64,000 nt of DNA from Planococcus maritimus (GTDB lineage Bacteria; Bacillota; Bacilli; Bacillales_A; Planococcaceae). The stretch's first letter is position 1. The number at the start of each line of letters is the position of its first letter. The notes under the pieces were generated by a model that saw nothing but the letters and a program-made list of their open reading frames with translations, made no database searches and was not told the DNA's origin. Below are positions 1-64,000 of the stretch, piece by piece. The translations under genes were made by a program, and so were the position numbers. Location: contig NZ_CP016538.2 of NCBI RefSeq assembly GCF_001687625.2, forward strand, positions 2,200,501 through 2,264,500. Reading direction: 5' to 3'.

Positions 1-89
1 ATCTGCAAGGGCACAACGTGTATACCTTTGTCTTGTGCTTGTTGCTGTGGGATATATGCCGTGCTGTCTGTCACAATCGCTGTTTTCAT
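1..89 (-). CDS. degV: DegV family fatty-acid-binding protein, N-terminal part (cut by window edge)
   Basis: Only the first 29 codons are inside the window. They read MKTAIVTDSTAYIPQ and onward to HVVPLQ, which is the characteristic DegV N-terminus: a beta strand followed by the D-S-[TS] lipid-head-group motif. DegV proteins bind fatty acids and, in Gram-positives, pair with fatty acid kinase FakA. A GGAGG ribosome binding site lies at 100-104, ten bases before the ATG. In Bacillus subtilis degV lies downstream of degU on the same strand, so the neighbourhood agrees. The C-terminus lies beyond position 1. Confidence 0.85.
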   Translation of the reverse strand, partial: MKTAIVTDSTAYIPQQQAQDKGIHVVPLQ

Positions 90-261
90 TTTCAATCAGC
101 CTCCACTGCTATCTTACCAAAACTTGCCTGTCAGTAGGCAAAAAATCCAGTCCTTGAATCAACACGTTCAAGCTTTCTTTCCCTTTGCGTGCATGTAAAA
201 AAGCTTTTCCGGACACAAGCCCTATTCGCCTGCCAGGAAAAGCTTTGATTGTAGTTGTTGA

Positions 262-822
262 TTATTGATTTCCGATAAAATGCAGGCTCGTCACTTTCCA
301 ATCGCCCTGCTCTTTCTTGAACACAACCACTTGCCGCCCAGATTGCTGCATGCCTTGGTCGGTTCCGGATTCATTCATCTCTACATTGATGGTCGCAAAT
401 ACTTCTGCCCGGTCTTCTTCGTATTTCACAATCGTTTCATCACTCGTCGTATAGGTCGTATCGTAATTATCGAAAGCCTCAGCTAAAGCTTGCTGATCTT
501 CTTCACGGTCAAAGCCATCCGGATTTTCAGCAATCGTCGCCATATATCGTTCCATATCTTCCGCATTGAACGCTGCGATGTATTCGCCGTATGCATCTAA
601 CAATTTCTGCTTGTCCTCTTCCGGAACTTCCGCTGCGACAACATCTCCCTCATCATCAAGAGTGAAGCCAACTTCTTGGTCCGTTATGCCGTGTTCTATG
701 GCATTGTTTTCAGTAGCCGCATTGCCATCTTCTGCGGTATTGCTATTGACTGTAGCGTCTTCTTCACTTGAACAACCCGCGAGCGTCAATATGAGCCCAG
801 TTGCCATAATCCATTTTTTCAT
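262..822 (-). CDS. Lipoprotein with probable NTF2/SnoaL-like domain
   Basis: The 186-residue product starts with MKKWIMATGLILTLAGC: a short positive N-region, a hydrophobic core and a lipobox LAGC with the lipidated cysteine at residue 17. A low-complexity acidic linker of Ser, Glu, Asn and Thr (about 18-45) leads to a C-terminal domain. Its spacing of aromatic and acidic residues (DAYGEYIAAFNAEDMERYMATI, later VVVFKKEQGDWKVTSLHF) resembles the cone-shaped NTF2/SnoaL/DUF4440 fold. It would be anchored outside the membrane. Function unknown. It is not part of the degV-degU region of B. subtilis, so it may be a lineage-specific insertion. Confidence 0.8.
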   Translation of the reverse strand: MKKWIMATGLILTLAGCSSEEDATVNSNTAEDGNAATENNAIEHGITDQEVGFTLDDEGDVVAAEVPEEDKQKLLDAYGEYIAAFNAEDMERYMATIAENPDGFDREEDQQALAEAFDNYDTTYTTSDETIVKYEEDRAEVFATINVEMNESGTDQGMQQSGRQVVVFKKEQGDWKVTSLHFIGNQ

Positions 823-953
823 GATGCATTCCTCCTGCGCTCATTTTGCCATAGCTCCATGCGGAATACAATGAAGAAACAGTGTCAATATGCGACACGA
901 CAATTCCATTAGCTGTCATGTACAATGTAAGGAAACCTTAAGGAGGCGATCAT

Positions 954-1562
954 GTGGAAAAATGGGAAGCTGAACGTTTGCTCAACCAAAAAATGCAAGA
1001 CACTCGAACCTATCCAAAAAGAAGAACCGCGACACGAGCGAAAAAATACAATTTGACGATGGAACCTGCAGATGACTATATAGTACTGGATTTTGAAACG
1101 ACCGGTTTGCGCGCTGGTGACGATAAAATCATCCAAATCGGTGCTGTGAAGTATATCGGTCATCACCAGCAAGACACCATGTATTTATTGATTAATCCGG
1201 AACGGCCGATTTCTAGTACCATCACCCGCATTACAGGTATCCGAAACAGTGATGTCCAGAATGCGCCGGTCATAGAAGAAATTGCTCCTCAGTTGATTGA
1301 CTTTATCGGGGAGCTGCCAATCGTCGCTCATAATGCCCCCTTCGATATGGGATTTTTGTACGCACTTGAGCGCATCACGCCTGTGCCGCCTTATCAAGTA
1401 ATTGATACGGTCCGGCTGGCACGCAAATTCATCACGGAAACACCCAATCATAAACTGACGACCTTATCCGCCTATTTAGAGCTCGAGCACAATGCTCACG
1501 ATGCACTTGGCGATTGCTTAGTTACTGCATCGATCTATCAATTTTGCATCGGACGCATGTAA
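954..1562 (+). CDS. DEDDh 3'-5' exonuclease, DNA polymerase III epsilon-like
   Basis: A 202-residue protein with all five DEDDh catalytic residues: D46 and E48 in VLDFETTGL, D131 in VAHNAPFDMGF, and H182 and D187 in AHDALGD. This is the RNase T/DnaQ exonuclease fold without polymerase or helicase domains, so a stand-alone proofreading or DNA-processing nuclease is likely. The first 35 residues are basic and probably unstructured. The start is GTG at 954: AAGGAGG at 940-946 is correctly spaced, while the ATG two bases upstream is in another frame. The gene is monocistronic, with a strong terminator right after the stop. Confidence 0.88.
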   Translation: MEKWEAERLLNQKMQDTRTYPKRRTATRAKKYNLTMEPADDYIVLDFETTGLRAGDDKIIQIGAVKYIGHHQQDTMYLLINPERPISSTITRITGIRNSDVQNAPVIEEIAPQLIDFIGELPIVAHNAPFDMGFLYALERITPVPPYQVIDTVRLARKFITETPNHKLTTLSAYLELEHNAHDALGDCLVTASIYQFCIGRM

Positions 1563-1566
1563 AAAA

Positions 1567-1600
1567 GCGCCGGAAGCAATTGCTTCCGGCGCTTTTTATA
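1567..1600. terminator. Bidirectional terminator between exonuclease and degU
   Basis: A perfect palindrome (1567-1592) with half-site GCGCCGGAAGCAA is flanked by A-tracts on the left and T-tracts on the right. It can end transcription of both the exonuclease (+) and the convergent degS-degU operon (-). Confidence 0.9.
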
Positions 1601-1637
1601 TGTTCACGGTGAGATCACCTACTGCGGCCTGTTGGCT

Positions 1638-2312
1638 TTAGCGGACTTCCACCCATCCGTTTTTAATAGCTGTTACCACTGCCTGCGTGCGGTCGTTAAC
1701 CTGCATTTTTTGCAAAATGCTCGACACGTGATTTTTAACGGTCTTTTCAGAGATGAACAAAGTTTCACCAATGACACGGTTGCTTTGCCCATCCGTCAGC
1801 AATTGCAAAACTTCGCTTTCGCGTTTTGTCAATAAATGGTAAGGTCGACGGATTTCTGTTTGGTGGAATGAACCTTTGTTTTCCCGTTCGCTCAAACGGC
1901 GGAATTCCATTACCAAATTTCGCGTTACTTTTGGATGCAGGTACGATCCGCCTTTAGCCACGACTTTGATCGCCTGGATAATGGCATCTGCGTCCATTTC
2001 TTTTAGCATATAGCCAAGTGCCCCAGTTTTAAGCGCATGCGTCACATATGATTCGTCATCGTGAATGGACAGCATAATGACTTTAGCGTCCGGGAATCTT
2101 TCGATCAGCTCACCCGTAGCTTCGACACCATTTTTTTGCGGCATGTTGATATCCATCAACACAACATCCGGCTGATGTTCTTCGTATAGCTTGACGACTT
2201 CCTCGCCGTCGCCGCCTTCTGCGACCACTTCAAAGGTTTCTTCGAAGTCCAGGATACGCTTAACACCTTCCCGGAACAATTGGTGATCATCAATAATAAT
2301 AATTTTTGTCAT
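1638..2312 (-). CDS. degU: Two-component response regulator DegU
   Basis: A 224-residue NarL/FixJ-type response regulator. The receiver domain (1-120) carries the acidic pocket at D8-D9, the phospho-acceptor D54 in VLMDINMP and K105-region residues. The LuxR-type HTH is at about 155-220 ([36 protein letters not shown]). In Bacillus, DegU phosphorylated by DegS controls exoenzymes, competence, motility and biofilm. GAGGAGG sits 8 bases before the ATG. It follows degS with a 28-base gap, so the two are co-transcribed. Symbol supported by the conserved degV/degS/yigZ/tagO neighbourhood. Confidence 0.95.
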
Positions 2313-2340
2313 TATGTCGTCCTCCTCAAAATACCATATC

Positions 2341-3486
2341 TTACATACCCGTCTTCAGCGGGATATGAAACATTAACACCGTTCCTTCGCCCAGCGTGGA
2401 GTTAATGAAAAACTCGCCGCCGATCAATTCAATTCTCTCTCTCATGCCGGCCAAGCCGAATGACTGGTCTTTAACAATCTCTTGATCAAACCCGGAGCCA
2501 TTGTCCTTAATGATAATCGACACTTGTTCAGAGAGCCACTCCATTTTAACTTCGATTTCCGTCGATTTTCCATGGCGAATCGCATTCGACACCGATTCTT
2601 GCACGAGTCGGAAAATGGACGTTTCAAAGTTATTCGGGAGCCGGAGTTCGTTTCCATTGGAATGAAAAAACAACCGGACTCCGTGGTTATATTCTTCAAT
2701 CGTTTCGAGATATTTTTTTAAAGTCGGAACTAGCCCAAGATCATCTAATGCCATTGGACGCAAATCATAGATGATTCGCCTGACTTCTGTGAGTGCTTGC
2801 CTCACCATCTCTTTCAACGAAGAAATTTCCTTAAAGGCCTTATCCGCACCTTTTTCACGGTATGTTTTCTCGATTAAGTCCGAACGCAGCAAGACGTTTG
2901 CCATCATCTGGGCCGGGCCATCATGTATCTCACGTGACAGCCGCTTCCGCTCTTCTTCTTGCGCTTCGATGATTCGCAAGCTATAGTCCTGTTTGCTTTT
3001 CGATTTATCGACCGCTTCACCAAAATCTTCAATATCCGACGCCAAATAATTGGTGGCCACGTTGATCTGGTTGACCAATCGTTCTGCACGTTCAATTGTT
3101 TGAAGAAGTTTTTGAAGATTGCGCTGGAGGCGGTCCCGTTTTTGCCGAAACTTTTTTTCCTCTGCGCGGTTCAAGGATAATTGCACTTGCATTTCGTTGG
3201 CCAACTCAAAAGCTTCGCGAACTTGGTTTTCAGTGAATGATTCGAATGAACCCGATAGTTCAGCGAGTCGCCGGCGAGCTGAACGAGTCCGCTCTTCAAG
3301 GGCATCGCCTTCCGCTATGATGCGGCTGATGTTCGACCTAACGTTCTCCAACTCGTCCTTCATCTCTTCATAGCTGCGACGACTTTCTTCGCTAATGGCG
3401 AAAATTCCCTGTTTCGACTGGTCCATCTTTGCGACCAGTTCGTCAAAGATGGAATCTAATGAAGTTCCACCGTTTTTCTTTGCCAT
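2341..3486 (-). CDS. degS: Cytoplasmic sensor histidine kinase DegS
   Basis: A 381-residue soluble kinase with no membrane segment, as expected for DegS. Residues 1-160 form a long coiled-coil sensor region rich in Glu, Arg and Lys. The HisKA_3 dimerisation motif [12 protein letters not shown] has the phospho-accepting histidine at 188. The HATPase domain follows, with an N-box ([10 protein letters not shown]) and G-boxes ([21 protein letters not shown]). Its partner is DegU, encoded next on the same strand. The ribosome binding site AAGGCGG is 7 bases before the ATG. Upstream is the divergently transcribed yigZ, as in B. subtilis. Confidence 0.95.
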
Positions 3487-3639
3487 TCTAAAACCGCCTT
3501 AGCTATACTTACTGTAACCAACCGTCTCTTTGCTTCTTTCGCCTTACGGGCTTTAACCAGTATATCACTATATACGCAACAGCATATTAAGAATTCATTA
3601 CAAATTATCTGATTTCATTCTACAACAGGGGGAGTAAAA

Positions 3640-4275
3640 ATGCGAGAAAATTACATAACAGTAGGTTCTTCTGCCAGTGCAGAAATACTCATAAATAAAT
3701 CCCGTTTTATCGGTCATGCCGCAAGAGCTGAAACAGAAGCAGAAGCAGCCGCATTTATCGATTCCATCAAAGCGCAACATCGCCAAGCTACCCATAATTG
3801 CTCGGCGTACCTGATTGGCGAACATGATACAATTCAAAAAGCAAACGACGACGGGGAACCTAGCGGAACAGCGGGTGTGCCAATGCTAGAAGTGCTAAAG
3901 AAACAAGGGCTAAAAGACACTGTACTGGTAGTGACACGCTATTATGGCGGGATCAAATTGGGTGGTGGAGGATTAATCCGCGCTTATGGAAAATCCGCAA
4001 CGGAAGCAATTGCTGCTTGCGGCGTGGTGCAACGCCGCCTCCACTACTTGATGCAAGTATCCATCGATTACACTTGGCTTGGCAAAATGGAGAATGAAAT
4101 CCGGCAGTCGGATTATCCACTAGCTGGCATTGATTATTCAGACGCGGTGGTCTTGTCCATCCATGTGCCGATTGAACAAGAACTCCTGTTTACTGAGTGG
4201 GTCAATGAACTGACAAATGGCCAGGCTGAAATTGAATCTATACGCACCGAATTCCTCGAGTTTCCACATGCTTAG
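3640..4275 (+). CDS. YigZ/IMPACT family protein (YvyE)
   Basis: A 211-residue protein with the IMPACT family core: INKSRFIGHAARAETEAEAAAFIDSIKAQHRQATHNCSAYLIG, then DDGEPSGTAGVPMLEVL and VVTRYYGGIKLGGGGLIRAYG. This UPF0029-type N-domain is followed by a DUF1949 ferredoxin-like C-domain (about 140-205). The family is related to the eukaryotic translation regulator IMPACT, and the bacterial role is unsettled. GGGGGAG lies 6 bases before the ATG. It is divergent from degS, as yvyE is in B. subtilis. Confidence 0.9.
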   Translation: MRENYITVGSSASAEILINKSRFIGHAARAETEAEAAAFIDSIKAQHRQATHNCSAYLIGEHDTIQKANDDGEPSGTAGVPMLEVLKKQGLKDTVLVVTRYYGGIKLGGGGLIRAYGKSATEAIAACGVVQRRLHYLMQVSIDYTWLGKMENEIRQSDYPLAGIDYSDAVVLSIHVPIEQELLFTEWVNELTNGQAEIESIRTEFLEFPHA

Positions 4276-4285
4276 TTTGTTTTCA

Positions 4286-4314
4286 TTTACGTGCGTATCA
4301 AATCCCTGTATAAT
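4286..4314 (+). promoter_or_regulatory. SigA-type promoter of the LCP gene
   Basis: TTTACG (4286-4291), a 17-base spacer and TATAAT (4309-4314). The start point would be near 4321, giving a leader of about 118 bases before the LCP start codon. Confidence 0.5.
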
Positions 4315-4382
4315 ATCAACAGCACAAAAAAATGAAAATTCGTAAATCCCTTATGTCTTTACGATTAGCAAAAAGCGACAGC

Positions 4383-4412
4383 ATGTGCTCGGCTAATTCC
4401 AAAGCCGCACAT
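4383..4412 (+). promoter_or_regulatory. Leader hairpin just upstream of the LCP ribosome binding site
   Basis: ATGTGC (4383-4388) and GGCT (4391-4394) pair with AGCC (4403-4406) and GCACAT (4407-4412), leaving an 8-base loop. The hairpin ends about 14 bases before AGGAG and is not followed by a T-tract, so it is not a terminator. It could stabilise the mRNA or act on translation. Confidence 0.4.
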
Positions 4413-4438
4413 AATCCCCCCTTAGAGGAGCAACTATA

Positions 4439-5494
4439 ATGAGTAGAAAAATCCAGCGGGAGGCGAAGTCCAGCAGGCGGAAAACAATCATCAAAATTTC
4501 CGCGATTCTGGCCGTCTCCTTGTTGATCAGTTTATCCGCGTTCGGCATTTGGCTTGTTAAAAAAGCAGAGTTTGCTGCAAACAATGCGTACGAGTCGGCA
4601 GATGGGCGCGACAAATCCGATCTTCGCGAAGAGCAAGTCGAACCGCTGAATGACAATATCTCGATTTTGTTCATCGGGATCGATGACAGTGAAGCAAGAG
4701 ATCAAAGCAGTGACAATATTCGTTCCGATGCGTTGGTGTTGGCCACGTTGAATAACGAAGATAAATCTGTGAAGCTTGTCAGCATTCCGCGAGATACCTA
4801 CACTTTCATTCCGGATTCAGGATATGAAGATAAAATCACACATGCATACGCATTGAACGGTCCGCGCTCAACGATTGAAAGCGTTGAAGGACTGCTCGAC
4901 GTACCAGTTGATTATTATATGACCATGAACTTCGATGCTTTCGTTGATGTCGTAGATGCATTAGGCGGAATCACAGCCGAAGTGCCTTACGATTTGAAAG
5001 AAAAAGATGAGACAGATTCTCATAATGCAATTGAACTCGAAGAAGGGCTGCAGCAGCTCAATGGCAGTGAAGCCTTGGCCCTGGCCAGAACCCGCTATTA
5101 CGATAATGACATTGAACGTGGCAAGCGACAGCAGATGATCCTTGAATCGATCATGGACAAAGCTTTGTCGGCAGGATCTATTACCAAATACGGCAGTGTG
5201 ATTGAAGCTGTCGGAGACAATATGAAAACCAATATGAGTTTCCGTGATATGCAGGCATTTTTCGAATATGCTAAAAACGGCAAACCTGATGTGGAGACGA
5301 TGAGCGTTCAAGGTTACGATGATATGTCTACGGGCATTTATTATTACCAGCCTGACCAAGAATCTCTCGAAGAATTGAAAGATATACTTCAAAGCCATCT
5401 CGGTTTGAAGCCGGACACATCGAATCTGTCTTTAAACGAAGATACTCTTACCGAACAAGCTTTTCCGGATCTAGAATCAGACCAAGAAGAATAA
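4439..5494 (+). CDS. LytR-CpsA-Psr family wall polymer ligase (TagT/U/V type)
   Basis: A 351-residue protein with a short cytoplasmic basic N-tail, one membrane anchor (about 19-41) and an extracellular LCP domain. Family signatures are visible: NIRSDALVLATLN, VSIPRDTYTFIP, KITHAYALNG, VDALGGI and LARTRYYDNDIERGKRQQ, whose arginines and aspartates bind the pyrophosphate head of the undecaprenyl-linked donor. Such enzymes move teichoic acid from lipid carrier to peptidoglycan. An acidic C-tail ends the protein. It lies next to tagO, as yvhJ does in B. subtilis. AGGAG is 8 bases before the ATG. Confidence 0.92.
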   Translation: MSRKIQREAKSSRRKTIIKISAILAVSLLISLSAFGIWLVKKAEFAANNAYESADGRDKSDLREEQVEPLNDNISILFIGIDDSEARDQSSDNIRSDALVLATLNNEDKSVKLVSIPRDTYTFIPDSGYEDKITHAYALNGPRSTIESVEGLLDVPVDYYMTMNFDAFVDVVDALGGITAEVPYDLKEKDETDSHNAIELEEGLQQLNGSEALALARTRYYDNDIERGKRQQMILESIMDKALSAGSITKYGSVIEAVGDNMKTNMSFRDMQAFFEYAKNGKPDVETMSVQGYDDMSTGIYYYQPDQESLEELKDILQSHLGLKPDTSNLSLNEDTLTEQAFPDLESDQEE

Positions 5495-5496
5495 AA

Positions 5497-5533
5497 AAAC
5501 TGGCAACCGAAATTCGGTTGCCAGTTTTTTGTT
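5497..5533 (+). terminator. Terminator after the LCP gene
   Basis: The stem ACTGGCAACCGAA / TTCGGTTGCCAGT (5499-5525) is followed by T6. Confidence 0.9.
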
Positions 5534-5558
5534 CTCATAAATGTTTTGCCCAAAAGAA

Positions 5559-5581
5559 AAAAACGGCCGAGGCCGCTTTTT
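5559..5581 (-). terminator. Short terminator for tagO
   Basis: Read on the minus strand, CGGCCTCGGCCG (5564-5575) is followed by a run of T. The stem is short but GC-rich and lies directly after the tagO stop. Confidence 0.55.
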
Positions 5582-6657
5582 CACTTCCCTATCATTCTCA
5601 CTAAATTGATTAACGGGCGGTAATTCTTTCCTGCAAGTCCGACCACTTCCACGAATAATTCAATCACCAGAAGCATAACTCCGATTAGCAGGATACCTCC
5701 CCACAGAGTTGCTTGCGAGAATAGCAATGCCGCCAATCCGAATAGCGCAGAAATCCCGTAGATAATCAAGACTGTCTGGCTATGCGAAAATCCGATGTTT
5801 AACAAGCAATGGTGTAGATGTGATTTATCCGCTTCGGAAATGGATTTCTTTTCACGAACGCGTCGCACGATAGCGAAGAACGTATCCGAAATCGGCACGC
5901 CAAGCATGATGATCGGAATGATTAAAGCGACCACTGTCACGTTCTTAAAGCCCATCAATGCCAGCACGGAGATCATGAAGCCGAGAAACAGCGCCCCGGT
6001 GTCGCCCATGAAAATCTTTGCTGGGTGGAAATTGTAAAACAGGAATCCGATGGAGCTTGCGGCAAGAATAGCGGCTGTCGACATAACGAAAATATCGCCC
6101 ATGATGAAAGCCATCGCCGTTAGCGTCAATAAGGCAACAGTAGAAACACCTGCCGCTAGGCCATCAAGTCCGTCGATCAAGTTGATAGCGTTAGTAATGC
6201 CCACAATCCAAATAATCGTAAGGGGAATACTGAAATACCCGAAATCCAACACGCCGCCAAACGGCAAGTTAATGAATGAAATTTCGAGTCCGCCGCCAAT
6301 GACGACAACTCCAGCTGCAGCCAATTGACCAAGCATCTTCGCTTTTGCTGTAATTTCAAGCATATCATCCAAGACACCCGTTACGATGATGAGAAATGCA
6401 CCGATGATGATGGCTGTTTCAATCGGAATCAATGAAGCATCTAACGCTGAAGAAACGGGATCCTTCGGTTGGAGGAATAGATAAGCGATCAAAAAAGATC
6501 CAAATATAGCTAACCCGCCCAAGCGCGGCATGATTCTTGCGTGTACTTTTCGATAATTGGGCCGATCCACTGCCCCGATGCGAAATGCCAATCTCTTCAC
6601 AAGGGGAGTCAGGAGAATCGAAGCGATAAATGCCACAACCAGTGTAAGGTATAGCAT
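5581..6657 (-). CDS. tagO: Undecaprenyl-phosphate GlcNAc-1-phosphate transferase TagO
   Basis: A polytopic membrane enzyme of the MraY/WecA superfamily, 358 residues and about ten or eleven helices. Visible signatures are VDRPNYRKVHARIMPRLGG, DDMLEITAKAKML, the catalytic loop ITNAINLIDGLDGLAAG, the Mg-binding FMGDTGALFLGF and the HLHH loop. It starts wall teichoic acid linkage-unit synthesis by transferring GlcNAc-1-P to undecaprenyl phosphate. The open frame runs 11 codons further upstream, but AAGGAGG sits 6 bases before the ATG at 6657, so that start is used. Position next to the LCP gene matches B. subtilis. Confidence 0.93.
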   Translation of the reverse strand: MLYLTLVVAFIASILLTPLVKRLAFRIGAVDRPNYRKVHARIMPRLGGLAIFGSFLIAYLFLQPKDPVSSALDASLIPIETAIIIGAFLIIVTGVLDDMLEITAKAKMLGQLAAAGVVVIGGGLEISFINLPFGGVLDFGYFSIPLTIIWIVGITNAINLIDGLDGLAAGVSTVALLTLTAMAFIMGDIFVMSTAAILAASSIGFLFYNFHPAKIFMGDTGALFLGFMISVLALMGFKNVTVVALIIPIIMLGVPISDTFFAIVRRVREKKSISEADKSHLHHCLLNIGFSHSQTVLIIYGISALFGLAALLFSQATLWGGILLIGVMLLVIELFVEVVGLAGKNYRPLINLVRMIGK

Positions 6658-6984
6658 GTTCTTCCTCCTTAAAAAACTCTCATTTTGCATACATATCCTG
6701 CATTATTATAGCATGGCCATTTAAAAAAGAAAGTAATAGATGCTGCTTTCCAATATCTTTCCTTTTCTTACTCTATATCAATAGACGGTCCTCGCGATAA
6801 AAAGTTTCCGCCCCCTTCTCCTTTTTGATAAAATAATTCAAGCGAGTGAAACTTTGGAACCAGAATTTCGTTCACTCGATAATATTCAGAATAAACAGGC
6901 ACTTTTATAGTATTATATCCATAATATGCTATAATAAACACATAGATTACGAATATCATACTAATTTGAGCGGGAGTGCAAATT
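6658..6984. other. Intergenic region between divergent tagO and the small helical-repeat gene
   Basis: 327 bases, AT-rich. It holds a TATAAT on the minus strand (6705-6710) that may serve tagO and a TATAAT on the plus strand (6930-6935) that may serve the gene at 6985. Neither has a convincing -35 box. No conserved RNA or gene was recognised. Confidence 0.4.
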
Positions 6985-7275
6985 ATGGACAGCAATCTTC
7001 TATTTTATTCTTCGAAGAAAGAATGGTCTCCTTATGATGAAGCAGCTGTATTGAAAATGGACTACCATAAACGGGCGGAGCTTGCGCGATCAATTAATTG
7101 CGAAGGGCTGCTAGTGGATTTGTCGCTCGATCAGCATCCCGAAGTACGAAAAGGTGTCGCTGCTAATGCAGCTACTCCACTGACTACATTAAAACGATTG
7201 GCAGAGCAGGATTTATGCATCTCAGTCCAAGAAAAAGCCAGAGCAACACTTAAAGATCCATCTTTGCAATCATAA
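6985..7275 (+). CDS. Small protein with HEAT/LRV-like helical repeat
   Basis: 96 residues, no signal peptide or membrane segment. The middle reads DYHKRAELARSINCEGLLVDLSLDQHPEVRKGVAANAATPLTTLKRLAEQDLCISVQEKARATL. The spacing of HPEVRKGVAANAATPLTTLKRLA resembles leucine-rich variant or HEAT-like alpha-alpha repeats, which often mediate protein contacts. The open frame begins at GTG 6976, but GGGAG at 6973-6976 serves the ATG at 6985. Function unknown. No obvious operon partner. Confidence 0.7.
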   Translation: MDSNLLFYSSKKEWSPYDEAAVLKMDYHKRAELARSINCEGLLVDLSLDQHPEVRKGVAANAATPLTTLKRLAEQDLCISVQEKARATLKDPSLQS

Positions 7276-7326
7276 ACGAATGCTCCCTGAGATTGCTGCG
7301 GGGAGCTTTATTAATTTTCACAAGAG

Positions 7327-7351
7327 GTTTATATCCACTCAAAAAGGCTAT
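7327..7351 (+). promoter_or_regulatory. SigB-like promoter of csbD
   Basis: GTTTAT (7327-7332), a 13-base spacer and GGCTAT (7346-7351) resemble the SigB consensus GTTTAA - 12 to 15 - GGGTAT. It lies 35 bases before the csbD ATG. csbD is a known general-stress gene in Bacillus. Confidence 0.5.
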
Positions 7352-7386
7352 ATAGGCAGTAAACAAATTCATAAGGAGGCATTTCA

Positions 7387-7578
7387 ATGGCTGATAAAGA
7401 AGGATTCTCTGATAAACTGAAAGGCGCCGTCAGCAAAGGCAAAGGCGAAGTGAAAGATCAGGTCGGCAACGCGACGGATAATCCGGATTTGCAGGCTGAA
7501 GGCAAGTCCGATAAAACCAAAGGCAAAGTCCAAGACACCGTGGGCAAATTTAAAGAAGGCTTCAATAAAGACAAATAA
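7387..7578 (+). CDS. csbD: CsbD family general stress protein
   Basis: 63 residues, very hydrophilic and rich in Lys, Gly and Asp. The two related segments DKLKGAVSKGKGEVKDQVGNATDNPDLQAEGKSDKTKGKVQDTVGKFKEG match the CsbD domain, which is likely disordered or folds on binding. CsbD is induced by general stress in Bacillus. Its molecular role is unknown. AAGGAGG is 8 bases before the ATG, and a SigB-like promoter and a terminator bracket it as a single-gene unit. Confidence 0.92.
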   Translation: MADKEGFSDKLKGAVSKGKGEVKDQVGNATDNPDLQAEGKSDKTKGKVQDTVGKFKEGFNKDK

Positions 7579-7585
7579 GTTTATG

Positions 7586-7616
7586 AAAAACCGGCCAATG
7601 TGCCGGTTTTTTTTAT
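7586..7616 (+). terminator. Terminator after csbD
   Basis: AACCGGC (7589-7595) pairs with GCCGGTT, followed by T8. Confidence 0.88.
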
Positions 7617-7701
7617 TTCCAAATTTTAATTTTCATAACTGCGCGAATTCAGCTATAATAAATTCTTGTGCGACCATGTTTAATTTAAAAGGAGAACTCC
7701 C

Positions 7702-9024
7702 ATGAATAAGAAAACGCTTACAAATTCTGAAACTTTAACAATTGGGCTCATGCTATTCGCGCTGTTTCTCGGCGCTGGAAATTTAATCTTCCCTCCCTAT
7801 CTCGGCCAATTGGCAGGAGAACAATTAATTCCCGCCATTATTGGATTTTTGCTGACAGGCGTCGGCTTGCCGCTATTAGGCATACTCGCCATCGCAAAAG
7901 CTGGCGGAGACTTGCAATCAATCGCTGGACGGGTCCACCCGGTCTTTGGCATCGTCTTCACAATGATTGTCTATTTGGCAATTGGTCCGTTTTTCGGGAT
8001 TCCCCGAACAGCTACTGTCGCGTTTGAAATCGGCACAGCTCCTTTTTTGACAGCTGAAATGGCGTCATCGTTTTGGTCATTATTTTTGTTTACCATCATT
8101 TTCTTTGTGATTACTGTCCTTTTTGCGCTGAACCCCACCAAACTTGTGGATCGTATCGGTAAAATTCTGACGCCGATCCTCATCGTCGTCATCGGGTTTT
8201 TAGCCATCAAAAGTTTTCTGACACCTATGGGTCCAATTGGTGCCCCAGTCGAAAATTATGGTACGGAAGCGTTTTTTGAAAGCTTCCTCCAAGGCTATTT
8301 GACGATGGATGCAATCGCTGCATTGGTTTTCGGAATTGTCATCATTCAATCTATCCGGGCTAAAGGTGTTGAAGATAAGAATATCATCTTAAAGACGACC
8401 GCTTATGCTGGATTTATCGCTGCGGCTGGCCTGTCGCTAGTTTACCTTTCCTTAAGCTATATTGGCGCAACTAGTGTTGAAGCTATCGGCATGCAAGACA
8501 ATGGTGGAGAAGTGATTGCACTGGCTTCACGCGTGCTTTACGGGGAGATTGGCGGCATCATTTTGGCTGCCGCGATTACATTTGCTTGTTTAACGACATC
8601 AATCGGTCTCGTCTCCGCAACATCTCAGTTTTTCAATAAGATTTTCCCGCAATTGCCGTACGTGGCCTATGTGTTTATTTTTGCAGGGTTCTCGACCATC
8701 ATCGCCAATGTCGGGCTGACTCAATTGATCGCCATTTCCTTGCCAGTCCTGCTAGCCATCTATCCATTGGCGATTGTGTTAGTTATACTTTCATTTTTCG
8801 ATCATTCCTTTTATCAAAAATCTTATGTCTATATAATTCCGCTTGTCCTTACGGGTATCGTTAGTGTAATAGATGCATTAAAGAGTTCAGGGTTTGAGTT
8901 CAATGCCATTACACAGGCATTTTCTTACTTGCCGTTTTATGAACAAGGGATCGGCTGGCTCGTTCCTGCTGTTGTCGGAACACTCATCGGAATCGTCATT
9001 GCTCGTACCACACACAAATCATGA
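7702..9024 (+). CDS. brnQ: Branched-chain amino acid transport system carrier protein BrnQ
   Basis: 440 residues with about twelve membrane helices; the first reads TIGLMLFALFLGAGNLIFPPYLG, the hallmark of the LIVCS (BrnQ/BraB) family of sodium- or proton-coupled Leu/Ile/Val symporters. GPFFGIPRTATVAFEIG and GYLTMDAIAALVFGIVII are further family segments. AAAGGAG stands 8 bases before the ATG. TATAAT at 7654-7659 may be its -10 box. No leucine T-box or clear CodY box was seen upstream. Single gene, ending at a shared terminator. Confidence 0.93.
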   Translation: MNKKTLTNSETLTIGLMLFALFLGAGNLIFPPYLGQLAGEQLIPAIIGFLLTGVGLPLLGILAIAKAGGDLQSIAGRVHPVFGIVFTMIVYLAIGPFFGIPRTATVAFEIGTAPFLTAEMASSFWSLFLFTIIFFVITVLFALNPTKLVDRIGKILTPILIVVIGFLAIKSFLTPMGPIGAPVENYGTEAFFESFLQGYLTMDAIAALVFGIVIIQSIRAKGVEDKNIILKTTAYAGFIAAAGLSLVYLSLSYIGATSVEAIGMQDNGGEVIALASRVLYGEIGGIILAAAITFACLTTSIGLVSATSQFFNKIFPQLPYVAYVFIFAGFSTIIANVGLTQLIAISLPVLLAIYPLAIVLVILSFFDHSFYQKSYVYIIPLVLTGIVSVIDALKSSGFEFNAITQAFSYLPFYEQGIGWLVPAVVGTLIGIVIARTTHKS

Positions 9025-9031
9025 GTTTATA

Positions 9032-9069
9032 AAAAAGGCAGGAGAAATGAAAATTTCTCCTGCCTTTTT
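9032..9069. terminator. Bidirectional terminator between brnQ and the YflT-domain gene
   Basis: AAAGGCAGGAGAAAT pairs with ATTTCTCCTGCCTTT (9034-9068), with A- and T-tracts on both sides, between two convergent genes. Confidence 0.9.
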
Positions 9070-9070
9070 G

Positions 9071-9991
9071 TCAGAACAAACGAGGCGTTGGTGGCGTTCC
9101 CGTCTTCTTCTCTACATCTTTGTGGAAATCATCTACATCTCTAGGGTTTTTCGCTGATTCAAAATCGTCGCGACGATCTCCATCATTTGAATGCTCTTCT
9201 TCTGAATCATGGCCGAACGGCGCTGGCCCAAGGTTCGGATCTGATCCTGGAGAAGATTCAACTTCTCTATTCAATTCCTTTTCGCCTTCTTGGTCACCGA
9301 GTTTAGGTTCGTGTTCCATGCGTTTTTCAGATGGTTTTTCCGCTTCCGATGGCTTTTCACGGTCGCTAGTCGGATGGATTTCGTCACCTTTCAAACGGGA
9401 ATCCTGGGATTTGCTATGCACTTGAGATCTATTCGTCTGCTCACGAGTGGCATCGGTAGTATAAATGCCGTCAACACCCGTATCATGTCGGCCCTCGTGT
9501 TTCTGGATATCTTTATCGATCAGTTTTTCATCGTCGTGCATTCTTCCATCCCGTTCAACATCTCTGCCAAACGGCGCGAATGCCGTATTGCGTTCTCCCG
9601 AATCCAGATCCATAGGTTGGTTGTCATCAGAATGCGAAGAAAAGTGCTCAGCCTCTGAATCACTAGGCTCCCCATCGGTATAGAGAAGGACCGCGCCTCG
9701 TTCAATTTCACGCTCGTACTGATCTGCCTTGTCGCGGGTTATACCGAATTCATCCAACTTAGCTCGAGCTTGATCCTCACCAGTGAAAAGAGTTTTGATG
9801 CGTTTGCCAAAAGAATTAGCCTGGCTTGAATCTACTCCATACCGATCGTGTGCTTCGTTCACCAAGTTTTTATCGTTCGCCAGCACATGGATATCTTCGT
9901 TACGATATCCTCTTGAAATAAAGCTTTCCAAAGCCTGTTCCATTTCTTCTTGCGTGTAGACGATTTCGTATTGACGGTTTGTCTGTGCCAT
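9071..9991 (-). CDS. YflT-domain general stress protein with long disordered tail
   Basis: 306 residues. Residues 6-108 form a YflT/GSP17M domain (YEIVYTQEEMEQALESFISRGYRNEDIHVLAND, then SFGKRIKTLFTGEDQARAKLDEFGITRDKADQYEREIERGAVLLYTDG). The remaining 200 residues are an acidic, Asp/Glu/His/Arg-rich low-complexity tail with no predicted fold. B. subtilis yflT and gsp17M are induced by SigB; their biochemical role is unknown. GGAGG is 8 bases before the ATG. A SigB-like promoter lies 39 bases upstream. The next gene upstream is a paralogue. Confidence 0.88.
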   Translation of the reverse strand: MAQTNRQYEIVYTQEEMEQALESFISRGYRNEDIHVLANDKNLVNEAHDRYGVDSSQANSFGKRIKTLFTGEDQARAKLDEFGITRDKADQYEREIERGAVLLYTDGEPSDSEAEHFSSHSDDNQPMDLDSGERNTAFAPFGRDVERDGRMHDDEKLIDKDIQKHEGRHDTGVDGIYTTDATREQTNRSQVHSKSQDSRLKGDEIHPTSDREKPSEAEKPSEKRMEHEPKLGDQEGEKELNREVESSPGSDPNLGPAPFGHDSEEEHSNDGDRRDDFESAKNPRDVDDFHKDVEKKTGTPPTPRLF

Positions 9992-10029
9992 TCATAAAAC
10001 CTCCTGATTTCACTTGTCTTGTTAGTTGT

Positions 10030-10056
10030 TTACCCGCACGTTATCATTGCTAAAAC
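10030..10056 (-). promoter_or_regulatory. SigB-like promoter of the first YflT-domain gene
   Basis: On the minus strand GTTTTA (10051-10056), a 15-base spacer and GGGTAA (10030-10035), giving a start point about 30 bases before the ATG. It has the same architecture and spacing as the promoter of the paralogue at 10152. Confidence 0.7.
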
Positions 10057-10115
10057 ATTTCGTTCCTTCTATTTCATCATTTTTACATCGATAAAACTCG
10101 TATCCTCAGGCACCA

Positions 10116-10145
10116 TAAAACCCCCGGCCATTGATGGCTGGGGGC
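10116..10145 (-). terminator. Terminator after the second YflT-domain gene
   Basis: On the minus strand CCCCCAGCCA pairs with TGGCCGGGGG across TCAA, followed by TTTTA. Confidence 0.8.
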
Positions 10146-10151
10146 AAGGAT

Positions 10152-10745
10152 TCATCTGTATTTTCGATCAGTCTTACTTTGTGCTTCTGTTTTGCTTGTG
10201 CCGCCCCTAGCTTTTTCCACTTCGGGTTTTTCCTGAGTAGTAAAGGATACATGGCGCTCATCTTTCACTAATGTTGGATCTTGAAGGAATGTTTCACCTC
10301 GAGCGAAACGGTCTTCCTGTTCATCATAATTATTGTCAACGGACTGGATGTACTGACGGCGCTCTGCATCGGTTGGTTCTCCCTCAGGCGCACCTTCTGA
10401 TTCTTTTACTTGTTCCATGATGCCCTTTCGTTCGCCTTCAACATATAATAAGGTTCCGCCTTTAGCTACATCTTCTGTGTAGCGCTGAGACTCCGCTTCT
10501 GATAAACCAAGTGAATCAATCGATTCCTTGACCGCACTCTTCCCTGTTACAAAACTCTTCATTTTATCTCCGAATGCCCCGGCTTTTTCCACTTCCACTT
10601 GATCGCTGTTTAAGTGATCGGTATTTTCAGCCACTGCATGGATTTCCTCTGTGGCATAGCCTTGTTCATTTAACTGGCTCAATTTACGGTTGAAATCTTC
10701 TTGAGAATAAACGACCCCAAGTACTTGTTTGTTTGATGTGCTCAT
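10152..10745 (-). CDS. YflT-domain general stress protein (paralogue)
   Basis: 197 residues. The N-terminal YflT domain (VLGVVYSQEDFNRKLSQLNEQGYATEEIHAVAEN ... GAFGDKMKSFVTGKSAVKESIDSLGLSEAESQRYTEDVAKGGTLLYVEG) is clearly related to the neighbour at 9071. Both share Y-[ST]-QE-[ED], G-Y-x-x-E-[ED]-I-H and the GLSxxExxxY block. A hydrophilic tail of about 85 residues follows. The start is placed at ATG 10745, seven bases after GGGGG; GTG one codon upstream is possible. It has its own SigB-like promoter and its own terminator, so the two paralogues are separate units. Confidence 0.86.
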   Translation of the reverse strand: MSTSNKQVLGVVYSQEDFNRKLSQLNEQGYATEEIHAVAENTDHLNSDQVEVEKAGAFGDKMKSFVTGKSAVKESIDSLGLSEAESQRYTEDVAKGGTLLYVEGERKGIMEQVKESEGAPEGEPTDAERRQYIQSVDNNYDEQEDRFARGETFLQDPTLVKDERHVSFTTQEKPEVEKARGGTSKTEAQSKTDRKYR

Positions 10746-11151
10746 CACAATACCCCCATTTAATTGATTTAGCTGCTGTATTATTATTCCTTACCCCTCA
10801 TTACACTTTATCTAAACTTTCCGGAAATTATTATACTAGAACATTAGAACTACTAGTAAGTCCAATTACTGTAATGATTTAGGTGTTCTTTTGGATAATA
10901 GGCACTTTTTACCTTTTTTCTCAAAACACAAGTTACAGATATAAAAAAGCAGTTTATTTTGAAAATTGATGCTATCATAGATTTAATATGTGCATTTAAA
11001 GTAAAATATGAATGTAGATGTGGAGGCGGTAAGTATCGTACTAAATAATCTCTCTGATATACGCTTGTCAGGGCCGCCTGGCCAAGCGGAGAAAAACTCT
11101 CCTACATGGATGATGGAAGTACTGCCCATTCAAATGGAAAGGAGAGCGGAC
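10746..11151. other. Intergenic region upstream of the HTH-TPR regulator
   Basis: About 400 bases between divergent genes. The left end holds the SigB-like promoter of the YflT-domain gene. The rest is AT-rich. No SigA promoter of good quality could be assigned to the regulator: TATCAT at 10973 lacks a -35 box at proper distance. The regulator frame stays open back to 11008, but that extension has no ribosome binding site and is treated as non-coding leader. Confidence 0.4.
10791..10817 (-). promoter_or_regulatory. SigB-like promoter of the second YflT-domain gene
   Basis: On the minus strand GTTTAG (10812-10817), a 15-base spacer and GGGTAA (10791-10796), 45 bases before the ATG. It matches the SigB consensus well and mirrors the neighbour's promoter. 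Confidence 0.75.
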
Positions 11152-12441
11152 ATGGACACTGGAATGAGACTGAAATACCACCGATTAAAAAAACGTTTCA
11201 GCATGGAAGAAACGGCATCTGGCATTATTTCTTCCAAAGAGTTGAAAAAAATTGAATCCGGGTTGAAAGAGCCGGCTTTGAAAGAACTGGAAGCATTATG
11301 CAAAAAACTTGAGATTCCGTTAGCTGCTAAAGATAACCCAATTGGGAAAGTGCTAGTGAAAAACTTCAAGAATTCATTGCTTCACCCCCAAAATAAAGGG
11401 AAGATTATGGAGCATTATGCAGACATCTGCAACCACCCTCTTTTACGCGCAGACGAAGATGTCGAACTCGAATTCGATATTCAACAAATCCGCTATTTCA
11501 TTATTACCGGCGATTTGGAAAGCGCAGAAAATAAAATCAAAGAGATGGATCGCTTCAAGGAGTTCATGGATCAAGAACAGTATTACCTGTATCATAAATA
11601 CAACGGCAATTATAATTACATTTTAAATGATTTCGAGACTGCATTAAAAACCTATTTGATTGCTGAGAAGATTATTCCAAAGTCTATATCTGCCGCTGAA
11701 GTGGGAGACTTATATTATTCTATCGGCATATCTAGCAATCATTGTGAAGAACATGAATTGGCTTTTAAATATTCAGAATTGGCATTAAAAATTTATCAAC
11801 AAGAGTTTGTACCCAAACGAATTGTGGAGTGCCACTTGAATATAGCGATTACTCATGAATACTTCGGAAATTACAAATTATCTCTTGAACATCATAAGAA
11901 TGCTTTAACCATCGGCAGTAAATTGGATATTGATATTTTAAAATTCACTACTGAATATAATGTAGGCTATTCTAATTTTATTTATCAACAATACGAAGAA
12001 GCTATTCCACATTTAAATAACGCCTTAAAATATATTCCCAACGAGTATTTAGCTGACTGCATTTCTACCTATTGTTTGTTGATTAGAAGTTACTTAGAAA
12101 TTGATGATAGAGTTAAAGCTGAAAAAGCTGTCAAAGAAGGTACAGAAAAAGTTAAAGCTAAAGATTTGGGCTTAGATTCCCCAGCAAATACTTCTTTCAG
12201 AAATGTGTACATGGAATTTGTCGCACTAACTTATTTACTTGAAGGTGATGAAAAAGGGTTCGAAGACATTTTATTGAATGAGTTAGTAAAGACTTTCGAA
12301 GAATCAAATAGTTTCCATGATTTAGGTTACTACTTTGGATATTTGGGTAATTTGTATTTTAGACAAGAGCGCTACAAAGAATCAGCTATAATGTTAGAAA
12401 AATCAAAGGATGCTTACAAAGCAGTCCTCAATATCAGTTAG
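11152..12441 (+). CDS. RRNPP-type HTH-TPR peptide-responsive regulator (NprR-like)
   Basis: About 429 residues from the ATG at 11152, chosen because AAAGGAG (11138-11144) is 7 bases upstream; the frame runs on to 11008 without a ribosome binding site. Residues 4-57 read as an XRE-type helix-turn-helix (MRLKYHRLKKRFSMEETA ... SSKELKKIESGLKEPALKELEALCKKLEI). Residues about 90-425 are tetratricopeptide-like helical pairs (DFETALKTYLIAEKI, HELAFKYSELALKIYQQ, NYKLSLEHHKNALTIG, QYEEAIPHLNNALKYI, RYKESAIMLEKSKDAY). Size and order fit NprR better than PlcR (about 285) or Rap (no HTH). Known members bind re-imported peptides that switch DNA binding. The peptide precursor gene follows 13 bases after the stop. 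Target genes are not evident nearby. Confidence 0.85.
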   Translation: MDTGMRLKYHRLKKRFSMEETASGIISSKELKKIESGLKEPALKELEALCKKLEIPLAAKDNPIGKVLVKNFKNSLLHPQNKGKIMEHYADICNHPLLRADEDVELEFDIQQIRYFIITGDLESAENKIKEMDRFKEFMDQEQYYLYHKYNGNYNYILNDFETALKTYLIAEKIIPKSISAAEVGDLYYSIGISSNHCEEHELAFKYSELALKIYQQEFVPKRIVECHLNIAITHEYFGNYKLSLEHHKNALTIGSKLDIDILKFTTEYNVGYSNFIYQQYEEAIPHLNNALKYIPNEYLADCISTYCLLIRSYLEIDDRVKAEKAVKEGTEKVKAKDLGLDSPANTSFRNVYMEFVALTYLLEGDEKGFEDILLNELVKTFEESNSFHDLGYYFGYLGNLYFRQERYKESAIMLEKSKDAYKAVLNIS

Positions 12442-12454
12442 GAGTGAGAAAATA

Positions 12455-13171
12455 ATGAAGAAAAGCATACTTTTGTTATTAGCATCCACTTTTGTAATAA
12501 GCACTTTGCCAGGTGTTACTTCACTAAACGATACAAATGATTTGGCTGTTAAATCTCGCATCCCTGAACCTTGGGCAGTCGAAGATCAACTTGCTGTCAA
12601 GTCCCGTATCCCTGAACCTTGGGCTGTTGAAGACCAACTTGCTGTTAAATCTCGTATCCCTGAACCTTGGGCTGTTGAAGATCAACTTGCTGTTAAATCT
12701 CGCATCCCTGAACCTTGGGCTGTTGAAGATCAACTTGCTGTTAAATCTCGCATCCCTGAACCTTGGGCTGTTGAAGACCAACTTGCTGTTAAATCTCGCA
12801 TCCCTGAACCTTGGGCTGTTGAAGACCAACTTGCTGTTAAATCTCGTATCCCTGAACCTTGGGCTGTTGAAGATCAACTTGCTGTTAAATCTCGCATCCC
12901 TGAACCTTGGGCTGTTGAAGATCAACTTGCTGTTAAATCTCGCATCCCTGAACCTTGGGCTGTTGAAGACCAACTTGCTGTTAAATCTCGCATCCCTGAA
13001 CCTTGGGCTGTTGAAGACCAACTTGCTGTTAAATCTCGCATCCCTGAACCTTGGGCTGTTGAAGACCAACTTGCTGTTAAATCTCGCATCCCTGAACCTT
13101 GGGCTGTTGAAGACCAACTTGCTGTTAAATCTCGTATCCCTGAACCTTGGTCAGTTAACGCGAAAGCATAA
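12455..13171 (+). CDS. Secreted multi-copy signalling peptide precursor (13 tandem RIPEPW units)
   Basis: 238 residues from the ATG at 12455, with AGGAG overlapping the stop of the regulator. Residues 1-23 are a Sec-type signal peptide (MKK, then a hydrophobic core ILLLLASTFVIS, then TLPGVTS). After LNDTND come twelve exact copies of LAVKSRIPEPWAVEDQ and a thirteenth, divergent end unit LAVKSRIPEPWSVNAKA. All base differences among the twelve copies are silent. Position directly after an HTH-TPR regulator is the arrangement of NprR-NprX and PlcR-PapR, so the repeats are probably proteolysed outside into many copies of one short pheromone containing RIPEPW. Exact cleavage sites are unknown. 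A bacteriocin-like or surface-repeat role is the main alternative. Confidence 0.82.
   Translation: MKKSILLLLASTFVISTLPGVTSLNDTNDLAVKSRIPEPWAVEDQLAVKSRIPEPWAVEDQLAVKSRIPEPWAVEDQLAVKSRIPEPWAVEDQLAVKSRIPEPWAVEDQLAVKSRIPEPWAVEDQLAVKSRIPEPWAVEDQLAVKSRIPEPWAVEDQLAVKSRIPEPWAVEDQLAVKSRIPEPWAVEDQLAVKSRIPEPWAVEDQLAVKSRIPEPWAVEDQLAVKSRIPEPWSVNAKA
12542..13168 (+). repeat. 48-bp in-frame tandem repeat array
   Basis: Twelve full 48-base units (12542-13117) and one divergent 51-base end unit (13118-13168). Units differ only at third positions or silent sites: mostly the Arg codon (CGC/CGT) and the Asp codon (GAT/GAC), with more differences in the first two. By these two codons units 3-6 and units 7-10 show the same series (CGT-GAT, CGC-GAT, CGC-GAC, CGC-GAC), pointing to duplication of a four-unit, 192-base block. 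The array is contiguous and without spacers, so it is not CRISPR. Confidence 0.97.
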
Positions 13172-13186
13172 TTTCGCAATCAGAAT

Positions 13187-13221
13187 TAACCCGCCCTCCA
13201 AAATGGAGAGCGGGTTTTTTG
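13187..13221. terminator. Terminator after the peptide precursor gene
   Basis: AACCCGC pairs with GCGGGTT and CTCCA with TGGAG around an AAA loop, followed by T6. It closes the regulator-peptide operon; on the other strand it may also serve the convergent amidotransferase gene. Confidence 0.85.
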
Positions 13222-13261
13222 TGATTTCATAAGAAACGACGGACATACTATTGCTGCCGTC

Positions 13262-13996
13262 TTATTGATTTTGCTTTTTGTCTATCAAACATTCATTAAC
13301 GAAGTAGGAAAATATATTGCATGATGCTTCATCGCCTTGCAGTGCAAATTCTTCGGGATGCCATTGGATGCCCATCGCAAACTGATGGTTTGGGCTCTGC
13401 AATGCCTCCACTAGTCCATCTGCCGCACGGGCTGCCACTTCTAAGCCTTGTGCGACGTCTTTGACGCCTTGGTGATGGAAAGAATTTACATGAAACTCTT
13501 TTTCTTTCATGATTTTATAAAGCAGGCTATCCTCTTCCAGTTTTACAGAATGCGTACGGTGTGTCCGCATTGCCATTTGTTTGTGTTGGTAAAGAGTCCC
13601 TTCGTATTGCGCTTCCAAGTCTTGATAAACGGTGCCGCCAAAAGCCACATTGAACATCTGCATGCCTCGGCACATTCCCATAAATGGCTTATCCAACTTC
13701 AGAAAATTCAAGATCAGTTCTGCCTCATATTTATCACTGCCTGGATAAACTGCACCCAATCCAATATGGGGTTCTTCCCCATAAATATTCGGATTAATGT
13801 CTCCGCCACCTGTCACGATCAAACCATCCAAACGCTCGCACAAAAGCGGGATATCTTCTTCATCTACAATTGGCACTATCAACGGCAACCCGCCTGCACG
13901 TAAAATAGCATTAGCATAGACAGGATCTAAAGAATACATTTGATCTTCTTCTACACGGGCTGTAATGCCAATAACCGGTTTATTTTCTGTAGCCAC
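13262..13996 (-). CDS. Class I glutamine amidotransferase, PuuD-like gamma-glutamyl hydrolase
   Basis: 244 residues. Catalytic triad visible: C109 in FMGMCRGMQMFN, H213 and E215 in GIQWHPEEF. IVTGGGDINPNIYGEEP is typical of peptidase family C26 enzymes that hydrolyse gamma-glutamyl-GABA or similar gamma-glutamyl amides. The longest frame begins at a TTG 24 bases upstream, but the start is placed at GTG 13996 because GGGGA lies about 6 bases before it. Substrate cannot be told from sequence. Single gene in its own unit. Confidence 0.88.
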   Translation of the reverse strand: MATENKPVIGITARVEEDQMYSLDPVYANAILRAGGLPLIVPIVDEEDIPLLCERLDGLIVTGGGDINPNIYGEEPHIGLGAVYPGSDKYEAELILNFLKLDKPFMGMCRGMQMFNVAFGGTVYQDLEAQYEGTLYQHKQMAMRTHRTHSVKLEEDSLLYKIMKEKEFHVNSFHHQGVKDVAQGLEVAARAADGLVEALQSPNHQFAMGIQWHPEEFALQGDEASCNIFSYFVNECLIDKKQNQ

Positions 13997-14083
13997 TATA
14001 ATTCCCCATTTCTGAAACAAGAAAATTTGTCATTGCAAGTTTATACCCTCTTTCAGGCTTGTTATAAACGTGCTATTTCTTCG

Positions 14084-14395
14084 TTACAAATCCGGAAAGT
14101 ACTGATAGCGGCTGAGAGAAACAGTTCCGTCTTCCTCAAAGCAAATACCTTCTTCTTCGAGCAGCAACTTTTGAGTGTAATTTCCTTCCCCGTCTTTAAT
14201 GACAATTTCACCCTTTGCGTTGACGATTCTATGCCAGGGAATGCTATATGTTCTACTCATGCTGTGAAGAATTCTTGCCACTTGGCGGGCAGCACGCGGG
14301 CTGCCAACTGACCGGGCAACTTGCCCATAGGACATTACTTTTCCTTCCGGTATCTGTTTCATCACTTCGATTGCTTTTTTCGTAAATGGCTGCAT
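14084..14395 (-). CDS. Alkyltransferase-like protein (ATL), catalytic Cys replaced by Trp
   Basis: 103 residues, matching the DNA-binding domain of O6-alkylguanine-DNA alkyltransferases: IPEGKVMSYGQVARSVGSPRAARQVARIL, then SIPWHRIVNAKGEI. The alkyl-acceptor motif PCHR reads PWHR (W54), as in bacterial and yeast ATL proteins, so it cannot remove alkyl groups. It should instead flag O6-alkylguanine for nucleotide excision repair. The arginine finger (AARQ) and HTH are kept. It starts 6 bases after the stop of the upstream gene, so it is probably the last gene of that operon. Confidence 0.9.
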   Translation of the reverse strand: MQPFTKKAIEVMKQIPEGKVMSYGQVARSVGSPRAARQVARILHSMSRTYSIPWHRIVNAKGEIVIKDGEGNYTQKLLLEEEGICFEEDGTVSLSRYQYFPDL

Positions 14396-14401
14396 TCTCG
14401 A

Positions 14402-14884
14402 TTAACTACCCCTTTTTGATGACTTGTTCGTTATCTCTTCAAGCAATTCTCCTTTTTCATAGCGCTGAATAAGTTCCTCGACAAATTCAAATAACGTCAA
14501 ATTGGAGGCCTCCACTGCCAATCCATTGCTTTCCGTATGAACTTGGCGGTAATAGGCGGTCATTTTTTCTACCTGTTCTTTGAATCCACTCAAGTCAGCT
14601 TCTCCTGTATGCAGGAGTGTTTGTTGAAGACTCTCTTTCTTCTCTTCATTTACATAAAGAAAATGCATTTTGTCAAGTTCCTGTACTTTTTGATCAAATA
14701 GGCGCTGGTGATCATCGTATCTGTAAAAATGTCGCCAATACTCAAAGATAGTTTTTGCGACTCCAAGGCGCAGTGCCCCATTCACCGAATCCAAACCTTC
14801 TAGCACGCATAGTTCATACATAATTTTGCGCAACGACTTCTTATACTCCCGCTCTACTACACCTTTATATTGTGTGTATCTCAT
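14402..14884 (-). CDS. Uncharacterised helical protein of a polysaccharide-like operon
   Basis: 160 residues, no signal or membrane segment, predominantly helical. Not recognised. The N-terminal half (YKKSLRKIMYELCVLEGLDSVNGALRLGVAKTIFEYWRHFYR) could hold a helix-turn-helix, but this is weak. Start ATG 14884 is chosen over an upstream in-frame codon because AAAGGAGG stands 8 bases before it. It follows the GNAT gene by 30 bases and precedes the ATL gene by 6. Confidence 0.65.
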   Translation of the reverse strand: MRYTQYKGVVEREYKKSLRKIMYELCVLEGLDSVNGALRLGVAKTIFEYWRHFYRYDDHQRLFDQKVQELDKMHFLYVNEEKKESLQQTLLHTGEADLSGFKEQVEKMTAYYRQVHTESNGLAVEASNLTLFEFVEELIQRYEKGELLEEITNKSSKRGS

Positions 14885-14914
14885 GTATTTTACCTCCTTT
14901 TTTCGTTGAACCAT

Positions 14915-15898
14915 TTAGATATTGCGATAGCGACGAATTACATCTTCGTTGTCTAAAGAAATATGTTGATCGTATAGTTGCTGGTCATAGATGCATTTGC
15001 CGATAAAAAAAGTGGAAGCCGGAATATTGGCAATCGCCCGTTTCGCATCGCCTAAATCGCTGTCCAGACTCCCACCTAGATGAAATTCTTCGTAATAATT
15101 ATCCACACCCCATTCAGCTACTTTCGCCAATAGTTCACGGTCTGTGTGGGATTTTTTAGCTTCTGGTAAATTGCCTTCCAAATGAAAATTAATGGTTTTT
15201 CCCATTGCCAGAACATAGCAAGAGGAAACCAGTTTTTCTTCTATATAGGCCCCAAACAAATGAAGATTCGGCCCAAGCGTGCTGACTAAGGCTTCAAAAT
15301 AATCATTGGTAAAAAAATAATAGCTATCGGCTTCATCACGACTTCGGGCATTTGAATAGTAAAGAACCAGAAACTCGAACATATGGCGAACGGTTCCCAA
15401 CTTGCGCATTTCAACTTCAGCAGAATCCTCCCCTTCTGCCTCTAGGTTATTTCGCCATTTTTTCAAATCAATCGAATAGGTTTCGTGTAAAGGCAATAAT
15501 TGGAGATAATCCTTAAAAAACTCTGCATTTCCTCGTGAAGGATGAAACCGAATGAACTCAGCAATAATGGTTTCCTTTTTGCAAAAGCCAGCAAACGTTT
15601 CCCTAAATTTCGCTACTAGTGTTGCGCTATTAGATCGTATGTTCAATATAGGTCCGCCATAGCCAAAAGGTGTTGTAATATCAAAATAATGAGGAAGTTG
15701 ATCATTTACTTTTCTTTTGATGAAGGGATAGGCCACTTCGCCTTCTGCACATTGAAAATAAAAGAGGTAAGCTTCTCCTGGGTCCAGTTTCAGGGCACTT
15801 AGAAAATACTGGGTCGTGTAATAAATATCTTGTATGTCCAAGGCATCAAGTATTTCCTGCCATTTGATATGCTCTTGTATGGAAACCAGCTTGTACAT
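14915..15898 (-). CDS. GNAT/FemAB-like acyltransferase
   Basis: 327 residues. The layout resembles the FemAB-related BioF2-like (CelD/GNAT) group: an N-terminal half ending in a TPFGYGGPI motif and a C-terminal acyl-CoA fold with SCYVLAMGKTINFHLEGNLPEAKK and FHLGGSLDSDLGDAKRAIA. Such proteins often modify exopolysaccharides or cell wall components. GAGGTGAG precedes the ATG. It lies 26 bases after the chain-length protein gene, which supports a role in a surface polymer. Acceptor and donor are unknown. Confidence 0.75.
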   Translation of the reverse strand: MYKLVSIQEHIKWQEILDALDIQDIYYTTQYFLSALKLDPGEAYLFYFQCAEGEVAYPFIKRKVNDQLPHYFDITTPFGYGGPILNIRSNSATLVAKFRETFAGFCKKETIIAEFIRFHPSRGNAEFFKDYLQLLPLHETYSIDLKKWRNNLEAEGEDSAEVEMRKLGTVRHMFEFLVLYYSNARSRDEADSYYFFTNDYFEALVSTLGPNLHLFGAYIEEKLVSSCYVLAMGKTINFHLEGNLPEAKKSHTDRELLAKVAEWGVDNYYEEFHLGGSLDSDLGDAKRAIANIPASTFFIGKCIYDQQLYDQHISLDNEDVIRRYRNI

Positions 15899-15924
15899 AC
15901 TCTCACCTCAGTTTTAACTATCGT

Positions 15925-16584
15925 TTATTTAAAAACGGTTTGTAATTGCGCATCTTTCTTTCGACCTAAATGTGCATATTTTCTCGCAAATCCTACCAGC
16001 TCAAGTGCAAAACTAAGAAGAATACCACCAAGCATTCCCGCCACTGCTGCAAGCGATAGCAGGACGCTTAAACTGCTACTTTCTTCAAGCGCACCATTCG
16101 AGGTGCCCGCTTTTAAAACAATGCTCACATTGTCTACCTTCAACAGAGTTTTCACTTCTTCTTGCAGGCTATAGGCGAGGGCATTCGCTACCGCAGCAGC
16201 TTCGTTCTTACTTTCAGCAGTCACGACAATATTCAGAATCCGAGAATTGTCTGGCCGGTTGATCGCAATATGGTCATGGAGTTCAGCCATCGAATAGGAG
16301 TTGGAGGTGTTTTCCAACACTTGGGATAAGACAGCTGGGCTTTTTGCTAAAACTTGATACGCTTCTAATGTTTGATAATCGGCTAAGGCTAAAGCCTCTC
16401 CATGGATGGCATCGGATGAGGACGGTTCAACAAACACTTGGCTGGTCGCCGTAAATTCCGGTTCGTAAATAAACACTGATACTAACCAAACAGCGAACAC
16501 TGTAGAGACCGTCGTACCAGCTACCAATCGGAAATTACGGCTAAGACATGTTAGAAGTCGACACCCAATTAATTGTTTCCCCAT
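15925..16584 (-). CDS. Wzz/YveK-like polysaccharide chain-length determinant / kinase modulator
   Basis: 219 residues with two membrane helices (about 20-37 and 178-200) around an extracytoplasmic region, the plan of CapA/YveK modulators. FTATSQVFVEPSSSDAIHGEALALADYQTLEAYQVLAKSPAVLSQVLE and RPDNSRILNIVVTAESKNEAAAVANALA are typical. In other Firmicutes the partner is a BY-kinase (YveL/CapB). No kinase gene follows here; an acyltransferase does. GGGGG lies 7 bases before the ATG. A palindrome shared with the neighbouring regulator gene lies 20 bases upstream. Confidence 0.85.
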   Translation of the reverse strand: MGKQLIGCRLLTCLSRNFRLVAGTTVSTVFAVWLVSVFIYEPEFTATSQVFVEPSSSDAIHGEALALADYQTLEAYQVLAKSPAVLSQVLENTSNSYSMAELHDHIAINRPDNSRILNIVVTAESKNEAAAVANALAYSLQEEVKTLLKVDNVSIVLKAGTSNGALEESSSLSVLLSLAAVAGMLGGILLSFALELVGFARKYAHLGRKKDAQLQTVFK

Positions 16585-16603
16585 GATTCATCCCCCTCAC
16601 CTA

Positions 16604-16615
16604 TTTGATATCAAA
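16604..16615 (-). promoter_or_regulatory. TTGATATCAA palindrome upstream of the chain-length gene
   Basis: TTTGATATCAAA is a perfect 12-base palindrome lying 20 bases before the start of the chain-length gene. On the minus strand it is preceded by GTAAG two bases away, exactly as at the copy near 17224. Possible operator of the small winged-helix protein. Confidence 0.5.
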
Positions 16616-16835
16616 CTTACTATCTAAAAATTCAGAATATTATAGTACCTTTATATCACACTTCCTTAGTTCATTCTACACTTTTTAGCTAATTTTTATA
16701 AAATTAATTAATTTTAATAAGCAAATAGCCTTGTTACACATATTTATTTTAAAAACCGAACTTTTATATAGTTATATATATACATAAAACGAATAAATCT
16801 TAAAACGAGAAAATAGTCCGATATTATTAAACGAA

Positions 16836-16868
16836 GAAAAAGACTGGCGGAGTATCCGCCAGTCTTTG
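16836..16868 (-). terminator. Terminator after the winged-helix gene
   Basis: AAAGACTGGCGGA pairs with TCCGCCAGTCTTT, followed on the minus strand by a T-run. Confidence 0.88.
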
Positions 16869-16901
16869 TTAACCCGATTCATCGGATCACTTATACGTTG
16901 A

Positions 16902-17201
16902 TTATTCTTGCCACAATCCGATGATGCCGTTTCTTCTATAAATTATCTCCTCTTTTTCAAGCCTTTTCAGAACCTTAGTCAAGGTTTGGTGAGAGATATT
17001 CAAGTCGTAGGTGATTTCTTTAATAGTTTTGAAAAGCACACCTTCCGACGAAGCATTTCTAATGAAATATTCCATAAATCTTTCAGCGATTTCTGCTGTT
17101 CGAGCAGTTTCCGATGAAAAATAATGGCGGCATTCCTTCAGGATTTTCTCTTCTGAAAATGGGCGCACACTATTGGGAACGTTATTCTCAACTGCTTTCA
17201 C
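16902..17201 (-). CDS. Small winged-helix DNA-binding protein
   Basis: About 99 residues. Residues 50-98 (EGVLFKTIKEITYDLNISHQTLTKVLKRLEKEEIIYRRNGIIGLW) read as a winged helix of Crp/FNR-like type: recognition helix ISHQTLTKVLKRLE and a wing EIIYRRNGIIGL. There is no ligand domain. GGAGGTGAT is 8 bases before GTG 17201 but only 2 bases before ATG 17207, so GTG is favoured; ATG remains possible. The gene precedes the exopolysaccharide-like operon on the same strand with a terminator between them. Both share the TTGATATCAA element, suggesting that it controls itself and the operon. Confidence 0.75.
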   Translation of the reverse strand: MKAVENNVPNSVRPFSEEKILKECRHYFSSETARTAEIAERFMEYFIRNASSEGVLFKTIKEITYDLNISHQTLTKVLKRLEKEEIIYRRNGIIGLWQE

Positions 17202-17220
17202 GTTCATCACCTCCGTACCG

Positions 17221-17235
17221 AATTTGATATCAATT
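17221..17235 (-). promoter_or_regulatory. TTGATATCAA element upstream of the winged-helix gene
   Basis: TTGATATCAA (17224-17233) with GTAAG two bases further upstream on the minus strand, matching the copy before the chain-length gene. Close to the ribosome binding site, in a position suited to repression. Confidence 0.5.
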
Positions 17236-17350
17236 CTTACTTTCTATATACCCGTTTTACTGTTAAATATACACTCTATATCAAAATAACCCGATAATTC
17301 CATAATAAGGATCTCCAAAACCATATTTTTCTAATGCGTTAAGGCAAAAT

Positions 17351-17381
17351 GAAAAACAGAGGGATTCACCCCTCTGTTTCG
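17351..17381 (-). terminator. Terminator after the hydantoinase-type hydrolase gene
   Basis: AAACAGAGGG pairs with CCCTCTGTTT, followed on the minus strand by T5. Confidence 0.85.
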
Positions 17382-17392
17382 CGCTAAGCTAC

Positions 17393-18688
17393 TTATGCTT
17401 TTGCCATTCTCGATTCAATAAAGCCTTTTAAAGCATGTACCCCGTGAACACAATCCGATAGCGACGACCACTCTTTCGGGTTGTGGCTAATGCCGTCTTT
17501 GCTGCGGACAAATAGCATGGCAACTGGCATATGGCGCCCAACGATCATAGCATCATGACCTGCCCCGCTCGGAATTCGTACAGGGTCAATTCCTTGCTTC
17601 ATCAATAATTCTGCCAGTTCTTGCTGCAGTTCGTCTGCAATTGGAACAGGTAGAATACTAGTGTTTTGTTGCAGTGAAACCGTAACATGATGTGTTTCGG
17701 CTACTTCACTCGCTAAATTTCGAATGCGTTCTACAAGCAAATCCCGCGGTTCTTGATGGATGTCTCGCGCATCGACATGCAGGACGACTTGCTCCGGTAT
17801 AACATTGATGCCATTCGGAGATACATCGAATTTGCCGACTGTTGCGACAGCCGTTTCACTAATGGCTCGCGGAAGCTCAGGCAAGCGGCTAACAAATTCA
17901 CCCGCGGCCACTAAACTATCCGTTCTACCAAGCATGGGCGTGTTGCCTGCATGTCCCGCCTGTCCAGAAAATTTCACTTCCATCCAGGCAGGGCCGGCGA
18001 TGCCACTAACGATTCCGACCGGCTGATCCTTTTGTTCCAATATTTTTCCTTGTTCGATGTGCACCTCTGCAAATAATTCCAGTTCTGATAAATCTCTGGT
18101 CGACTCGTGAAACGCCTCTAACGAACTGCCATAAGATTCAAGAACTTGCGCCAGGTCTTTGCCATCATAATCCCGCAACTGCTTCATTTCCATATCGGTT
18201 ATATTTCCTGTCATCGCCCGGCTCCCCGTCAGCCCGCTATTGAATCTTGAACCTTCCTCATCGGAGAAAATCACTACTTCATATGGTTTTTTAGGAACAA
18301 CTCCAAGTTCCTTCCACGCTTCTGCCACTTCGAGCGCAGACAAAACGCCAAGTGGGCCATCGAAATTTCCACCGTTCGGTACACTGTCGACATGCGATCC
18401 TGAAGCAATAGCAGGCCCCTCTGACTGTCCCGGCAAAGTGCCGAAGACATTGCCAGCACCGTCTTCCTTGACTGTAAGCCCCGCCTCCTCCATCCAGGAT
18501 TTAACCAATTCTTTAGCTTGTTTTTCTTCACGGGATAAACCTGGGCGCTTTACTCCGCCTGGTTCTGTATAACCAATTTCCGATAACGCATGCAAACGTT
18601 TCGCTATCCGGTCTCCGCTGACCCCTGAATGGTCTAATTGTTTGTCGTACCCTCTGATCAAGTCTTCGTATAATGTGCTATTTCCCAT
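17393..18688 (-). CDS. M20 family hydrolase, N-carbamoyl-L-amino acid hydrolase / allantoate amidohydrolase type
   Basis: 431 residues with the di-zinc signatures of the hydantoinase/carbamoylase branch of M20: ASGSHVDSVPNGGNFDGPLGVL (metal-binding H and D), FSDEEGSRFNSGLTGSRA, VHIEQGKILEQ and GAGHDAMIVGRHMPVAMLFVRSKDGISHNPKEW. The insertion domain (about 210-320) carries substrate-side histidines (SGQAGHAGNTPM). It would cleave N-carbamoyl or related ureido amino acids. The start is ATG 18688, with GGAGGGG 3-4 bases upstream. The gene follows the M20D amidohydrolase by about 10 bases, so they share an mRNA. Confidence 0.86.
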   Translation of the reverse strand: MGNSTLYEDLIRGYDKQLDHSGVSGDRIAKRLHALSEIGYTEPGGVKRPGLSREEKQAKELVKSWMEEAGLTVKEDGAGNVFGTLPGQSEGPAIASGSHVDSVPNGGNFDGPLGVLSALEVAEAWKELGVVPKKPYEVVIFSDEEGSRFNSGLTGSRAMTGNITDMEMKQLRDYDGKDLAQVLESYGSSLEAFHESTRDLSELELFAEVHIEQGKILEQKDQPVGIVSGIAGPAWMEVKFSGQAGHAGNTPMLGRTDSLVAAGEFVSRLPELPRAISETAVATVGKFDVSPNGINVIPEQVVLHVDARDIHQEPRDLLVERIRNLASEVAETHHVTVSLQQNTSILPVPIADELQQELAELLMKQGIDPVRIPSGAGHDAMIVGRHMPVAMLFVRSKDGISHNPKEWSSLSDCVHGVHALKGFIESRMAKA

Positions 18689-18699
18689 AAGCCCCTCCA

Positions 18700-19887
18700 T
18701 CAATTTGTTTGGTTTTTGTTCAAATAGCTATAAGCATATTGTGCATATAATTCTGCCCCGACCGATAATGCCTCTTCATCGATATTGAACCGTCCATGGT
18801 GATGTGCCCATTGTGTATCTTTTTCTGGATTTCCTGCTCCCACTAACGCGAAGCAACCTGGCGCTTCGTCCAAGAAGAACGAGAAATCTTCGCCGCCCAT
18901 CGTCGGCTCTTCTCTGTATAAAACATCTTCCCCAAACGCTTCCGCTGCTACAGCTCGTGCCAAATGCGCACTTTCTTGTTCGTTGATAACGGCTTGTGTG
19001 CCGCGTATGTATTCTACTTTAAAAGTTCCACCGTATAACTCAGCTGTGTTTTTCGCATACACTTCGAGCTGCTTTTCGATGTGGCCGCGCACTTCCGGAT
19101 CAAAACAGCGGACGGTTCCTTCGATCACTGCGTTTTCTGCAATGACGTTAAAACGGGTTCCGACTGTCATTTTGCCGACCGTGACGACGGCTGGCTGTTG
19201 TGGGTCAATGGTTCTCGAGACGATGGACTGGACGTTCATAACAAACGACGAAGCCATAATTGATGCATCTACACAGGCTTGCGGCATCGCACCATGTCCA
19301 CCACGCCCAGTGAAGCGAATGTTAAAAATATCTGCTGAGGCAAAAGAGGGGCCAGGAATGCACGATACTTTGCCGGTTGGGCTCTGTGACCAAATATGCA
19401 TGCCAAAGACATTATCTACACCTTCCATCGCCCCTTGCTTGACCATTTCACGTGCTCCAGTCGCCACTTCTTCTGCCGGCTGAAACAAGAACCTGACCGT
19501 CCCCGATAACTGCTCTTTAACTGCCACAAGTGCTTTGGCAGCAATCAGTAACATCGCTGTATGGGCATCATGCCCACATGCATGCATTTTTCCTTGTTCT
19601 TTCGAACGATAAGGCAAATCTCCATTTAGCTCTTCGACAGATAATGCGTCCATATCCGCCCTTAGCGCTACGGTCTTGCCTGGCTTGGCACCCGCCAATT
19701 CTCCGATGACGCCTGTAGGTTCGGTTTTACGGCATTCGATGCCTAGTTCAGACAAATAATTATAAACGTATTCGGTTGTCCGATATTCTTCCCAAGACAA
19801 CTCCGGCTCGCTATGCAACTGTCTCCTGATGTCTACCAATTCTCCGCTGTGATTTGCGATTTCTTTTTTAAGTGCTTCAAGAATCAT
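18700..19887 (-). CDS. M20D family N-acyl-L-amino acid amidohydrolase
   Basis: 395 residues with the M20D signatures: ALRADMDALSVEE, MHACGHDAHTAMLL (metal ligands C, H, D, H), RFLFQPAEEVATGA, FGMHIWSQSPTGKVS and TMGGEDFSFFLDEAPGCFALVG. The dimerisation insert carries GGRGGHGAMP-like FTGRGGHGAMPQ. These enzymes release amino acids from N-acetyl or other N-acyl forms, in the cytoplasm. It sits 24 bases after the transporter gene and upstream of a second M20 hydrolase, suggesting uptake and cleavage of blocked amino acids. Confidence 0.9.
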   Translation of the reverse strand: MILEALKKEIANHSGELVDIRRQLHSEPELSWEEYRTTEYVYNYLSELGIECRKTEPTGVIGELAGAKPGKTVALRADMDALSVEELNGDLPYRSKEQGKMHACGHDAHTAMLLIAAKALVAVKEQLSGTVRFLFQPAEEVATGAREMVKQGAMEGVDNVFGMHIWSQSPTGKVSCIPGPSFASADIFNIRFTGRGGHGAMPQACVDASIMASSFVMNVQSIVSRTIDPQQPAVVTVGKMTVGTRFNVIAENAVIEGTVRCFDPEVRGHIEKQLEVYAKNTAELYGGTFKVEYIRGTQAVINEQESAHLARAVAAEAFGEDVLYREEPTMGGEDFSFFLDEAPGCFALVGAGNPEKDTQWAHHHGRFNIDEEALSVGAELYAQYAYSYLNKNQTN

Positions 19888-19911
19888 GGCAATACCCTCC
19901 TAAATGATAAT

Positions 19912-21108
19912 TTACAGGAACCCGACGAAAATTCCTGCCAAGATGACTGATACGATCGTGACCGTGATGAATCCCGCGACCAGCATCGGCGGAAGCATAC
20001 GGCTTGTTAGCATTTCACGTTCTTTTTCATCCTGCGTCAATGCGTTGATCACTTCCACTGTAATGATATAGTCTGCCGGGAAGCCGTACAGCGCCGTCAA
20101 CGAACACGCGAACGCCATTTCTTTGCTGACTTTGAGAATCTTCCCGATGATGAATGAAAAGATATACATGCCGACTAGCCCGATGATGATGCAGCCGATC
20201 AATGGATACAGGATTTCCAGCATCATTTCAGGTGTCGCTGTTTTCAAACCATCGAATATGAATAGCAATAATGCCATGATTGCAAAACCGAAGCCATTCG
20301 CTTTTTGCAGTGGATGGCGTTCCAAAAAGCCAATGGAACGGGCCAATACGCCGAACAGCAAACACAGAACAAAAGGGCTGATCTCCACAACGGGAGCTAG
20401 CAATGTCGAAACGAGGTAGGCCGCATAACCGACGAGTGCCAGGCGGAAGAATTTGAAGAAATCGGTGTTGTATTTCTCTGGTAAAGCCGCAAAAAGTTTC
20501 GGTTTTTCATCCTGTTCTCTTTGTTCAACCGCTCCTTGCGTTAGAGGGGCATGATCCGGTAAATCGTTATTGCGGTATTGCTTCAGCAAATTGCGCCCTT
20601 CTCGTTTTAGCATGATAGACGTTAAAGGATAACCTGCGAATCCCTGAATAACGTAAATCACGATAGCAAATACAGCGAGCGTCGGAAGTCCAGCTGCTGA
20701 TGCTCCTTCTGACATGATCAATGCTGATACCAAGCCTCCAACAAGCGGTGGAATGGCGACGATAACGGTCTGAAAATCAAATAATAATGTCCCAATCGCA
20801 AGCAAGAAGACGACGATGCCCAATATCCCTGACAAGGCGATTAAAATGGTGCGCCATTGTTGTTTCAATTCATTTAGCGACAATAAAGTCCCCATATTCG
20901 TGATCAATAAGTAAATCAGCAAAGTCGCCACGACTGGCGGAATGCCGCCGATGGTCACGATATCTTCCGGAAAGAATGTCCAATATCCAATCAGGAATAA
21001 TACCCCGCTCACGAAAATGGATGGAATCCAAGCTTTCGTACGAATGGAGATGAGCTCTCCGATAAACAAGATGAAAGCCATAATGGCCAAAGCCAACATT
21101 TGGGGCAT
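19912..21108 (-). CDS. Polytopic transporter, GltS-like
   Basis: 398 residues with about ten membrane helices and a hydrophilic loop at about 185-215 (QYRNNDLPDHAPLTQGAVEQREQDEKPK). Two similar glycine-rich re-entrant segments are suggested by PPLVGGLVSALIMSEGASAAGLPTLAVFAIVIY and KVSKEMAFACSLTALYGFPADYIITVEVI, as in GltS/ESS-type sodium:glutamate symporters; this family call is tentative. As first gene of an operon with two M20 amidohydrolases it most likely imports their substrate. Confidence 0.65.
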   Translation of the reverse strand: MPQMLALAIMAFILFIGELISIRTKAWIPSIFVSGVLFLIGYWTFFPEDIVTIGGIPPVVATLLIYLLITNMGTLLSLNELKQQWRTILIALSGILGIVVFLLAIGTLLFDFQTVIVAIPPLVGGLVSALIMSEGASAAGLPTLAVFAIVIYVIQGFAGYPLTSIMLKREGRNLLKQYRNNDLPDHAPLTQGAVEQREQDEKPKLFAALPEKYNTDFFKFFRLALVGYAAYLVSTLLAPVVEISPFVLCLLFGVLARSIGFLERHPLQKANGFGFAIMALLLFIFDGLKTATPEMMLEILYPLIGCIIIGLVGMYIFSFIIGKILKVSKEMAFACSLTALYGFPADYIITVEVINALTQDEKEREMLTSRMLPPMLVAGFITVTIVSVILAGIFVGFL

Positions 21109-21447
21109 AGTATTCCTTCCTCTCTCAGCTTCAAAACATTATACAAAAACAAAGTTTTGGAAAAGCTTATTGGTTTTAAGCAATAGTAGCACAGAATTTC
21201 GAGTTCTGAAATACAATTTATAGACTATTTTGAAATAACTTAAAATTAAAATAAGAACGCATAAAATGTAAGCGCGACCAACGGCGATATATTGCGTATC
21301 CTCATAAATTCACAGTTTTGTAGCTTTTGCTATATTTATTTGGCAATTTTCCATTCATGGACATGCACCAGTGATATCGCCTGTAAGTTTAGACATTTTC
21401 CAGGTGAGGTATTGACTACAAGAAGCATAATTTGAGGAGGCGTTTTG
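21109..21447. other. Intergenic region between divergent transporter and gabD-like genes
   Basis: 339 bases carrying the promoters of both directions. TTGACT at 21412 is too close to the ribosome binding site to be the gabD promoter. No conserved RNA or operator was recognised. Confidence 0.35.
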
Positions 21448-22872
21448 ATGAATGGCAAACATTATATAAATGGCGAATGGACAGATAAAGGAAACGATGT
21501 AATCGAAGTCATGAACCCGGCGACCGGTGAACAAGTGGGTAGCGTCCCCAATGGCGGTGAAGCGGAAGCGACTGAAGCCGTAGAAGCCGCGGCGGCCGCT
21601 TTCCCATCGTGGTCAAAGACTACTGCTTACGAACGGGCAGAAATATTGATGAGATGGCACGATCTCCTATTGGAACACAAAGAAGAAGTCGGGGAAATCC
21701 TCACCAAAGAAATGGGCAAACCGCTGAAAGAGGCAATCGGCGAAGTAGAATATTCCGCTTCTTTCATCTCCTGGTTTGCGGAAGAAAGCAAACGTGTATA
21801 TGGCCGGACCATCCCTGCTAGTAAAGACGGCAAACGGATCCAAATCAATAAGCAGCCGGTTGGCGTAGTGACTTCCATCACGCCGTGGAATTTCCCTGCG
21901 GCCATGATGGCACGGAAAATGGCACCCGCACTTGCTGCTGGATGCACCTTCGTCTCAAAACCAGCGAAAATGACGCCACTTACAGCCGTTCGCATGTTCG
22001 AACTCGCAGAACAAGCCGGATTCCCTAAAGGCGTCATCAATTTGGTGACCGGCAGTGCCTCGCAAATTGGCAAAGTGTTCACCAGTCATCCATCAGTCCG
22101 CAAGCTAACCTTCACCGGTTCCACTGAAATCGGAAAAGAATTGATGAAGCAAGGGGCCGAAGTGATGTTGAACTTGTCCTTAGAGCTGGGTGGGCACGCG
22201 CCGATTATCGTCCTTGATGATGCGGACCTTGATAAAGCAGTCGAAGGTGTCATGGCTTCAAAATTCCGTAACGCTGGGCAGACTTGCGTGTGTGGCAACC
22301 GTATTTATGTACAAGAAGGAATAGTCGATGAGTTTTCTGAGAAACTCAAACAAGCAGCCAGCCAATTAAAAGTCGGAAATGGCTTGGATGATGGAGTGGA
22401 CATTGGCCCGCTCGTCGATAAAGATGGCTATGAAAAAGTAGAGCGCCATGTAAAAGACGCTATCGATAAAGGCGCAAAAGTGCTAGTCGGCGGCGATGGC
22501 AAGACAGAAAATGACGCTTATTTCTATAACCCAACCGTCCTCATTAATGCCAAGGACGATATGTTGGTCATGAACGAAGAAACCTTTGGGCCAGTTGCGC
22601 CGATTATGAGCTTTAAAACCGATGAGGAAGCGGTACAGCTTGCGAACGACACACGCTTTGGACTTGCTTCCTACTTTTTCACTGAAAGCATGTCGCGCGG
22701 CACATTCATTGCAGAAAACCTGGAATATGGCATCGTCGGCTGGAATGACGGCCTCCCTTCCACTGCACAAGCCCCATTTGGCGGGATGAAAGAAAGCGGC
22801 GTTGGCAGAGAAGGCGGACAGGAAGGCTTGGATGCATTCCTCGAAACCAAATACATTTCCATCAAACTATAA
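21448..22872 (+). CDS. gabD: NAD(P)-dependent succinate-semialdehyde dehydrogenase
   Basis: 474 residues, ALDH superfamily. Motifs: SITPWNFPAAMMARKMAPALAAGCTFVSKPA (cofactor site), TFTGSTEIGKELM, the general base E in LSLELGGHAPIIV and the nucleophile cysteine in FRNAGQTCVCGNRIYV. The residue pattern fits GabD, which oxidises succinate semialdehyde to succinate at the end of the GABA or related routes; other aldehydes are possible. The start is ATG 21448 with GAGGAGG 7 bases upstream (the in-frame TTG one codon before is not used). Single gene. Confidence 0.87.
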   Translation: MNGKHYINGEWTDKGNDVIEVMNPATGEQVGSVPNGGEAEATEAVEAAAAAFPSWSKTTAYERAEILMRWHDLLLEHKEEVGEILTKEMGKPLKEAIGEVEYSASFISWFAEESKRVYGRTIPASKDGKRIQINKQPVGVVTSITPWNFPAAMMARKMAPALAAGCTFVSKPAKMTPLTAVRMFELAEQAGFPKGVINLVTGSASQIGKVFTSHPSVRKLTFTGSTEIGKELMKQGAEVMLNLSLELGGHAPIIVLDDADLDKAVEGVMASKFRNAGQTCVCGNRIYVQEGIVDEFSEKLKQAASQLKVGNGLDDGVDIGPLVDKDGYEKVERHVKDAIDKGAKVLVGGDGKTENDAYFYNPTVLINAKDDMLVMNEETFGPVAPIMSFKTDEEAVQLANDTRFGLASYFFTESMSRGTFIAENLEYGIVGWNDGLPSTAQAPFGGMKESGVGREGGQEGLDAFLETKYISIKL

Positions 22873-22886
22873 GCATTGGAAAATCG

Positions 22887-22922
22887 AAAAAGCTCCGGAT
22901 CAGCTGATCCGGAGCTTTTTGT
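22887..22922. terminator. Bidirectional terminator between gabD and thrB
   Basis: A perfect palindrome with half-site AGCTCCGGATCAG (22891-22916), flanked by A- and T-runs, between convergent genes. Confidence 0.92.
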
Positions 22923-23827
22923 TATGCAACTGTTTCACACGATTTGGTTCCTTCGCATGCCGTTTTCATCGCTATGCCTTCATAATGTGGAAATTGCTCG
23001 CCGAGTGCCTTTGCGATGTGCTGTTCATCGCCAGGGCGAACCGGAATGAAAAGAGATGGCCCCGCTCCGCTGATTGCATATCCATAAGCACCCAGCTTAC
23101 GGCACGCTTCACCGATTTTGTCGAAATCTGGGAACCGATTTTGTCGGTAGGGCTGATGGAAAATATCTTTGCTCATGAGCTTGCCGGCTTTCTCCCAATC
23201 ACCGCTCACCATTGCTGCAGAAAGTACATTGGCAGCAGCACTTCCCCTAACACTTTCAGCATACTGGAGTTGTTCAGGCAAGAGGTTCCTAGACTCTTCT
23301 GTCAAGAAAATCTCTTGTGGGATCAATAACACGACACCAATATCGACTTGTTCGACGTGTACGGTCTCGATCTGCTCTTCATCAAAATAGGAAATCGTTA
23401 AGCCCCCGAGCAGTGAAGCGGAAATATTATCCGGATGGCCTTCCATATCAGTTCCAATTTTCACTTTTTGCTGATCCGACATATTCAAATCAAGCAAGCG
23501 ATTTGCCAATTCAATCCCTGCTGCGATAGCTGAAGCGCTGCTGCCAAGCCCACGCCCGAGCGGGATATCCGTCTCGATTTCCAGTTTAGCTGGCGGTAAT
23601 TTTTTCCCGTAAGCAGCAGCCGTGCGTTCAGCTGCCTGCAGGATTAAATTCCCTTCAACACCGGACAGATGGGCGTATTCCGGTGTTTTATAATCGAGCT
23701 GCCACGAATCGGCAGGCGACACGTGAATATTCAAATGAAGGTCTAAGGCAAGCCCGATGGAATCGAATCCGGGGCCCAAGTTGGCAGTGGAGGCCGGCAC
23801 CGCTATCGAGAATTCTTTTCCACTCAT
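22922..23827 (-). CDS. thrB: Homoserine kinase
   Basis: 301 residues, GHMP kinase. [19 protein letters not shown] is the N-terminal motif; [21 protein letters not shown] is the ATP-binding loop; [16 protein letters not shown] is motif 3. It phosphorylates L-homoserine for threonine synthesis. The open frame extends 65 codons further, but the start is ATG 23827, which overlaps the thrC stop as ATGA and has AAAGGAGG upstream. Last gene of hom-thrC-thrB. Confidence 0.95.
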
Positions 23828-24885
23828 ACTTTGACCTCCTTTTTTAACTCCTCCCAAAACTGTTCCATGTTGGCGGCTTCGAGCATGCCGTCTTGTTTGC
23901 TGACTTCGATGGCTGTCGCCGGATCTTTTAAGCCATTGCCTGTCAGTACACAAACAACGGTCGATCCTTTTTTGATTTGCCCATCTTCCACTTGTTTTTT
24001 CAGGCCAGCAATCGATGCGCACGATGCCGGTTCCGCAAAGACGCCTTCTGTTTTGGCAAGCAGCTGATAGGCTTCGAGGATTTTATCATCGCTTCTCGAG
24101 AGAATGGTGCCTTGCGATTCATCGAGTGCATTAAGAGCTAGTTGCCAGCTTGCCGGATTGCCGATACGAATGGCTGTCGCGATAGTTTCCGGTTGTTCCA
24201 CCACTTTATTCTGGACGATCGGCGAGGCGCCTTCCGCTTGGACGCCGAGCAATTCAGGGCGTTTTTCGCCAGTGCGTTCCGCATATTCAGTAAAGCCTTT
24301 CCACGCAGCTGAAATATTACCGGCATTGCCGACAGGAAGCGCGAACAAATCCGGTACTTTCCCAAGCTGCTCGATCACTTCGAAAGCAATGGTTTTCTGT
24401 CCTTCGAGACGGTAAGGATTGACTGAATTGACGAGAGCGATGCCTGGTGATTTGCCGATTTCACGGACCATTTCCAGTGCTTCGTCAAAATTGCCTTTGA
24501 TCTCCAAAATTTCTGCACCGTACATTTTTGCTTGTGCCAATTTACCAAGTGCGATGCGGCCTTCCGGAATGACGACAATTGTCCGCATGCCCGCTCGTGC
24601 GCCGTATGCAGCCGCCGAAGCCGACGTGTTTCCTGTAGATGCACAAACGAGGACGCTCTTGCCTTCTTCTTTCGCTTTCGCGACCGCCATGACCATGCCC
24701 CGGTCTTTAAAAGAACCGGTCGGATTGGCGCCTTCAATTTTGGCGTAGACTTCAATTCCCCAATCAGCGGACAGCTTTTCGAGATGAATCAGGGGGGTAT
24801 TGCCTTCTTGCAATGTTAGTTGAGGCGTAGCTTCCGTCACCGGCAGCCATTCTTTGTATTGTTCGATCAGTCCAGGCCATCTCAT
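23824..24885 (-). CDS. thrC: Threonine synthase
   Basis: 353 residues, fold-type II PLP enzyme. [13 protein letters not shown] is the N-terminal substrate loop; the PLP lysine is in [32 protein letters not shown] and the [17 protein letters not shown] phosphate-binding loop follow. It converts O-phosphohomoserine to threonine. The ATG overlaps the hom stop (ATGA) and its own stop overlaps thrB, so the three are translationally coupled. Confidence 0.96.
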
Positions 24886-26180
24886 GCTACATCCTCCCCT
24901 TCAATGCGGTAATGGCTGATCAGGCTAGCCATACCTTCCAATTCGTTTAAAACATCCAAATGCTGTTGGCGTGAAATTTCATGTGTTTTTAAAATAAGCT
25001 CTGCTTTTCCTGCGTTTTCATCTGTGCCCGGGTTCTGCACGATGGATTGAATACTCGCGCCGTGATGGCTGTAAATGGCGCTTACTTTGGACAAGACGCC
25101 GACTACATCGTTCACTAGCAAACGATGGAAGTATTTCGAACGGCTTTTCTCTGCTGGCTTAATCACGCGTTCGTGTTGCGCTGCGTGTTCGCGTTTTCCG
25201 TTCACACCGAGAAGCAAGTTTCTGCAGGCGGCAATAATATCAGAGACGACTGATGTCGCAGTCGGCAACGATCCGGCACCCGGGCCATAAAGCATCGTTT
25301 CGCCAACTGCATCCCCGTAAATATAAACGGCGTTGAATTCATTATTGACTGAAGCTAAAGGATGGCTATTTGCCAAGAAAATCGGTTCCACCGATACGTC
25401 GATGCCGTCTTCGTCTTTTGTCGATGAACCGACCATTTTCATCGTATAGCCCAAGTTTTCGCCCATCTCCACATCGCCGTCTTGGATTGTCTCCATGCCA
25501 CGGATGTTGACATCATCGAGTTTGACTTCTGTCGAATAGGCAAGCGATGACAAGATGACCATCTTGCGCGCTGCGTCGAGGCCGCCCACATCGGCGGTCG
25601 GATCAGCTTCTGCAAAGCCCAGTTCAGTCGCTTCTGCAAGTGCATCTTCATAGCTTTTCTTTTCCTGCTTCATCTTTGTCAGGATAAAGTTCGTGGTTCC
25701 ATTGACGATGCCCATCATGCTCGAGATGCGATCCGAAGCCAGCCCATCTTCAAGCGTACGGATAATCGGGATGCCACCGGCTACACTCGCTTCATAGAAC
25801 AAATCGCATTTTTCCGCATCTGCCAGCTTCAACAACTCATGGCCATATTGTGCCATGACATCCTTATTGGCTGTCACGACTTGCTTGCCAGACTTCAATG
25901 CCTGTTCCATCGCCGTTCTTGCACCTTCAATGCCGCCCATTACTTCTACAATGATATCAAGGGAAGAATCATTCAAGATTTCTTCGATGTCCGTCGTGAA
26001 AACATTCGGATCGAGGTCCGACATCCGGTCTTTCCCGGCATCCCGCACCAACACTTTACGGATCGCGACTTGTGCACCCAGTTTATGCTGCAGATCTTCC
26101 TGGTGCTGCTGGATGATCTTCGCAACGCCGCTCCCTACTGTACCGAAACCTAATAATCCGATTGAAACTTCATTTTTCAT
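24882..26180 (-). CDS. hom: Homoserine dehydrogenase with C-terminal ACT domain
   Basis: 432 residues. The Rossmann motif [15 protein letters not shown] is at the N-terminus, [15 protein letters not shown] and [18 protein letters not shown] mark the catalytic domain, and a C-terminal ACT domain (about 350-425, [31 protein letters not shown]) should mediate threonine feedback. The start is ATG 26180 with GGGAGGAA about 7 bases before it. First gene of the threonine operon, divergent from an aspartate kinase. Confidence 0.95.
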
Positions 26181-26220
26181 TGACGATTCCTCCCATGGTG
26201 TGTACACTGTGAAAATACAG

Positions 26221-26268
26221 TTGTTTTTGTCATAGAGACATTATAGTATTATATCTTAGCGAAAACAA
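26221..26268. promoter_or_regulatory. Overlapping divergent promoters of hom and aspartate kinase
   Basis: Minus strand: TTGTTT (26263-26268), 17 bases, TATAAT (26240-26245), for hom-thrCB. Plus strand: TTGTTT (26221-26226), 17 bases, TAGTAT (26244-26249), a weaker candidate for the kinase. The -10 boxes lie back to back, so the two operons would compete for polymerase. No threonine or lysine riboswitch is seen. Confidence 0.55.
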
Positions 26269-26309
26269 CCCTTTTTACAGACTATTAAAAAAAGATGGGA
26301 CTTGATAGG

Positions 26310-27674
26310 ATGAAAGTATGCAAATTCGGTGGAACTTCAGTCGCTAGCGCACAGCAAATCAAAAAAGTCGCAAGCATCATCCAAGCAGACCCGGCACGCC
26401 GGATAGTGGTCGTCTCAGCTCCAGGCAAACGCCACAGCGGAGACGTAAAAGTGACCGACCTGCTCATCCGGCTTGCGTCCGCCGCATTATTAGGTGACGC
26501 CATTCAACAGCCCCTGCAGGCAGTCATCGACCGTTATACGGAAATCGCGGATGAACTCGGGCTCGACCGGGAGATTATCGACATCATCCGTGCCGACCTC
26601 ACAGAGCGCCTGCGCGCAGACAGCGGCCAGCATGATTTGTATATCGATTCGATCAAAGCGGCAGGAGAAGACAATTCAGCGAAATTGATCGCTGCCTATT
26701 TCACTTCCATCGGAATGCAGGCGGAGTACGTCAATCCGCACACAGCTGGATTGTTCGTCAACAACCCGCCAGAACGCGCCCAAGCTTTGTCCGAATCTTA
26801 CAGCCAGCTGGCGGCGTTAGCGGAAAAGCCATCGATTACGGTCTTCCCCGGATTCTTTGCTTACACGAAATCCGGAATGCTTCGCACATTCGACCGAGGC
26901 GGTTCCGACATCACAGGGTCCATCCTTGCAGCAGCCGTCAAGGCCGAGCTCTATGAGAATTTCACCGATGTCGATTGCGTCTTTGCCGCCAACCCCCAAG
27001 TTGTCGATAACCCCGTAGAAATCGAACAGATGACATACCGCGAAATGCGCGAGCTGTCCTATGCCGGTTTTGCCGTCCTTCACGACGAAGCCTTGATGCC
27101 TGCGTACCGGGCCTCCGTGCCTTTGTGCATCCGCAATACCAATAATCCTTCTGCACCAGGAACGATGATTGTAGCCGAGCGCGCCAGTTCACCACGCCCC
27201 GTCACTGGAATTTCTGCGGATAGCGGCTTTTCGACCTTATATGTCGGCAAATATTTAATGAACCGGGAAGTCGGATTCGGCCGCAAGCTTTTGCAAATCT
27301 TAGAAGAAGAAGAGATTTCCTATGAACACATCCCATCTGGAATCGATAACCTATCCGTCATCCTCAGAAGCCATCAACTTGATGATGCAAAAGAACAGCG
27401 CATCATCGAACGGGTGAAAAACGAACTCCAGGCGGACGATGTCCACATCCGCAACGATTTCTCCATGATCGTATTGGTGGGCGAAGGCATGCACAATAAT
27501 AAAGGCTTGACCGCCCGTGCAGCTGCTGCGTTTGCACGTACCGATGTCAATATCGAAATGATTAACCAAGGTTCTTCTGAAGTCAGTTTGGTATTTGGCA
27601 TCTTGAAAGAAGACGAGGGAAAAATCCTCAATGAATTGTACAAAGAATTTTTCGCTCCGGCGCTTGTCGGATAG
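26310..27674 (+). CDS. Aspartate kinase
   Basis: 454 residues. KVCKFGGTSVASAQQIKKV is the nucleotide-binding start; FDRGGSDITGSILAAAVKAELYENFTDVDCVFAANPQVV is the aspartate-binding and catalytic core; two ACT-like regulatory modules follow (about 310-450, ending near DVNIEMINQGSSEVSLVFGI). Length and motifs fit the YclM/class III type that responds to lysine or threonine. ATG 26310 is preferred over ATG 26295 because GGGA is placed 9 bases before it. It is divergent from hom. Confidence 0.92.
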   Translation: MKVCKFGGTSVASAQQIKKVASIIQADPARRIVVVSAPGKRHSGDVKVTDLLIRLASAALLGDAIQQPLQAVIDRYTEIADELGLDREIIDIIRADLTERLRADSGQHDLYIDSIKAAGEDNSAKLIAAYFTSIGMQAEYVNPHTAGLFVNNPPERAQALSESYSQLAALAEKPSITVFPGFFAYTKSGMLRTFDRGGSDITGSILAAAVKAELYENFTDVDCVFAANPQVVDNPVEIEQMTYREMRELSYAGFAVLHDEALMPAYRASVPLCIRNTNNPSAPGTMIVAERASSPRPVTGISADSGFSTLYVGKYLMNREVGFGRKLLQILEEEEISYEHIPSGIDNLSVILRSHQLDDAKEQRIIERVKNELQADDVHIRNDFSMIVLVGEGMHNNKGLTARAAAAFARTDVNIEMINQGSSEVSLVFGILKEDEGKILNELYKEFFAPALVG

Positions 27675-27689
27675 TAAAATGCCCTAAAC

Positions 27690-27737
27690 GAAAAAGACGA
27701 AGCACTAGGTGGATGCACCTTGCGCTTCGTCTTTTTT
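27690..27737. terminator. Bidirectional terminator after the aspartate kinase
   Basis: AAAAGACGAAGC pairs with GCTTCGTCTTTT around a 20-base loop, followed by T6; it also faces the end of the cupin gene. Confidence 0.85.
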
Positions 27738-27743
27738 ATCGAC

Positions 27744-28241
27744 TTATATATTCCACGCTGAAAACAACGGCCCCGCGTCACCGTAAACCGGATCGGTCTT
27801 AGGAAGTGGCGTGTTGAGAATATCTTCTAGCACATAAGGGCGCTCGCCCAGTTCACCGGTCTTCAAGTTGTATTCCACACCGCCAGGATATGCCCCCACA
27901 ATGAGGAAATCCTCACTAGCCGATAAGCGTTTATGGCCCGTACCGGCCGGAAAAACACAGACATCCCCCGCGGCCACTTCCACGTTCTGCCCACTTTCGC
28001 CGCCTAGCTGCAGACGCGCCGAACCGCTCATCACACCGAGCACTTCGTGTGTGTTGCTGTGGTAATGATGAAAATCGAACACGCCGCCTTGCCAGCTATT
28101 GCCCCAGCCATGCTTTTCGAAGACCTGTTGGATCCGTTCGAGATTGTCTTTGAAAGCGGCAGTGTAAAAGACAACCGGTAGCCTGGGGTTATTCGGGATG
28201 ACGCCATTATCTTCAAAATGAAAAACCTGCACATTTTGCAT
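27744..28241 (-). CDS. Cupin-domain protein (YjlB-like)
   Basis: 165 residues, single cupin barrel: FDFHHYHSNTHEVLGVMSGSARLQLGG holds the H-x-H-x(n)-E metal-binding motif 1 and DVCVFPAGTGHKRL motif 2. It resembles B. subtilis YjlB, of unknown function. The start is ATG 28241, with AAAAGGAG 9 bases upstream; the frame continues 12 codons above without support. It follows the RocB-like gene by 50 bases, so may be the last gene of that operon. Confidence 0.83.
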   Translation of the reverse strand: MQNVQVFHFEDNGVIPNNPRLPVVFYTAAFKDNLERIQQVFEKHGWGNSWQGGVFDFHHYHSNTHEVLGVMSGSARLQLGGESGQNVEVAAGDVCVFPAGTGHKRLSASEDFLIVGAYPGGVEYNLKTGELGERPYVLEDILNTPLPKTDPVYGDAGPLFSAWNI

Positions 28242-28291
28242 CGAGATCAGCTCCTTTTGCCCTTCTTTACCCGGCAAGCTGCCGATTATGC

Positions 28292-29911
28292 TTACTTCTT
28301 CGACACTAATGGCGTAAACTGCGACAACAACAAATCTTCCAGCAAAACAGGCAATTCCTCAAATGCGCTCTTGCGGTTTAGTCGTTCCGTACGCTGGTGT
28401 GCATCACGCCCGAACGGCCCAACATTCAATACCGGTGCCTGGAGTTTGTTCATCGCTTCGAATGGCACACTATAGCTTCTGTTGTAAACTGGCGTGTTTT
28501 GTTCATACGTCTGCCAGCCTTCGTTTTGGTCCTGAAAATTAACATAGCTCAGATCGGAAATACCATTGAAATAATGTCCTTGTTTCACTTCAAGGTCAAA
28601 TCGTTCAAGGGCTGTTTCCTGCACTTGCTGTATGCATTTCTTGACGAGTTCTGATTCGCTCGAATTGACCGGCGGGTAATAAGGCGGCGCAAACAATAAA
28701 ATCACGGCAGGTGTCAGTTCGTGGCACTGGATTAATAATTGATCCGTAATGGCATGGGACTGTTCCCGCACATCGTGATCGACATCTTCTGTCACATTCG
28801 ACATAATTTGCTCAACCGCTTTTTCTCCTAATTTTTCAAGCGCGTATTCTTTCAGCTCTTCGAAGCGGAAAACTTTCACTTCGTTGACCGGCTCAATTTC
28901 TTCACGCTTGCACATCTCGTTATAATCCCGACTCATCTTGTGAAGGGCTTGGCGCGCCGTTTCTTCAAACATTTGCATCGTTTCTTCTGCATTGCGTTCT
29001 AGCAGGAAGACATTATACATCGATACAGCACGATATGGTGTCTGGGCTGAATACTCCATCTTCACGTCACGCTGCAGCACCGTGACCGGCAACGGCGATG
29101 TTTCACCGTAAAGTGTTTCCCGGAATTTCGGATTCCAGCTCATTTCTTGAGTTAGATACGAAGCCATATAATTCGATGTCAAGCCGCTGAGTGGTTCGCC
29201 GACATGTGTTTCTTTGCCATAAAACAAAGCACTTGGCATGATTTTCCCGATACTCCCACTGTATACTTTAAAATCGCTTTCTTTCGGATCTTGAGCAAAG
29301 ACCGGTTCTCCATTCAAGAACAACGAATAGTTCAAGCCATGTGTTTCAGCCATTTCCAAAAGGTAAGGGACTGCGTGGCGCATGCCATTGGAATTGACTT
29401 CTTCATCCGGCACCGTCAACAAGACAAGGTTGATTGGCCATTGTTCAACGGAAGCTTTCTCGATCAAAGACATATGCAAAGCGAGCCCGGCTTTCATGTC
29501 CATCGTTCCCCGACCGAACAAATAATTGCCGGATTCCAAATCAGCCAGTGCCTCCGCGCTGAGCATTTCCTTTCGGTCATGAAGCGCACGTGTCAATAAG
29601 CGTGGGCTTGAGGCAAGCGGCCGCAATACGCCGTAATCTTCTGTTGAAACGGTATCAAAATGACTGATCAAGACGACTGTATCCACCGCTTCTTCATGTT
29701 TATAAAGCGCCGTTAAGAACGTCCGGCCCCAGTTCACTTCACCCAAGGTCAATTGATCGGGATACTGCTTGAAATAATCGAGTTCCCCCATTAAGCCTTT
29801 TAACTTCACTGGAAATTCTGCTTCCCCTTGTGTTAAATAAATGCTTTCCCAACTGACTAATTCACATAATAGATCCTCTAGTTTCTCCGGTGTATCCCAA
29901 AAACGCTCCAT
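28292..29911 (-). CDS. RocB-like M20 family peptidase/deacylase
   Basis: 539 residues, much longer than ordinary M20 enzymes and colinear with RocB, the M20-family protein of arginine use in Bacillus. Metal-site motifs: VVLISHFDTVSTEDYG, LFGRGTMDMKAGLALHMSLIE and LLTVPDEEVNSNGM. The C-terminal third (CHELTPAVILLFAPPYYPPVNSSES; YFNGISDLSYVNF) is RocB-specific. The reaction of RocB is unproven. Here it lies between a PatA-type aminotransferase and a cupin gene and downstream of a TRAP transporter. Confidence 0.85.
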   Translation of the reverse strand: MERFWDTPEKLEDLLCELVSWESIYLTQGEAEFPVKLKGLMGELDYFKQYPDQLTLGEVNWGRTFLTALYKHEEAVDTVVLISHFDTVSTEDYGVLRPLASSPRLLTRALHDRKEMLSAEALADLESGNYLFGRGTMDMKAGLALHMSLIEKASVEQWPINLVLLTVPDEEVNSNGMRHAVPYLLEMAETHGLNYSLFLNGEPVFAQDPKESDFKVYSGSIGKIMPSALFYGKETHVGEPLSGLTSNYMASYLTQEMSWNPKFRETLYGETSPLPVTVLQRDVKMEYSAQTPYRAVSMYNVFLLERNAEETMQMFEETARQALHKMSRDYNEMCKREEIEPVNEVKVFRFEELKEYALEKLGEKAVEQIMSNVTEDVDHDVREQSHAITDQLLIQCHELTPAVILLFAPPYYPPVNSSESELVKKCIQQVQETALERFDLEVKQGHYFNGISDLSYVNFQDQNEGWQTYEQNTPVYNRSYSVPFEAMNKLQAPVLNVGPFGRDAHQRTERLNRKSAFEELPVLLEDLLLSQFTPLVSKK

Positions 29912-30003
29912 GTATACCCACCCTTTCCTACTCCGCTTACATTAAACAGACATTTTTCTGCCTTTTCCAATAACTTACTTTTCCATATGTAAATGCACGA
30001 AAC

Positions 30004-30031
30004 AGCCCGCAGCAGACATCCTGCACGGGCT
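30004..30031 (-). terminator. Hairpin between aminotransferase and rocB-like gene
   Basis: AGCCCG-GCAG pairs with CTGC-CGGGCT. The T-run on the minus strand is weak, so it may only partly terminate or may protect the upstream mRNA end. Confidence 0.5.
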
Positions 30032-30049
30032 GCTCAAATTGATGCTGCT

Positions 30050-31213
30050 TTACTTTTCATGAAGAGAGGACACAAATTTCTCCAGACGATCCATACCTTG
30101 TTCAAGGACCGGCATGCTGTAGGCATAGGAAATGCGCAAGAACCCTTCTCCGTATTCCGTGAAAGCAGAGCCAGGAACAGCCGCTACTCCGCCTTCTTTC
30201 AACAAACGGATGGCGAATTCGTAAGATGGCAGCCCGAATTTCTCAATCGAGGGGAAGATATAGAAAGCACCATTTGGCTTAATGACGTCTATACCCATTT
30301 CGATCAAGCGTCCGTAAACAAAATCACGTCGTTCGATATAGGCCTTGTTCATCTCTGCAGGTACGTGACGCTGATTTGTCAACGCTTCAATCGCAGCATA
30401 TTGCGCTGGGGCTGAAGCACAGATGGCATTATATTGATGCACTTTCAGGACATGCTCCATCAACTTCGCTGGACCTAAAATATAGCCAATGCGCCACCCT
30501 GTCATCGAATGGGATTTCGACAAGCCGTGAATGAGCACCGTTTGATCACGCAGGCTATCGAAGCAGGCAAATGTGCAATGGGCGCCGCCGAATGTATTTT
30601 CGCTGTAGATCTCATCTGTCACGATGTACAATTCGTGGCGTTCAAAGACTTCCTTTAAAACGGACAATTCTTCCATCGTCATCGTAATGCCTGTCGGGTT
30701 CGACGGAAAATTCATCAATACCGCTTTGGTACGATCGTTGATCAAGCGTTCAAGCGCTTCAGGATCCGGCTTAAAATCACTTTCCGATGTATCCAAGTAG
30801 ACGACTTTGCCGCCGCATAGTTCCACTAAAGGCGCATAGCCCGAGTAGGTCGGGGCCGGCAGGATGACTTCATCGCCTTCTTCAAGAATCGTACGGAACA
30901 CCGAGTCCAAGCCCTCACTCGCGCCATTCGTCACAATGATCTCGTCTTCAGTCCGGTACGACAAGCCGTAGCTATCTTTGAAAAAAGATTGGATGGCCTG
31001 ACGCAACTCCAAGACGCCGGCGTTATGCGTGTAATTGGTTTGGTTATTGCGGATGGCATCGATGCCCGCTTGCTTAACCGCCTCAGGAGTCGGGAAATCT
31101 GGCTGTCCGACCGTCAAGTTAACGGCATCCGGGTAATCTATCATTTGATTGGCGAATTGACGGATCCCCGAGAAGACAATCGATTCCGCCCGTTTATTAA
31201 TTTTCATGCTCAT
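30050..31213 (-). CDS. Class I/II aminotransferase (PatA-like)
   Basis: 387 residues, fold-type I PLP enzyme. NLTVGQPDFPTPEAVKQA is the N-terminal motif, YTHNAGVLELRQAI and TNGASEGLDSVFRTIL lie in the PLP pocket, VLMNFPSNPTGITM and DEIYSENTF bind cofactor, and the Schiff-base lysine is in HGLSKSHSMTGWRIGY. It is closest in pattern to PatA, the N-acetyl-diaminopimelate/aromatic aminotransferase group, but aspartate- or alanine-type specificity cannot be excluded. It starts 34 bases after the TRAP permease stop and so may belong to that operon. Confidence 0.87.
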   Translation of the reverse strand: MSMKINKRAESIVFSGIRQFANQMIDYPDAVNLTVGQPDFPTPEAVKQAGIDAIRNNQTNYTHNAGVLELRQAIQSFFKDSYGLSYRTEDEIIVTNGASEGLDSVFRTILEEGDEVILPAPTYSGYAPLVELCGGKVVYLDTSESDFKPDPEALERLINDRTKAVLMNFPSNPTGITMTMEELSVLKEVFERHELYIVTDEIYSENTFGGAHCTFACFDSLRDQTVLIHGLSKSHSMTGWRIGYILGPAKLMEHVLKVHQYNAICASAPAQYAAIEALTNQRHVPAEMNKAYIERRDFVYGRLIEMGIDVIKPNGAFYIFPSIEKFGLPSYEFAIRLLKEGGVAAVPGSAFTEYGEGFLRISYAYSMPVLEQGMDRLEKFVSSLHEK

Positions 31214-31247
31214 AGGAAAACAACCTTTCTGAAATTAGGAATAGCTC

Positions 31248-32537
31248 TTATTCATAAAGCCCTGGCAACCACAAGGAAAGCTGCGGGACGAAAGTGATGA
31301 CCAATAGGCACACAATCATCGTGAACAAGAACGGCAGGACCGCATAAGCGATTCGCTCGAACTTGACTCCCCCAACACTCGAAGCGACAAACAAATTGAC
31401 GCCGAGCGGAGGGGTGACAAAACCGATAGCCAAGTTCGCGACGAGCACTACACCGAAATGGACAGGATCTACGCCCACTTCCGTGACGATCGGCAGCAGG
31501 ATTGGCGTCAATACAACGAGTGCTGAAATCGTATCGATAAACATGCCCACTACGAGCAATAATACATTAATTGCGAGCAAAATAACGAATGGATTGGTTG
31601 ATAACGCCGTTAAATAATCGGAAATCTCTCCCGGAATTTGCTGGATGGTCATAAAATAAGCGAAAGACACTGATAAGCCGATAATGATCATCGTCGTGGC
31701 ATTGATGACGATCGTTTCGCGGAAACTTTCGTATAGTCCTTTCCAAGTCAGTTCCTTGTAAACGAATTTCCCGATAATAATGGCATAAACTACAGCGACG
31801 ACTGCCGCTTCTGTCGGAGAGAAGACCCCTCCGTAAATGCCGCCAAGGATGATGACTGGAATGAGCAGCGCCCATTTAGCGTCCCAAAATGCCGTTCCGA
31901 CATCCTTCAAATGGAATTCCGATTCTTTGCCGGGTTCCGGTCTATAGCCGCGTTTTTTCGAGATCACATAAGCTGTCAGCATGAGTGCTGCACCGACTAA
32001 TAACCCTGGCAAGATTCCGGCCAGGAACATGCTGCCGACGGACACGCTGCCGATGACGCCATACAAAACGAACGGAATACTTGGCGGAATCATGACGCCA
32101 ATCGAACCAGCAGAGGCCGCTATGGCAGAAGCAAACCCGCCGCTATATTTGCGCGCAACCATCGCCGGAATCATGAAGCCGCCAATTGCCGCAACTGTTG
32201 CTGGGCCAGAACCGGATATCGCGGCGAAGAACATGCAGGCAACAATGGTTACCATACTAAGCCCGCCGGTCATCCAGCCGACCATCGCAGAAGCGAGGTT
32301 TAGTAAGCGTTTCGAAACGCCGCCCTTGCCCATTAATACGCCCGCAAGCATGAAAAACGGAATCGCAAGCAGCGGGAAGGAATCAAGCGAAGTGAACGCT
32401 TTTTGCGTAATAATGCTCAGCGGCATCGTCGTACCAAAATAAATGGCCGTCAGTGCAGATACTCCGAGCGAGATGGCAATTGGCACACCGATCAATAAAC
32501 AAATAAATAAGGTACCGAATAACAGGGCAATCGTCAT
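31248..32537 (-). CDS. TRAP transporter large permease (DctM)
   Basis: 429 residues and about twelve helices. PLLAIPFFMLAGVLMGKGGVSKRLLNLASAMVGWMTGGLSMVTIVACMFFAAISGSGPATVAAIGG is diagnostic of DctM, and GSVSVGSMFLAGILPG and GFVTPPLGVNLFVASSVGG are further signatures. It forms the sodium-coupled channel together with DctQ. Its start overlaps the dctQ stop as ATGA. Confidence 0.95.
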   Translation of the reverse strand: MTIALLFGTLFICLLIGVPIAISLGVSALTAIYFGTTMPLSIITQKAFTSLDSFPLLAIPFFMLAGVLMGKGGVSKRLLNLASAMVGWMTGGLSMVTIVACMFFAAISGSGPATVAAIGGFMIPAMVARKYSGGFASAIAASAGSIGVMIPPSIPFVLYGVIGSVSVGSMFLAGILPGLLVGAALMLTAYVISKKRGYRPEPGKESEFHLKDVGTAFWDAKWALLIPVIILGGIYGGVFSPTEAAVVAVVYAIIIGKFVYKELTWKGLYESFRETIVINATTMIIIGLSVSFAYFMTIQQIPGEISDYLTALSTNPFVILLAINVLLLVVGMFIDTISALVVLTPILLPIVTEVGVDPVHFGVVLVANLAIGFVTPPLGVNLFVASSVGGVKFERIAYAVLPFLFTMIVCLLVITFVPQLSLWLPGLYE

Positions 32538-33028
32538 GCCTGGACACCCCCGTCTTTATGCATTTCGTAATCGCCTTTCCAAATTTGGCGCAATTGCACG
32601 ATCAAGCGGATGCACATGCCGATGCCGCCGATTGGAATCGCCAGGAACGGGATCCACATCGGCAATTGCATAGCCGGCGTGACTTGGCCGTTTGATAAGC
32701 TTTGCATGACCAACATGGTCCCGAAATAAGCTAGGAATAACGCCATCGCAAACCAAATCAATAATGAAATGGTTTCCAAGATTTTTCTGGCAAGTCCATG
32801 AAAGCGGGTTATGAACGCTTCCACACGGATATGCTCGCGCAGTTTCACTGCGTAACTTGCACCGATCCACACTTGGAAAATGTGGATGTAGCGTGCCATT
32901 TCCTCTGTCCAGCTCGGTGCATTGGAAAATACGTAGCGGCCGACCACTTGGCCAAATATCAAGGCGACCATCGCAACCAGCGTCAGCACCAATAATGCTT
33001 CTTCTGCTTTCGCGAATTTCTTTATCAT
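32534..33028 (-). CDS. TRAP transporter small permease (DctQ)
   Basis: 164 residues and four helices. FGQVVGRYVFSNAPSWTEEMARYIHIFQVWIGASYAVKLREHIRVEAFI is the DctQ consensus. It pairs with the DctM protein encoded next, with stop and start overlapping. AAAGGAAG precedes the ATG. A terminator-like hairpin separates it from dctP. Confidence 0.94.
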   Translation of the reverse strand: MIKKFAKAEEALLVLTLVAMVALIFGQVVGRYVFSNAPSWTEEMARYIHIFQVWIGASYAVKLREHIRVEAFITRFHGLARKILETISLLIWFAMALFLAYFGTMLVMQSLSNGQVTPAMQLPMWIPFLAIPIGGIGMCIRLIVQLRQIWKGDYEMHKDGGVQA

Positions 33029-33049
33029 CGGAATCTTCCTTTCTAAAAA

Positions 33050-33079
33050 GAAAAATCAAGGAGCCTGGTCCTTGATTTT
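33050..33079 (-). terminator. Intercistronic attenuating hairpin between dctP and dctQ
   Basis: AAAAATCAAGG pairs with CCTTGATTTTT around an 8-base loop on the minus strand. Followed by a T-rich stretch, it should let dctP mRNA exceed the permease mRNA, as is usual for binding-protein-dependent systems. Confidence 0.7.
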
Positions 33080-33093
33080 TCATCTGTCATTGC

Positions 33094-34119
33094 TTAGTTA
33101 TTTGCCTCAAGCGCACGGTCGATCAAGTCCGCGCCGATTTGGCCTTCGTATTTTTCGTAAACCGGTGCTGCTGCTTCGCGGAATGCGTCGCGCTGTTCAT
33201 CAGTCAAGTCGTTGATCTGCATGCCCTCTGCTTCTAATTGGTCCATGAACTCAGTGTCCTGCTGCTGGGCAAGTTCCCGCTGTTGAGTCCGGAAGTCTTC
33301 AGACGCCTCCATCAACAATTCTTGCAGATCTTCCGGCAAGTCATTGTAGAAATCATCGTTCATGAGAAGAGAAGTCGCTGCATAAACATGGCCTGTCAAT
33401 GTCAGATAATCCTGAACTTCATAAAATTTATTCGTGTAATAAAGCGAAATCGGGCAATCCATTGCATCGTATGTCCCTTGCTGCAAGGCTGTGTATAATT
33501 CGCCGAATGCAAATGGCGAGGCGTTGGCACCGAATGCATTGAATGTATCGGTGTGGAGTGGGCTTTCAAGTGTGCGCATCTTCAACCCTTCCATATCTTC
33601 CGGTTTTTCAATCGGCCCTTCGTTATTGGACACGTGGCGGAAGCCGTTTTCCCCGAACACTAGCCCTTTCAAGCCATTGCTTTCCAAATCAGCCATCAAT
33701 TCCTGGCCCAAATCCCCATCAAGCGCTTTATACGCCGCTTCGTTGTTATTGAACAAGAAAGGCAAATCGAAAACTTGGAATTTTTCGTTGAACGACGCCA
33801 TCGCCGCTACTGCCGGAATGGTCATTTCAATATTGCCGAGCTGTACGGCTTCGATCGCTTCACGATCTGAACCATAAAGCTGACCATTCGGGTATAGTTC
33901 CACTTTCAAGCGGCCATCCGATTCGGCTTCTAGCTTTTCTTTGAAATCGACTGCTGCTACGTGTGATGACTGCTCTTCCGGTACTAAATGGGCGAGACGG
34001 ATTGTATACGTTTCGCCTTCTCCCCCTTCGCCGTCTGACGAACTGCCACTATCCGGGCGTCCGCAAGCGGCAAGGATTAATACAAGCATCAGTAAAATAA
34101 GTCCAGTAAGTTTTTTCAT
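33094..34119 (-). CDS. TRAP transporter substrate-binding lipoprotein (DctP)
   Basis: 341 residues. A lipoprotein signal ends in LILAACGRP (cysteine 19), followed by a Ser/Gly/Glu linker. The DctP domain shows YTIRLAHLVPEEQSSHVAAVDFKEKLEAES, GRLKVELYPNGQLYGSDREAIEAVQLGNIEMTIP and LKMRTLESPLHTDTFNAFGANASPFAFGELYTALQQGTYDAMDCPISLYYTNKFYEVQDYLTLTGHVY; the conserved arginine (MRTLESP) should bind the carboxylate of the ligand. Ligand unknown. The ATG overlaps the gntR stop. Confidence 0.94.
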   Translation of the reverse strand: MKKLTGLILLMLVLILAACGRPDSGSSSDGEGGEGETYTIRLAHLVPEEQSSHVAAVDFKEKLEAESDGRLKVELYPNGQLYGSDREAIEAVQLGNIEMTIPAVAAMASFNEKFQVFDLPFLFNNNEAAYKALDGDLGQELMADLESNGLKGLVFGENGFRHVSNNEGPIEKPEDMEGLKMRTLESPLHTDTFNAFGANASPFAFGELYTALQQGTYDAMDCPISLYYTNKFYEVQDYLTLTGHVYAATSLLMNDDFYNDLPEDLQELLMEASEDFRTQQRELAQQQDTEFMDQLEAEGMQINDLTDEQRDAFREAAAPVYEKYEGQIGADLIDRALEANN

Positions 34120-34781
34120 AGTTCCTCCTGTGAAATGTATTTCAGCAGCCTGTCCTCGATATTGTCGAGATGGGCAGCCAAGTGTTTTTTCGTCTTCTCT
34201 AAATCTCCTTGCTCTAATGCTTCAATGATGGCACCGTGTTCCCCGTGAGCAATCACGGCACTATCGAATACTTTCTTGGATAGCAGTAAAAAGGCGCGGC
34301 TGCCTCCTGTATTGACGGTGTGGATCAATTCCCGTAAACGCTGGTTTGGGTGGTTTTCATAAAATTGATCGTGGAACCATTGATCCCAATCCATGAATTC
34401 CGCAAAATCATGCGCTTGAATCGCTTCCCATTGACGCTCATGGGCATAGCGTAATTCTTTTAAGACATGCTGTTGATCTGCTTTCGATAACCCTTCAATT
34501 CCGTAAATCTCAAGCAATCTCCTGAGCTCCATGATTTCCTTGACGTCCTGGTGGGTAAATCTGGCGACAAGCGCCGGTTTTGTTTTTCTTAACTCGATAA
34601 GCGCATCAACAGCGAGTCTTTTCAGTGCCTCCCGCAGTGGCGTTCGGCTGATCCCTAGCTCTGCTGCGAGCTTTTCTTCCGGTAGTTCGTCTCCTGGCTT
34701 CAATTCTCCAGTGATGATCATTTTTTTGATAGCTTCATATGCCTGTTCCGCTAATGTCGGCTGCTTGACGATTTTTCTCAT
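34116..34781 (-). CDS. GntR family regulator with FCD ligand domain
   Basis: 221 residues. The N-terminal winged helix has LAEQAYEAIKKMIITGELKPGDELPEEKLAAELGISRTPLREALKRLAVDALIE (FadR-type). The C-terminal FCD helical bundle (about 80-210) carries the metal/ligand residues D-x3-H and later H-x-E-H (DWDQWFHDQF, HGEHGAIIEALEQGD). It likely represses its own operon and releases DNA on binding the transported acid. The start is ATG 34781 with GGGAGGAA 2-3 bases upstream. First gene of the TRAP operon, stop overlapping dctP. Confidence 0.92.
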   Translation of the reverse strand: MRKIVKQPTLAEQAYEAIKKMIITGELKPGDELPEEKLAAELGISRTPLREALKRLAVDALIELRKTKPALVARFTHQDVKEIMELRRLLEIYGIEGLSKADQQHVLKELRYAHERQWEAIQAHDFAEFMDWDQWFHDQFYENHPNQRLRELIHTVNTGGSRAFLLLSKKVFDSAVIAHGEHGAIIEALEQGDLEKTKKHLAAHLDNIEDRLLKYISQEEL

Positions 34782-34813
34782 GATTCCTCCCTTCCCATCC
34801 CAAATTTCCACAG

Positions 34814-34828
34814 TGTATACTGTATACA
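34814..34828 (-). promoter_or_regulatory. Probable GntR operator
   Basis: TGTATACTGTATACA, a perfect 15-base inverted repeat just downstream of the -10 box of gntR, over the expected start point. It resembles sites of FCD-type GntR regulators (GTNNTACNNNAC-like TGTATACA). Confidence 0.75.
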
Positions 34829-34831
34829 GAA

Positions 34832-34860
34832 AGTATAGAATACTCATTTTTGTTTGTAAA
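34832..34860 (-). promoter_or_regulatory. Promoter of the gntR-TRAP operon
   Basis: TTTACA (34855-34860), a 17-base spacer and TATACT (34832-34837) on the minus strand. The operator follows 4 bases later. Confidence 0.75.
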
Positions 34861-34995
34861 CATAAATTTCAGAATAAATTCACATTTTAGACATATCCTT
34901 TTTTCGTTAAAGAATCTATACTTTTAAGCTACGGTTCTACCGACCAAACTAACTCGTATGCATATTCTTGTATAAAATAAAAAGGAGTTGTTCAC

Positions 34996-36372
34996 ATGCC
35001 CATCACCGAAACCACTAAATGGGTCGAAATTCTTTCTGGCCGCTTGAATCCTGGCCAAGTATCCACAAGCGAAGGCGAATGCTATCGCCATAGCCACGAT
35101 GAATCTGATCACGCACCTGTAGAACCAGACCTGGTATGCTTTCCTGAAAGCACAAAAGATGTCCAGGTAGTGCTTGCCTTTGCAAAAGAGCAACAAATCC
35201 CAGTTACCGCTTTCGGTGCAGGATCGGGGCTCGAAGGATCCGCCATCCCGGTTCAAAAAGGCATCTCGCTTAATTTCGAACGGATGAACCAAGTGTTTCA
35301 TTTTGCTCCGGAAGATTTGCTCGTTACTGTTCAGCCGGGTATCACGCGCCTTGCCCTGAACCGGCGCATCAATCGGCAAGGTTTGCAGTTTCCCATTGAT
35401 CCCGGAGCCGATGCATCGATCGGCGGCATGGCTGCGACCAACGCAAGCGGCACGACCGCTGTCCGATACGGCGTCATGCGCGACCAAATACTGGACATGG
35501 AAGTGGTGCTGGCAAACGGCAGCATCATCCACACCGGCACAAAAGCCAAGAAATCTTCTTCTGGCTATTCGATTGGCGGGTTGTTTGTCGGCTCTGAAGG
35601 AACGCTTGGCATCATCACCGAAATCACGTTAAAGCTCCACGCCATCCCGGAGCACGTTATCGCTGCCTCGTGCACCTTCGACACTCCACGTGAATGTGCC
35701 GAAGCGGCAAACAATGTGTTATTGATGGGCATTCCGGTTCAACGCATGGAATTCGTCGACGCCCAGAGCATCAAGAAAGTCAACGAATACGGCGGCTACG
35801 GCTTGCCCGAAAAGCATTCACTGTTTTTCGAGTTTGCTGGACTGACACAGTCGGCCAGTGAAGACGCGCGAATTGCAGAAGAGTTGATGACCGATCTTGG
35901 CGCACAGAATTGGCATGTCGCAGTCGATGCTGAAGAACGCGCGACTATTTGGAAAGCGCGTCACGAAATGGCCTACGCTTACCGCCACCAGCCTGGCGTA
36001 TCCGTCACGGGCGGTGATGTCTGCGTGCCAATTTCCAAATTGCCGGATCTATTGGAGCACGGGCGCAAACTGATTGAGGCAAGCGGATTAGAAGGCGGTT
36101 TGCTCGGCCATATTGGCGATGGCAATTTTCATACATGCATCGTTTACGATCCTGAATCCCTAGAGCAAAAACGAGTGGCTTTTGGCATCAATGACCAACT
36201 GGCGTTTCGTGCCATCGAACTCGGTGGCACATGCACCGGTGAACACGGCGTTGGCCTCGGCAAGCAACAGTTTCAAAAAAGTGAACATGGCGAAGCCTTA
36301 ACTCTTTTCAAAAACGTCAAGCAGATGCTCGACCCGGACAACATCTTGAACCCCGGCAAGATATTCGCTTAA
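34996..36372 (+). CDS. FAD-linked 2-hydroxyacid oxidase/dehydrogenase (GlcD-like)
   Basis: 458 residues. The PCMH-type FAD domain (45-225) includes VTAFGAGSGLEGSAIPVQKGISLNFERMN and PIDPGADASIGGMAATNASGTTAVRYG; the C-terminal oxidase domain ends with LGGTCTGEHGVGLGKQQF and MLDPDNILNPGKIF, typical of GlcD/D-lactate dehydrogenases, and VHIGDGNFH-like LLGHIGDGNFHTCI. It oxidises D-lactate, glycolate or a related 2-hydroxyacid. AAAGGAG lies 8 bases before the ATG. Divergent from the gntR-TRAP operon, so its substrate may be what the transporter brings in. No FeS partner gene (GlcF) is adjacent. Confidence 0.9.
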   Translation: MPITETTKWVEILSGRLNPGQVSTSEGECYRHSHDESDHAPVEPDLVCFPESTKDVQVVLAFAKEQQIPVTAFGAGSGLEGSAIPVQKGISLNFERMNQVFHFAPEDLLVTVQPGITRLALNRRINRQGLQFPIDPGADASIGGMAATNASGTTAVRYGVMRDQILDMEVVLANGSIIHTGTKAKKSSSGYSIGGLFVGSEGTLGIITEITLKLHAIPEHVIAASCTFDTPRECAEAANNVLLMGIPVQRMEFVDAQSIKKVNEYGGYGLPEKHSLFFEFAGLTQSASEDARIAEELMTDLGAQNWHVAVDAEERATIWKARHEMAYAYRHQPGVSVTGGDVCVPISKLPDLLEHGRKLIEASGLEGGLLGHIGDGNFHTCIVYDPESLEQKRVAFGINDQLAFRAIELGGTCTGEHGVGLGKQQFQKSEHGEALTLFKNVKQMLDPDNILNPGKIFA

Positions 36373-36679
36373 CTTTGTTTTTAAAAAGCTTCGTCCATGT
36401 AGTTGTGTCGCCTGATACTTGCTCGGGCTTGTGTAAATAAAAAATATCCACGCTCACTTAAACCACAAATAGAACCCCCAGCCAGTTTGCTTACGCATGA
36501 TGGCTGGGGGTTCTTCGGTCAAAATCACGCCCTTTCATAAGCAAGCGCGACTATTCCAGGTCTTAGAGGCTGGGTACTGTATTTGCACAAAAATCTTCCT
36601 TTTGCAGCTCTATTCACTGCTTGGCCTGCAGTTATTGGTATACTTAATAAAAGAAGAACCATTTAAAGGACGGGATGAA
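36373..36679. other. Gap between the GlcD-like gene and the methyltransferase gene
   Basis: About 307 bases. It holds a terminator hairpin (36472-36514) and the presumed promoter of the methyltransferase. An open frame in phase with the methyltransferase crosses the hairpin but has no ribosome binding site at its start, so it is regarded as non-coding. Confidence 0.5.
36472..36517 (+). terminator. Hairpin after the GlcD-like gene
   Basis: GAACCCCCAGCCA pairs with TGGCTGGGGGTTC around a 17-base loop. The T-tract is short (TTCTTC), so termination may be incomplete. The CCCCCAGCCA arm is also present in the terminator at 10116. Confidence 0.65.
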
Positions 36680-37660
36680 TTGAAACCATTATCGCCAATG
36701 GGCGGATTTTTATACACCTATGCTTATCATCAAGACGAAAAAGATTTATGCCAATTGGAAATGCGCGCATTTTTTGGACAGGATACGGATAGCAAAGTCA
36801 TCAAAAGCCATCGTGCCATCGCGCCAGGCAGAAGTCCGTTCATCAAAGAGCGAGTCGAGCTATTGTTTGAAGGACCTGATTTTGCCGCTATCGTAAAACA
36901 AGCCGCACAACTGGATATGGAACAAGCAACATTCAAAGTGATTTTCCCAAAAATCAACGGTCTGGACGCAACTGAGCAAGTAAGCTTTGAAGACAAGCGC
37001 GACATGGAACGCCAAATCGGTTTTGTCATTAAAGGGAAAGCCAATGTCCACAATCCAGATATGATATTTGGCTTGATCCCCTTTGAGGGCTGCTGGCATT
37101 TTGGCATCTACCAATTGAGTGAATCGGTATGGTTTAAACACCAGCAAAAACCGCGTGAATATTCAACAGCGCTCAGCACAAAAACCGCACGGGCGATTGC
37201 CAATATTGCCGTTCCAGAACCGCTAGGCATCAAAGCAATTGACCCCTGCTGCGGCATCGGAACCGTACTGGTCGAAGCGCTATCTATGGGCATCGATATT
37301 GTCGGACGTGACATCAATCCGCTTGTTGTCGACGGCTCGCGGGAAAACATCGCCCATTTTGGCTTGTCCGGTTCGGTCGATTTAGGTGCCATCGCCGACA
37401 TTCAAGAGCAATACGATGTCGCGATTATCGATATGCCTTATAACCTATACACACATGCCACTCCCGATGAACAACAAGAGATTCTTCGCCATGCCTTGCC
37501 GGTCACAGAAAAACTGCTGGTGGTCACCATCGAGCCGATCGACCACATGATAGAAAAAGCGGGATTCACAATTATCGACCGCTGCATTGCCAAAAAATCG
37601 CTGTTCTTACGTGAAATTCTCGTTTGCGAGAAAACTAAGCTGCAGCATGCAACTGCATGA
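36680..37660 (+). CDS. TRM11/THUMP-like SAM-dependent RNA methyltransferase
   Basis: About 326 residues from TTG 36680, where AAAGGACGGGA precedes at proper distance; the next in-frame ATG is 36698. The N-terminal part begins near GGFLYTYAYHQDEKDLCQLEMRAFFG. The C-terminal Rossmann methyltransferase has the SAM loop KAIDPCCGIGTVLVEALSMGIDIVGRDINPLVV and the catalytic VAIIDMPYNLY, a variant of the (N/D)PPY motif of N-methyltransferases. This fits the TRM11/RsmL-related group acting on guanosine of tRNA or rRNA. Substrate unproven. Single gene. Confidence 0.8.
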   Translation: MKPLSPMGGFLYTYAYHQDEKDLCQLEMRAFFGQDTDSKVIKSHRAIAPGRSPFIKERVELLFEGPDFAAIVKQAAQLDMEQATFKVIFPKINGLDATEQVSFEDKRDMERQIGFVIKGKANVHNPDMIFGLIPFEGCWHFGIYQLSESVWFKHQQKPREYSTALSTKTARAIANIAVPEPLGIKAIDPCCGIGTVLVEALSMGIDIVGRDINPLVVDGSRENIAHFGLSGSVDLGAIADIQEQYDVAIIDMPYNLYTHATPDEQQEILRHALPVTEKLLVVTIEPIDHMIEKAGFTIIDRCIAKKSLFLREILVCEKTKLQHATA

Positions 37661-37689
37661 GAAGATCAAACCGCATGTAAGAAAAGCCA

Positions 37690-37732
37690 CATAAAAAATC
37701 ACCCAGGCCACGTTGGTCCGGGTGATTTTTTC
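37690..37732. terminator. Bidirectional terminator between methyltransferase and LysM genes
   Basis: AAAAATCACCC pairs with GGGTGATTTTT, with internal GGCC pairing; A- and T-runs on both sides. Confidence 0.85.
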
Positions 37733-37758
37733 TAGCCAGTTAAGCTTCGACTATGGGT

Positions 37759-38604
37759 CTATTCCAACTCTTGCACGGCGTAAGAAACCATTTCATAGCG
37801 CTCTCCAACACGGACTACCGTAAATGTCATCCGCAAATCGTTGCGATCCGCCAAATGCTGAATCGGGCCATTCCCTTGGTAGAGATTGACCGCGTAATAA
37901 TCGCTGCCCACTTTCACTTCGATGACGCGGCCGTCTGCTAGTCCGAAAGGTTCTTCTGTCGTGAGTTCGAGCACTTTCCCGGTGATTTTAAGTGGCTGAA
38001 GTACCTGCAATTCACCACTTGGCAAGGTGACCGTGCTGCCGAATTGGTTTCGGAGCGTGTATTTCGTATCACCGGACTTTACGTAGTAAGTGGCTGAAGT
38101 TCGATGAATCACACCAACATCGGGGTATAGCGTCAAAACTTGTCCAATCATGATCAAATCGGATGTTAAATTGTTCATTTTCTTGATACTGTCAATGGAA
38201 ACGCCGGTCCGTTTAGAAATGGAGTACAAGGTATCCCCTTTGACCACTTGGTAATTGCGGTTGTCCAGATTCTCCTGGTTTCCGGACCACGATTGGTTTT
38301 TGTGCGGAATGGCGATTTTTTGACCCGCAATAATTCTGGTGCTTGTGGTAAAGTTCGCCGCCATTAGTTGTTCTACGACCAAACCGTATTTTTTTGCGAT
38401 GCTGTAATAGGTATCCCCTTTTTGCACCGTGTAATAACTGGCCACTTCAGTTGCTGCACTCGGGGCCAAGCTTGGTCCGGCTGCTGCGGCTGACGATACG
38501 AGCGCCAATGATAAGAGAATTTTGGAGATCCGTTTCTTCCGTGTCTGCGATTGCGTCTTTATCTCTTGGGCTGGAGAGACAGGCTTCAAATGAAATTCAG
38601 TCAT
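37759..38604 (-). CDS. LysM-repeat protein
   Basis: 281 residues. A cytoplasmic basic stretch (about 1-26), a hydrophobic segment (27-52, ISKILLSLALVSSAAAAG) acting as anchor or signal, then two clear LysM modules: YYTVQKGDTYYSIAKKYGLVVEQLMAANFTTSTRIIAGQKIAIP and YQVVKGDTLYSISKRTGVSIDSIKKMNNLTSDLIMIGQVLTL. A third, weaker copy (YYVKSGDTKYTLRNQFG) follows and a C-terminal domain of unknown fold. It should bind peptidoglycan. No hydrolase domain is seen, so it may be structural or regulatory. Confidence 0.87.
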   Translation of the reverse strand: MTEFHLKPVSPAQEIKTQSQTRKKRISKILLSLALVSSAAAAGPSLAPSAATEVASYYTVQKGDTYYSIAKKYGLVVEQLMAANFTTSTRIIAGQKIAIPHKNQSWSGNQENLDNRNYQVVKGDTLYSISKRTGVSIDSIKKMNNLTSDLIMIGQVLTLYPDVGVIHRTSATYYVKSGDTKYTLRNQFGSTVTLPSGELQVLQPLKITGKVLELTTEEPFGLADGRVIEVKVGSDYYAVNLYQGNGPIQHLADRNDLRMTFTVVRVGERYEMVSYAVQELE

Positions 38605-38849
38605 TTTTTCCTCCCCGCTTTCCTGTTTATTTATTCACTACTTAAGTACCCTTAATCGCATTAAAACAACCATTATTTTGTTATTTTAATGATATTTTAA
38701 CCTAGATAGAATTCGGCGAATTAATGACTCTATCATTTTCTTCATTAAATCGGACGTGAAAACCAGCTATCCTTCACCGGTCTTTTAACCATCAAACTCT
38801 GGAATGCACTAGCACTGTCTTTTCTGATACAAGATGGCATGTAGTATTT

Positions 38850-38878
38850 TTGACTTTAGACATTTCACTAGCTATCAT
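38850..38878 (+). promoter_or_regulatory. SigA-type promoter of the putative leader RNA
   Basis: TTGACT (38850-38855), exactly 17 bases, TATCAT (38873-38878). Start point near 38885. Confidence 0.7.
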
Positions 38879-38884
38879 AAAAAC

Positions 38885-39003
38885 ATGAGTTGTTCGAAAT
38901 TAGCAGCAAGCAGCTGGTGTAACTAAATATTCGGGTAGAGTGAGTCAGACAATTGAGCTGGCGTAACGCCAAGAGAGCTCCAGCTTCTTTTTGGCGTTTT
39001 TAT
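38885..39003 (+). ncRNA. Putative small RNA or attenuator leader
   Basis: A good promoter is followed after about 75 bases by a strong rho-independent terminator: AACGCCAA (38965-38972) pairs with TTGGCGTT (38991-38998), with inner AGCT/AGCT pairing, then T-rich sequence. The left arm can pair instead with TGGCG (38959-38963), giving a 5-bp hairpin TGGCG-TAA-CGCCA, and AGCTGG (38956-38961) can pair with CCAGCT (38980-38985). These exclusive pairings look like an attenuator controlling the gene at 39066. A 13-codon frame (ATG 38885, MSCSKLAASSWCN) lies at the very 5' end and would be leaderless. Confidence 0.5.
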
Positions 39004-39065
39004 TTTGCACAATTATTCTTCAATGAACTTATTGTTTTTATCCCAAAGATAGAAAGGAGAGTTTG

Positions 39066-39632
39066 ATGTTCGGCTTATCCGACTTTCTACCACTCGTTAT
39101 TTCTGCCTTTATTATATTGCCCCTGACGATTTTACTAAGGGAAACCGGCTATTTGATAGCTAGCGCATTGGTCGGGGTTAAAAACCCACGGCTAACGATT
39201 GGTTCAGGACCTAGAGCTTTTAAAATCGGCATTGTGGATGTGCGCAGATATTATCAATTGTATAGCTGGTTTTCGTATGATTCCTTAAAACGAGATGGCA
39301 AAATCGCCTATATTTTTCTTTATGCCAGCCCAATCTTGATGACGCTTTCGCTCGCCTTGACCATTAATGCCGCTCTTGCGAATGACGTCTTCGATACTTT
39401 CATCACTTTCTGGGAACGTTTCGTGTTCTATGCCCTTTTTTATCTATTGTTTGATGTAGTTCCCATGAAGATTCAGGGCGGGATGCCCAATAATGGCATG
39501 ATAATTTATGAGATGCTTCGTTATGGGAAACGGACAGATTACAACAAAACCCCCTTTCTTCCTGCAACTTCTGACGTTGATAAAGAACAGGAAGAAATGC
39601 TTGAGAAAATTAAGCAATATCAAAAGAAATGA
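39066..39632 (+). CDS. Membrane protein resembling a degenerate M50 (site-2) protease
   Basis: 188 residues with about four helices. The first helix pair carries ILPLTILLRETGYLIASALVGVKNPRLTIGSGPRAFKIG. This is the position where M50 metalloproteases have HExxH followed by a GxGP-like strand, but here the metal site reads RETGY, so catalysis is unlikely. The second site (LFDVVPMKIQGGMPNNG) resembles the NxxPxxxxDG motif with changes. Possibly a pseudo-protease or a sensor. Start ATG 39066 with AGGAG 6 bases upstream. A terminator lies right after the stop, and a putative attenuator upstream. Confidence 0.65.
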   Translation: MFGLSDFLPLVISAFIILPLTILLRETGYLIASALVGVKNPRLTIGSGPRAFKIGIVDVRRYYQLYSWFSYDSLKRDGKIAYIFLYASPILMTLSLALTINAALANDVFDTFITFWERFVFYALFYLLFDVVPMKIQGGMPNNGMIIYEMLRYGKRTDYNKTPFLPATSDVDKEQEEMLEKIKQYQKK

Positions 39633-39641
39633 AGTAAATCA

Positions 39642-39677
39642 ACAAAAGCCGTTGAGATAATTCTCAACGGCTTTTCT
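39642..39677. terminator. Bidirectional terminator between convergent membrane protein genes
   Basis: AAAAGCCGTTGAGA pairs with TCTCAACGGCTTTT around AAT. Confidence 0.9.
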
Positions 39678-39690
39678 GTATAGAAGAATC

Positions 39691-39996
39691 TTATATCCAC
39701 CTACTCCAAGAAACGACGAGCGCTATGACGGAGACCATAATAGAAGCAATAACTGCCATGGAACGTTCCCTGCGGATCAGCATCGAACTGATGCCAGAAA
39801 CGAGTGCCACGACAAAGGAGGCTAGGGACATTAGGAGAAAAAATGTCAAAAGCCAGTTATCGGACATCTCCCCATCAAACGTCAGCGACAACTCCTGAAA
39901 TGCGCCGGCAAGGGTTATGATCAACGCCAGCAATAAAGGGACAGCCGTAAAGACTACAGAAATATTGCCAAGCTTGGATTTAGGCCAGATGGTCAT
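39691..39996 (-). CDS. Small membrane protein, unknown function
   Basis: 101 residues with three predicted helices (VVFTAVPLLLALIITLAGAF; WLLTFFLLMSLASFVVALVSGISSML; MAVIASIMVSVIALVVSW). Not recognised. The start is ATG 39996 with GGAGG 5 bases upstream; the frame extends further up without support. It lies 90 bases downstream of the LytTR regulator on the same strand and could share its transcript. Confidence 0.7.
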   Translation of the reverse strand: MTIWPKSKLGNISVVFTAVPLLLALIITLAGAFQELSLTFDGEMSDNWLLTFFLLMSLASFVVALVSGISSMLIRRERSMAVIASIMVSVIALVVSWSRWI

Positions 39997-40086
39997 ATCA
40001 GCCTCCACCTTTCTTCTCGTTTTGCATTCTGCGTAAAGTATTCCACTTGCCCACCCCATTTCCTGCCGCCACGATTGTAAAGATTG

Positions 40087-40737
40087 TTAAAATCCAAGGC
40101 GACTGCGCACCTCGGCGGTATGGTTTTGACTGACTGGGATGGTGGAGCCATCACGCAAGGTCAGCACGTAATTTGACGTGACGTCTTTTGCAATTTCTTC
40201 TATATAGTGTACGTTGACGATGAACGAACGATGGACGGTTAAGAAATAATCAGGCAATTGCTCTTTCAAGTTCTTCAATGTATGGCTTGAGCAATAGGGC
40301 TCTTCGTCTGCATAGAACCAGGTTTTCTTTTGACTGCTCTCAATATGGGAAACTTTGTCGACTGGAATTGGCCGCCAACAGTCCTCTTGCTTACCTGTCA
40401 AAAATGCTAGGGGCTTTTTTCTCCCTACCACGTAATCTGGTGGCAAAGTAATTACTAGCACAGCGTTCTGGTCATCGAGGATGATCGGATAGCCAATCCC
40501 ATAATAAGCGGAACCGAGAACAGCTTCTTCAACATACATTTCCACTTTGCTGCCTTCTTTTGCGACGCGCGCCGCTATGGTACCGGATGACACCGGTTGC
40601 CCTTCTCTTATGGAGAGATCATGAACACCAGCTTTATAGTAGATATACTGATTTTCCACCGCCACAGCGATAGATGCCTCTTTTGGAATCCAGTCTCCGA
40701 TGATGAATCCTACCTGTTCCAGTACAATGTTTGCCAT
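40087..40737 (-). CDS. LytTR-family transcription regulator with N-terminal sensor domain
   Basis: About 216 residues. The C-terminal LytTR domain (about 118-215) shows IPVDKVSHIESSQKKTWFYADEEPYCSSHTLKNLKEQLPDYFLTVHRSFIVNVHYIEEI ... LRDGSTIPVSQNHTAEVRSRLGF. There is no receiver domain; the N-terminal 105 residues (IGDWIPKEASIAVAVENQYIYYKAG ... GSAYYGIGYPIILDDQNAVLVITLPPDYV) look like a GAF/PAS-type ligand domain. Start ATG 40737 has GGGG 9 bases upstream; ATG 40743 is the alternative. Divergent from aceA-aceB, which it may control. Confidence 0.83.
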   Translation of the reverse strand: MANIVLEQVGFIIGDWIPKEASIAVAVENQYIYYKAGVHDLSIREGQPVSSGTIAARVAKEGSKVEMYVEEAVLGSAYYGIGYPIILDDQNAVLVITLPPDYVVGRKKPLAFLTGKQEDCWRPIPVDKVSHIESSQKKTWFYADEEPYCSSHTLKNLKEQLPDYFLTVHRSFIVNVHYIEEIAKDVTSNYVLTLRDGSTIPVSQNHTAEVRSRLGF

Positions 40738-40858
40738 AGCCATTTCCCCTTCCAAGTCCTTTCATCGGAATATTTGGGCTTTCGTCCTTCAATAACAGCT
40801 TTTGTCACTTTTTCAGGACAGACCGAATATTCTGTTATATATTAATATACATCAAAAA

Positions 40859-40876
40859 AACTGTATTAATACAGTT
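40859..40876. promoter_or_regulatory. 18-bp palindrome in the lytTR-aceA intergenic region
   Basis: AACTGTATTAATACAGTT is a perfect inverted repeat, 41 bases before the aceA start. A looser AT-rich dyad lies at 40834-40851. Possible operator for the glyoxylate shunt genes. It does not match the CcpA cre consensus. Confidence 0.6.
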
Positions 40877-40916
40877 GAAATGAAAAATATTTCTACTCTG
40901 GAAAGGGATGGTTGGA

Positions 40917-42209
40917 ATGGTCAATAAACAACAGCAAATCGAGGAATTGAACCGATCATGGCAAGACGATAAACGTTGGGAGAACATCGAACGTCCCTAT
41001 ACAGCAGAAGATGTCGTCAAACTTCGCGGGTCGGTATTGATCGAGCAAACACTCGCACAACGCGGAGCTGAGCGCCTCTATCGTCAAATTAACGAGATGC
41101 CATTTGTGAACGCTTTAGGCGCATTAACTGGCAACCAGGCCGTACAACAAGTGAAAGCCGGGCTTCAGGCCATTTACTTGAGCGGATGGCAAGTTGCAGC
41201 GGACGCCAACTCTGCAGGCCAAATGTATCCGGACCAAAGCTTGTACCCGGTCAACTCGGTTCCAGATGTGGTACGTAAAATCAACCGCGCCTTGCAGCGC
41301 GCAGACCAAATCGACAGCGTCGAAAACACAGAAGGCTTTGACTGGTTCGCACCGATCGTCGCGGATGCAGAAGCCGGATTTGGCGGACCGCTCAATGTAT
41401 ACGAATTGATGAAATCGATGATCGAAGCTGGTGCAGCTGGCGTACACTTTGAAGATCAGCTCGCGTCAGAGAAAAAATGTGGACACCTCGGCGGTAAAGT
41501 ATTGCTGCCGACTCAAAACGCAGTGAAAAATCTAGTCTCGGCTAGATTGGCAGCTGATGTAATGGGTGTTCCGACACTCATCATCGCCCGTACGGATGCA
41601 GATGCAGCGGACTTGATCACGAGCGATATCGATAAGCGCGACCATCCGTTCATCACCGGCGAACGGACACCGGAAGGCTTCTACCGCACAAACCCTGGCA
41701 TTGACCAAGCCATCGCCCGAGGACTTGCTTACGCACCATATGCTGACTTGATCTGGTGTGAAACGTCCCACCCGAATTTGGAAGAAGCACAGCAATTCGC
41801 CGATGCCATTCATGCACAATTCCCAGGCAAAATGCTCGCTTATAACTGCTCTCCTTCATTTAACTGGGCTGCGAAATTGGACGAGGAAACCATCGCGAAA
41901 TACCAAGTCGAACTTGGCAAGATGGGCTATAAATTCCAATTCGTTACTCTTGCAGGTTTCCATGCACTCAACCACAGCATGTTCGAACTGGCTTACGATT
42001 ACCGGGACAACGGCATGGCTGCTTACTCAAAATTGCAGCAAGCTGAATTCGCTTCAGAATCGAAAGGCTACACAGCAACTCGCCACCAGCGTGAAGTCGG
42101 AACTAGCTATTTCGATGAAATCTCACAAATCGTCTCGGGCGGCACCAGCTCCACAACGGCGATGAAAGGCTCAACTGAAACCGAGCAATTCCAGACAGCG
42201 AAAGGGTGA
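40917..42209 (+). CDS. aceA: Isocitrate lyase
   Basis: 430 residues. The catalytic loop [18 protein letters not shown] contains the signature [74 protein letters not shown] and [35 protein letters not shown] are family blocks. It splits isocitrate into succinate and glyoxylate. Start ATG 40917 with AAAGGG 9 bases before it. aceB follows with stop and ribosome binding site overlapping. Confidence 0.97.
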
Positions 42210-42214
42210 TCCGT

Positions 42215-43807
42215 GTGCTGACAAAATCGAATGTACAGATTACAGGTGAAGCGGTTCCAGGCATAAAGGAGATTTTGACTCCTGAATCGCTGGTATTCAT
42301 TGAAAAGCTGCATGATCGTTTTGATAGGCGGCGGATCGAATTGCTCGAGAGACGACAAGTGCGCCAACAAGAACTCGATAGCGGCAAGAAGCTCGATTTC
42401 CTTCCTGAAACGAAAAATATTCGTGAAGAGGATTGGAAAATCACTCCCCTCCCTGAAGATATGAAAGACCGCCGAGTGGAAATCACCGGTCCGACCAACC
42501 GCAAAATGCTCATCAACGCCCTGAACTCCGGGGCGAAGATGTTCATGGCGGATCTTGAAGATGCGACAGCGCCTAACTGGTTTAACGTCATCGATGGCCA
42601 AATCAATTTGCGCGACGCAGTACGCCGCCAAATCGATTTTGAAATTCCTGAAACCGGCAAGAAATATGCACTGAATGAACAAACAGCGGTTTTGATGGTC
42701 CGCCCCCGCGGTTGGCATTTGCCGGAGAAAAATATTCAAATCAATGGCCAACCGGCTTCCGGCAGCCTCGTTGATTTTGGCCTTTACTTTTTCCATAACG
42801 CCAAAGAGTTAATCAAACACGGTACTGGCCCTTACTTCTATTTACCGAAACTCGAAAGCCACCAGGAAGCCCGACTTTGGAACGATGTGTTCATTTTTGC
42901 ACAAGACGAACTCGGCATTCCGCAAGGCACGATCCGGGCAACGGTATTAATCGAAACCATCATGGCCGCATTCGAAATGGACGAAATCCTCTACGAACTG
43001 CGTGATCATTCAGCCGGCCTCAACTGCGGCCGCTGGGATTACATCTTCTCGGTCATCAAGCGGTTGCGCAACAATCCGGAGTACATTTTCCCAGACCGCT
43101 CCCAAGTGACAATGACCGTGCCATTCATGAAAGCCTATACCTCACTGTGTATTAAAACCTGCCACCGAAGAGGAGCTCCGGCAATGGGTGGCATGGCTGC
43201 ACAAATTCCGGTCAAAGGCGATGACGAAGCGAATACAGCTGCTTTCAACAAAGTTGCTGAAGACAAGCGTCGTGAAGTGACAAATGGCCATGACGGCACG
43301 TGGGTCGCGCATCCTGGAATGGTCCAGACCGCGATGGAACAATTCGACAAGTATATGCCAACACCGAATCAAATCGACAAACCGCGCGATGAAGTTCACG
43401 TGACAGCAGAGCAATTAGTGGAAGTTCCAGAAGGCTCGATCACCGAAGAAGGCCTTCGCTCCAATATCTCGGTCGGCATCCAATACATCGCCTCTTGGCT
43501 TTCCGGAAACGGCGCTGCCCCCATCAACAACTTAATGGAAGATGCAGCGACAGCAGAAATTTCCCGCTCCCAAGTGTGGCAATGGATTCGCCATCCAAAA
43601 GGCGTCTTAGAAGACGGCCGCAAAGTCGATGTCAGTTTGTTCCACGAAGTCATCGACCAAGAAGATGCTTCGATCAAAAGAGCCGTCGGTGAACAGCGCT
43701 ATAATACCGGACACTACGCGGAAGCCCGCGAGTTGTTTACAAGTCTCACGTTGCAAAGTGATTTTGCTGAATTCTTGACGCTGCCAGGGTATGAAAAACT
43801 AAACTAA
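42215..43807 (+). CDS. aceB: Malate synthase A
   Basis: 530 residues. [106 protein letters not shown] and the C-terminal QIWQW-like [14 protein letters not shown] are malate synthase A signatures; the catalytic Arg and Glu/Asp ligands are kept. It condenses glyoxylate with acetyl-CoA. The start is GTG 42215, with AAAGGG (42201-42206) overlapping the end of aceA. Two-gene glyoxylate shunt operon. Confidence 0.96.
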
Positions 43808-43825
43808 TAACTGGAGGAGATCACT

Positions 43826-43954
43826 ATGAAAAACATGCAAACATTTGAGACGCGTACACGTAAGGAATGCCGGGAATGCGGTTGTGAAATCAAGGAACGC
43901 CGCGAGTCGATTATCTACGAATGCGAACGCTGCATCGGAAACAAAGACGAATAG
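43826..43954 (+). CDS. YhfH-like small zinc-ribbon protein
   Basis: 42 residues: MKNMQTFETRTRKECRECGC, then EIKERRESIIYECERCIG. Two CxxC pairs (CREC and CERC) separated by about 17 residues make a treble-clef or ribbon zinc site, as in the YhfH family of very short Bacillales proteins. GGAGGAGA is 6 bases before the ATG, and a terminator follows, which supports a real gene. It lies 18 bases after aceB and may be co-transcribed. Confidence 0.85.
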   Translation: MKNMQTFETRTRKECRECGCEIKERRESIIYECERCIGNKDE

Positions 43955-43960
43955 AGAAAA

Positions 43961-43991
43961 GGGAGATCCAAAATCGGATCTCCCTTTTTTA
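43961..43991. terminator. Terminator after the zinc-ribbon gene
   Basis: GGGAGATCC pairs with GGATCTCCC, followed by T6. Confidence 0.9.
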
Positions 43992-43995
43992 TCAA

Positions 43996-44289
43996 CTATT
44001 CTTGGTTTGACGCTTCGATGCGGTAGCTTTCATCAGCTTCGATGGCGTTGAAGATATTGATATAACGCAAGCCTTGCTGCGCCGGTTCTTCTGGAGCTTC
44101 CTCTTCGTCGAGGACTTCCTTGAGCGGCTGTTTGACCGGTTCTTCAACAGTCGAATCGTAGTCTTCCATTAAACTTTGGAGTTCACCGTAAGAGTCGATC
44201 CCTCTCGATTTTTTCACTTCTTCAAATAGGCGGTCCGATTCGTCTTGTGTCAATTCTACGTAACCGACCGTGATTCGTTGTTTTGCCAT
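43996..44289 (-). CDS. Small acidic protein, unknown function
   Basis: 97 residues. N-terminal QRITVGYVELTQDESDRLFEEVKKSRGIDSYGELQSLMEDYD looks like a short folded module; the C-terminal half is Glu/Pro-rich (VEEPVKQPLKEVLDEEEAPEEPAQ) and probably flexible. No motif recognised. Start ATG 44289, with GGAGGGG 5 bases upstream. Divergent from the HAD hydrolase gene. Confidence 0.75.
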   Translation of the reverse strand: MAKQRITVGYVELTQDESDRLFEEVKKSRGIDSYGELQSLMEDYDSTVEEPVKQPLKEVLDEEEAPEEPAQQGLRYINIFNAIEADESYRIEASNQE

Positions 44290-44415
44290 GACTACCCCTC
44301 CAACTTCGTTGTTTCCTTTCCATACCCTTGTCAAGAAAACCATTAAACATGCTTGGTGAAGGTTGGGGATTTCCGCTATGATGGAAACAGCAGGAAAATA
44401 GAGTGGAGGGATTTT

Positions 44416-45075
44416 ATGCGCGTCGCCATATTTGATTTCGATGGCACTTTATATTCAAAAGAAACGTTTCAGTTAATGATGAACCACCTAAAAAACCATC
44501 CCGTCCATAACCGACGGTATCGTAAATTTTATCGAGCGATCATGCCACCGTATATTGGACATAAACTGAAAATCTACCCGGAAGCAAAAATGCGGGCACG
44601 TTCTGTCCAGGCATACCTTGCAGCACTCGAGACTTTTTCAAAACAAGAGCTGGAAGAATACTTTGGGGAAATCGCTAATCTCATGCACGATGATTTCAAT
44701 CAGGAAGTTATCGAGCGTCTGAAGCAGCACGTCTCAAACGAAGATTATTGCATGCTGGTGTCCGGTGCGTTTACTCCGCTCTTGCACGCAGTGACCAAAG
44801 AGCTGCCCATCGAAAAAATCATCGGTACGGAAGTGCCCTATGAGGCCAATGTTCTGGCGCACAAGACAGCCGTTATCCATATCCAAGGTTCACTTAAAAC
44901 CGAGAAAATTTTAGAAGCGCTTGGCGACCAAGCCATCGATTGGAAAAATAGCTTTGCTTATGGCGACAGCTTGTCAGACGTCCCTGTTCTCGAACTGGTT
45001 GGCAATCCGGTCGCTGTGCGGCCAGAAGCACGTCTCCGCACACTCGCCACTGAACGCAATTGGGAAATCATTTAA
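44416..45075 (+). CDS. HAD-IB family phosphatase (SerB-like)
   Basis: 219 residues. HAD motif I VAIFDFDGTLYSKE, motif II MLVSGAFTPLL, motif III lysine in the AVIHIQGSLKTEKIL region and motif IV FAYGDSLSDVPVLELVGNPVAVRPEARLRTLA. The pattern fits subclass IB (phosphoserine phosphatase relatives, often with a helical cap). Substrate unknown. ATG 44416 is preceded by GGAGGG at 5 bases; the longer frame is unsupported. Confidence 0.87.
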   Translation: MRVAIFDFDGTLYSKETFQLMMNHLKNHPVHNRRYRKFYRAIMPPYIGHKLKIYPEAKMRARSVQAYLAALETFSKQELEEYFGEIANLMHDDFNQEVIERLKQHVSNEDYCMLVSGAFTPLLHAVTKELPIEKIIGTEVPYEANVLAHKTAVIHIQGSLKTEKILEALGDQAIDWKNSFAYGDSLSDVPVLELVGNPVAVRPEARLRTLATERNWEII

Positions 45076-45104
45076 AAAGAACCGCAGTGGCGGTTCTTTT
45101 TTTC
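45073..45104. terminator. Bidirectional terminator after the HAD hydrolase
   Basis: AAAAAGAACCGC pairs with GCGGTTCTTTTT around a short loop, between convergent genes. Confidence 0.88.
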
Positions 45105-46191
45105 ATGAGATGCTGCGCCATTCCAGTAAGCGGATGCCAATCGCCATGCAAATTCCGCCAAAACCTAGGAGCATTACGAGTGGCATGGCAACCGACGGCA
45201 ATCCGTTTCCATAAACCGCGACACTCGTTAAAGCTTCGAGACCGTATGTGATGGGCAATACTTTCGATACCGTAAGCAAGACCTCATTGGTCACCAACTC
45301 AATCGGCCAGAACGCACCGCCCACCATCGCCATTCCAGTCGCAACGATTGGAATGACGGCACTTAACTGCTGGGGCTTGGAAATAAGCGAGATGATCAAT
45401 AGCCCCAGCGCTACGATGGCAAAAGTATAGCAAGCCGCAATCACAATCAAAAGCCAGAAACGATCGCCCATCTCAAAATCGAAAGCATACCAGAATAACA
45501 GAAAAATAAGGGCGATTTGCGAAAAACCGATTAGAAAACTAAAGCCCAAATGCCCAAAGTACATCTGCCATTTGCGAACCGGCGACATGATCATCCGATT
45601 CCAAGTGCCAGTCCGTTTCTCGTCCACAATCCGCACCAGGCTGAACATGATCGTATAGATGACGAAAAACAAAGTCATTCCGAATAATAACTGGAGTTTG
45701 TCGCCATCCCCATTCGCTTGAAGTGAGACCGCCGATAATTGCAGCGCTGGGTCTGATAGCGCCGAGTCCATAAGCTCCCGGATTTCCGGCACCTCTTGCG
45801 CTGCATTCTCGAGGCGTAATTCCACTGAGTAGACGCGGCGAAGCATTGAGTCCAGCGCTAAGCGTGCAGGATCTTCCCTGCCGACCAACAGGCGGTAATC
45901 CGCCTCCATCAACTCGACCGCTTGCGGAACATCACCTTCCGCTACGTAGGAACGTGCTTCAGACGGCTGCATCCACTTAAACGCAAATTGCTTTTCGGCG
46001 TTCAAGCGTTCCACCCATTCCAGCGCTTGCTCTTGCTTCAACGATTCAGTATAAACAGGGACGAGAACTGGCTCATCTTCCCCACCCGCAGCTGAAACTG
46101 AGACAAAAATAACCGTCAGGCCAAACATCGCCAACACAAGTAGCGGCTGGCGGTAAAATCTTCGCCACTGCAGTAAAAAGACAGCTTTCAT
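45103..46191 (-). CDS. ABC-2 type permease (linearmycin-type exporter subunit)
   Basis: 362 residues. One helix near the N-terminus (LLVLAMFGLTVIFVSVSA), a large extracytoplasmic region (about 35-170) and five helices in the C-terminal half, with RIVDEKRTGTWNRMIMSPVRKWQMYFGHL typical of ABC2_membrane_3. It overlaps the upstream permease gene by 4 bases. With the ATPase at 47460 it matches the LnrLMN/YhfHI-like three-gene layout of drug or lipid exporters. Confidence 0.87.
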   Translation of the reverse strand: MKAVFLLQWRRFYRQPLLVLAMFGLTVIFVSVSAAGGEDEPVLVPVYTESLKQEQALEWVERLNAEKQFAFKWMQPSEARSYVAEGDVPQAVELMEADYRLLVGREDPARLALDSMLRRVYSVELRLENAAQEVPEIRELMDSALSDPALQLSAVSLQANGDGDKLQLLFGMTLFFVIYTIMFSLVRIVDEKRTGTWNRMIMSPVRKWQMYFGHLGFSFLIGFSQIALIFLLFWYAFDFEMGDRFWLLIVIAACYTFAIVALGLLIISLISKPQQLSAVIPIVATGMAMVGGAFWPIELVTNEVLLTVSKVLPITYGLEALTSVAVYGNGLPSVAMPLVMLLGFGGICMAIGIRLLEWRSIS

Positions 46192-47447
46192 GCAGCTCCC
46201 CCCTTTCTTGGGAATAGGGCAAGCGCTGCCGCTAAGAACAGTACGCCTACTGCACAGATGCGAGCGAGCGGTCCTGACAATTGGTGAACATCAGGATCCA
46301 GCATCCAGGAAAAATAAGCTGACAGCGCTGCCCCGTTCGGTGTCCAGCTGCCGATTGTTCGAATCGACTCAGGCATGCCATCAAGCGGCACAAAACTGCC
46401 TCCGACAAATGCCATGAGTGAAATGACGCCGGCAGAGAAAATTGCCGGAACGGCATCGCTTTCAACCCGCAAAGTCAAGGCGACCATAAATGCAGCCAGA
46501 CAGCCGACCGAAACTGCCAGCACTACCGAAATCAAGGCAATTCCCAGCCAGAAATCCCAAGAGTCTACAGCAAATGTCTGGAACAGCAATGTCGATAATC
46601 CAAACAGCAACATCAGCTGTACCGATACGATCGCTGCTGCCGCGATGGCTTTACTGCTTAAATATAATAACGGCGGCCGGTTCGATAGACGGATGCGCTC
46701 AAACACCATTTGCCTTTGCTCAAGATTTGCTTGTCTAGCCACGGCCGATCCGACAAATAGTACGAACATGACCGCCATACTGATCGTATAGTATTGAAAC
46801 GAAGTCATGGATTTTTGTGCAGTAATCGTTTCAATACCACCCGCAACCGCCACCGTCTCAGTATCGCCTGCCAGCCGGGAAATCGATGACTCGAAGTTCA
46901 CGGTGCGAACAAACTCCTCAAGGACGGAGACAAGGACATCAGATTTTGGTGAAGCCACATCGGCAGCAAGCAATTCCAGCTGCGCCCCGCCACTTGCGCC
47001 GAACAGCATATTGTTTAACGCGCTTTGGGTAAATCCATCGGGCACAATGAGGACCGCATCTATCGATTGCGCCTCCAGGTTTTCTTCTGCCTGATCTCGC
47101 CCCATTCGTTCGATTCTCACTAAGCCACTAATCTCTTCATTATCCAAAAGCGACGTGAGCATTGTTTGCGGGCGGGCTGATTCGGCTGCCTGCTTGAGCG
47201 TTTGTTCAGACTCTTGCGGCAGGCCCATTCCGTCGATGCTGTTTTGTACCATTTCAATTCCCTGTGCTTCATCGTCTTCTACAATAAGCGCTACGTCCAT
47301 TTCCAACGCTTCCAAATCGCCGGAAAAGATTCCCCGCAACGAAAACCCGAGAATCGCGATCAATAAAAAAGGCATCGCCAGCAATATGATCAATTCGTAT
47401 CGATCGCGCAATAGCAACATAATGTCCTTAATCAGAAAAGCTCCCAT
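46188..47447 (-). CDS. ABC-2 type permease (linearmycin-type exporter subunit)
   Basis: 419 residues with the same plan as its neighbour: N-terminal helix (ELIILLAMPFLLIAILGF), long external loop (about 45-205) and a six-helix C-terminal half with ARQANLEQRQMVFERIRLSNRPPLLYLSSKAIA. Two unlike permeases and one ATPase form the transporter. It starts 12 bases after the ATPase stop and its stop overlaps the next permease gene. Confidence 0.88.
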   Translation of the reverse strand: MGAFLIKDIMLLLRDRYELIILLAMPFLLIAILGFSLRGIFSGDLEALEMDVALIVEDDEAQGIEMVQNSIDGMGLPQESEQTLKQAAESARPQTMLTSLLDNEEISGLVRIERMGRDQAEENLEAQSIDAVLIVPDGFTQSALNNMLFGASGGAQLELLAADVASPKSDVLVSVLEEFVRTVNFESSISRLAGDTETVAVAGGIETITAQKSMTSFQYYTISMAVMFVLFVGSAVARQANLEQRQMVFERIRLSNRPPLLYLSSKAIAAAAIVSVQLMLLFGLSTLLFQTFAVDSWDFWLGIALISVVLAVSVGCLAAFMVALTLRVESDAVPAIFSAGVISLMAFVGGSFVPLDGMPESIRTIGSWTPNGAALSAYFSWMLDPDVHQLSGPLARICAVGVLFLAAALALFPRKGGAA

Positions 47448-47459
47448 AATGCCCCCTCC

Positions 47460-48392
47460 TCAATCCCGCAAAGTGCGCCCGGTCAGTCTTAAAAACACAT
47501 CTTCAAGTGTCGGCGTTTGGACATGGACATTGGTGACTTGCGCCCCGTGCCGCTCGGCCTCATGGAACAACGAGGCAAGCAAGCGCATGCCTTTCGGGAT
47601 CATCAACTTCAGGCTCCGCTCTTCAATATCCGCATGCTGGACGCCCTCGATTTCGCTGAGCTTCTTGAACAATTCCGGATAACTTTGGTCGAATTCAATC
47701 CATACGGTTTCCTGATCCGATAAAATAGCCTTCAGCTCTTCTTTTGTGCCTTCTGCTATGACCTTGCCATGGTCCATGATATACACTCGGTCGCATAACT
47801 TCTCCACTTCCTCCATATAATGGCTCGTGTAAAGCACGGTCATGCCCTCTTCGCGGTTCAGCCTGCGAATCGTCTCGAGCAAATGATTGCGCGATTGCGG
47901 GTCGATGCCCACGGTCGGTTCGTCCATAATCAGCACTTCCGGTTCGTGCATCATCGCCGCCGCCAAATTAACCCTGCGCTGCATGCCTCCGGAATAATGC
48001 TTGACCAGCTCTTTTTTGCGGTCTGCCAAGCCGACAAGATCCAGCACATAGCCAATCCGCTGTTCGAGCTTTTTGCCCGACAAACCATACAGGCGGCCAA
48101 AAAACTTCAAGTTCTCATAAGCGCTCAACTCTTCATATAAGGCAATTTTCTGCGGAACTACGCCAAGCACACGACGCATGTCTCCTGGATCTTTTAATAC
48201 GCTTTTGCCATGTAGCCTGACATCTCCTGAACTTGGTTTCAACAAAGTCGAAATCATGGCGATGGCAGTTGACTTCCCCGCGCCATTCGGTCCAAGAAGG
48301 CCAACCGATTCGCCTTTTCTAAGCTCCAGGCTTACATCATCCACTGCTAGGGTATCTTTAAATTTTTTGGTCAGCTTGTCCGTTTCAAGCAT
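47460..48392 (-). CDS. ABC transporter ATP-binding protein (LnrL-like)
   Basis: 310 residues. Walker A GPNGAGKSTAI, Q-loop VVPQKIALYEELSAYENLKF, signature HYSGGMQRRVNLAAAMMHEPEVLIMDEPTVGIDPQSRNHLLE with Walker B, and the switch H in VLYTSHYMEE. A C-terminal extension (about 225-305) is typical of drug-efflux type ATPases. ATG 48392 is chosen, with GGGAGG about 6 bases upstream. First gene of a three-gene exporter operon; no regulator gene adjoins. Confidence 0.92.
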   Translation of the reverse strand: MLETDKLTKKFKDTLAVDDVSLELRKGESVGLLGPNGAGKSTAIAMISTLLKPSSGDVRLHGKSVLKDPGDMRRVLGVVPQKIALYEELSAYENLKFFGRLYGLSGKKLEQRIGYVLDLVGLADRKKELVKHYSGGMQRRVNLAAAMMHEPEVLIMDEPTVGIDPQSRNHLLETIRRLNREEGMTVLYTSHYMEEVEKLCDRVYIMDHGKVIAEGTKEELKAILSDQETVWIEFDQSYPELFKKLSEIEGVQHADIEERSLKLMIPKGMRLLASLFHEAERHGAQVTNVHVQTPTLEDVFLRLTGRTLRD

Positions 48393-48502
48393 AAGGCACC
48401 TCCCTAAACTATTCTTTATCCCTATCCTACTGGAATTCAACCGAAGTTCCATCAGAAATTCCAAGAAAATTCACGCTTTATGCGATAAATAATGAAAAAT
48501 CA

Positions 48503-48535
48503 AAAAGGCAGAGCTATGATGCCCTGCCTTTTGCC
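48503..48535 (-). terminator. Terminator after pcp
   Basis: On the minus strand AAAAGGCAG pairs with CTGCCTTTT around a 12-base loop, followed by a T-run. Confidence 0.75.
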
Positions 48536-49162
48536 TTATGCTTTGTTTTCACGCCCGTCTTGCCCCATCGTTTCCAGACAAATGCGCACGCCCCTTGCTA
48601 AGTCTTCGTGGGACCAGCTCGGTAGCTTCCCGTGCTCGATCGCCAGCTGGTGGTCTGCTGGGATGTGGATAAAGCCTGACAGCATGTCCGGCTTGTTCAT
48701 TGCTGCATAATGCAGCCCTTCGTACATGATGTTATTGCATAGATATGCACCCGCTGTATTGGAGATTTCTGCCGGAAGTCCTGCCTCTATGAGCGCTTGC
48801 GTCATCTCTCGCACCGGCAAAGTCGACAAATAAGCATCCGGTCCTGCTGTTGAAATCGGTTCATCGACCGGTTGGTAGCCTTCATTATCCTGATCGCCAT
48901 CTTTGACGTTCAATGCGACCCGCTCCGGTGTTATTTTATAGCGTCCAGCCGCAAGTCCTAACGAAACAACTGCATCCGGCTCTAATGCTTCGATCCACTC
49001 CAGTATGCGCTGCCCTGACCGGTTGAAATCGACTGGCAAGATCCGGCTGATGATCCGGTATCCCCCTATTTCCTCTCCGTCTAGCCGTTCTACGACTCTC
49101 ATTGTCGGGTTGATGGTGTAATCCAAAAACGGTTCAAATCCCGTCAAAAGCAAAGTTTTCAT
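48536..49162 (-). CDS. pcp: Pyrrolidone-carboxylate (pyroglutamyl) peptidase
   Basis: 208 residues, peptidase family C15. GFEPFLDYTINPTMRVVERLDG is the N-terminal block, SLGLAAGRYKITPERVALN holds the catalytic glutamate, EISNTAGAYLCNNIMYEGLH the nucleophile cysteine and GFIHIPADHQ the histidine. It removes N-terminal pyroglutamate from peptides in the cytoplasm. GGGAG is about 9-10 bases before the ATG. Single gene. Confidence 0.95.
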   Translation of the reverse strand: MKTLLLTGFEPFLDYTINPTMRVVERLDGEEIGGYRIISRILPVDFNRSGQRILEWIEALEPDAVVSLGLAAGRYKITPERVALNVKDGDQDNEGYQPVDEPISTAGPDAYLSTLPVREMTQALIEAGLPAEISNTAGAYLCNNIMYEGLHYAAMNKPDMLSGFIHIPADHQLAIEHGKLPSWSHEDLARGVRICLETMGQDGRENKA

Positions 49163-49295
49163 TTCTTCACACTCCCATTTCCTGAATTATTAGAATTAAT
49201 AATTATTCATAAATACGCATAAAAAATCTTTTATTCACCCTGATAACGTGTTAAGATTCATTTTATCGAATAAACATACACAGGAGGAACTTATA

Positions 49296-50066
49296 ATGAA
49301 AAAATTATTATTACTTGCAGGCGGTGCTTCCGCATTGCTATTGGCAGCTTGCGGCCAAGAAGATACAGCAACTGGAACTACGGAACAAAAAGAGGTATTG
49401 GAAATGGGCACGTCCGCTGAGTTCGCACCATTTGAATCGCGCAACCCACAAGGCGACATCGTTGGTTTTGATATCGACCTTGCCAATTATATCGCAGATG
49501 AGCTTGGCGTTGAACTGAAAATCACCGACATGAAATTCGACGGTTTGATCGGTGCTTTGCAAAATGACCGCGTCGATCTCGTCTTGGCTGGCATGTCTGC
49601 GACGGATGCCCGTAAAGAAAATGTCGATTTCTCCACGGAATACAACCATTCAGGCGAAATGTTCGTTTCGGCAAAAGACTCAGGACTTGAAACACTGGAA
49701 GACTTGGAAGGATTGACGGTCGGCGTTCAGCTCGGCACGATTCAAGAAGAAGGCGCGAAAGGCATTATTGAAGAAGAAGACATCGATTTCGAATTAAAGG
49801 CACTCGACGATTCTGGGGCTTTAGTTCAGGAAATTCTTTCCGGCCGTATCGACGCCGCTTATATGGATAAGCAAGTGGCACTTGGCTATATCGAAGCGCA
49901 AGGATTGGACGCTTTTGATGACCCGACCACTGCTTCACCGGGTATGGCCGTAGCCTTCCCGAAAGACAGCGATTTAGTCGATGAGGTCAACACCGTGCTC
50001 GCTGAAATGGAAGAAAGCGGCAAGTTGGATGAACTGAAAGACAAATGGCTCACAGACGAGCAGTAA
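49296..50066 (+). CDS. Amino acid ABC transporter substrate-binding lipoprotein
   Basis: 256 residues. Lipoprotein signal MKKLLLLAGGASALLLAACG with the cysteine at 19. The periplasmic-binding domain type 2 follows: LEMGTSAEFAPFESRNPQGDIVGFDIDLANYIADELGVELKITDMKFDGLIGALQNDRVDLVLAGMSATDARKENVDFSTEY, the classic polar amino acid signature, where the arginine of TDARK binds the ligand carboxylate. AGGAGGA is 7 bases before ATG 49296. Permease and ATPase follow directly. Confidence 0.94.
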   Translation: MKKLLLLAGGASALLLAACGQEDTATGTTEQKEVLEMGTSAEFAPFESRNPQGDIVGFDIDLANYIADELGVELKITDMKFDGLIGALQNDRVDLVLAGMSATDARKENVDFSTEYNHSGEMFVSAKDSGLETLEDLEGLTVGVQLGTIQEEGAKGIIEEEDIDFELKALDDSGALVQEILSGRIDAAYMDKQVALGYIEAQGLDAFDDPTTASPGMAVAFPKDSDLVDEVNTVLAEMEESGKLDELKDKWLTDEQ

Positions 50067-50097
50067 AATTCGCCACTAGAAAAGAGTTGGAACTGTT

Positions 50098-50757
50098 ATG
50101 AATCTTGATTTTTCGCAAATTATTCCATATATTCCCTTCATGCTTGAAGGCATTTGGGTCACTTTAAAATTCGTCTTTTTCGCGATCATTCTCGGCTCCC
50201 TTTTGGGGACTGGGCTGGCATTATTCAAAATTGGTTCAGCCAAGCCGTTAAAATGGTTCGCGGACGCCTATACATCGATTTTCCGGGGGACGCCGCTGAT
50301 CTTGCAGCTGATGATCATTTATTATTCGATCCCTCAATTGACCGGCTATGATATCTCGCCGTTTCTATCCGCCATTCTGGCATTCGGCTTGAACTCATCC
50401 GCTTATATTTCTGAAATCATCCGCGCCGGCATCCAAGCGGTCGATAAAGGCCAACTAGAAGCGGCACAGGCTCTCGGCGTTCCGTACGGCGCGATGATGA
50501 AGGACATCATCCTGCCACAAGCCCTTAAGAACATCTTGCCTGCCTTGATGAATGAATTTATCACTTTAACGAAAGAATCCGCCATCGTTTCGACCATCGG
50601 CTATTTGGACTTGATGCGTCGTGCCCAAGTGGTCGGAGCAGACTTGTTCCGCAATTTTGAGCCGCTATTATTTGTCGGTGTGATTTACTGGTGTCTCGTT
50701 ATGGGCTTGACAGTCATCGGGCGCATGATTGAAAGGAGATTGAAGCTTAGTGATTGA
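50098..50757 (+). CDS. Amino acid ABC transporter permease (HisM/GlnP type)
   Basis: 219 residues, about five helices. [20 protein letters not shown] and the EAA loop [48 protein letters not shown] are the HisMQ family signatures. It lies 31 bases after the binding protein gene; its stop overlaps the start of the ATPase gene by 8 bases. Confidence 0.95.
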
Positions 50758-51472
50758 CGTACAAGCTTTATCGAAAAAGTTCGGGGACAACCTCGTATTG
50801 AGCGATATTACAACTAGTATTCAAAAAGGCGAAGTCGTCGCAATCATCGGCCCATCCGGTTCCGGTAAATCGACATTCCTGCGCTGCCTCAACTTACTCG
50901 AGACACCCAGCTCGGGAAACATTGAAGTCAACGGCAAGAACTTGACCGCCTCCAAAAAAGACATCCATAAAATCCGCCAGCAAATCGGTATGGTGTTCCA
51001 ACATTTTCATCTATTTCCGCATATGACTGTACAGGATAATTTGATGTATGCGCCGATGAAAGCGAAAGGCGTCAAAAAACACGAAGCCGAAGAAAAGGCA
51101 CGGCAATTGCTGGAGCGTGTCGGCTTAGGGCAAAAAGCCAAAGCCTACCCGAATAGCTTGTCCGGCGGCCAGAAACAACGCGTCGCCATTGCCCGTGCAC
51201 TGGCGATGGAACCCGAACTGATGCTATTTGATGAACCTACTTCAGCACTTGACCCGGAAATGGTCAAAGAAGTGCTCGAAGTGATGAAGGATCTTGCGAA
51301 ATCCGGCATGACGATGGTCGTCGTTACTCACGAAATGGGCTTCGCCCGCGAAGTCGCCGACCGCGTATTGTTTTTAGATCACGGCGTTCTTGTCGAAGAA
51401 GGCGAACCCGAAAGCTTTTTCCAGCAACCGAAAAGTGACCGGGCGCGTGACTTCCTGGATAAAGTACTTTGA
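50750..51472 (+). CDS. Amino acid ABC transporter ATP-binding protein (GlnQ type)
   Basis: 240 residues. Walker [11 protein letters not shown]-loop [15 protein letters not shown], signature [38 protein letters not shown] and H-switch [23 protein letters not shown]. Starts with GTG inside the permease gene, with AAAGGAG about 8 bases upstream, so translation is coupled. The imported amino acid cannot be told from sequence. Confidence 0.95.
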
Positions 51473-51525
51473 CGAAAACGTTCATGCGATGCTCAAAACT
51501 CCCACCTTCTTTCGGCCTGTCCCCG

Positions 51526-51534
51526 TGCTATAAT
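51526..51534 (+). promoter_or_regulatory. Extended -10 promoter
   Basis: TGCTATAAT is a consensus extended -10 element, 40 bases before the start of the membrane-anchored protein gene. No good -35 box is needed for this class. Confidence 0.6.
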
Positions 51535-51573
51535 CGGGAGTGCAGGAAATAGCCGAAATTTGAGGTGGGAATT

Positions 51574-52443
51574 TTGTTCAGAAAGATTATCATATTGACC
51601 CTTACATTATTTTTCATGGCGCTGATCATCTTTACAGCAGTCATGTTCTTGAAAAATGAAGAAACGCTTTATACCTATGAAGATGTCACGTTAAGTATCG
51701 ACAAGCCAACCTTCATCACACTCGGTGACGCACAAGAGAAAACAGATGGAAATGTCACAACCAATACTTACCCATTGACTTTCCTTAGTCTATCTATCGG
51801 CTCGTTAGCTATTATCGAAGAAACCCTGCCAAACGGGGATGTTCTGTTGTTCGATAAAGCTAAAAACACCAGCTGGATGCCGTTTACGTTTTCGCTGAAC
51901 CGCGGCAGCTTAGAGGATGCTGCGATTCAGCGCTGGAACGAAGACCCGATGCTGCAGCGAGAGGAAGAAATTTACGGCACCGACGCGACGCGCAACCCAT
52001 ATGGGGTAATCCGAAGTGCAGATACCGAAACGCTGCAAGGCAATGTTTACGTATCCCGCGACCTGCCTCTTGGAAACGGGGAACGCGTACAGGAATTGCG
52101 TCATGAGATTTACGATTTCCCTGTTGAAGAAGGCGAGATGACAAAGAGCTTATGGCTTCCGCCAAAGCATCAAAGCGAAAGCTGGATGCTCATTTCTACT
52201 GAGGACTTATTCGACTCGCCCGAGACCGAAAGCGAGTGGTTTGAATTTGCCAATGACAACCGCCGAGCTCAGTTCAATTGGCTTACAGCCGATGGACCGC
52301 GCCAGAAAATGGAACTGACAAATGATTTGCGAACCGAGCTCGCCTATACGATTCCGGAACAGCCGGATTCGGTTTATCCCGAATGGTTCGAAAAAACTTC
52401 TTCTCGCTTTTTTGAATCGATGGAGCAATATTTAAACGAATAA
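51574..52443 (+). CDS. Membrane-anchored protein of unknown function
   Basis: 289 residues. One N-terminal helix (FRKIIILTLTLFFMALIIFTAVMFL) anchors an extracytoplasmic part rich in Glu, Asp, Trp and Tyr. No domain recognised. The frame opens at GTG 51565, but GAGGTGG covers that codon and serves TTG 51574, 5 bases further on. Its own extended -10 promoter and a following terminator make it a single-gene unit. Confidence 0.72.
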   Translation: MFRKIIILTLTLFFMALIIFTAVMFLKNEETLYTYEDVTLSIDKPTFITLGDAQEKTDGNVTTNTYPLTFLSLSIGSLAIIEETLPNGDVLLFDKAKNTSWMPFTFSLNRGSLEDAAIQRWNEDPMLQREEEIYGTDATRNPYGVIRSADTETLQGNVYVSRDLPLGNGERVQELRHEIYDFPVEEGEMTKSLWLPPKHQSESWMLISTEDLFDSPETESEWFEFANDNRRAQFNWLTADGPRQKMELTNDLRTELAYTIPEQPDSVYPEWFEKTSSRFFESMEQYLNE

Positions 52444-52446
52444 GCC

Positions 52447-52482
52447 ACCCCCCCTCGCCTGAAAATGGCTGAGGGGGTTTTA
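52447..52482 (+). terminator. Terminator after the membrane-anchored protein gene
   Basis: CCCCCTC-GCC pairs with GGC-GAGGGGG, followed by TTTTAT. Confidence 0.85.
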
Positions 52483-52643
52483 TCTCCTATTGTCACAACG
52501 CTATACAAATAAGCCTGTCCTCCATTTAACACCCTAATTCTTAAAGCCAAATAAATACCAAAAAGACAGAATATTTTGTATAATAAGAAGTGAATATAAC
52601 ACATCTGTCATTCTTGCGATTTTAACAGAAGGAGGATACCATC

Positions 52644-52916
52644 ATGGAACGGAAATGGGTAGAACGGAAAGAAGTTGAATCGCGGCTCGACGAAGAGTTC
52701 AATGCAATTTTGAACATGATTGGCGAAGGCGGCCCAGATTACGCAAGAACTGACGAAGATAGCGAACCGAAGGAATTGAAGGATTGGCTAGCTGAAGAAT
52801 TCGATTCAATCTTGAACATGATCGGCGAAGGCGGCCCGGATTATCCAAGAAATGATGAGGATATCGAAATGCAAATCATGAAGCATGATGAAGCCAAATC
52901 CAAAGACCTTCACTGA
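52644..52916 (+). CDS. Small acidic protein with an internal 34-residue duplication
   Basis: 90 residues, no signal peptide. Residues 15-41 and 49-75 are two copies of the same unit: L-x-EEF-[ND]-[AS]-ILNMIGEGGPDY-[AP]-R-x-DED-x-E. ILNMIGEGGPDY is identical in both. Each unit should form a short amphipathic helix followed by a Gly/Pro turn and an acidic end. GAAGGAGG lies 9 bases before the ATG. Not recognised as any known family; a regulator-binding protein or a modified-peptide precursor are both conceivable. Confidence 0.75.
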   Translation: MERKWVERKEVESRLDEEFNAILNMIGEGGPDYARTDEDSEPKELKDWLAEEFDSILNMIGEGGPDYPRNDEDIEMQIMKHDEAKSKDLH

Positions 52917-52942
52917 CCCCACTCATCATCCAGGGTCTATTG

Positions 52943-52992
52943 AAAAAGCATCAGCCAAAGGGGAAGTTTCCCCTCAAGCTGATGCTTTTTTT
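52943..52992. terminator. Double-stem bidirectional terminator
   Basis: AAAAAGCATCAGC pairs with GCTGATGCTTTTT, enclosing a second hairpin AGGGGAA/TTCCCCT. It serves both convergent genes. Confidence 0.92.
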
Positions 52993-53998
52993 ATTCCATC
53001 ATATCTGAAAGCAATGAATAGGAACGCAGCCGGTCTTCCTGGTGGAAGATCGGGGAACTGACAATCACTTCATTGGCACGGGTTTTTTCGATAAAAGCAG
53101 CAAGCTTCTCGCGAACAACTTCCGGTGTGCCAACGATCATCGATTCGGATTTGAGTTTATCGCGGAACATGACAATTTCACGCGGCGTCCAGACCGACCC
53201 AAGATCCTCGATCGGCGGTTGGAAGGTTGTCGGTTCGCCTTTCATCAACGCAAACATTTGCTGTTGCGAAGAGGTGGCGAGCCATTCCGCCCGTTCTTGC
53301 GTATCGGCGACAATAAGAGAAACACCGACCATCGCATAAGGGCTGTCAAGAGACGCAGACGGCTTAAAGTTCTGATGGTACAATTGCAACGCCTGCATCG
53401 TGAAATCCGGTGCGAAATGGCTGGCGAAAGAAAACGGCAAGCCTTTTTGTGCGGCAAGCTGTGCACTGAAGCCACTTGATCCGAGCAGCCATAGCGGGAT
53501 ATCCATGCCTGTTCCCGGATACGCCTTGACCCGTCCGACTGGCTTATCGGAGAAATAATTCTCCAATTCCATTACTTGTTGCGGAAACTCATCTCCTGAG
53601 CTGTTAAGCGTACGGCGCAAAGCGTAAGCCGTCGCCTGATCGCTTCCTGGCGCACGGCCAAGCCCTAAGTCGATGCGATCCGGATACAATGACGCAAGTG
53701 TCCCGAATTGCTCTGCAATGACGAGCGGCGCATGGTTCGGCAGCATGACGCCACCTGAGCCGACACGGATCGACTCGGTCTTGCCGGCGATATGCCCAAT
53801 CAATACGGACGTCGCTGAACTGCCGATGCCCGGCATATTATGGTGTTCCGCCAACCAGTAGCGGTTAAAGCCTAGTTTTTCCACGTGCTGCGCAAGTTCT
53901 ACGCTATTGGCAAATGATTCCGTTGCATTGCTGCCTTCATTGACTGGCGCCAAATCGAGCACAGCTAGAGGAATCTGTTGAAATGTTTTTTGTGTCAT
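52991..53998 (-). CDS. Luciferase-like flavin monooxygenase (LLM class, MsnO8 type)
   Basis: 335 residues, TIM-barrel of bacterial luciferase type. [110 protein letters not shown] is the family block for FMN-dependent oxidoreductases of this group. Substrate unknown. The start is ATG 53998, with AAAGGAG 11 bases upstream; the frame opens four codons earlier on a GTG inside that site. Single gene. Confidence 0.92.
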
Positions 53999-54078
53999 AT
54001 TGATTAGCACTCCTTTACCTCACCTATTGTAACGCTTCAGTTTCAGAAGGCGTACGAAAATGCTCACGCAGACAGAAA

Positions 54079-54108
54079 AAAACCGCCATCCTATGACAGC
54101 GGTTTTCC
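54079..54108 (-). terminator. Terminator after chrA
   Basis: AAAACCGCTGTCAT pairs with ATG-GCGGTTTT on the minus strand, followed by a T-run. Confidence 0.85.
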
Positions 54109-54109
54109 T

Positions 54110-55303
54110 TTAGATCCATGCGATTAATGTTCCACCGAGCGCGCCGCACAAAACGATGATCCAAGGCGGAAGTTTCCAGTAGACGAGCAAGCTGAAAAGA
54201 ATGGCCGCCAATGCAAAATCGGCTGGCTGTGTGATTGAGCTCGTCCAGATAGGTGTGTAAAACGCTGAAATCAAAATGCCGAGCACTGCCGCATTGACTC
54301 CCATAATAGCGCCTTTGACTTTTTGGTTCGTCCGCAGCGCATCCCAAAACGGCAATACTCCGACGATCAATAGAAACGCAGGCAAAAAGATGGCCGCTGT
54401 CGCGAATAATCCTCCAGTCCAACCGTTCATTACGGTCCCAAGATACGCAGCAAACGTAAACAAGGGACCTGGAACGGCTTGTGTCGCCCCGTACCCGGCA
54501 AGAAAGGCTTCTTCCGTTAACCAGCCGGTCGGCACAAATTCTCGTTCTAGAAGCGGCAAGACGACATGCCCTCCTCCAAACACTAAGGAGCCGGCACGGT
54601 AGAAACTGTCGAACATCGCCACCCAGTAAGAACCGGTCACTTCACGCAAAATCGGCAGCGAGATAAGAAAGGCAAAGAACAACATCAGGCTCAATGCCCC
54701 TATTTTTTTCGTGACGGGAAATTTTATGCGGCCTTCTGTCGTTTCGGCACTGTTTTTATAAAGCATATAGCCGATCAACGCCGCTATTAAAATGACCCCG
54801 ATCTGCGATAACGATGAGGGCCACAACAAGGTACCGATCAACGCCAATAGCGCCAGCGCCTTGCGCTTGAGGTCCGGCGCCAAATTTTTCGCCATCCCCA
54901 AAATGGCGTGGGCGACAACCGCCACTGCGACAATTTTCAATCCCTTGATCCAGCCCGCATCCGAGACATCAAAACTTTGTAAAAGCAACGCGAACAAGAT
55001 GAGCGCGATCACAGAAGGCAACGTAAAACCGATAAAAGAAACGATTCCCCCGATAAGCCCTCCGCGCATGACCCCGATTCCGATTCCGACTTGGCTGCTG
55101 GCGGGACCCGGTAAAAACTGGGCAAGCGCCACTAAATCGGCATAGCTTTTTTCATCCATCCATTTTCTTCTGCGGACATATTCGTTATGAAAATAACCTA
55201 AATGTGCAATGGGCCCGCCGAATGAAGTCAGTCCGAGACGTGTCGAGACGAACAAAATTTCCAATAAGAGTTTCAGTCTACTTTCTTTTTGTGGTTGAGC
55301 CAT
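54110..55303 (-). CDS. chrA: Chromate transporter ChrA, two-domain CHR family
   Basis: 397 residues with about ten helices in two homologous halves. Half 1 carries RLGLTSFGGPIAHLGYFHNEYVRRRKWMDEKSYADLVALAQFLPGPASSQVGIGIG; half 2 YRAGSLVFGGGHVVLPLLEREFVPTGWLTEEAFLAGYGATQAVPGPLFTFAAYLG. Both FGGP/FGGG and PGP motifs are those of CHR anion exporters, which expel chromate in resistant bacteria. AGGAG lies 8 bases before the ATG. The PadR gene precedes it by 17 bases, so its repressor and the pump share an mRNA. Confidence 0.93.
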   Translation of the reverse strand: MAQPQKESRLKLLLEILFVSTRLGLTSFGGPIAHLGYFHNEYVRRRKWMDEKSYADLVALAQFLPGPASSQVGIGIGVMRGGLIGGIVSFIGFTLPSVIALILFALLLQSFDVSDAGWIKGLKIVAVAVVAHAILGMAKNLAPDLKRKALALLALIGTLLWPSSLSQIGVILIAALIGYMLYKNSAETTEGRIKFPVTKKIGALSLMLFFAFLISLPILREVTGSYWVAMFDSFYRAGSLVFGGGHVVLPLLEREFVPTGWLTEEAFLAGYGATQAVPGPLFTFAAYLGTVMNGWTGGLFATAAIFLPAFLLIVGVLPFWDALRTNQKVKGAIMGVNAAVLGILISAFYTPIWTSSITQPADFALAAILFSLLVYWKLPPWIIVLCGALGGTLIAWI

Positions 55304-55320
55304 AATTCTCTCCTATCCCG

Positions 55321-55629
55321 TTAATCTTTGATTTCCTTGAACAATTCATACGCTTTCTCTTGCGCATCCTTTAGCACATAACTTCCCTTTTCGGTAATGC
55401 TGTAATATTTGCGAATATGGCCTTCTACTTTTCGCTCTTCTCGCAGCAACAAGCCATCTGATTCCATGCCGTGAAGAATCGGATATAAGGTGCCAGGACC
55501 GATGGAATAGCCATGTTCGCGCAGCTCCTCAAGCATCCACGTCCCGTAGATGGGGCTTTGTTTCGCATGATGCAGCACATGAATGTGAATAAAACCGAGA
55601 AATAACTTCCGCAGCACTTTGTCTTCCAT
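55321..55629 (-). CDS. PadR family transcription regulator
   Basis: 102 residues. Winged helix: FLGFIHIHVLHHAKQSPIYGTWMLEELREHGYSIGPGTLYPILHGMESDGLLLREERKVEGHIRKYYSITEKGSYVLKDAQ. GTLYPILHxMExDGLL is the PadR signature; the C-terminal helix mediates dimerisation. The start is ATG 55629, seven bases after AAAGGAGC; an ATG two codons upstream abuts that site. First gene of padR-chrA, with a perfect inverted repeat covering its promoter. Confidence 0.92.
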   Translation of the reverse strand: MEDKVLRKLFLGFIHIHVLHHAKQSPIYGTWMLEELREHGYSIGPGTLYPILHGMESDGLLLREERKVEGHIRKYYSITEKGSYVLKDAQEKAYELFKEIKD

Positions 55630-55666
55630 GGACATGCTCCTTTATAAATTTGCTGATTACGAAATC

Positions 55667-55687
55667 TGATATCGATTTTCGATATCA
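55667..55687 (-). promoter_or_regulatory. Probable PadR operator
   Basis: The half-site TGATATCGA and its exact complement are separated by three bases. It lies just after the -10 box, 38 bases before the padR start. Confidence 0.75.
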
Positions 55688-55689
55688 TT

Positions 55690-55718
55690 ACTTTACACGA
55701 CGAAAAAAACACATTCAA
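55690..55718 (-). promoter_or_regulatory. Promoter of padR-chrA
   Basis: TTGAAT (55713-55718), a 17-base spacer and TAAAGT (55690-55695) on the minus strand. The operator begins two bases downstream. Confidence 0.65.
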
Positions 55719-55770
55719 CGAAATAAGCGATTCTTTACAAACCTTTAATATACCTGCCAGTTCCCACCAA

Positions 55771-55797
55771 AAAACCGGCCCTCTGTGGACCGGCTAC
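55771..55797 (-). terminator. Terminator after the HAD hydrolase gene
   Basis: On the minus strand CCGGTCC pairs with GGGCCGG around a 6-base loop, then T6; it overlaps the gene end by a few bases. Confidence 0.75.
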
Positions 55798-56462
55798 GCA
55801 TTTAATATCTCGATGATACGGTTCAATTCGTCCAATTCTTCAATTTGAGCATTGGCTAATGGTGCTTTGTCCAACGTGCTTGAAGGCTTCCATACGCCAA
55901 ACATTCCAACAGCTTGTGCCGCGTCAATATCATTCACGGGATGATCCCCGACGAATATGCTTTCCGCTGCTTCCACACTCAATCGTCCTAGTGCCCTGTA
56001 GAAAATTTCCGGGTCCGGCTTTCTTAGGTTTTCACTTTCAGAGATCAATATCACATCCATATGATGTGCGATACCTAAGGCGTCGATATTGCCCATTTGA
56101 AACGGATGTTTGCCGTTTGAAATGATGCCCAGTTTCAAGTCTTGTGCCTTTAAACTCTCCAGCATGCTCTCGAGCCCATCGAACGGGACACAGTGAAAGC
56201 GAAAATTGGCGACATAATCTTCCAGTAGAAATTCCATGGCCACCCGTTCAATTTGAAACTCTTGGATCAATTGCGCATAGACTTTATCTTTCCAGACATA
56301 GCCCCTCTGGTCCAATTCGATAAACCGTTCCTTATAGAGCGCTTTTGGAATATGCCCCAATGACGGCCGTAAGCGCTCATATTGTTCAGCGATGAAAGAG
56401 GCGACTGACGCATCTCTATTGAGTAAGGTCCCATCCAAATCAAAGAGCACCGCTTTAATCAT
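55794..56462 (-). CDS. HAD superfamily hydrolase
   Basis: 222 residues. Motif I VLFDLDGTLLNRD, motif II GIISNGKHPFQMGNIDALGI, motif III lysine in NLRKPDPEIFYRAL and motif IV IFVGDHPVNDIDAAQAVGMFGVWK. The cap is four-helical (subclass I), as in phosphoglycolate phosphatase and YsaA-like enzymes. Substrate unknown. It overlaps the upstream phosphatase gene by 8 bases, indicating translational coupling. Confidence 0.9.
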   Translation of the reverse strand: MIKAVLFDLDGTLLNRDASVASFIAEQYERLRPSLGHIPKALYKERFIELDQRGYVWKDKVYAQLIQEFQIERVAMEFLLEDYVANFRFHCVPFDGLESMLESLKAQDLKLGIISNGKHPFQMGNIDALGIAHHMDVILISESENLRKPDPEIFYRALGRLSVEAAESIFVGDHPVNDIDAAQAVGMFGVWKPSSTLDKAPLANAQIEELDELNRIIEILNA

Positions 56463-57009
56463 TGATAGAGCCTTCCCACAAAGCTTTGCAGCTCGTTCTG
56501 CCGGGTTCAGTCATTAACACGAACACATCCGGATTGCTCAACCCGCGCCACCCTTCAAAACCGAAGCCATCGATATAACGCGACAATAACAACGCCATAA
56601 TATTGCCGTGAGTTACGATGGCAGTTCGTTCGCAATCACCGTTTTCCAGCTCTCGTACTACTTGATAAATTCGTTCTAGTGCTTGCCGGCTCGACTCTCC
56701 GCCTTCTAGAGCGAGCTCGTGATCATCGAATGTGCTTTTCAATTGTTCGAACCAATCCGGGAGATTTCCAGAACTCAGTACCCGTTCTTTCAAGCGTTCG
56801 TCAGTTTCCACTTCTACAGCCAAAGCCTCAGCTAATACCTCGATCGATTGAACAGCCCGTGAATAAGGGCTTGAGACAATCCGTTCAATTCCGGCGTCAC
56901 TCAAAAATCCACCCAGCCTTACTGCTTGTTCTCTTCCCTTTTCTGTCAACTGCGCATCCGGTTCCTGGCCGCTTGCGGCACAATGCCGGATGATGTATAT
57001 CGTCGCCAC
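56455..57009 (-). CDS. Histidine phosphatase family protein
   Basis: 184 residues. The catalytic motif reads YIIRHCAASGQEPDAQLTEKGREQA: RHC in place of the usual RHG, followed by RAVQS (second Arg) and IVTHGNIMALLL (second His). The 2H phosphatase core is thus complete despite the variation after the first histidine. It may act on small phosphorylated metabolites. It lies between a small membrane protein gene and the HAD hydrolase gene in one operon. Confidence 0.9.
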   Translation of the reverse strand: MATIYIIRHCAASGQEPDAQLTEKGREQAVRLGGFLSDAGIERIVSSPYSRAVQSIEVLAEALAVEVETDERLKERVLSSGNLPDWFEQLKSTFDDHELALEGGESSRQALERIYQVVRELENGDCERTAIVTHGNIMALLLSRYIDGFGFEGWRGLSNPDVFVLMTEPGRTSCKALWEGSIND

Positions 57010-57015
57010 TACCTA

Positions 57016-57222
57016 TCACTCCGTTTCCGGTCCCCAGCCAAGCAGCTCCGCTATGATTTCCGCACTGCCAGGCGAGAACATGAACAATGAAAACCCAATG
57101 CACGCTGCGCCGCCTACTAACAATCCGATTTTCACACCGGCTGAAAACCCTCTTTTTGGCAAGATCCCTGCAAATAATAAACAAATTCCAATGAATAACA
57201 ACAGCATATACCAGAAGCCCAT
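57016..57222 (-). CDS. Small two-helix membrane protein
   Basis: 68 residues: helix 1 FWYMLLLFIGICLLFAGIL, short basic loop PKRGF, helix 2 IGLLVGGAACIGFSLFMF, then a polar tail. Not recognised. It ends 6 bases before the phosphatase gene on the same strand and is most likely the first gene of that operon. Confidence 0.7.
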   Translation of the reverse strand: MGFWYMLLLFIGICLLFAGILPKRGFSAGVKIGLLVGGAACIGFSLFMFSPGSAEIIAELLGWGPETE

Positions 57223-57448
57223 GCGCCCACCCCTTTTTCCTTATTACTCTTTGGACGCCTGCTAGATGGAAAGGTTCGGGTATTATCTTCGGGGATTCAC
57301 CTGTTTTCTCACTTATTCTATAGTCGTAAAATCACACGCTATAAATTTTTCAGCAGCGCATATTGCTAAGACAACTTTGATCTAATTCGCTGCTACCGTT
57401 CAAGTTTACTTTTAGCGACTCACCTCAGCTACTTGGCTCCAATAAAAA

Positions 57449-58204
57449 TTATTCAATTCCATACCACGCTAACGCATTGCGATAGAGAACTTTTTCTGCT
57501 TCTTGTTCTCCTAACGCTTCTTGGATCATTGTTACATCACTTGCCTGAAATGCCCTTTTGGCGCGGGTTGATGGCAAATCGGTTCCGAATAGCAGCGCTT
57601 CGGGGTTGAGCTTATAAATAGTCTTGATCGCTTCAGACGGATCGAGATCAACTCGCCCAAACCCAGTGGCTTTTACCTTCACGCCTTCGTCTACTAGCTT
57701 TAAGAGTTCAGGAAAGCCTCGCTTCGATAATCCGAGATGATCGATTGAAACTGCAGGCAACTGGCTGATGGTTTGTTTCAGTTCCCCTAAATCTTGCGAA
57801 TCGACGTACAACTCAGCGTGCCATCCGGCGAGTTCGTGGATGCGTCTGGCAAAACGGTCAAGTTGAGCAATCGTTTCAGAACCACCGCGCGCTACATTAA
57901 AGCGTACGGCACGTACACCTTTGTCGTGTAACCGAAGGATTTCTTCATCAAGCGTATCCGCCGGCAATTGCGTCACCCCAGCAAACCGGCTGCCTAGTGT
58001 GTCGAGTGCATCCAATAAATACGATTGGTCAAACCCCTGAAAGGAGCCCGAGACGATGGCGCCGCCGGTTACTTCGAAGTTTTCCACTGACTGGGCATAA
58101 TCCGCAGCGGTGAAGGCAGGCGGCAAATAGCCTTGATTTGGGGTTACTGGAAATCGCGGGTCGATAATATGTAAATGGGCATCGAAGATTTTTACTTTCT
58201 TCAT
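57449..58204 (-). CDS. Amidohydrolase-family TIM-barrel hydrolase
   Basis: 251 residues. FDAHLHIIDPRFP gives the metal-binding H-x-H at the end of strand 1; VRAVRFNVARGG, SIDHLGLSKRG (H in strand 6) and LLFGTDLPSTRAKRAF (catalytic D in strand 8) follow as in PF04909-type hydrolases and lactonases. Substrate unknown. The ATG overlaps the stop of the HIT gene (ATGA), so the two are coupled. Confidence 0.87.
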   Translation of the reverse strand: MKKVKIFDAHLHIIDPRFPVTPNQGYLPPAFTAADYAQSVENFEVTGGAIVSGSFQGFDQSYLLDALDTLGSRFAGVTQLPADTLDEEILRLHDKGVRAVRFNVARGGSETIAQLDRFARRIHELAGWHAELYVDSQDLGELKQTISQLPAVSIDHLGLSKRGFPELLKLVDEGVKVKATGFGRVDLDPSEAIKTIYKLNPEALLFGTDLPSTRAKRAFQASDVTMIQEALGEQEAEKVLYRNALAWYGIE

Positions 58205-58686
58205 CGTTTCAGTTCTTCCGTCAATGCCGCAATCGCTTGCCTCACATTCCTTACATTCGCTTCATCATTCATCTCGTTTCGCGCATGCAAAAGCACCGGC
58301 CTTACCGACTCGACAGAACGCCCAAACTCGTACATCCAGTCATAGCGCGGCACCATCCATGTATGGAAATGATGCGTGGTGTCTTCATTATAGAAATAAT
58401 AGACCGACTCGATGCCAAGGACATCGCGCTGTGCTTTTCGGATTTCTGACAAGATCGTGATGTAATCGAGCCGTTCCGCTTCCGTCAATTCGTCCAGACT
58501 TTTCAAGTGGCGCTTTGATGCAAGAATGATCAACCCAGGAATGGGATAAGCCACATCCTGATGGGCATGAAAATACTCTGTCTCTACAACGACTCCGCCT
58601 TCTGGTTCGATCAAGCCGTTTACGAGTGCGCAGCTCAAACATTCCACTTCGACAGTCTCTCCGTTTGCCATGGTGATGGTTCTCAT
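58201..58686 (-). CDS. HIT family protein
   Basis: 161 residues. The histidine triad motif appears as THHFHTWMVPR, H-x-H-x-W rather than H-x-H-x-H, within a HIT fold that includes AYPIPGLIILASKRHLKSLDELTEAERLDYITILSEIRKAQRDVLGIESVYYFYNED. An N-terminal CLSC pair might bind zinc. HIT proteins hydrolyse or transfer nucleotidyl groups. GAGGAGGG lies 8 bases before the ATG. Co-transcribed with the amidohydrolase. Confidence 0.85.
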   Translation of the reverse strand: MRTITMANGETVEVECLSCALVNGLIEPEGGVVVETEYFHAHQDVAYPIPGLIILASKRHLKSLDELTEAERLDYITILSEIRKAQRDVLGIESVYYFYNEDTTHHFHTWMVPRYDWMYEFGRSVESVRPVLLHARNEMNDEANVRNVRQAIAALTEELKR

Positions 58687-58724
58687 TTCAATCGCCCTCC
58701 TCGGTTGTTTTTATTCAATATTTT

Positions 58725-59261
58725 TTATGACCGGAACGACCCGTCCCACGCATAAGTCGAAAAAGAAGCCAGCTTCTCAAAATAGAATTCCATGCGCTGA
58801 TATACCGAAGGAACGATCAACCGCTCCCGATTCATTTGCTGGAACTCGATCCAGTTGACCAACTGTGCTGCATGCACTTCACCGGCCTGCAGCTGCAGAG
58901 CGTCCATGTCGATGCGCTCTTTGCATCTCCAGACATAGCTATCCAGAAAATAATTCCCGCCTTTCGTTTGCCCTAAAAAGCGCAGCTCTTCGGGCCTTGC
59001 GAGCAAGCCGGTTTCTTCTTCCAACTCACGCAGCGCCCCCGTCAAGCTGCTTTCTCCCGCAATGACAGAACCGCCTGTCGTTTCCCATAGCATCGGAAGC
59101 GGTTTTACTGGATCTCTTTGCGTCATGAAAATGCGGCCGTCTGCATTGAGTGTAATGACTTCGACGACAATGTGAAATTCGCCCGGCTGCATTTTATTGC
59201 CTCTTATGTGTTTTTTCCCGAGCGGATTGCGCTCACTATCGTATAATTCCCAAACTTCCAT
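58725..59261 (-). CDS. NUDIX hydrolase
   Basis: 178 residues. The Nudix box GGSVIAGESSLTGALRELEEETGL fits GX5EX7REUXEEXGU exactly. The N-terminus MEVWELYDSERNPLGKKHIRGNKMQPGEFHIVVEVITLNADGRIFMTQR resembles isopentenyl-diphosphate isomerase-like Nudix proteins of Bacilli (YfcD type), but no IPP isomerase cysteine/glutamate set was confirmed. Start ATG 59261 with AGGAG about 9 bases upstream. Single gene. Confidence 0.9.
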   Translation of the reverse strand: MEVWELYDSERNPLGKKHIRGNKMQPGEFHIVVEVITLNADGRIFMTQRDPVKPLPMLWETTGGSVIAGESSLTGALRELEEETGLLARPEELRFLGQTKGGNYFLDSYVWRCKERIDMDALQLQAGEVHAAQLVNWIEFQQMNRERLIVPSVYQRMEFYFEKLASFSTYAWDGSFRS

Positions 59262-59553
59262 TCCCACTTGCTCCTATCCCGAATTCGTTAGTTTTGATGC
59301 GTTTTTCTACGCTAATTAGCCCTGTATATACTTTAAAGAATATTCCCATTAATTAACAGACTTTTTTCTCATTTCCATAATTAATTTTCACATAAAATAC
59401 CTCCCTCTGAACGAATACCGAATAGGGGCATATCTATATGAAGATATTAGTTTACCGAACAGAAGCTCTTGGCAAACTTTATTCAAACTTCGGGACTCAG
59501 TCTAATAAGAAATACTCTTCTTAAAGCACATTACAAAGGTCAGCGGAGCCAAT
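59262..59553. other. Intergenic region, nothing recognised
   Basis: About 290 AT-rich bases. A 28-codon frame from ATG 59439 has no good ribosome binding site and is not called. Confidence 0.4.
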
Positions 59554-59586
59554 AAAAAAAGAGCTCACGGATGAGCTCTTTTTTCT
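59553..59586 (-). terminator. Terminator after the HesB-like gene
   Basis: AAAAAAAGAGCTCA pairs with TGAGCTCTTTTTT around CGGA, between divergent sides; serves the HesB-like gene on the minus strand. Confidence 0.88.
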
Positions 59587-59588
59587 AT

Positions 59589-59867
59589 TTAACAGCCAGT
59601 CGGCGCGCCGATCATGACCAGTCCGCCCTGCTCGCCTTGCGTGTCGAAATCCAACGCGAGTTCATCTGCCATTTGTTTTGCATCCGGTGCGACCGCAACG
59701 CGAATGCCGTTCACATCGATCAGTTCATCCGTTTGTTCCGGTGCATCGAGCGATAAGCCGATTTGCGGCCCGCAGCAGCCAGCGACTGCATACAAGCGCA
59801 AGTTTTCCATTTGTTGCTCTTCTAGAATGGACTGGATATAGTTTTTTGCTTCGTCAGTGATTGTCAT
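59589..59867 (-). CDS. HesB/IscA-like iron-sulfur cluster protein
   Basis: 92 residues with the A-type scaffold fold: AVAGCCGPQIGLSLDAP carries cysteines 31-32 where IscA has its first ligand, and the C-terminus ends in GAPTGC with cysteine 92. The usual C-x-C end pair is reduced to one cysteine, so it is a variant of the family. It lies 50 bases after the tyrosine-phosphatase-like gene, downstream of the arsenic genes. Confidence 0.82.
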   Translation of the reverse strand: MTITDEAKNYIQSILEEQQMENLRLYAVAGCCGPQIGLSLDAPEQTDELIDVNGIRVAVAPDAKQMADELALDFDTQGEQGGLVMIGAPTGC

Positions 59868-59916
59868 AAAAATCCATCTCCCCTGCTCGTTTATTCATAC
59901 TTTACTCTATCACGAG

Positions 59917-60345
59917 TTAAGCATTCGGAAAAAGACGCTGCAGTGATTCTTTTAATTCCGGTTTGACACTGATGATTGGTCTTATGTTCTTCGCCATCTG
60001 TTCGGCTTCTTCTACAGTTTTTGCTTCGCCTAATGCGAGCAAGGTACCGATTGCGACGGTGCCAGCGCGATTACTGCCGCCTGCGCAATGGAAAAAGACT
60101 TTCTTGCCTTCCTCGTATGCAGTGACGACTCCGTCTACTGCCTCTTGTATCGACTCATCTTGTTGTTCTTTGGAATCGTCGACAATCGGTGCATGTACGC
60201 GTGTATAGCTTTCATCGCTGTCCCCCGCTTCTGCGCGCAAATCAAAGACAAGGTCAATGCCTTCATTCTCCACTGCTGTTTTCGCATCTGCTGCGCCGCC
60301 GATGAAAATGCGGCCTTGCACTAATTCTTGGTATGCTTCACTCAT
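59917..60345 (-). CDS. Dual-specificity protein phosphatase-like protein
   Basis: 142 residues. The P-loop VFFHCAGGSNRAGT has the C-x5-R signature (cysteine about residue 87), and VFDLRAEAGD supplies the upstream acid region. It belongs to the small bacterial DSP/cyclin-phosphatase-like group acting on protein or small phosphate esters. The start is ATG 60345, with GGGG 6 bases upstream. It begins 40 bases after arsA and may be transcribed with the ars genes. Confidence 0.83.
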   Translation of the reverse strand: MSEAYQELVQGRIFIGGAADAKTAVENEGIDLVFDLRAEAGDSDESYTRVHAPIVDDSKEQQDESIQEAVDGVVTAYEEGKKVFFHCAGGSNRAGTVAIGTLLALGEAKTVEEAEQMAKNIRPIISVKPELKESLQRLFPNA

Positions 60346-60384
60346 CGTTTGCCCCATCCCTTCCATACTGTGATGTCTCCGTTA

Positions 60385-62154
60385 TCATGAAATGAATTCT
60401 TTCAATTGGTCATAGCCAATTTTCTCTTCTTCTAACCAAGGAATGATGGCGCATTTCTCGGCCAATTCCCCTTCTACTTTGTGAATCCACTTTTTCTCAG
60501 AAATCGCGCGGCCCTTCAGCACGGCATCCGCCGTATCGGTTGCGTAAAGGCTTTGGTTGATAACCCACCATTTCGCCTCAATGCCCGCGCGCTTCAAGTC
60601 CTGTTCGAGTCTCGATGCCTCTAATACCGGCGTCGCTTCCGCCAACGTGACAATGACAACACCTGTTTCCTTTGGATTGCGTAGGCGTGGCAATAGCTTT
60701 TTGACACTGTCTGGCACATCCCCGGTCGAACGGCTCATTTCCTTATGATAGGCTTCTGTCGAATCAAGCAGCAATAAAGTATGCCCGGTCGGCGCGGTAT
60801 CGATAACGACGATTTCTTCTTCGGACTTCTCCACCACCTTGGCAAAAGCTTGGAACAAGGCAATTTCTTCGGTGCACGGCGATTCCAGGTCTTCTTTCAA
60901 ATAAGCGAGTTCTTCTTCAGTCATCCCGCTTCCCGCTTGTTCGATGACGTTTTCTTTATAACGCGCCACTTCGACTTCTGGATTGATGCTGCTGATGGAT
61001 AAATTATCGCGCAAGTCGCTTATTCCAAAAGTATATGCTAAATGCGCGGCAGGATCGGTTGTCGTCAAGTGGACTTTATGGCCTTTCTCGGATAAGCCGA
61101 CTGCGATGGCCGATGCGACAGAAGTTTTGCCGACGCCGCCTTTGCCCATCGTGAAAATGACGCGCGTATTGTGTTCAGAAAAATCATCGATGACGCCGTT
61201 TAGCCCCGGCAAGTCGAGCGGCTCTCCTGTTTCTTCCGCTTCAGAAGAATGAATCGCGTACGAACTGAATAGATGGCGCAAGTTCTCAACGCCCGTGAGT
61301 GAATAAGAAACATATGGCAAGGAATAAGCCATCACTTGCTTCAAGGCTTCAGGTGTCTGTTCAATCGCCGCACGTTGCCGCTCATAAAATGCCACCGAGA
61401 CTGCGTCTTCCGGCTGATGACTTTGAAGCAGGCCATTGACGATGAGTAATTGATTCTTGATGCCGATTTCTTTTAATTCGAACGAAGCCCGGTCCGCCTC
61501 GAGCAAGGAGGAGTTGTCCGGGCGCGCCACCAAGACCAAGGTCGTTTTGTCTCCGTCGGATAGCGAATCCACCGCTTTTTTGTACAACGCCTTTTTGCCT
61601 TCCAACCCAGCAAGCGGGCCTAGGCATGATGCGCCGTGCGTGCTATCTTCCAAAAAGCCGCTCCACGCCGTCGGCAATTGCAACAGGCGCAGCGTATGGC
61701 CGGTCGGTGCCGTATCGAACAGCACATGGTCATATTGCGCTAAAATCTCTTCATCTGCCAGCAAATGCGAAAACTCATCGAATGCGGCGATTTCTACAGT
61801 GCAGGCTCCAGACAATTGCTCTTCCATCGTTGCGAGCACCGCCTCTGGCAATTTGCCGCGGTAAGGGCCGACGACACTTTCTTTATAAGCTTTGGCCGCT
61901 TGTTCTGGGTCGATATTGCAGGCGGACAAATTTGCCACAGACGGAATGGATTTCGGATCGTTCGTCAGTTCCACTTCCAGCACGTCTTGCAAATTGGACG
62001 CCGGGTCCGTGCTGACGAGCAAAACTTTCTTGCCTTGGTCAGCTAAAGCGACAGCTGTTGCACACGCAGTCGAAGTTTTTCCGACACCACCTTTACCGGT
62101 GAAAAACAGAAACGGAGTGACGGCCATTTGATTCGGATTGAACAATGAATACAT
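60385..62154 (-). CDS. arsA: Arsenite efflux ATPase ArsA
   Basis: 589 residues formed by two homologous halves. P-loops: FTGKGGVGKTSTACATA (A1) and TMGKGGVGKTSVASAIA (A2). Both halves carry VLFDTAPTGHTLRLL / VVIDTAPTGHTLLLL signal-transduction motifs. The arsenite-binding cysteines are kept: LSGACTVEIAAF, GASCLGPLAG and ESPCTEEIALF (the counterparts of Cys113, 172 and 422 of the plasmid R773 protein). ArsA energises the pump ArsB or Acr3, yet no pump gene is in the window. It follows arsD by 12 bases. Confidence 0.96.
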   Translation of the reverse strand: MYSLFNPNQMAVTPFLFFTGKGGVGKTSTACATAVALADQGKKVLLVSTDPASNLQDVLEVELTNDPKSIPSVANLSACNIDPEQAAKAYKESVVGPYRGKLPEAVLATMEEQLSGACTVEIAAFDEFSHLLADEEILAQYDHVLFDTAPTGHTLRLLQLPTAWSGFLEDSTHGASCLGPLAGLEGKKALYKKAVDSLSDGDKTTLVLVARPDNSSLLEADRASFELKEIGIKNQLLIVNGLLQSHQPEDAVSVAFYERQRAAIEQTPEALKQVMAYSLPYVSYSLTGVENLRHLFSSYAIHSSEAEETGEPLDLPGLNGVIDDFSEHNTRVIFTMGKGGVGKTSVASAIAVGLSEKGHKVHLTTTDPAAHLAYTFGISDLRDNLSISSINPEVEVARYKENVIEQAGSGMTEEELAYLKEDLESPCTEEIALFQAFAKVVEKSEEEIVVIDTAPTGHTLLLLDSTEAYHKEMSRSTGDVPDSVKKLLPRLRNPKETGVVIVTLAEATPVLEASRLEQDLKRAGIEAKWWVINQSLYATDTADAVLKGRAISEKKWIHKVEGELAEKCAIIPWLEEEKIGYDQLKEFIS

Positions 62155-62166
62155 AGGAACGCTCCT

Positions 62167-62526
62167 TTAGTTGTTGATGTTCAGTGACACGCGCACGCGC
62201 GGCTTTTCCTGTAATTCGGACGGTGTGGCCTCGAACCACTCTGCCAATTCTTCTGTGGTCGGGTATTCGGCAATCTTTACGACTTCTCCGTTGAGCAGCA
62301 CAACCGGCAACGCGTCCGGCCCTTTTTCGACCAATACTTGATTGACCTTCTTGTTTTCCACAAAAGCTCCAGGATCATCCGTCAAATTATGGCGTGAAAT
62401 GGCAAAGCCTTTTTTCTCGAGTGAATACACAGCCGACGCAATGCGCGTCAGTTCCGGGTCCACAGTTGGTCCACAAACACCCGTCGAACAGCACATCGCC
62501 GGATCGAAAATTTCTACCTTTTTCAT
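62167..62526 (-). CDS. arsD: Arsenic metallochaperone ArsD
   Basis: 119 residues, thioredoxin-like. FDPAMCCSTGVCGPTVDPELTRIASAV holds the As(III)-binding cysteines C12, C13 and C18. The C-terminal vicinal pairs of some ArsD proteins are absent, which does not affect chaperone action in known cases. It delivers As(III) to ArsA, whose gene follows immediately. GGAGAG is about 6 bases before the ATG. Confidence 0.95.
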   Translation of the reverse strand: MKKVEIFDPAMCCSTGVCGPTVDPELTRIASAVYSLEKKGFAISRHNLTDDPGAFVENKKVNQVLVEKGPDALPVVLLNGEVVKIAEYPTTEELAEWFEATPSELQEKPRVRVSLNINN

Positions 62527-62649
62527 ATTCAGCTCTCCTTCAACCTGTGTAGTTTGGTTCTATCAAATAACACTAACGGAATTGCACATATGCTTACTCT
62601 ATTCAAAACTTCGAACAGCTAGGTTTGAAAAATTTAACATTCTAATATT

Positions 62650-62775
62650 GGAGATGAAGCGGAAGGCCTTGACTCCTGGGGGACCCCGGGCAGCCGATAT
62701 CGCGACATCCTGTCGCATCGCCTGCATGACCCACATCCTGTGGCCCTAAAGCAAGGCCTGGAGCGCAATCTTCCC
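62650..62775. repeat. Structured intergenic element between arsC and arsD
   Basis: GC-rich island in an AT-rich gap. Outer arms AAGGCCTTG (62663-62671) and CAAGGCCT (62752-62759) enclose two hairpins with the same core: GCGACATCCTGTCGC (62702-62716) and CCACATCCTGTGG (62731-62743), both with ACATCCTGT. ACTCCTGGGGGA (62672-62683) resembles the ACTCCTGCGGGA core of intergenic repeats common in Bacillales. Probably a mobile-like or structured repeat copy. Confidence 0.6.
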
Positions 62776-62791
62776 CCTCCCTAAACTTCAC

Positions 62792-63211
62792 TTACTCACC
62801 AGTTGCAGCAAAATGGCGGATGCGCACTTCGATGTCATCGCGTACCGATTGGAACACTTTCCATTTCTCTTCTTCCGTACCTTGCGCTTTCGCTGGATCC
62901 GTAAAGCCCCAGTGATCGCGTTTTACATGAGGCGGCGTCATCGGGCATTTATCTGCTGCATCGCCGCACAGCGTTACGACGAAATCGGCATTGTTCAGAA
63001 TGTCCGTATCGATGACATCGGAAGTTTGCTGTGAGATGTCGATGTCCACTTCATTCATCGCCTTTACCGCGTTCGGGTTCAAGCCATGCGCTTCGATTCC
63101 GGCACTCAATACTTGCCAGTCATCGCCCAGAATTTCTTTCCCCCAGCCTTCCGCCATCTGGCTTCGGCATGAATTGCCTGTGCATAAAAAGTACAATGTT
63201 TTTTTCGTCAT
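62792..63211 (-). CDS. arsC: Arsenate reductase, thioredoxin-coupled (LMW-PTP fold)
   Basis: 139 residues. P-loop [16 protein letters not shown] with C10 and R16; the shuttle pair C82 and C89 in [40 protein letters not shown] is the Asp-Pro loop. This exact set defines the pI258-type enzyme that reduces As(V) to As(III) with thioredoxin. It lies 80 bases after arsR. Confidence 0.96.
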
Positions 63212-63291
63212 ATGAATTAGCTCCCTTTTTCTATGAATGGTATTTGTTCTAACTATATTTATTTATTATAATACCTTTTCTTTATCGAAAA

Positions 63292-63642
63292 TTATTCGCA
63301 ACGAATGCGCAGCCCTTGCTTCTCCAATTTCTCGATGCGCTCGTCCTGACTCGGTATGAACGTCAAGATTTGCATAAGCATGTCATACAATTCGCTGTCT
63401 GAGTTCAATGAATAAAAAATCCATTGACCCTGTCTTCTTTCCTTCACCAATCCGAGATCTCTCAATTTACGCAAGTGCTGGCTGATCGCCGACTGGCTGA
63501 TATTAAAGATTTCAACGAATTCACAAACGCAGCAATCATTTTTTTCGAGTAATTTGACCATCGATAACCGCGTCTTATCCCCTACTAGCTTTAACAGCAT
63601 GCTCGCTTTGTCGATTGCTATTTCTTGCGATGTCATCTTCAT
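63292..63642 (-). CDS. arsR: ArsR/SmtB family repressor
   Basis: 116 residues, winged helix. The As(III)-sensing helix reads KNDCCVCEFVEIF (C-x-C at the start of the recognition region, as ELCVCDL in classic ArsR), followed by NISQSAISQHLRKLRDLGLVKERRQGQWIFYSLN. It represses its own operon and lets go when As(III) binds. ATG 63642 has GGAGGGAG about 8 bases upstream; the frame extends further without support. Confidence 0.94.
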   Translation of the reverse strand: MKMTSQEIAIDKASMLLKLVGDKTRLSMVKLLEKNDCCVCEFVEIFNISQSAISQHLRKLRDLGLVKERRQGQWIFYSLNSDSELYDMLMQILTFIPSQDERIEKLEKQGLRIRCE

Positions 63643-63699
63643 CGGATAACTCCCTCCGCTTCGTCGCATATCTAAATATATTCCCTTAATTCCAAATAC

Positions 63700-63728
63700 A
63701 GCATATCAGCATATACTTATATATTCAA
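63700..63728 (-). promoter_or_regulatory. Promoter of the ars operon
   Basis: TTGAAT (63723-63728), a 17-base spacer and TATGCT (63700-63705) on the minus strand. A direct repeat ATATGCTG-ATATGCTG overlaps spacer and -10 box and could be the ArsR site. Confidence 0.6.
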
Positions 63729-63775
63729 GAGGATATTGGATAGACAATGTATTTCAAATCGGTATCAAGACAAAC

Positions 63776-63808
63776 GAAAAAGGCATGGAAATATCCCGTG
63801 CCTTTTCA
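63776..63808 (-). terminator. Terminator after the cation diffusion facilitator gene
   Basis: AAAAGGCA pairs with TGCCTTTTT on the minus strand around a 13-base loop. Confidence 0.8.
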
Positions 63809-63822
63809 ATCGTTTTGCATAT

Positions 63823-64000
63823 CTAATGGTGATGACCAACCGTCTCGTGATGTTCCTGACCTTGGCAGCGAATCGAGTCATCGTGTGGATGGTCTTCTGT
63901 TTCGAGCTGAACGGTAACATGTCCGATGTGCAGCCTTTCCATCGCCTCTTCAATTTCCCTCAGCACCTGTTGGCTATCCTTGAACGAAATTTCCTTTTGA
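63823..64000 (-). CDS. Cation diffusion facilitator family transporter, C-terminal part (cut by window edge)
   Basis: Only the last 58 codons are inside. They read KDSQQVLREIEEAMERLHIG, then HVTVQLETEDHPHDDSIRCQ and a His-rich end GHHH. This is the cytoplasmic C-terminal domain of CDF (CzcD-type) zinc/cobalt exporters: amphipathic helix, then strand HVTVQLE, then a metal-binding tail. The transmembrane part lies beyond 64000. It is on the same strand as, and upstream of, the ars operon, but is closed by its own terminator. Confidence 0.8.
   Translation of the reverse strand, partial: QKEISFKDSQQVLREIEEAMERLHIGHVTVQLETEDHPHDDSIRCQGQEHHETVGHHH

Follow-up and report, generated by a model that had tools for sequence, protein, structure and literature searches.

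The window, i.e., the whole 64,000-nucleotide stretch analyzed here, is part of a 3.28-Mb single-contig Planococcus genome and contains a two-gene operon on its plus strand. The first gene (11152..12441; ATG at 11152, stop codon at 12439–12441) encodes a 429-residue NprR-like regulator, and the second (12455..13171; ATG at 12455, stop codon at 13169–13171) a 238-residue protein, the putative pheromone precursor. An earlier sequence-only reading had described a regulator followed after 13 bases by a secreted repeat protein, and its coordinates proved exact, as did the noted overlap between the regulator stop codon TAG and the precursor ribosome-binding site AGGAG (12440..12444), which together form TTAGGAG. 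Behind the precursor, an inverted repeat with a T run (13188..13222 of the plus strand, scored on the minus strand) represents a putative terminator common to this gene and the convergent one. Two adjoining genes with YflT domains (heat/general stress; 9071–10748), encoded on the opposite strand, immediately precede the operon, and a DegS–DegU two-component pair is encoded at 1641–3486, about 8 kb away. In Bacillus, DegS–DegU controls secreted proteases.

The precursor begins with a basic-hydrophobic signal sequence, MKKSILLLLASTFVISTLPGVTS (12455..12523; cleavage site assigned by inspection), whose charge–hydrophobic–polar layout is the same in all precursor orthologues. A short spacer separates it from twelve full 48-bp units encoding LAVKSRIPEPWAVEDQ (12542..13117) and a thirteenth copy, LAVKSRIPEPW, with the C-terminal tail SVNAKA (13118..13168). 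The 13 copies of a 16-residue unit counted from the sequence alone hold as 12 identical units and a 13th core with a changed tail. Tandem Repeats Finder reports a 48-bp unit in 12.6 copies at 12545–13150 (96% match, score 1114), the sole other row in the 64 kb having a score of 59. The 12 full units differ from one another by silent changes only, and the core pattern has no match in the whole genome beyond the 13 RIPEPW cores. Matches of the repeat protein to XopL_C, Cornifin, and other Pfam, PHROG, and NCBIfam entries cover few residues or repeat-rich stretches and were rejected as low-complexity artifacts.

In the regulator, an N-terminal HTH domain (residues 3–52) precedes nine TPR helix pairs (residues 63–426). 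Pfam yielded several TPR families (TPR_12, E 1.4e-15), with HTH_3 slightly below the cut-off. When the PDB was searched with a profile built from 47 regulator homologues, the best natural relative was NprR (E 2e-46, residues 65–415), followed by Rap proteins (about 1e-29) and by PlcR, which matches through the HTH (1.5e-12). One engineered TPR chain outscores NprR in this search and was set aside, as its match is due to repeats. The AlphaFold model (pLDDT 92.5, pTM 0.87) consists of the HTH and 18 helices, i.e., nine TPR pairs as in NprR, and the 36 best fold matches found by Foldseek in the PDB are all NprR or Rap, which are equally near to the regulator judged by fold alone. N270 aligns with position 216 of the NprR chain and with Asn227 of RapF, the residue that holds the peptide main chain and whose mutation abolishes peptide binding. 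All 47 homologues retain this Asn, including those with identity as low as about 18%.

With 429 residues and nine helix pairs, the protein lies within the size range of RRNPP(A) receptors (about 250–500 residues with several TPRs), N270 matches their conserved peptide-holding Asn, and the gene of a Sec-exported propeptide, its signal peptide recognized by inspection, is adjacent across the 13-nt gap, a pairing retained genus-wide. The N-terminal HTH, the nine TPRs, and the closest relationship to NprR in sequence and fold characterize the NprR subfamily. Assignment to the NprR type of RRNPP regulators is thus supported by every available test (profile, fold, nine TPRs, Asn, Sec-signal neighbor, co-conservation), which bears out the sequence-only view of an RRNPP-type, NprR-sized regulator with a TPR groove. 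NprR has a dual role, being a Spo0F phosphatase when free of peptide and a tetrameric activator when peptide is bound; a Spo0A gene is also encoded in this genome.

Orthologues of the regulator are present in all 46 Planococcus genomes (56–91% identity among the others), and in every genome with an intact downstream region, the gene that follows encodes a secreted tandem-repeat precursor. A repeat gene lacking the regulator, which would speak against the pairing, was seen in none of the genomes examined, and no core array was found away from the locus. Precursors in the genus contain from 2 to 14 copies (median 7), where numbers from draft genomes are lower bounds because contig ends or runs of N interrupt several arrays; in G090, further cores lie on a second contig. 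Single-contig genomes have 13, 10, 8, 7, 6, 5, and 4 copies. Copy number, linkers, and unit length (12–18 residues) vary while the core is almost unchanged within arrays and drifts between lineages (RIPEPW, RVPEPW, RVTEPW, RLPDPW, RIPDPW, KIPQPW, KVPQPW, KHPQPW, KHPHPW). Its P-x-P-W end is near-fixed, with T in place of the first P in one of the 41 precursors.

Pairs with a repeat precursor likewise occur in genera g5 (core IIPEPW) and g12 (core MYPPPW). Five Planococcus genomes (L061–L065) contain a second, paralogous multi-copy pair with cores IHPNPW or LWPQPW and a regulator about 29% identical, which may provide these cells with a separate signal channel. Beyond these groups, most of the fetched relatives carry single-copy precursors and few have multiple copies. 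Among the latter, an NprR-like system from a different family (L127 in G613) has nine copies of DNSPGIKSL, three genomes of one genus (L111, L112, L114) have three copies of SEPDHPKIV each, and L077 (G132) has five DKPDITSI or DKPEITSI units. In L059 (G016:C3), from genus g5, the regulator is divided between two open frames, perhaps through decay of the system or a frameshift introduced by sequencing.

Selection was measured between neighboring copies, with all arrays pooled. Of the differences in the six core codons, 169 are silent and 3 are replacements (pN/pS 0.005), against 190 and 79 in the linkers (pN/pS 0.138), as expected of a multi-copy precursor with the core under purifying selection and the linkers free. 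In arrays with 16-residue units, the cores are 100% identical within an array, whereas the linkers are 96% identical within and 50% between species. Hence, the copies are homogenized inside each genome and then diverge together, and the uniformity within arrays is partly a product of recombination between copies rather than of selection. To judge from these sequences, a conserved core combined with variable linkers and unit lengths fits a precursor that is cleaved within its linkers and does not resemble a structural repeat.

On the receptor side, just two of 185 conserved columns, 262 and 266, are changed in the xPDPW as well as the KxPQPW receptors; they precede N270 by one and two helix turns. 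Control clade pairs have 0–4 columns changing likewise, both columns also differ between the two RIPEPW receptors L050 and L051, and the xPDPW and KxPQPW clades are related; against these controls, the signal of receptor–peptide covariation is weak and only suggestive.

We consider it highly probable that the two genes form a chromosomal quorum-sensing pair of the RRNPP (NprR-like) type, in which a multi-copy pheromone precursor is cut and its peptides are re-imported and bound via N270. The precursor would be exported by Sec and lose its signal peptide, and extracellular proteases would cut the variable linkers into up to 13 short peptides centered on RIPEPW(S/A), their exact ends being set by this putative cutting. 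As cell density rises, the peptides would accumulate, be taken back up by an oligopeptide permease, and occupy the TPR groove of the regulator, where N270 would hold their main chain; this would switch DNA binding and, presumably, transcription of the targets. Many copies per chain would mean a higher peptide yield per translation.

The surroundings of the core are conserved as well: a hydrophobic-Ala pair precedes it by a few residues, [SA]V follows it, and [EQ][VF] marks the unit join. In most orthologues, a tail of 6–8 residues stands behind the last core, which, unlike in most known precursors, is therefore not C-terminal; hence, both ends of every copy must be cut. The Planococcus genome encodes six subtilisin-type proteases and eight oligopeptide-binding proteins, none of them tied to the pheromone pair. 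Processing of internal copies has precedents. In two phage Rap-Phr systems, proteases including WprA mature such copies, which are active (Felipe-Ruiz 2024), and processing and activity are published for the identical internal copies of Phr105.

The sequence-only reading was right that known precursors usually hold one copy, but its multi-copy idea is less new than it implied, since Phr, NprX, AimP, and PapR cases are already in print. Duplicated autoinducers were described in phr and some nprX genes (Even-Tov 2016), repeats in 17 of 17 unusually large NprR propeptides, and, in four subfamilies, arrays of one peptide reaching six copies (Felipe-Ruiz 2022), with up to eight copies mentioned later (Felipe-Ruiz 2024). 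Known already, then, are multi-copy RRNPP precursors with up to 6–8 copies, for two of which processing has been shown. The new features are the extremely high copy number, the fixation of such arrays throughout a genus, and precursor sizes mostly missed by RRNPP_detector, which accepts propeptides of 10–100 residues only. This limit is a search setting and not a biological definition; the 238-residue precursor exceeds it, as do 34 of the 41 precursors in the genus, so that most of the family would be missed. The main texts searched on multi-copy RRNPP precursors do not mention Planococcus, which may nonetheless be among the sources of the 17 large NprR propeptides.

Several other readings of the locus have to be weighed. 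The repeat protein could be a true RRNPP precursor whose copy number has no role in dose, the array being a product of slippage with mostly neutral passenger copies and one or few of them matured. The wide differences among close relatives (13, 8, and 7 copies in the three nearest species) and the decay of first copies in some genomes (HNPEF in L014, SQPEN in L054) fit such slippage. However, the 169 silent vs. 3 replacement differences in the cores suggest selection on many copies, and every orthologue whose array is complete has more than one, which makes this reading rather unlikely. The length of 238 residues is unusual for a propeptide, and secreted tandem-repeat proteins often have structural roles, so the repeat protein might instead be a secreted effector, surface protein, or antimicrobial merely controlled by the neighboring regulator. 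This is improbable given the NprR fold and the invariant peptide-anchor Asn of the receptor, the downstream gene position matching that of NprX, Phr, and PapR, and the existence of short versions with 2–3 copies; moreover, a structural repeat would need a fixed unit length, whereas here it is variable, and the mature part has neither a wall anchor nor a cysteine.

An AimR-type phage lysogeny system, whose AimP precursors can also bear repeats (Felipe-Ruiz 2022), or another mobile-element module is extremely improbable. Phage records yielded no relative, nor did viral contigs scanned with the single protein, plasmid relatives are only distant (<28% identity), and the pair is present in every member of the genus at a constant chromosomal place among ordinary chromosomal genes, with NprR and Rap as the closest structures. 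The sequence-only reading had doubted an AimR system on the grounds of its neighbors, and this doubt is justified.

The quorum-sensing pair favored here most resembles NprR-NprX of the Bacillus cereus group, with which it shares the HTH and nine TPRs, the precursor gene immediately downstream, and the Sec signal. The mature NprX peptide is SKPDIVG, in contrast to the RIPEPW-type core of Planococcus, and nprX genes have few copies compared with 13 here and a multi-copy state in the whole genus. The multi-copy Rap-Phr systems (Phr105, Phr3T) similarly combine a TPR receptor with tandem copies, conserved cores, and unconserved linkers, but Rap has no HTH domain and Phr is reported at up to eight copies; two-copy processing and activity were demonstrated experimentally there, while in Planococcus processing is predicted. 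PlcR-PapR is likewise an HTH-TPR transcription factor with a downstream secreted peptide, although PlcR is shorter, has five TPRs, and matches the Planococcus regulator at the HTH only. AimR (arbitrium) differs in being phage-borne and controlling lysogeny through its target AimX, whereas the Planococcus pair is chromosomal and without phage relatives. In its working, the precursor is akin to the yeast alpha-factor and fungal KEX2-processed repeat proteins, where one secreted precursor contains many identical copies and spacers; these are eukaryotic, with unrelated sequence, receptor, and protease, and the Planococcus precursor lacks dibasic KEX2 sites.

We tentatively suggest, as a possibility and no more, that the genus has given up the single-copy state for such an alpha-factor-like polyprotein, that repeat number changed by recombination might act as a fast-evolving gain control of dose, and that concerted evolution might let pheromone and receptor co-diverge without a long mixed-signal stage. 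The natural series of 2 to 14 identical copies, with related receptors and several pherotypes in an environmental genus, allows two questions to be tested: whether internal copies increase the signal dose, and in what way receptor and pheromone evolve jointly.

Two strongly conserved blocks upstream of the regulator (10899–10989) are probably the operon promoter and operator. The first, TAGGCACTTTTTACCTTTTTTCTCAAAAC (10899..10927, plus strand), a candidate regulatory element, is near-identical in 14 close relatives, and its core TAGGyA..TTTTACCTTTT is kept across the genus. The second, GCAGTTTATTTTGAAAATTGATGCTATCATAGATTTAATAT (10949..10989, plus strand), is promoter-like or operator-like, includes TGAT-N3-ATCA, and is also conserved across the genus. 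A regulon search with both blocks returned the operon itself only, the first block being single-copy in the genome and the second having no other genomic copy at up to three mismatches. A promoter scan gave no site on the operon strand, and an Rfam search of the locus gave no match.

Between these blocks and the regulator, an in-frame leader of about 44 codons (11020..11151, plus strand) runs from an xTG codon (GTG GAG GCG) into the regulator and is open in all genomes of the genus. It contains the motifs xTG GAG GCG ... IVL ... NSPTWM ... ERR, and its changes are in excess at third codon positions. The start codon is GTG, ATG, or TTG in all Planococcus genomes except three, which have ACG; with the exception of one genome, its distance to the invariant IVL is 39 codons. 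In a model of the N-terminally extended regulator, the first 60 residues have pLDDT <50, so that the leader is predicted to be disordered, and the HTH loses confidence. For this reason, the model favors 11152 as the start of the folded protein, though not with full certainty given the conserved leader. Within the leader, CTCTCCT (11097–11103) is complementary to the regulator ribosome-binding site AGGAGAG (11140–11146), and the pairing is present in the predicted fold, with a z-score of only −1.86. The leader and this pairing hint at a possible translation-control hairpin or alternative start.

The same genome encodes a second NprR-like regulator (L101; G000:C1:902862-904975) with an ordinary single-copy precursor ending in GPQVLPPV, relatives of which end in ILPPL, VLPPF, or VLPPL. 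Some 165 bases ahead of this second regulator lies the end of a subtilisin-type protease domain.
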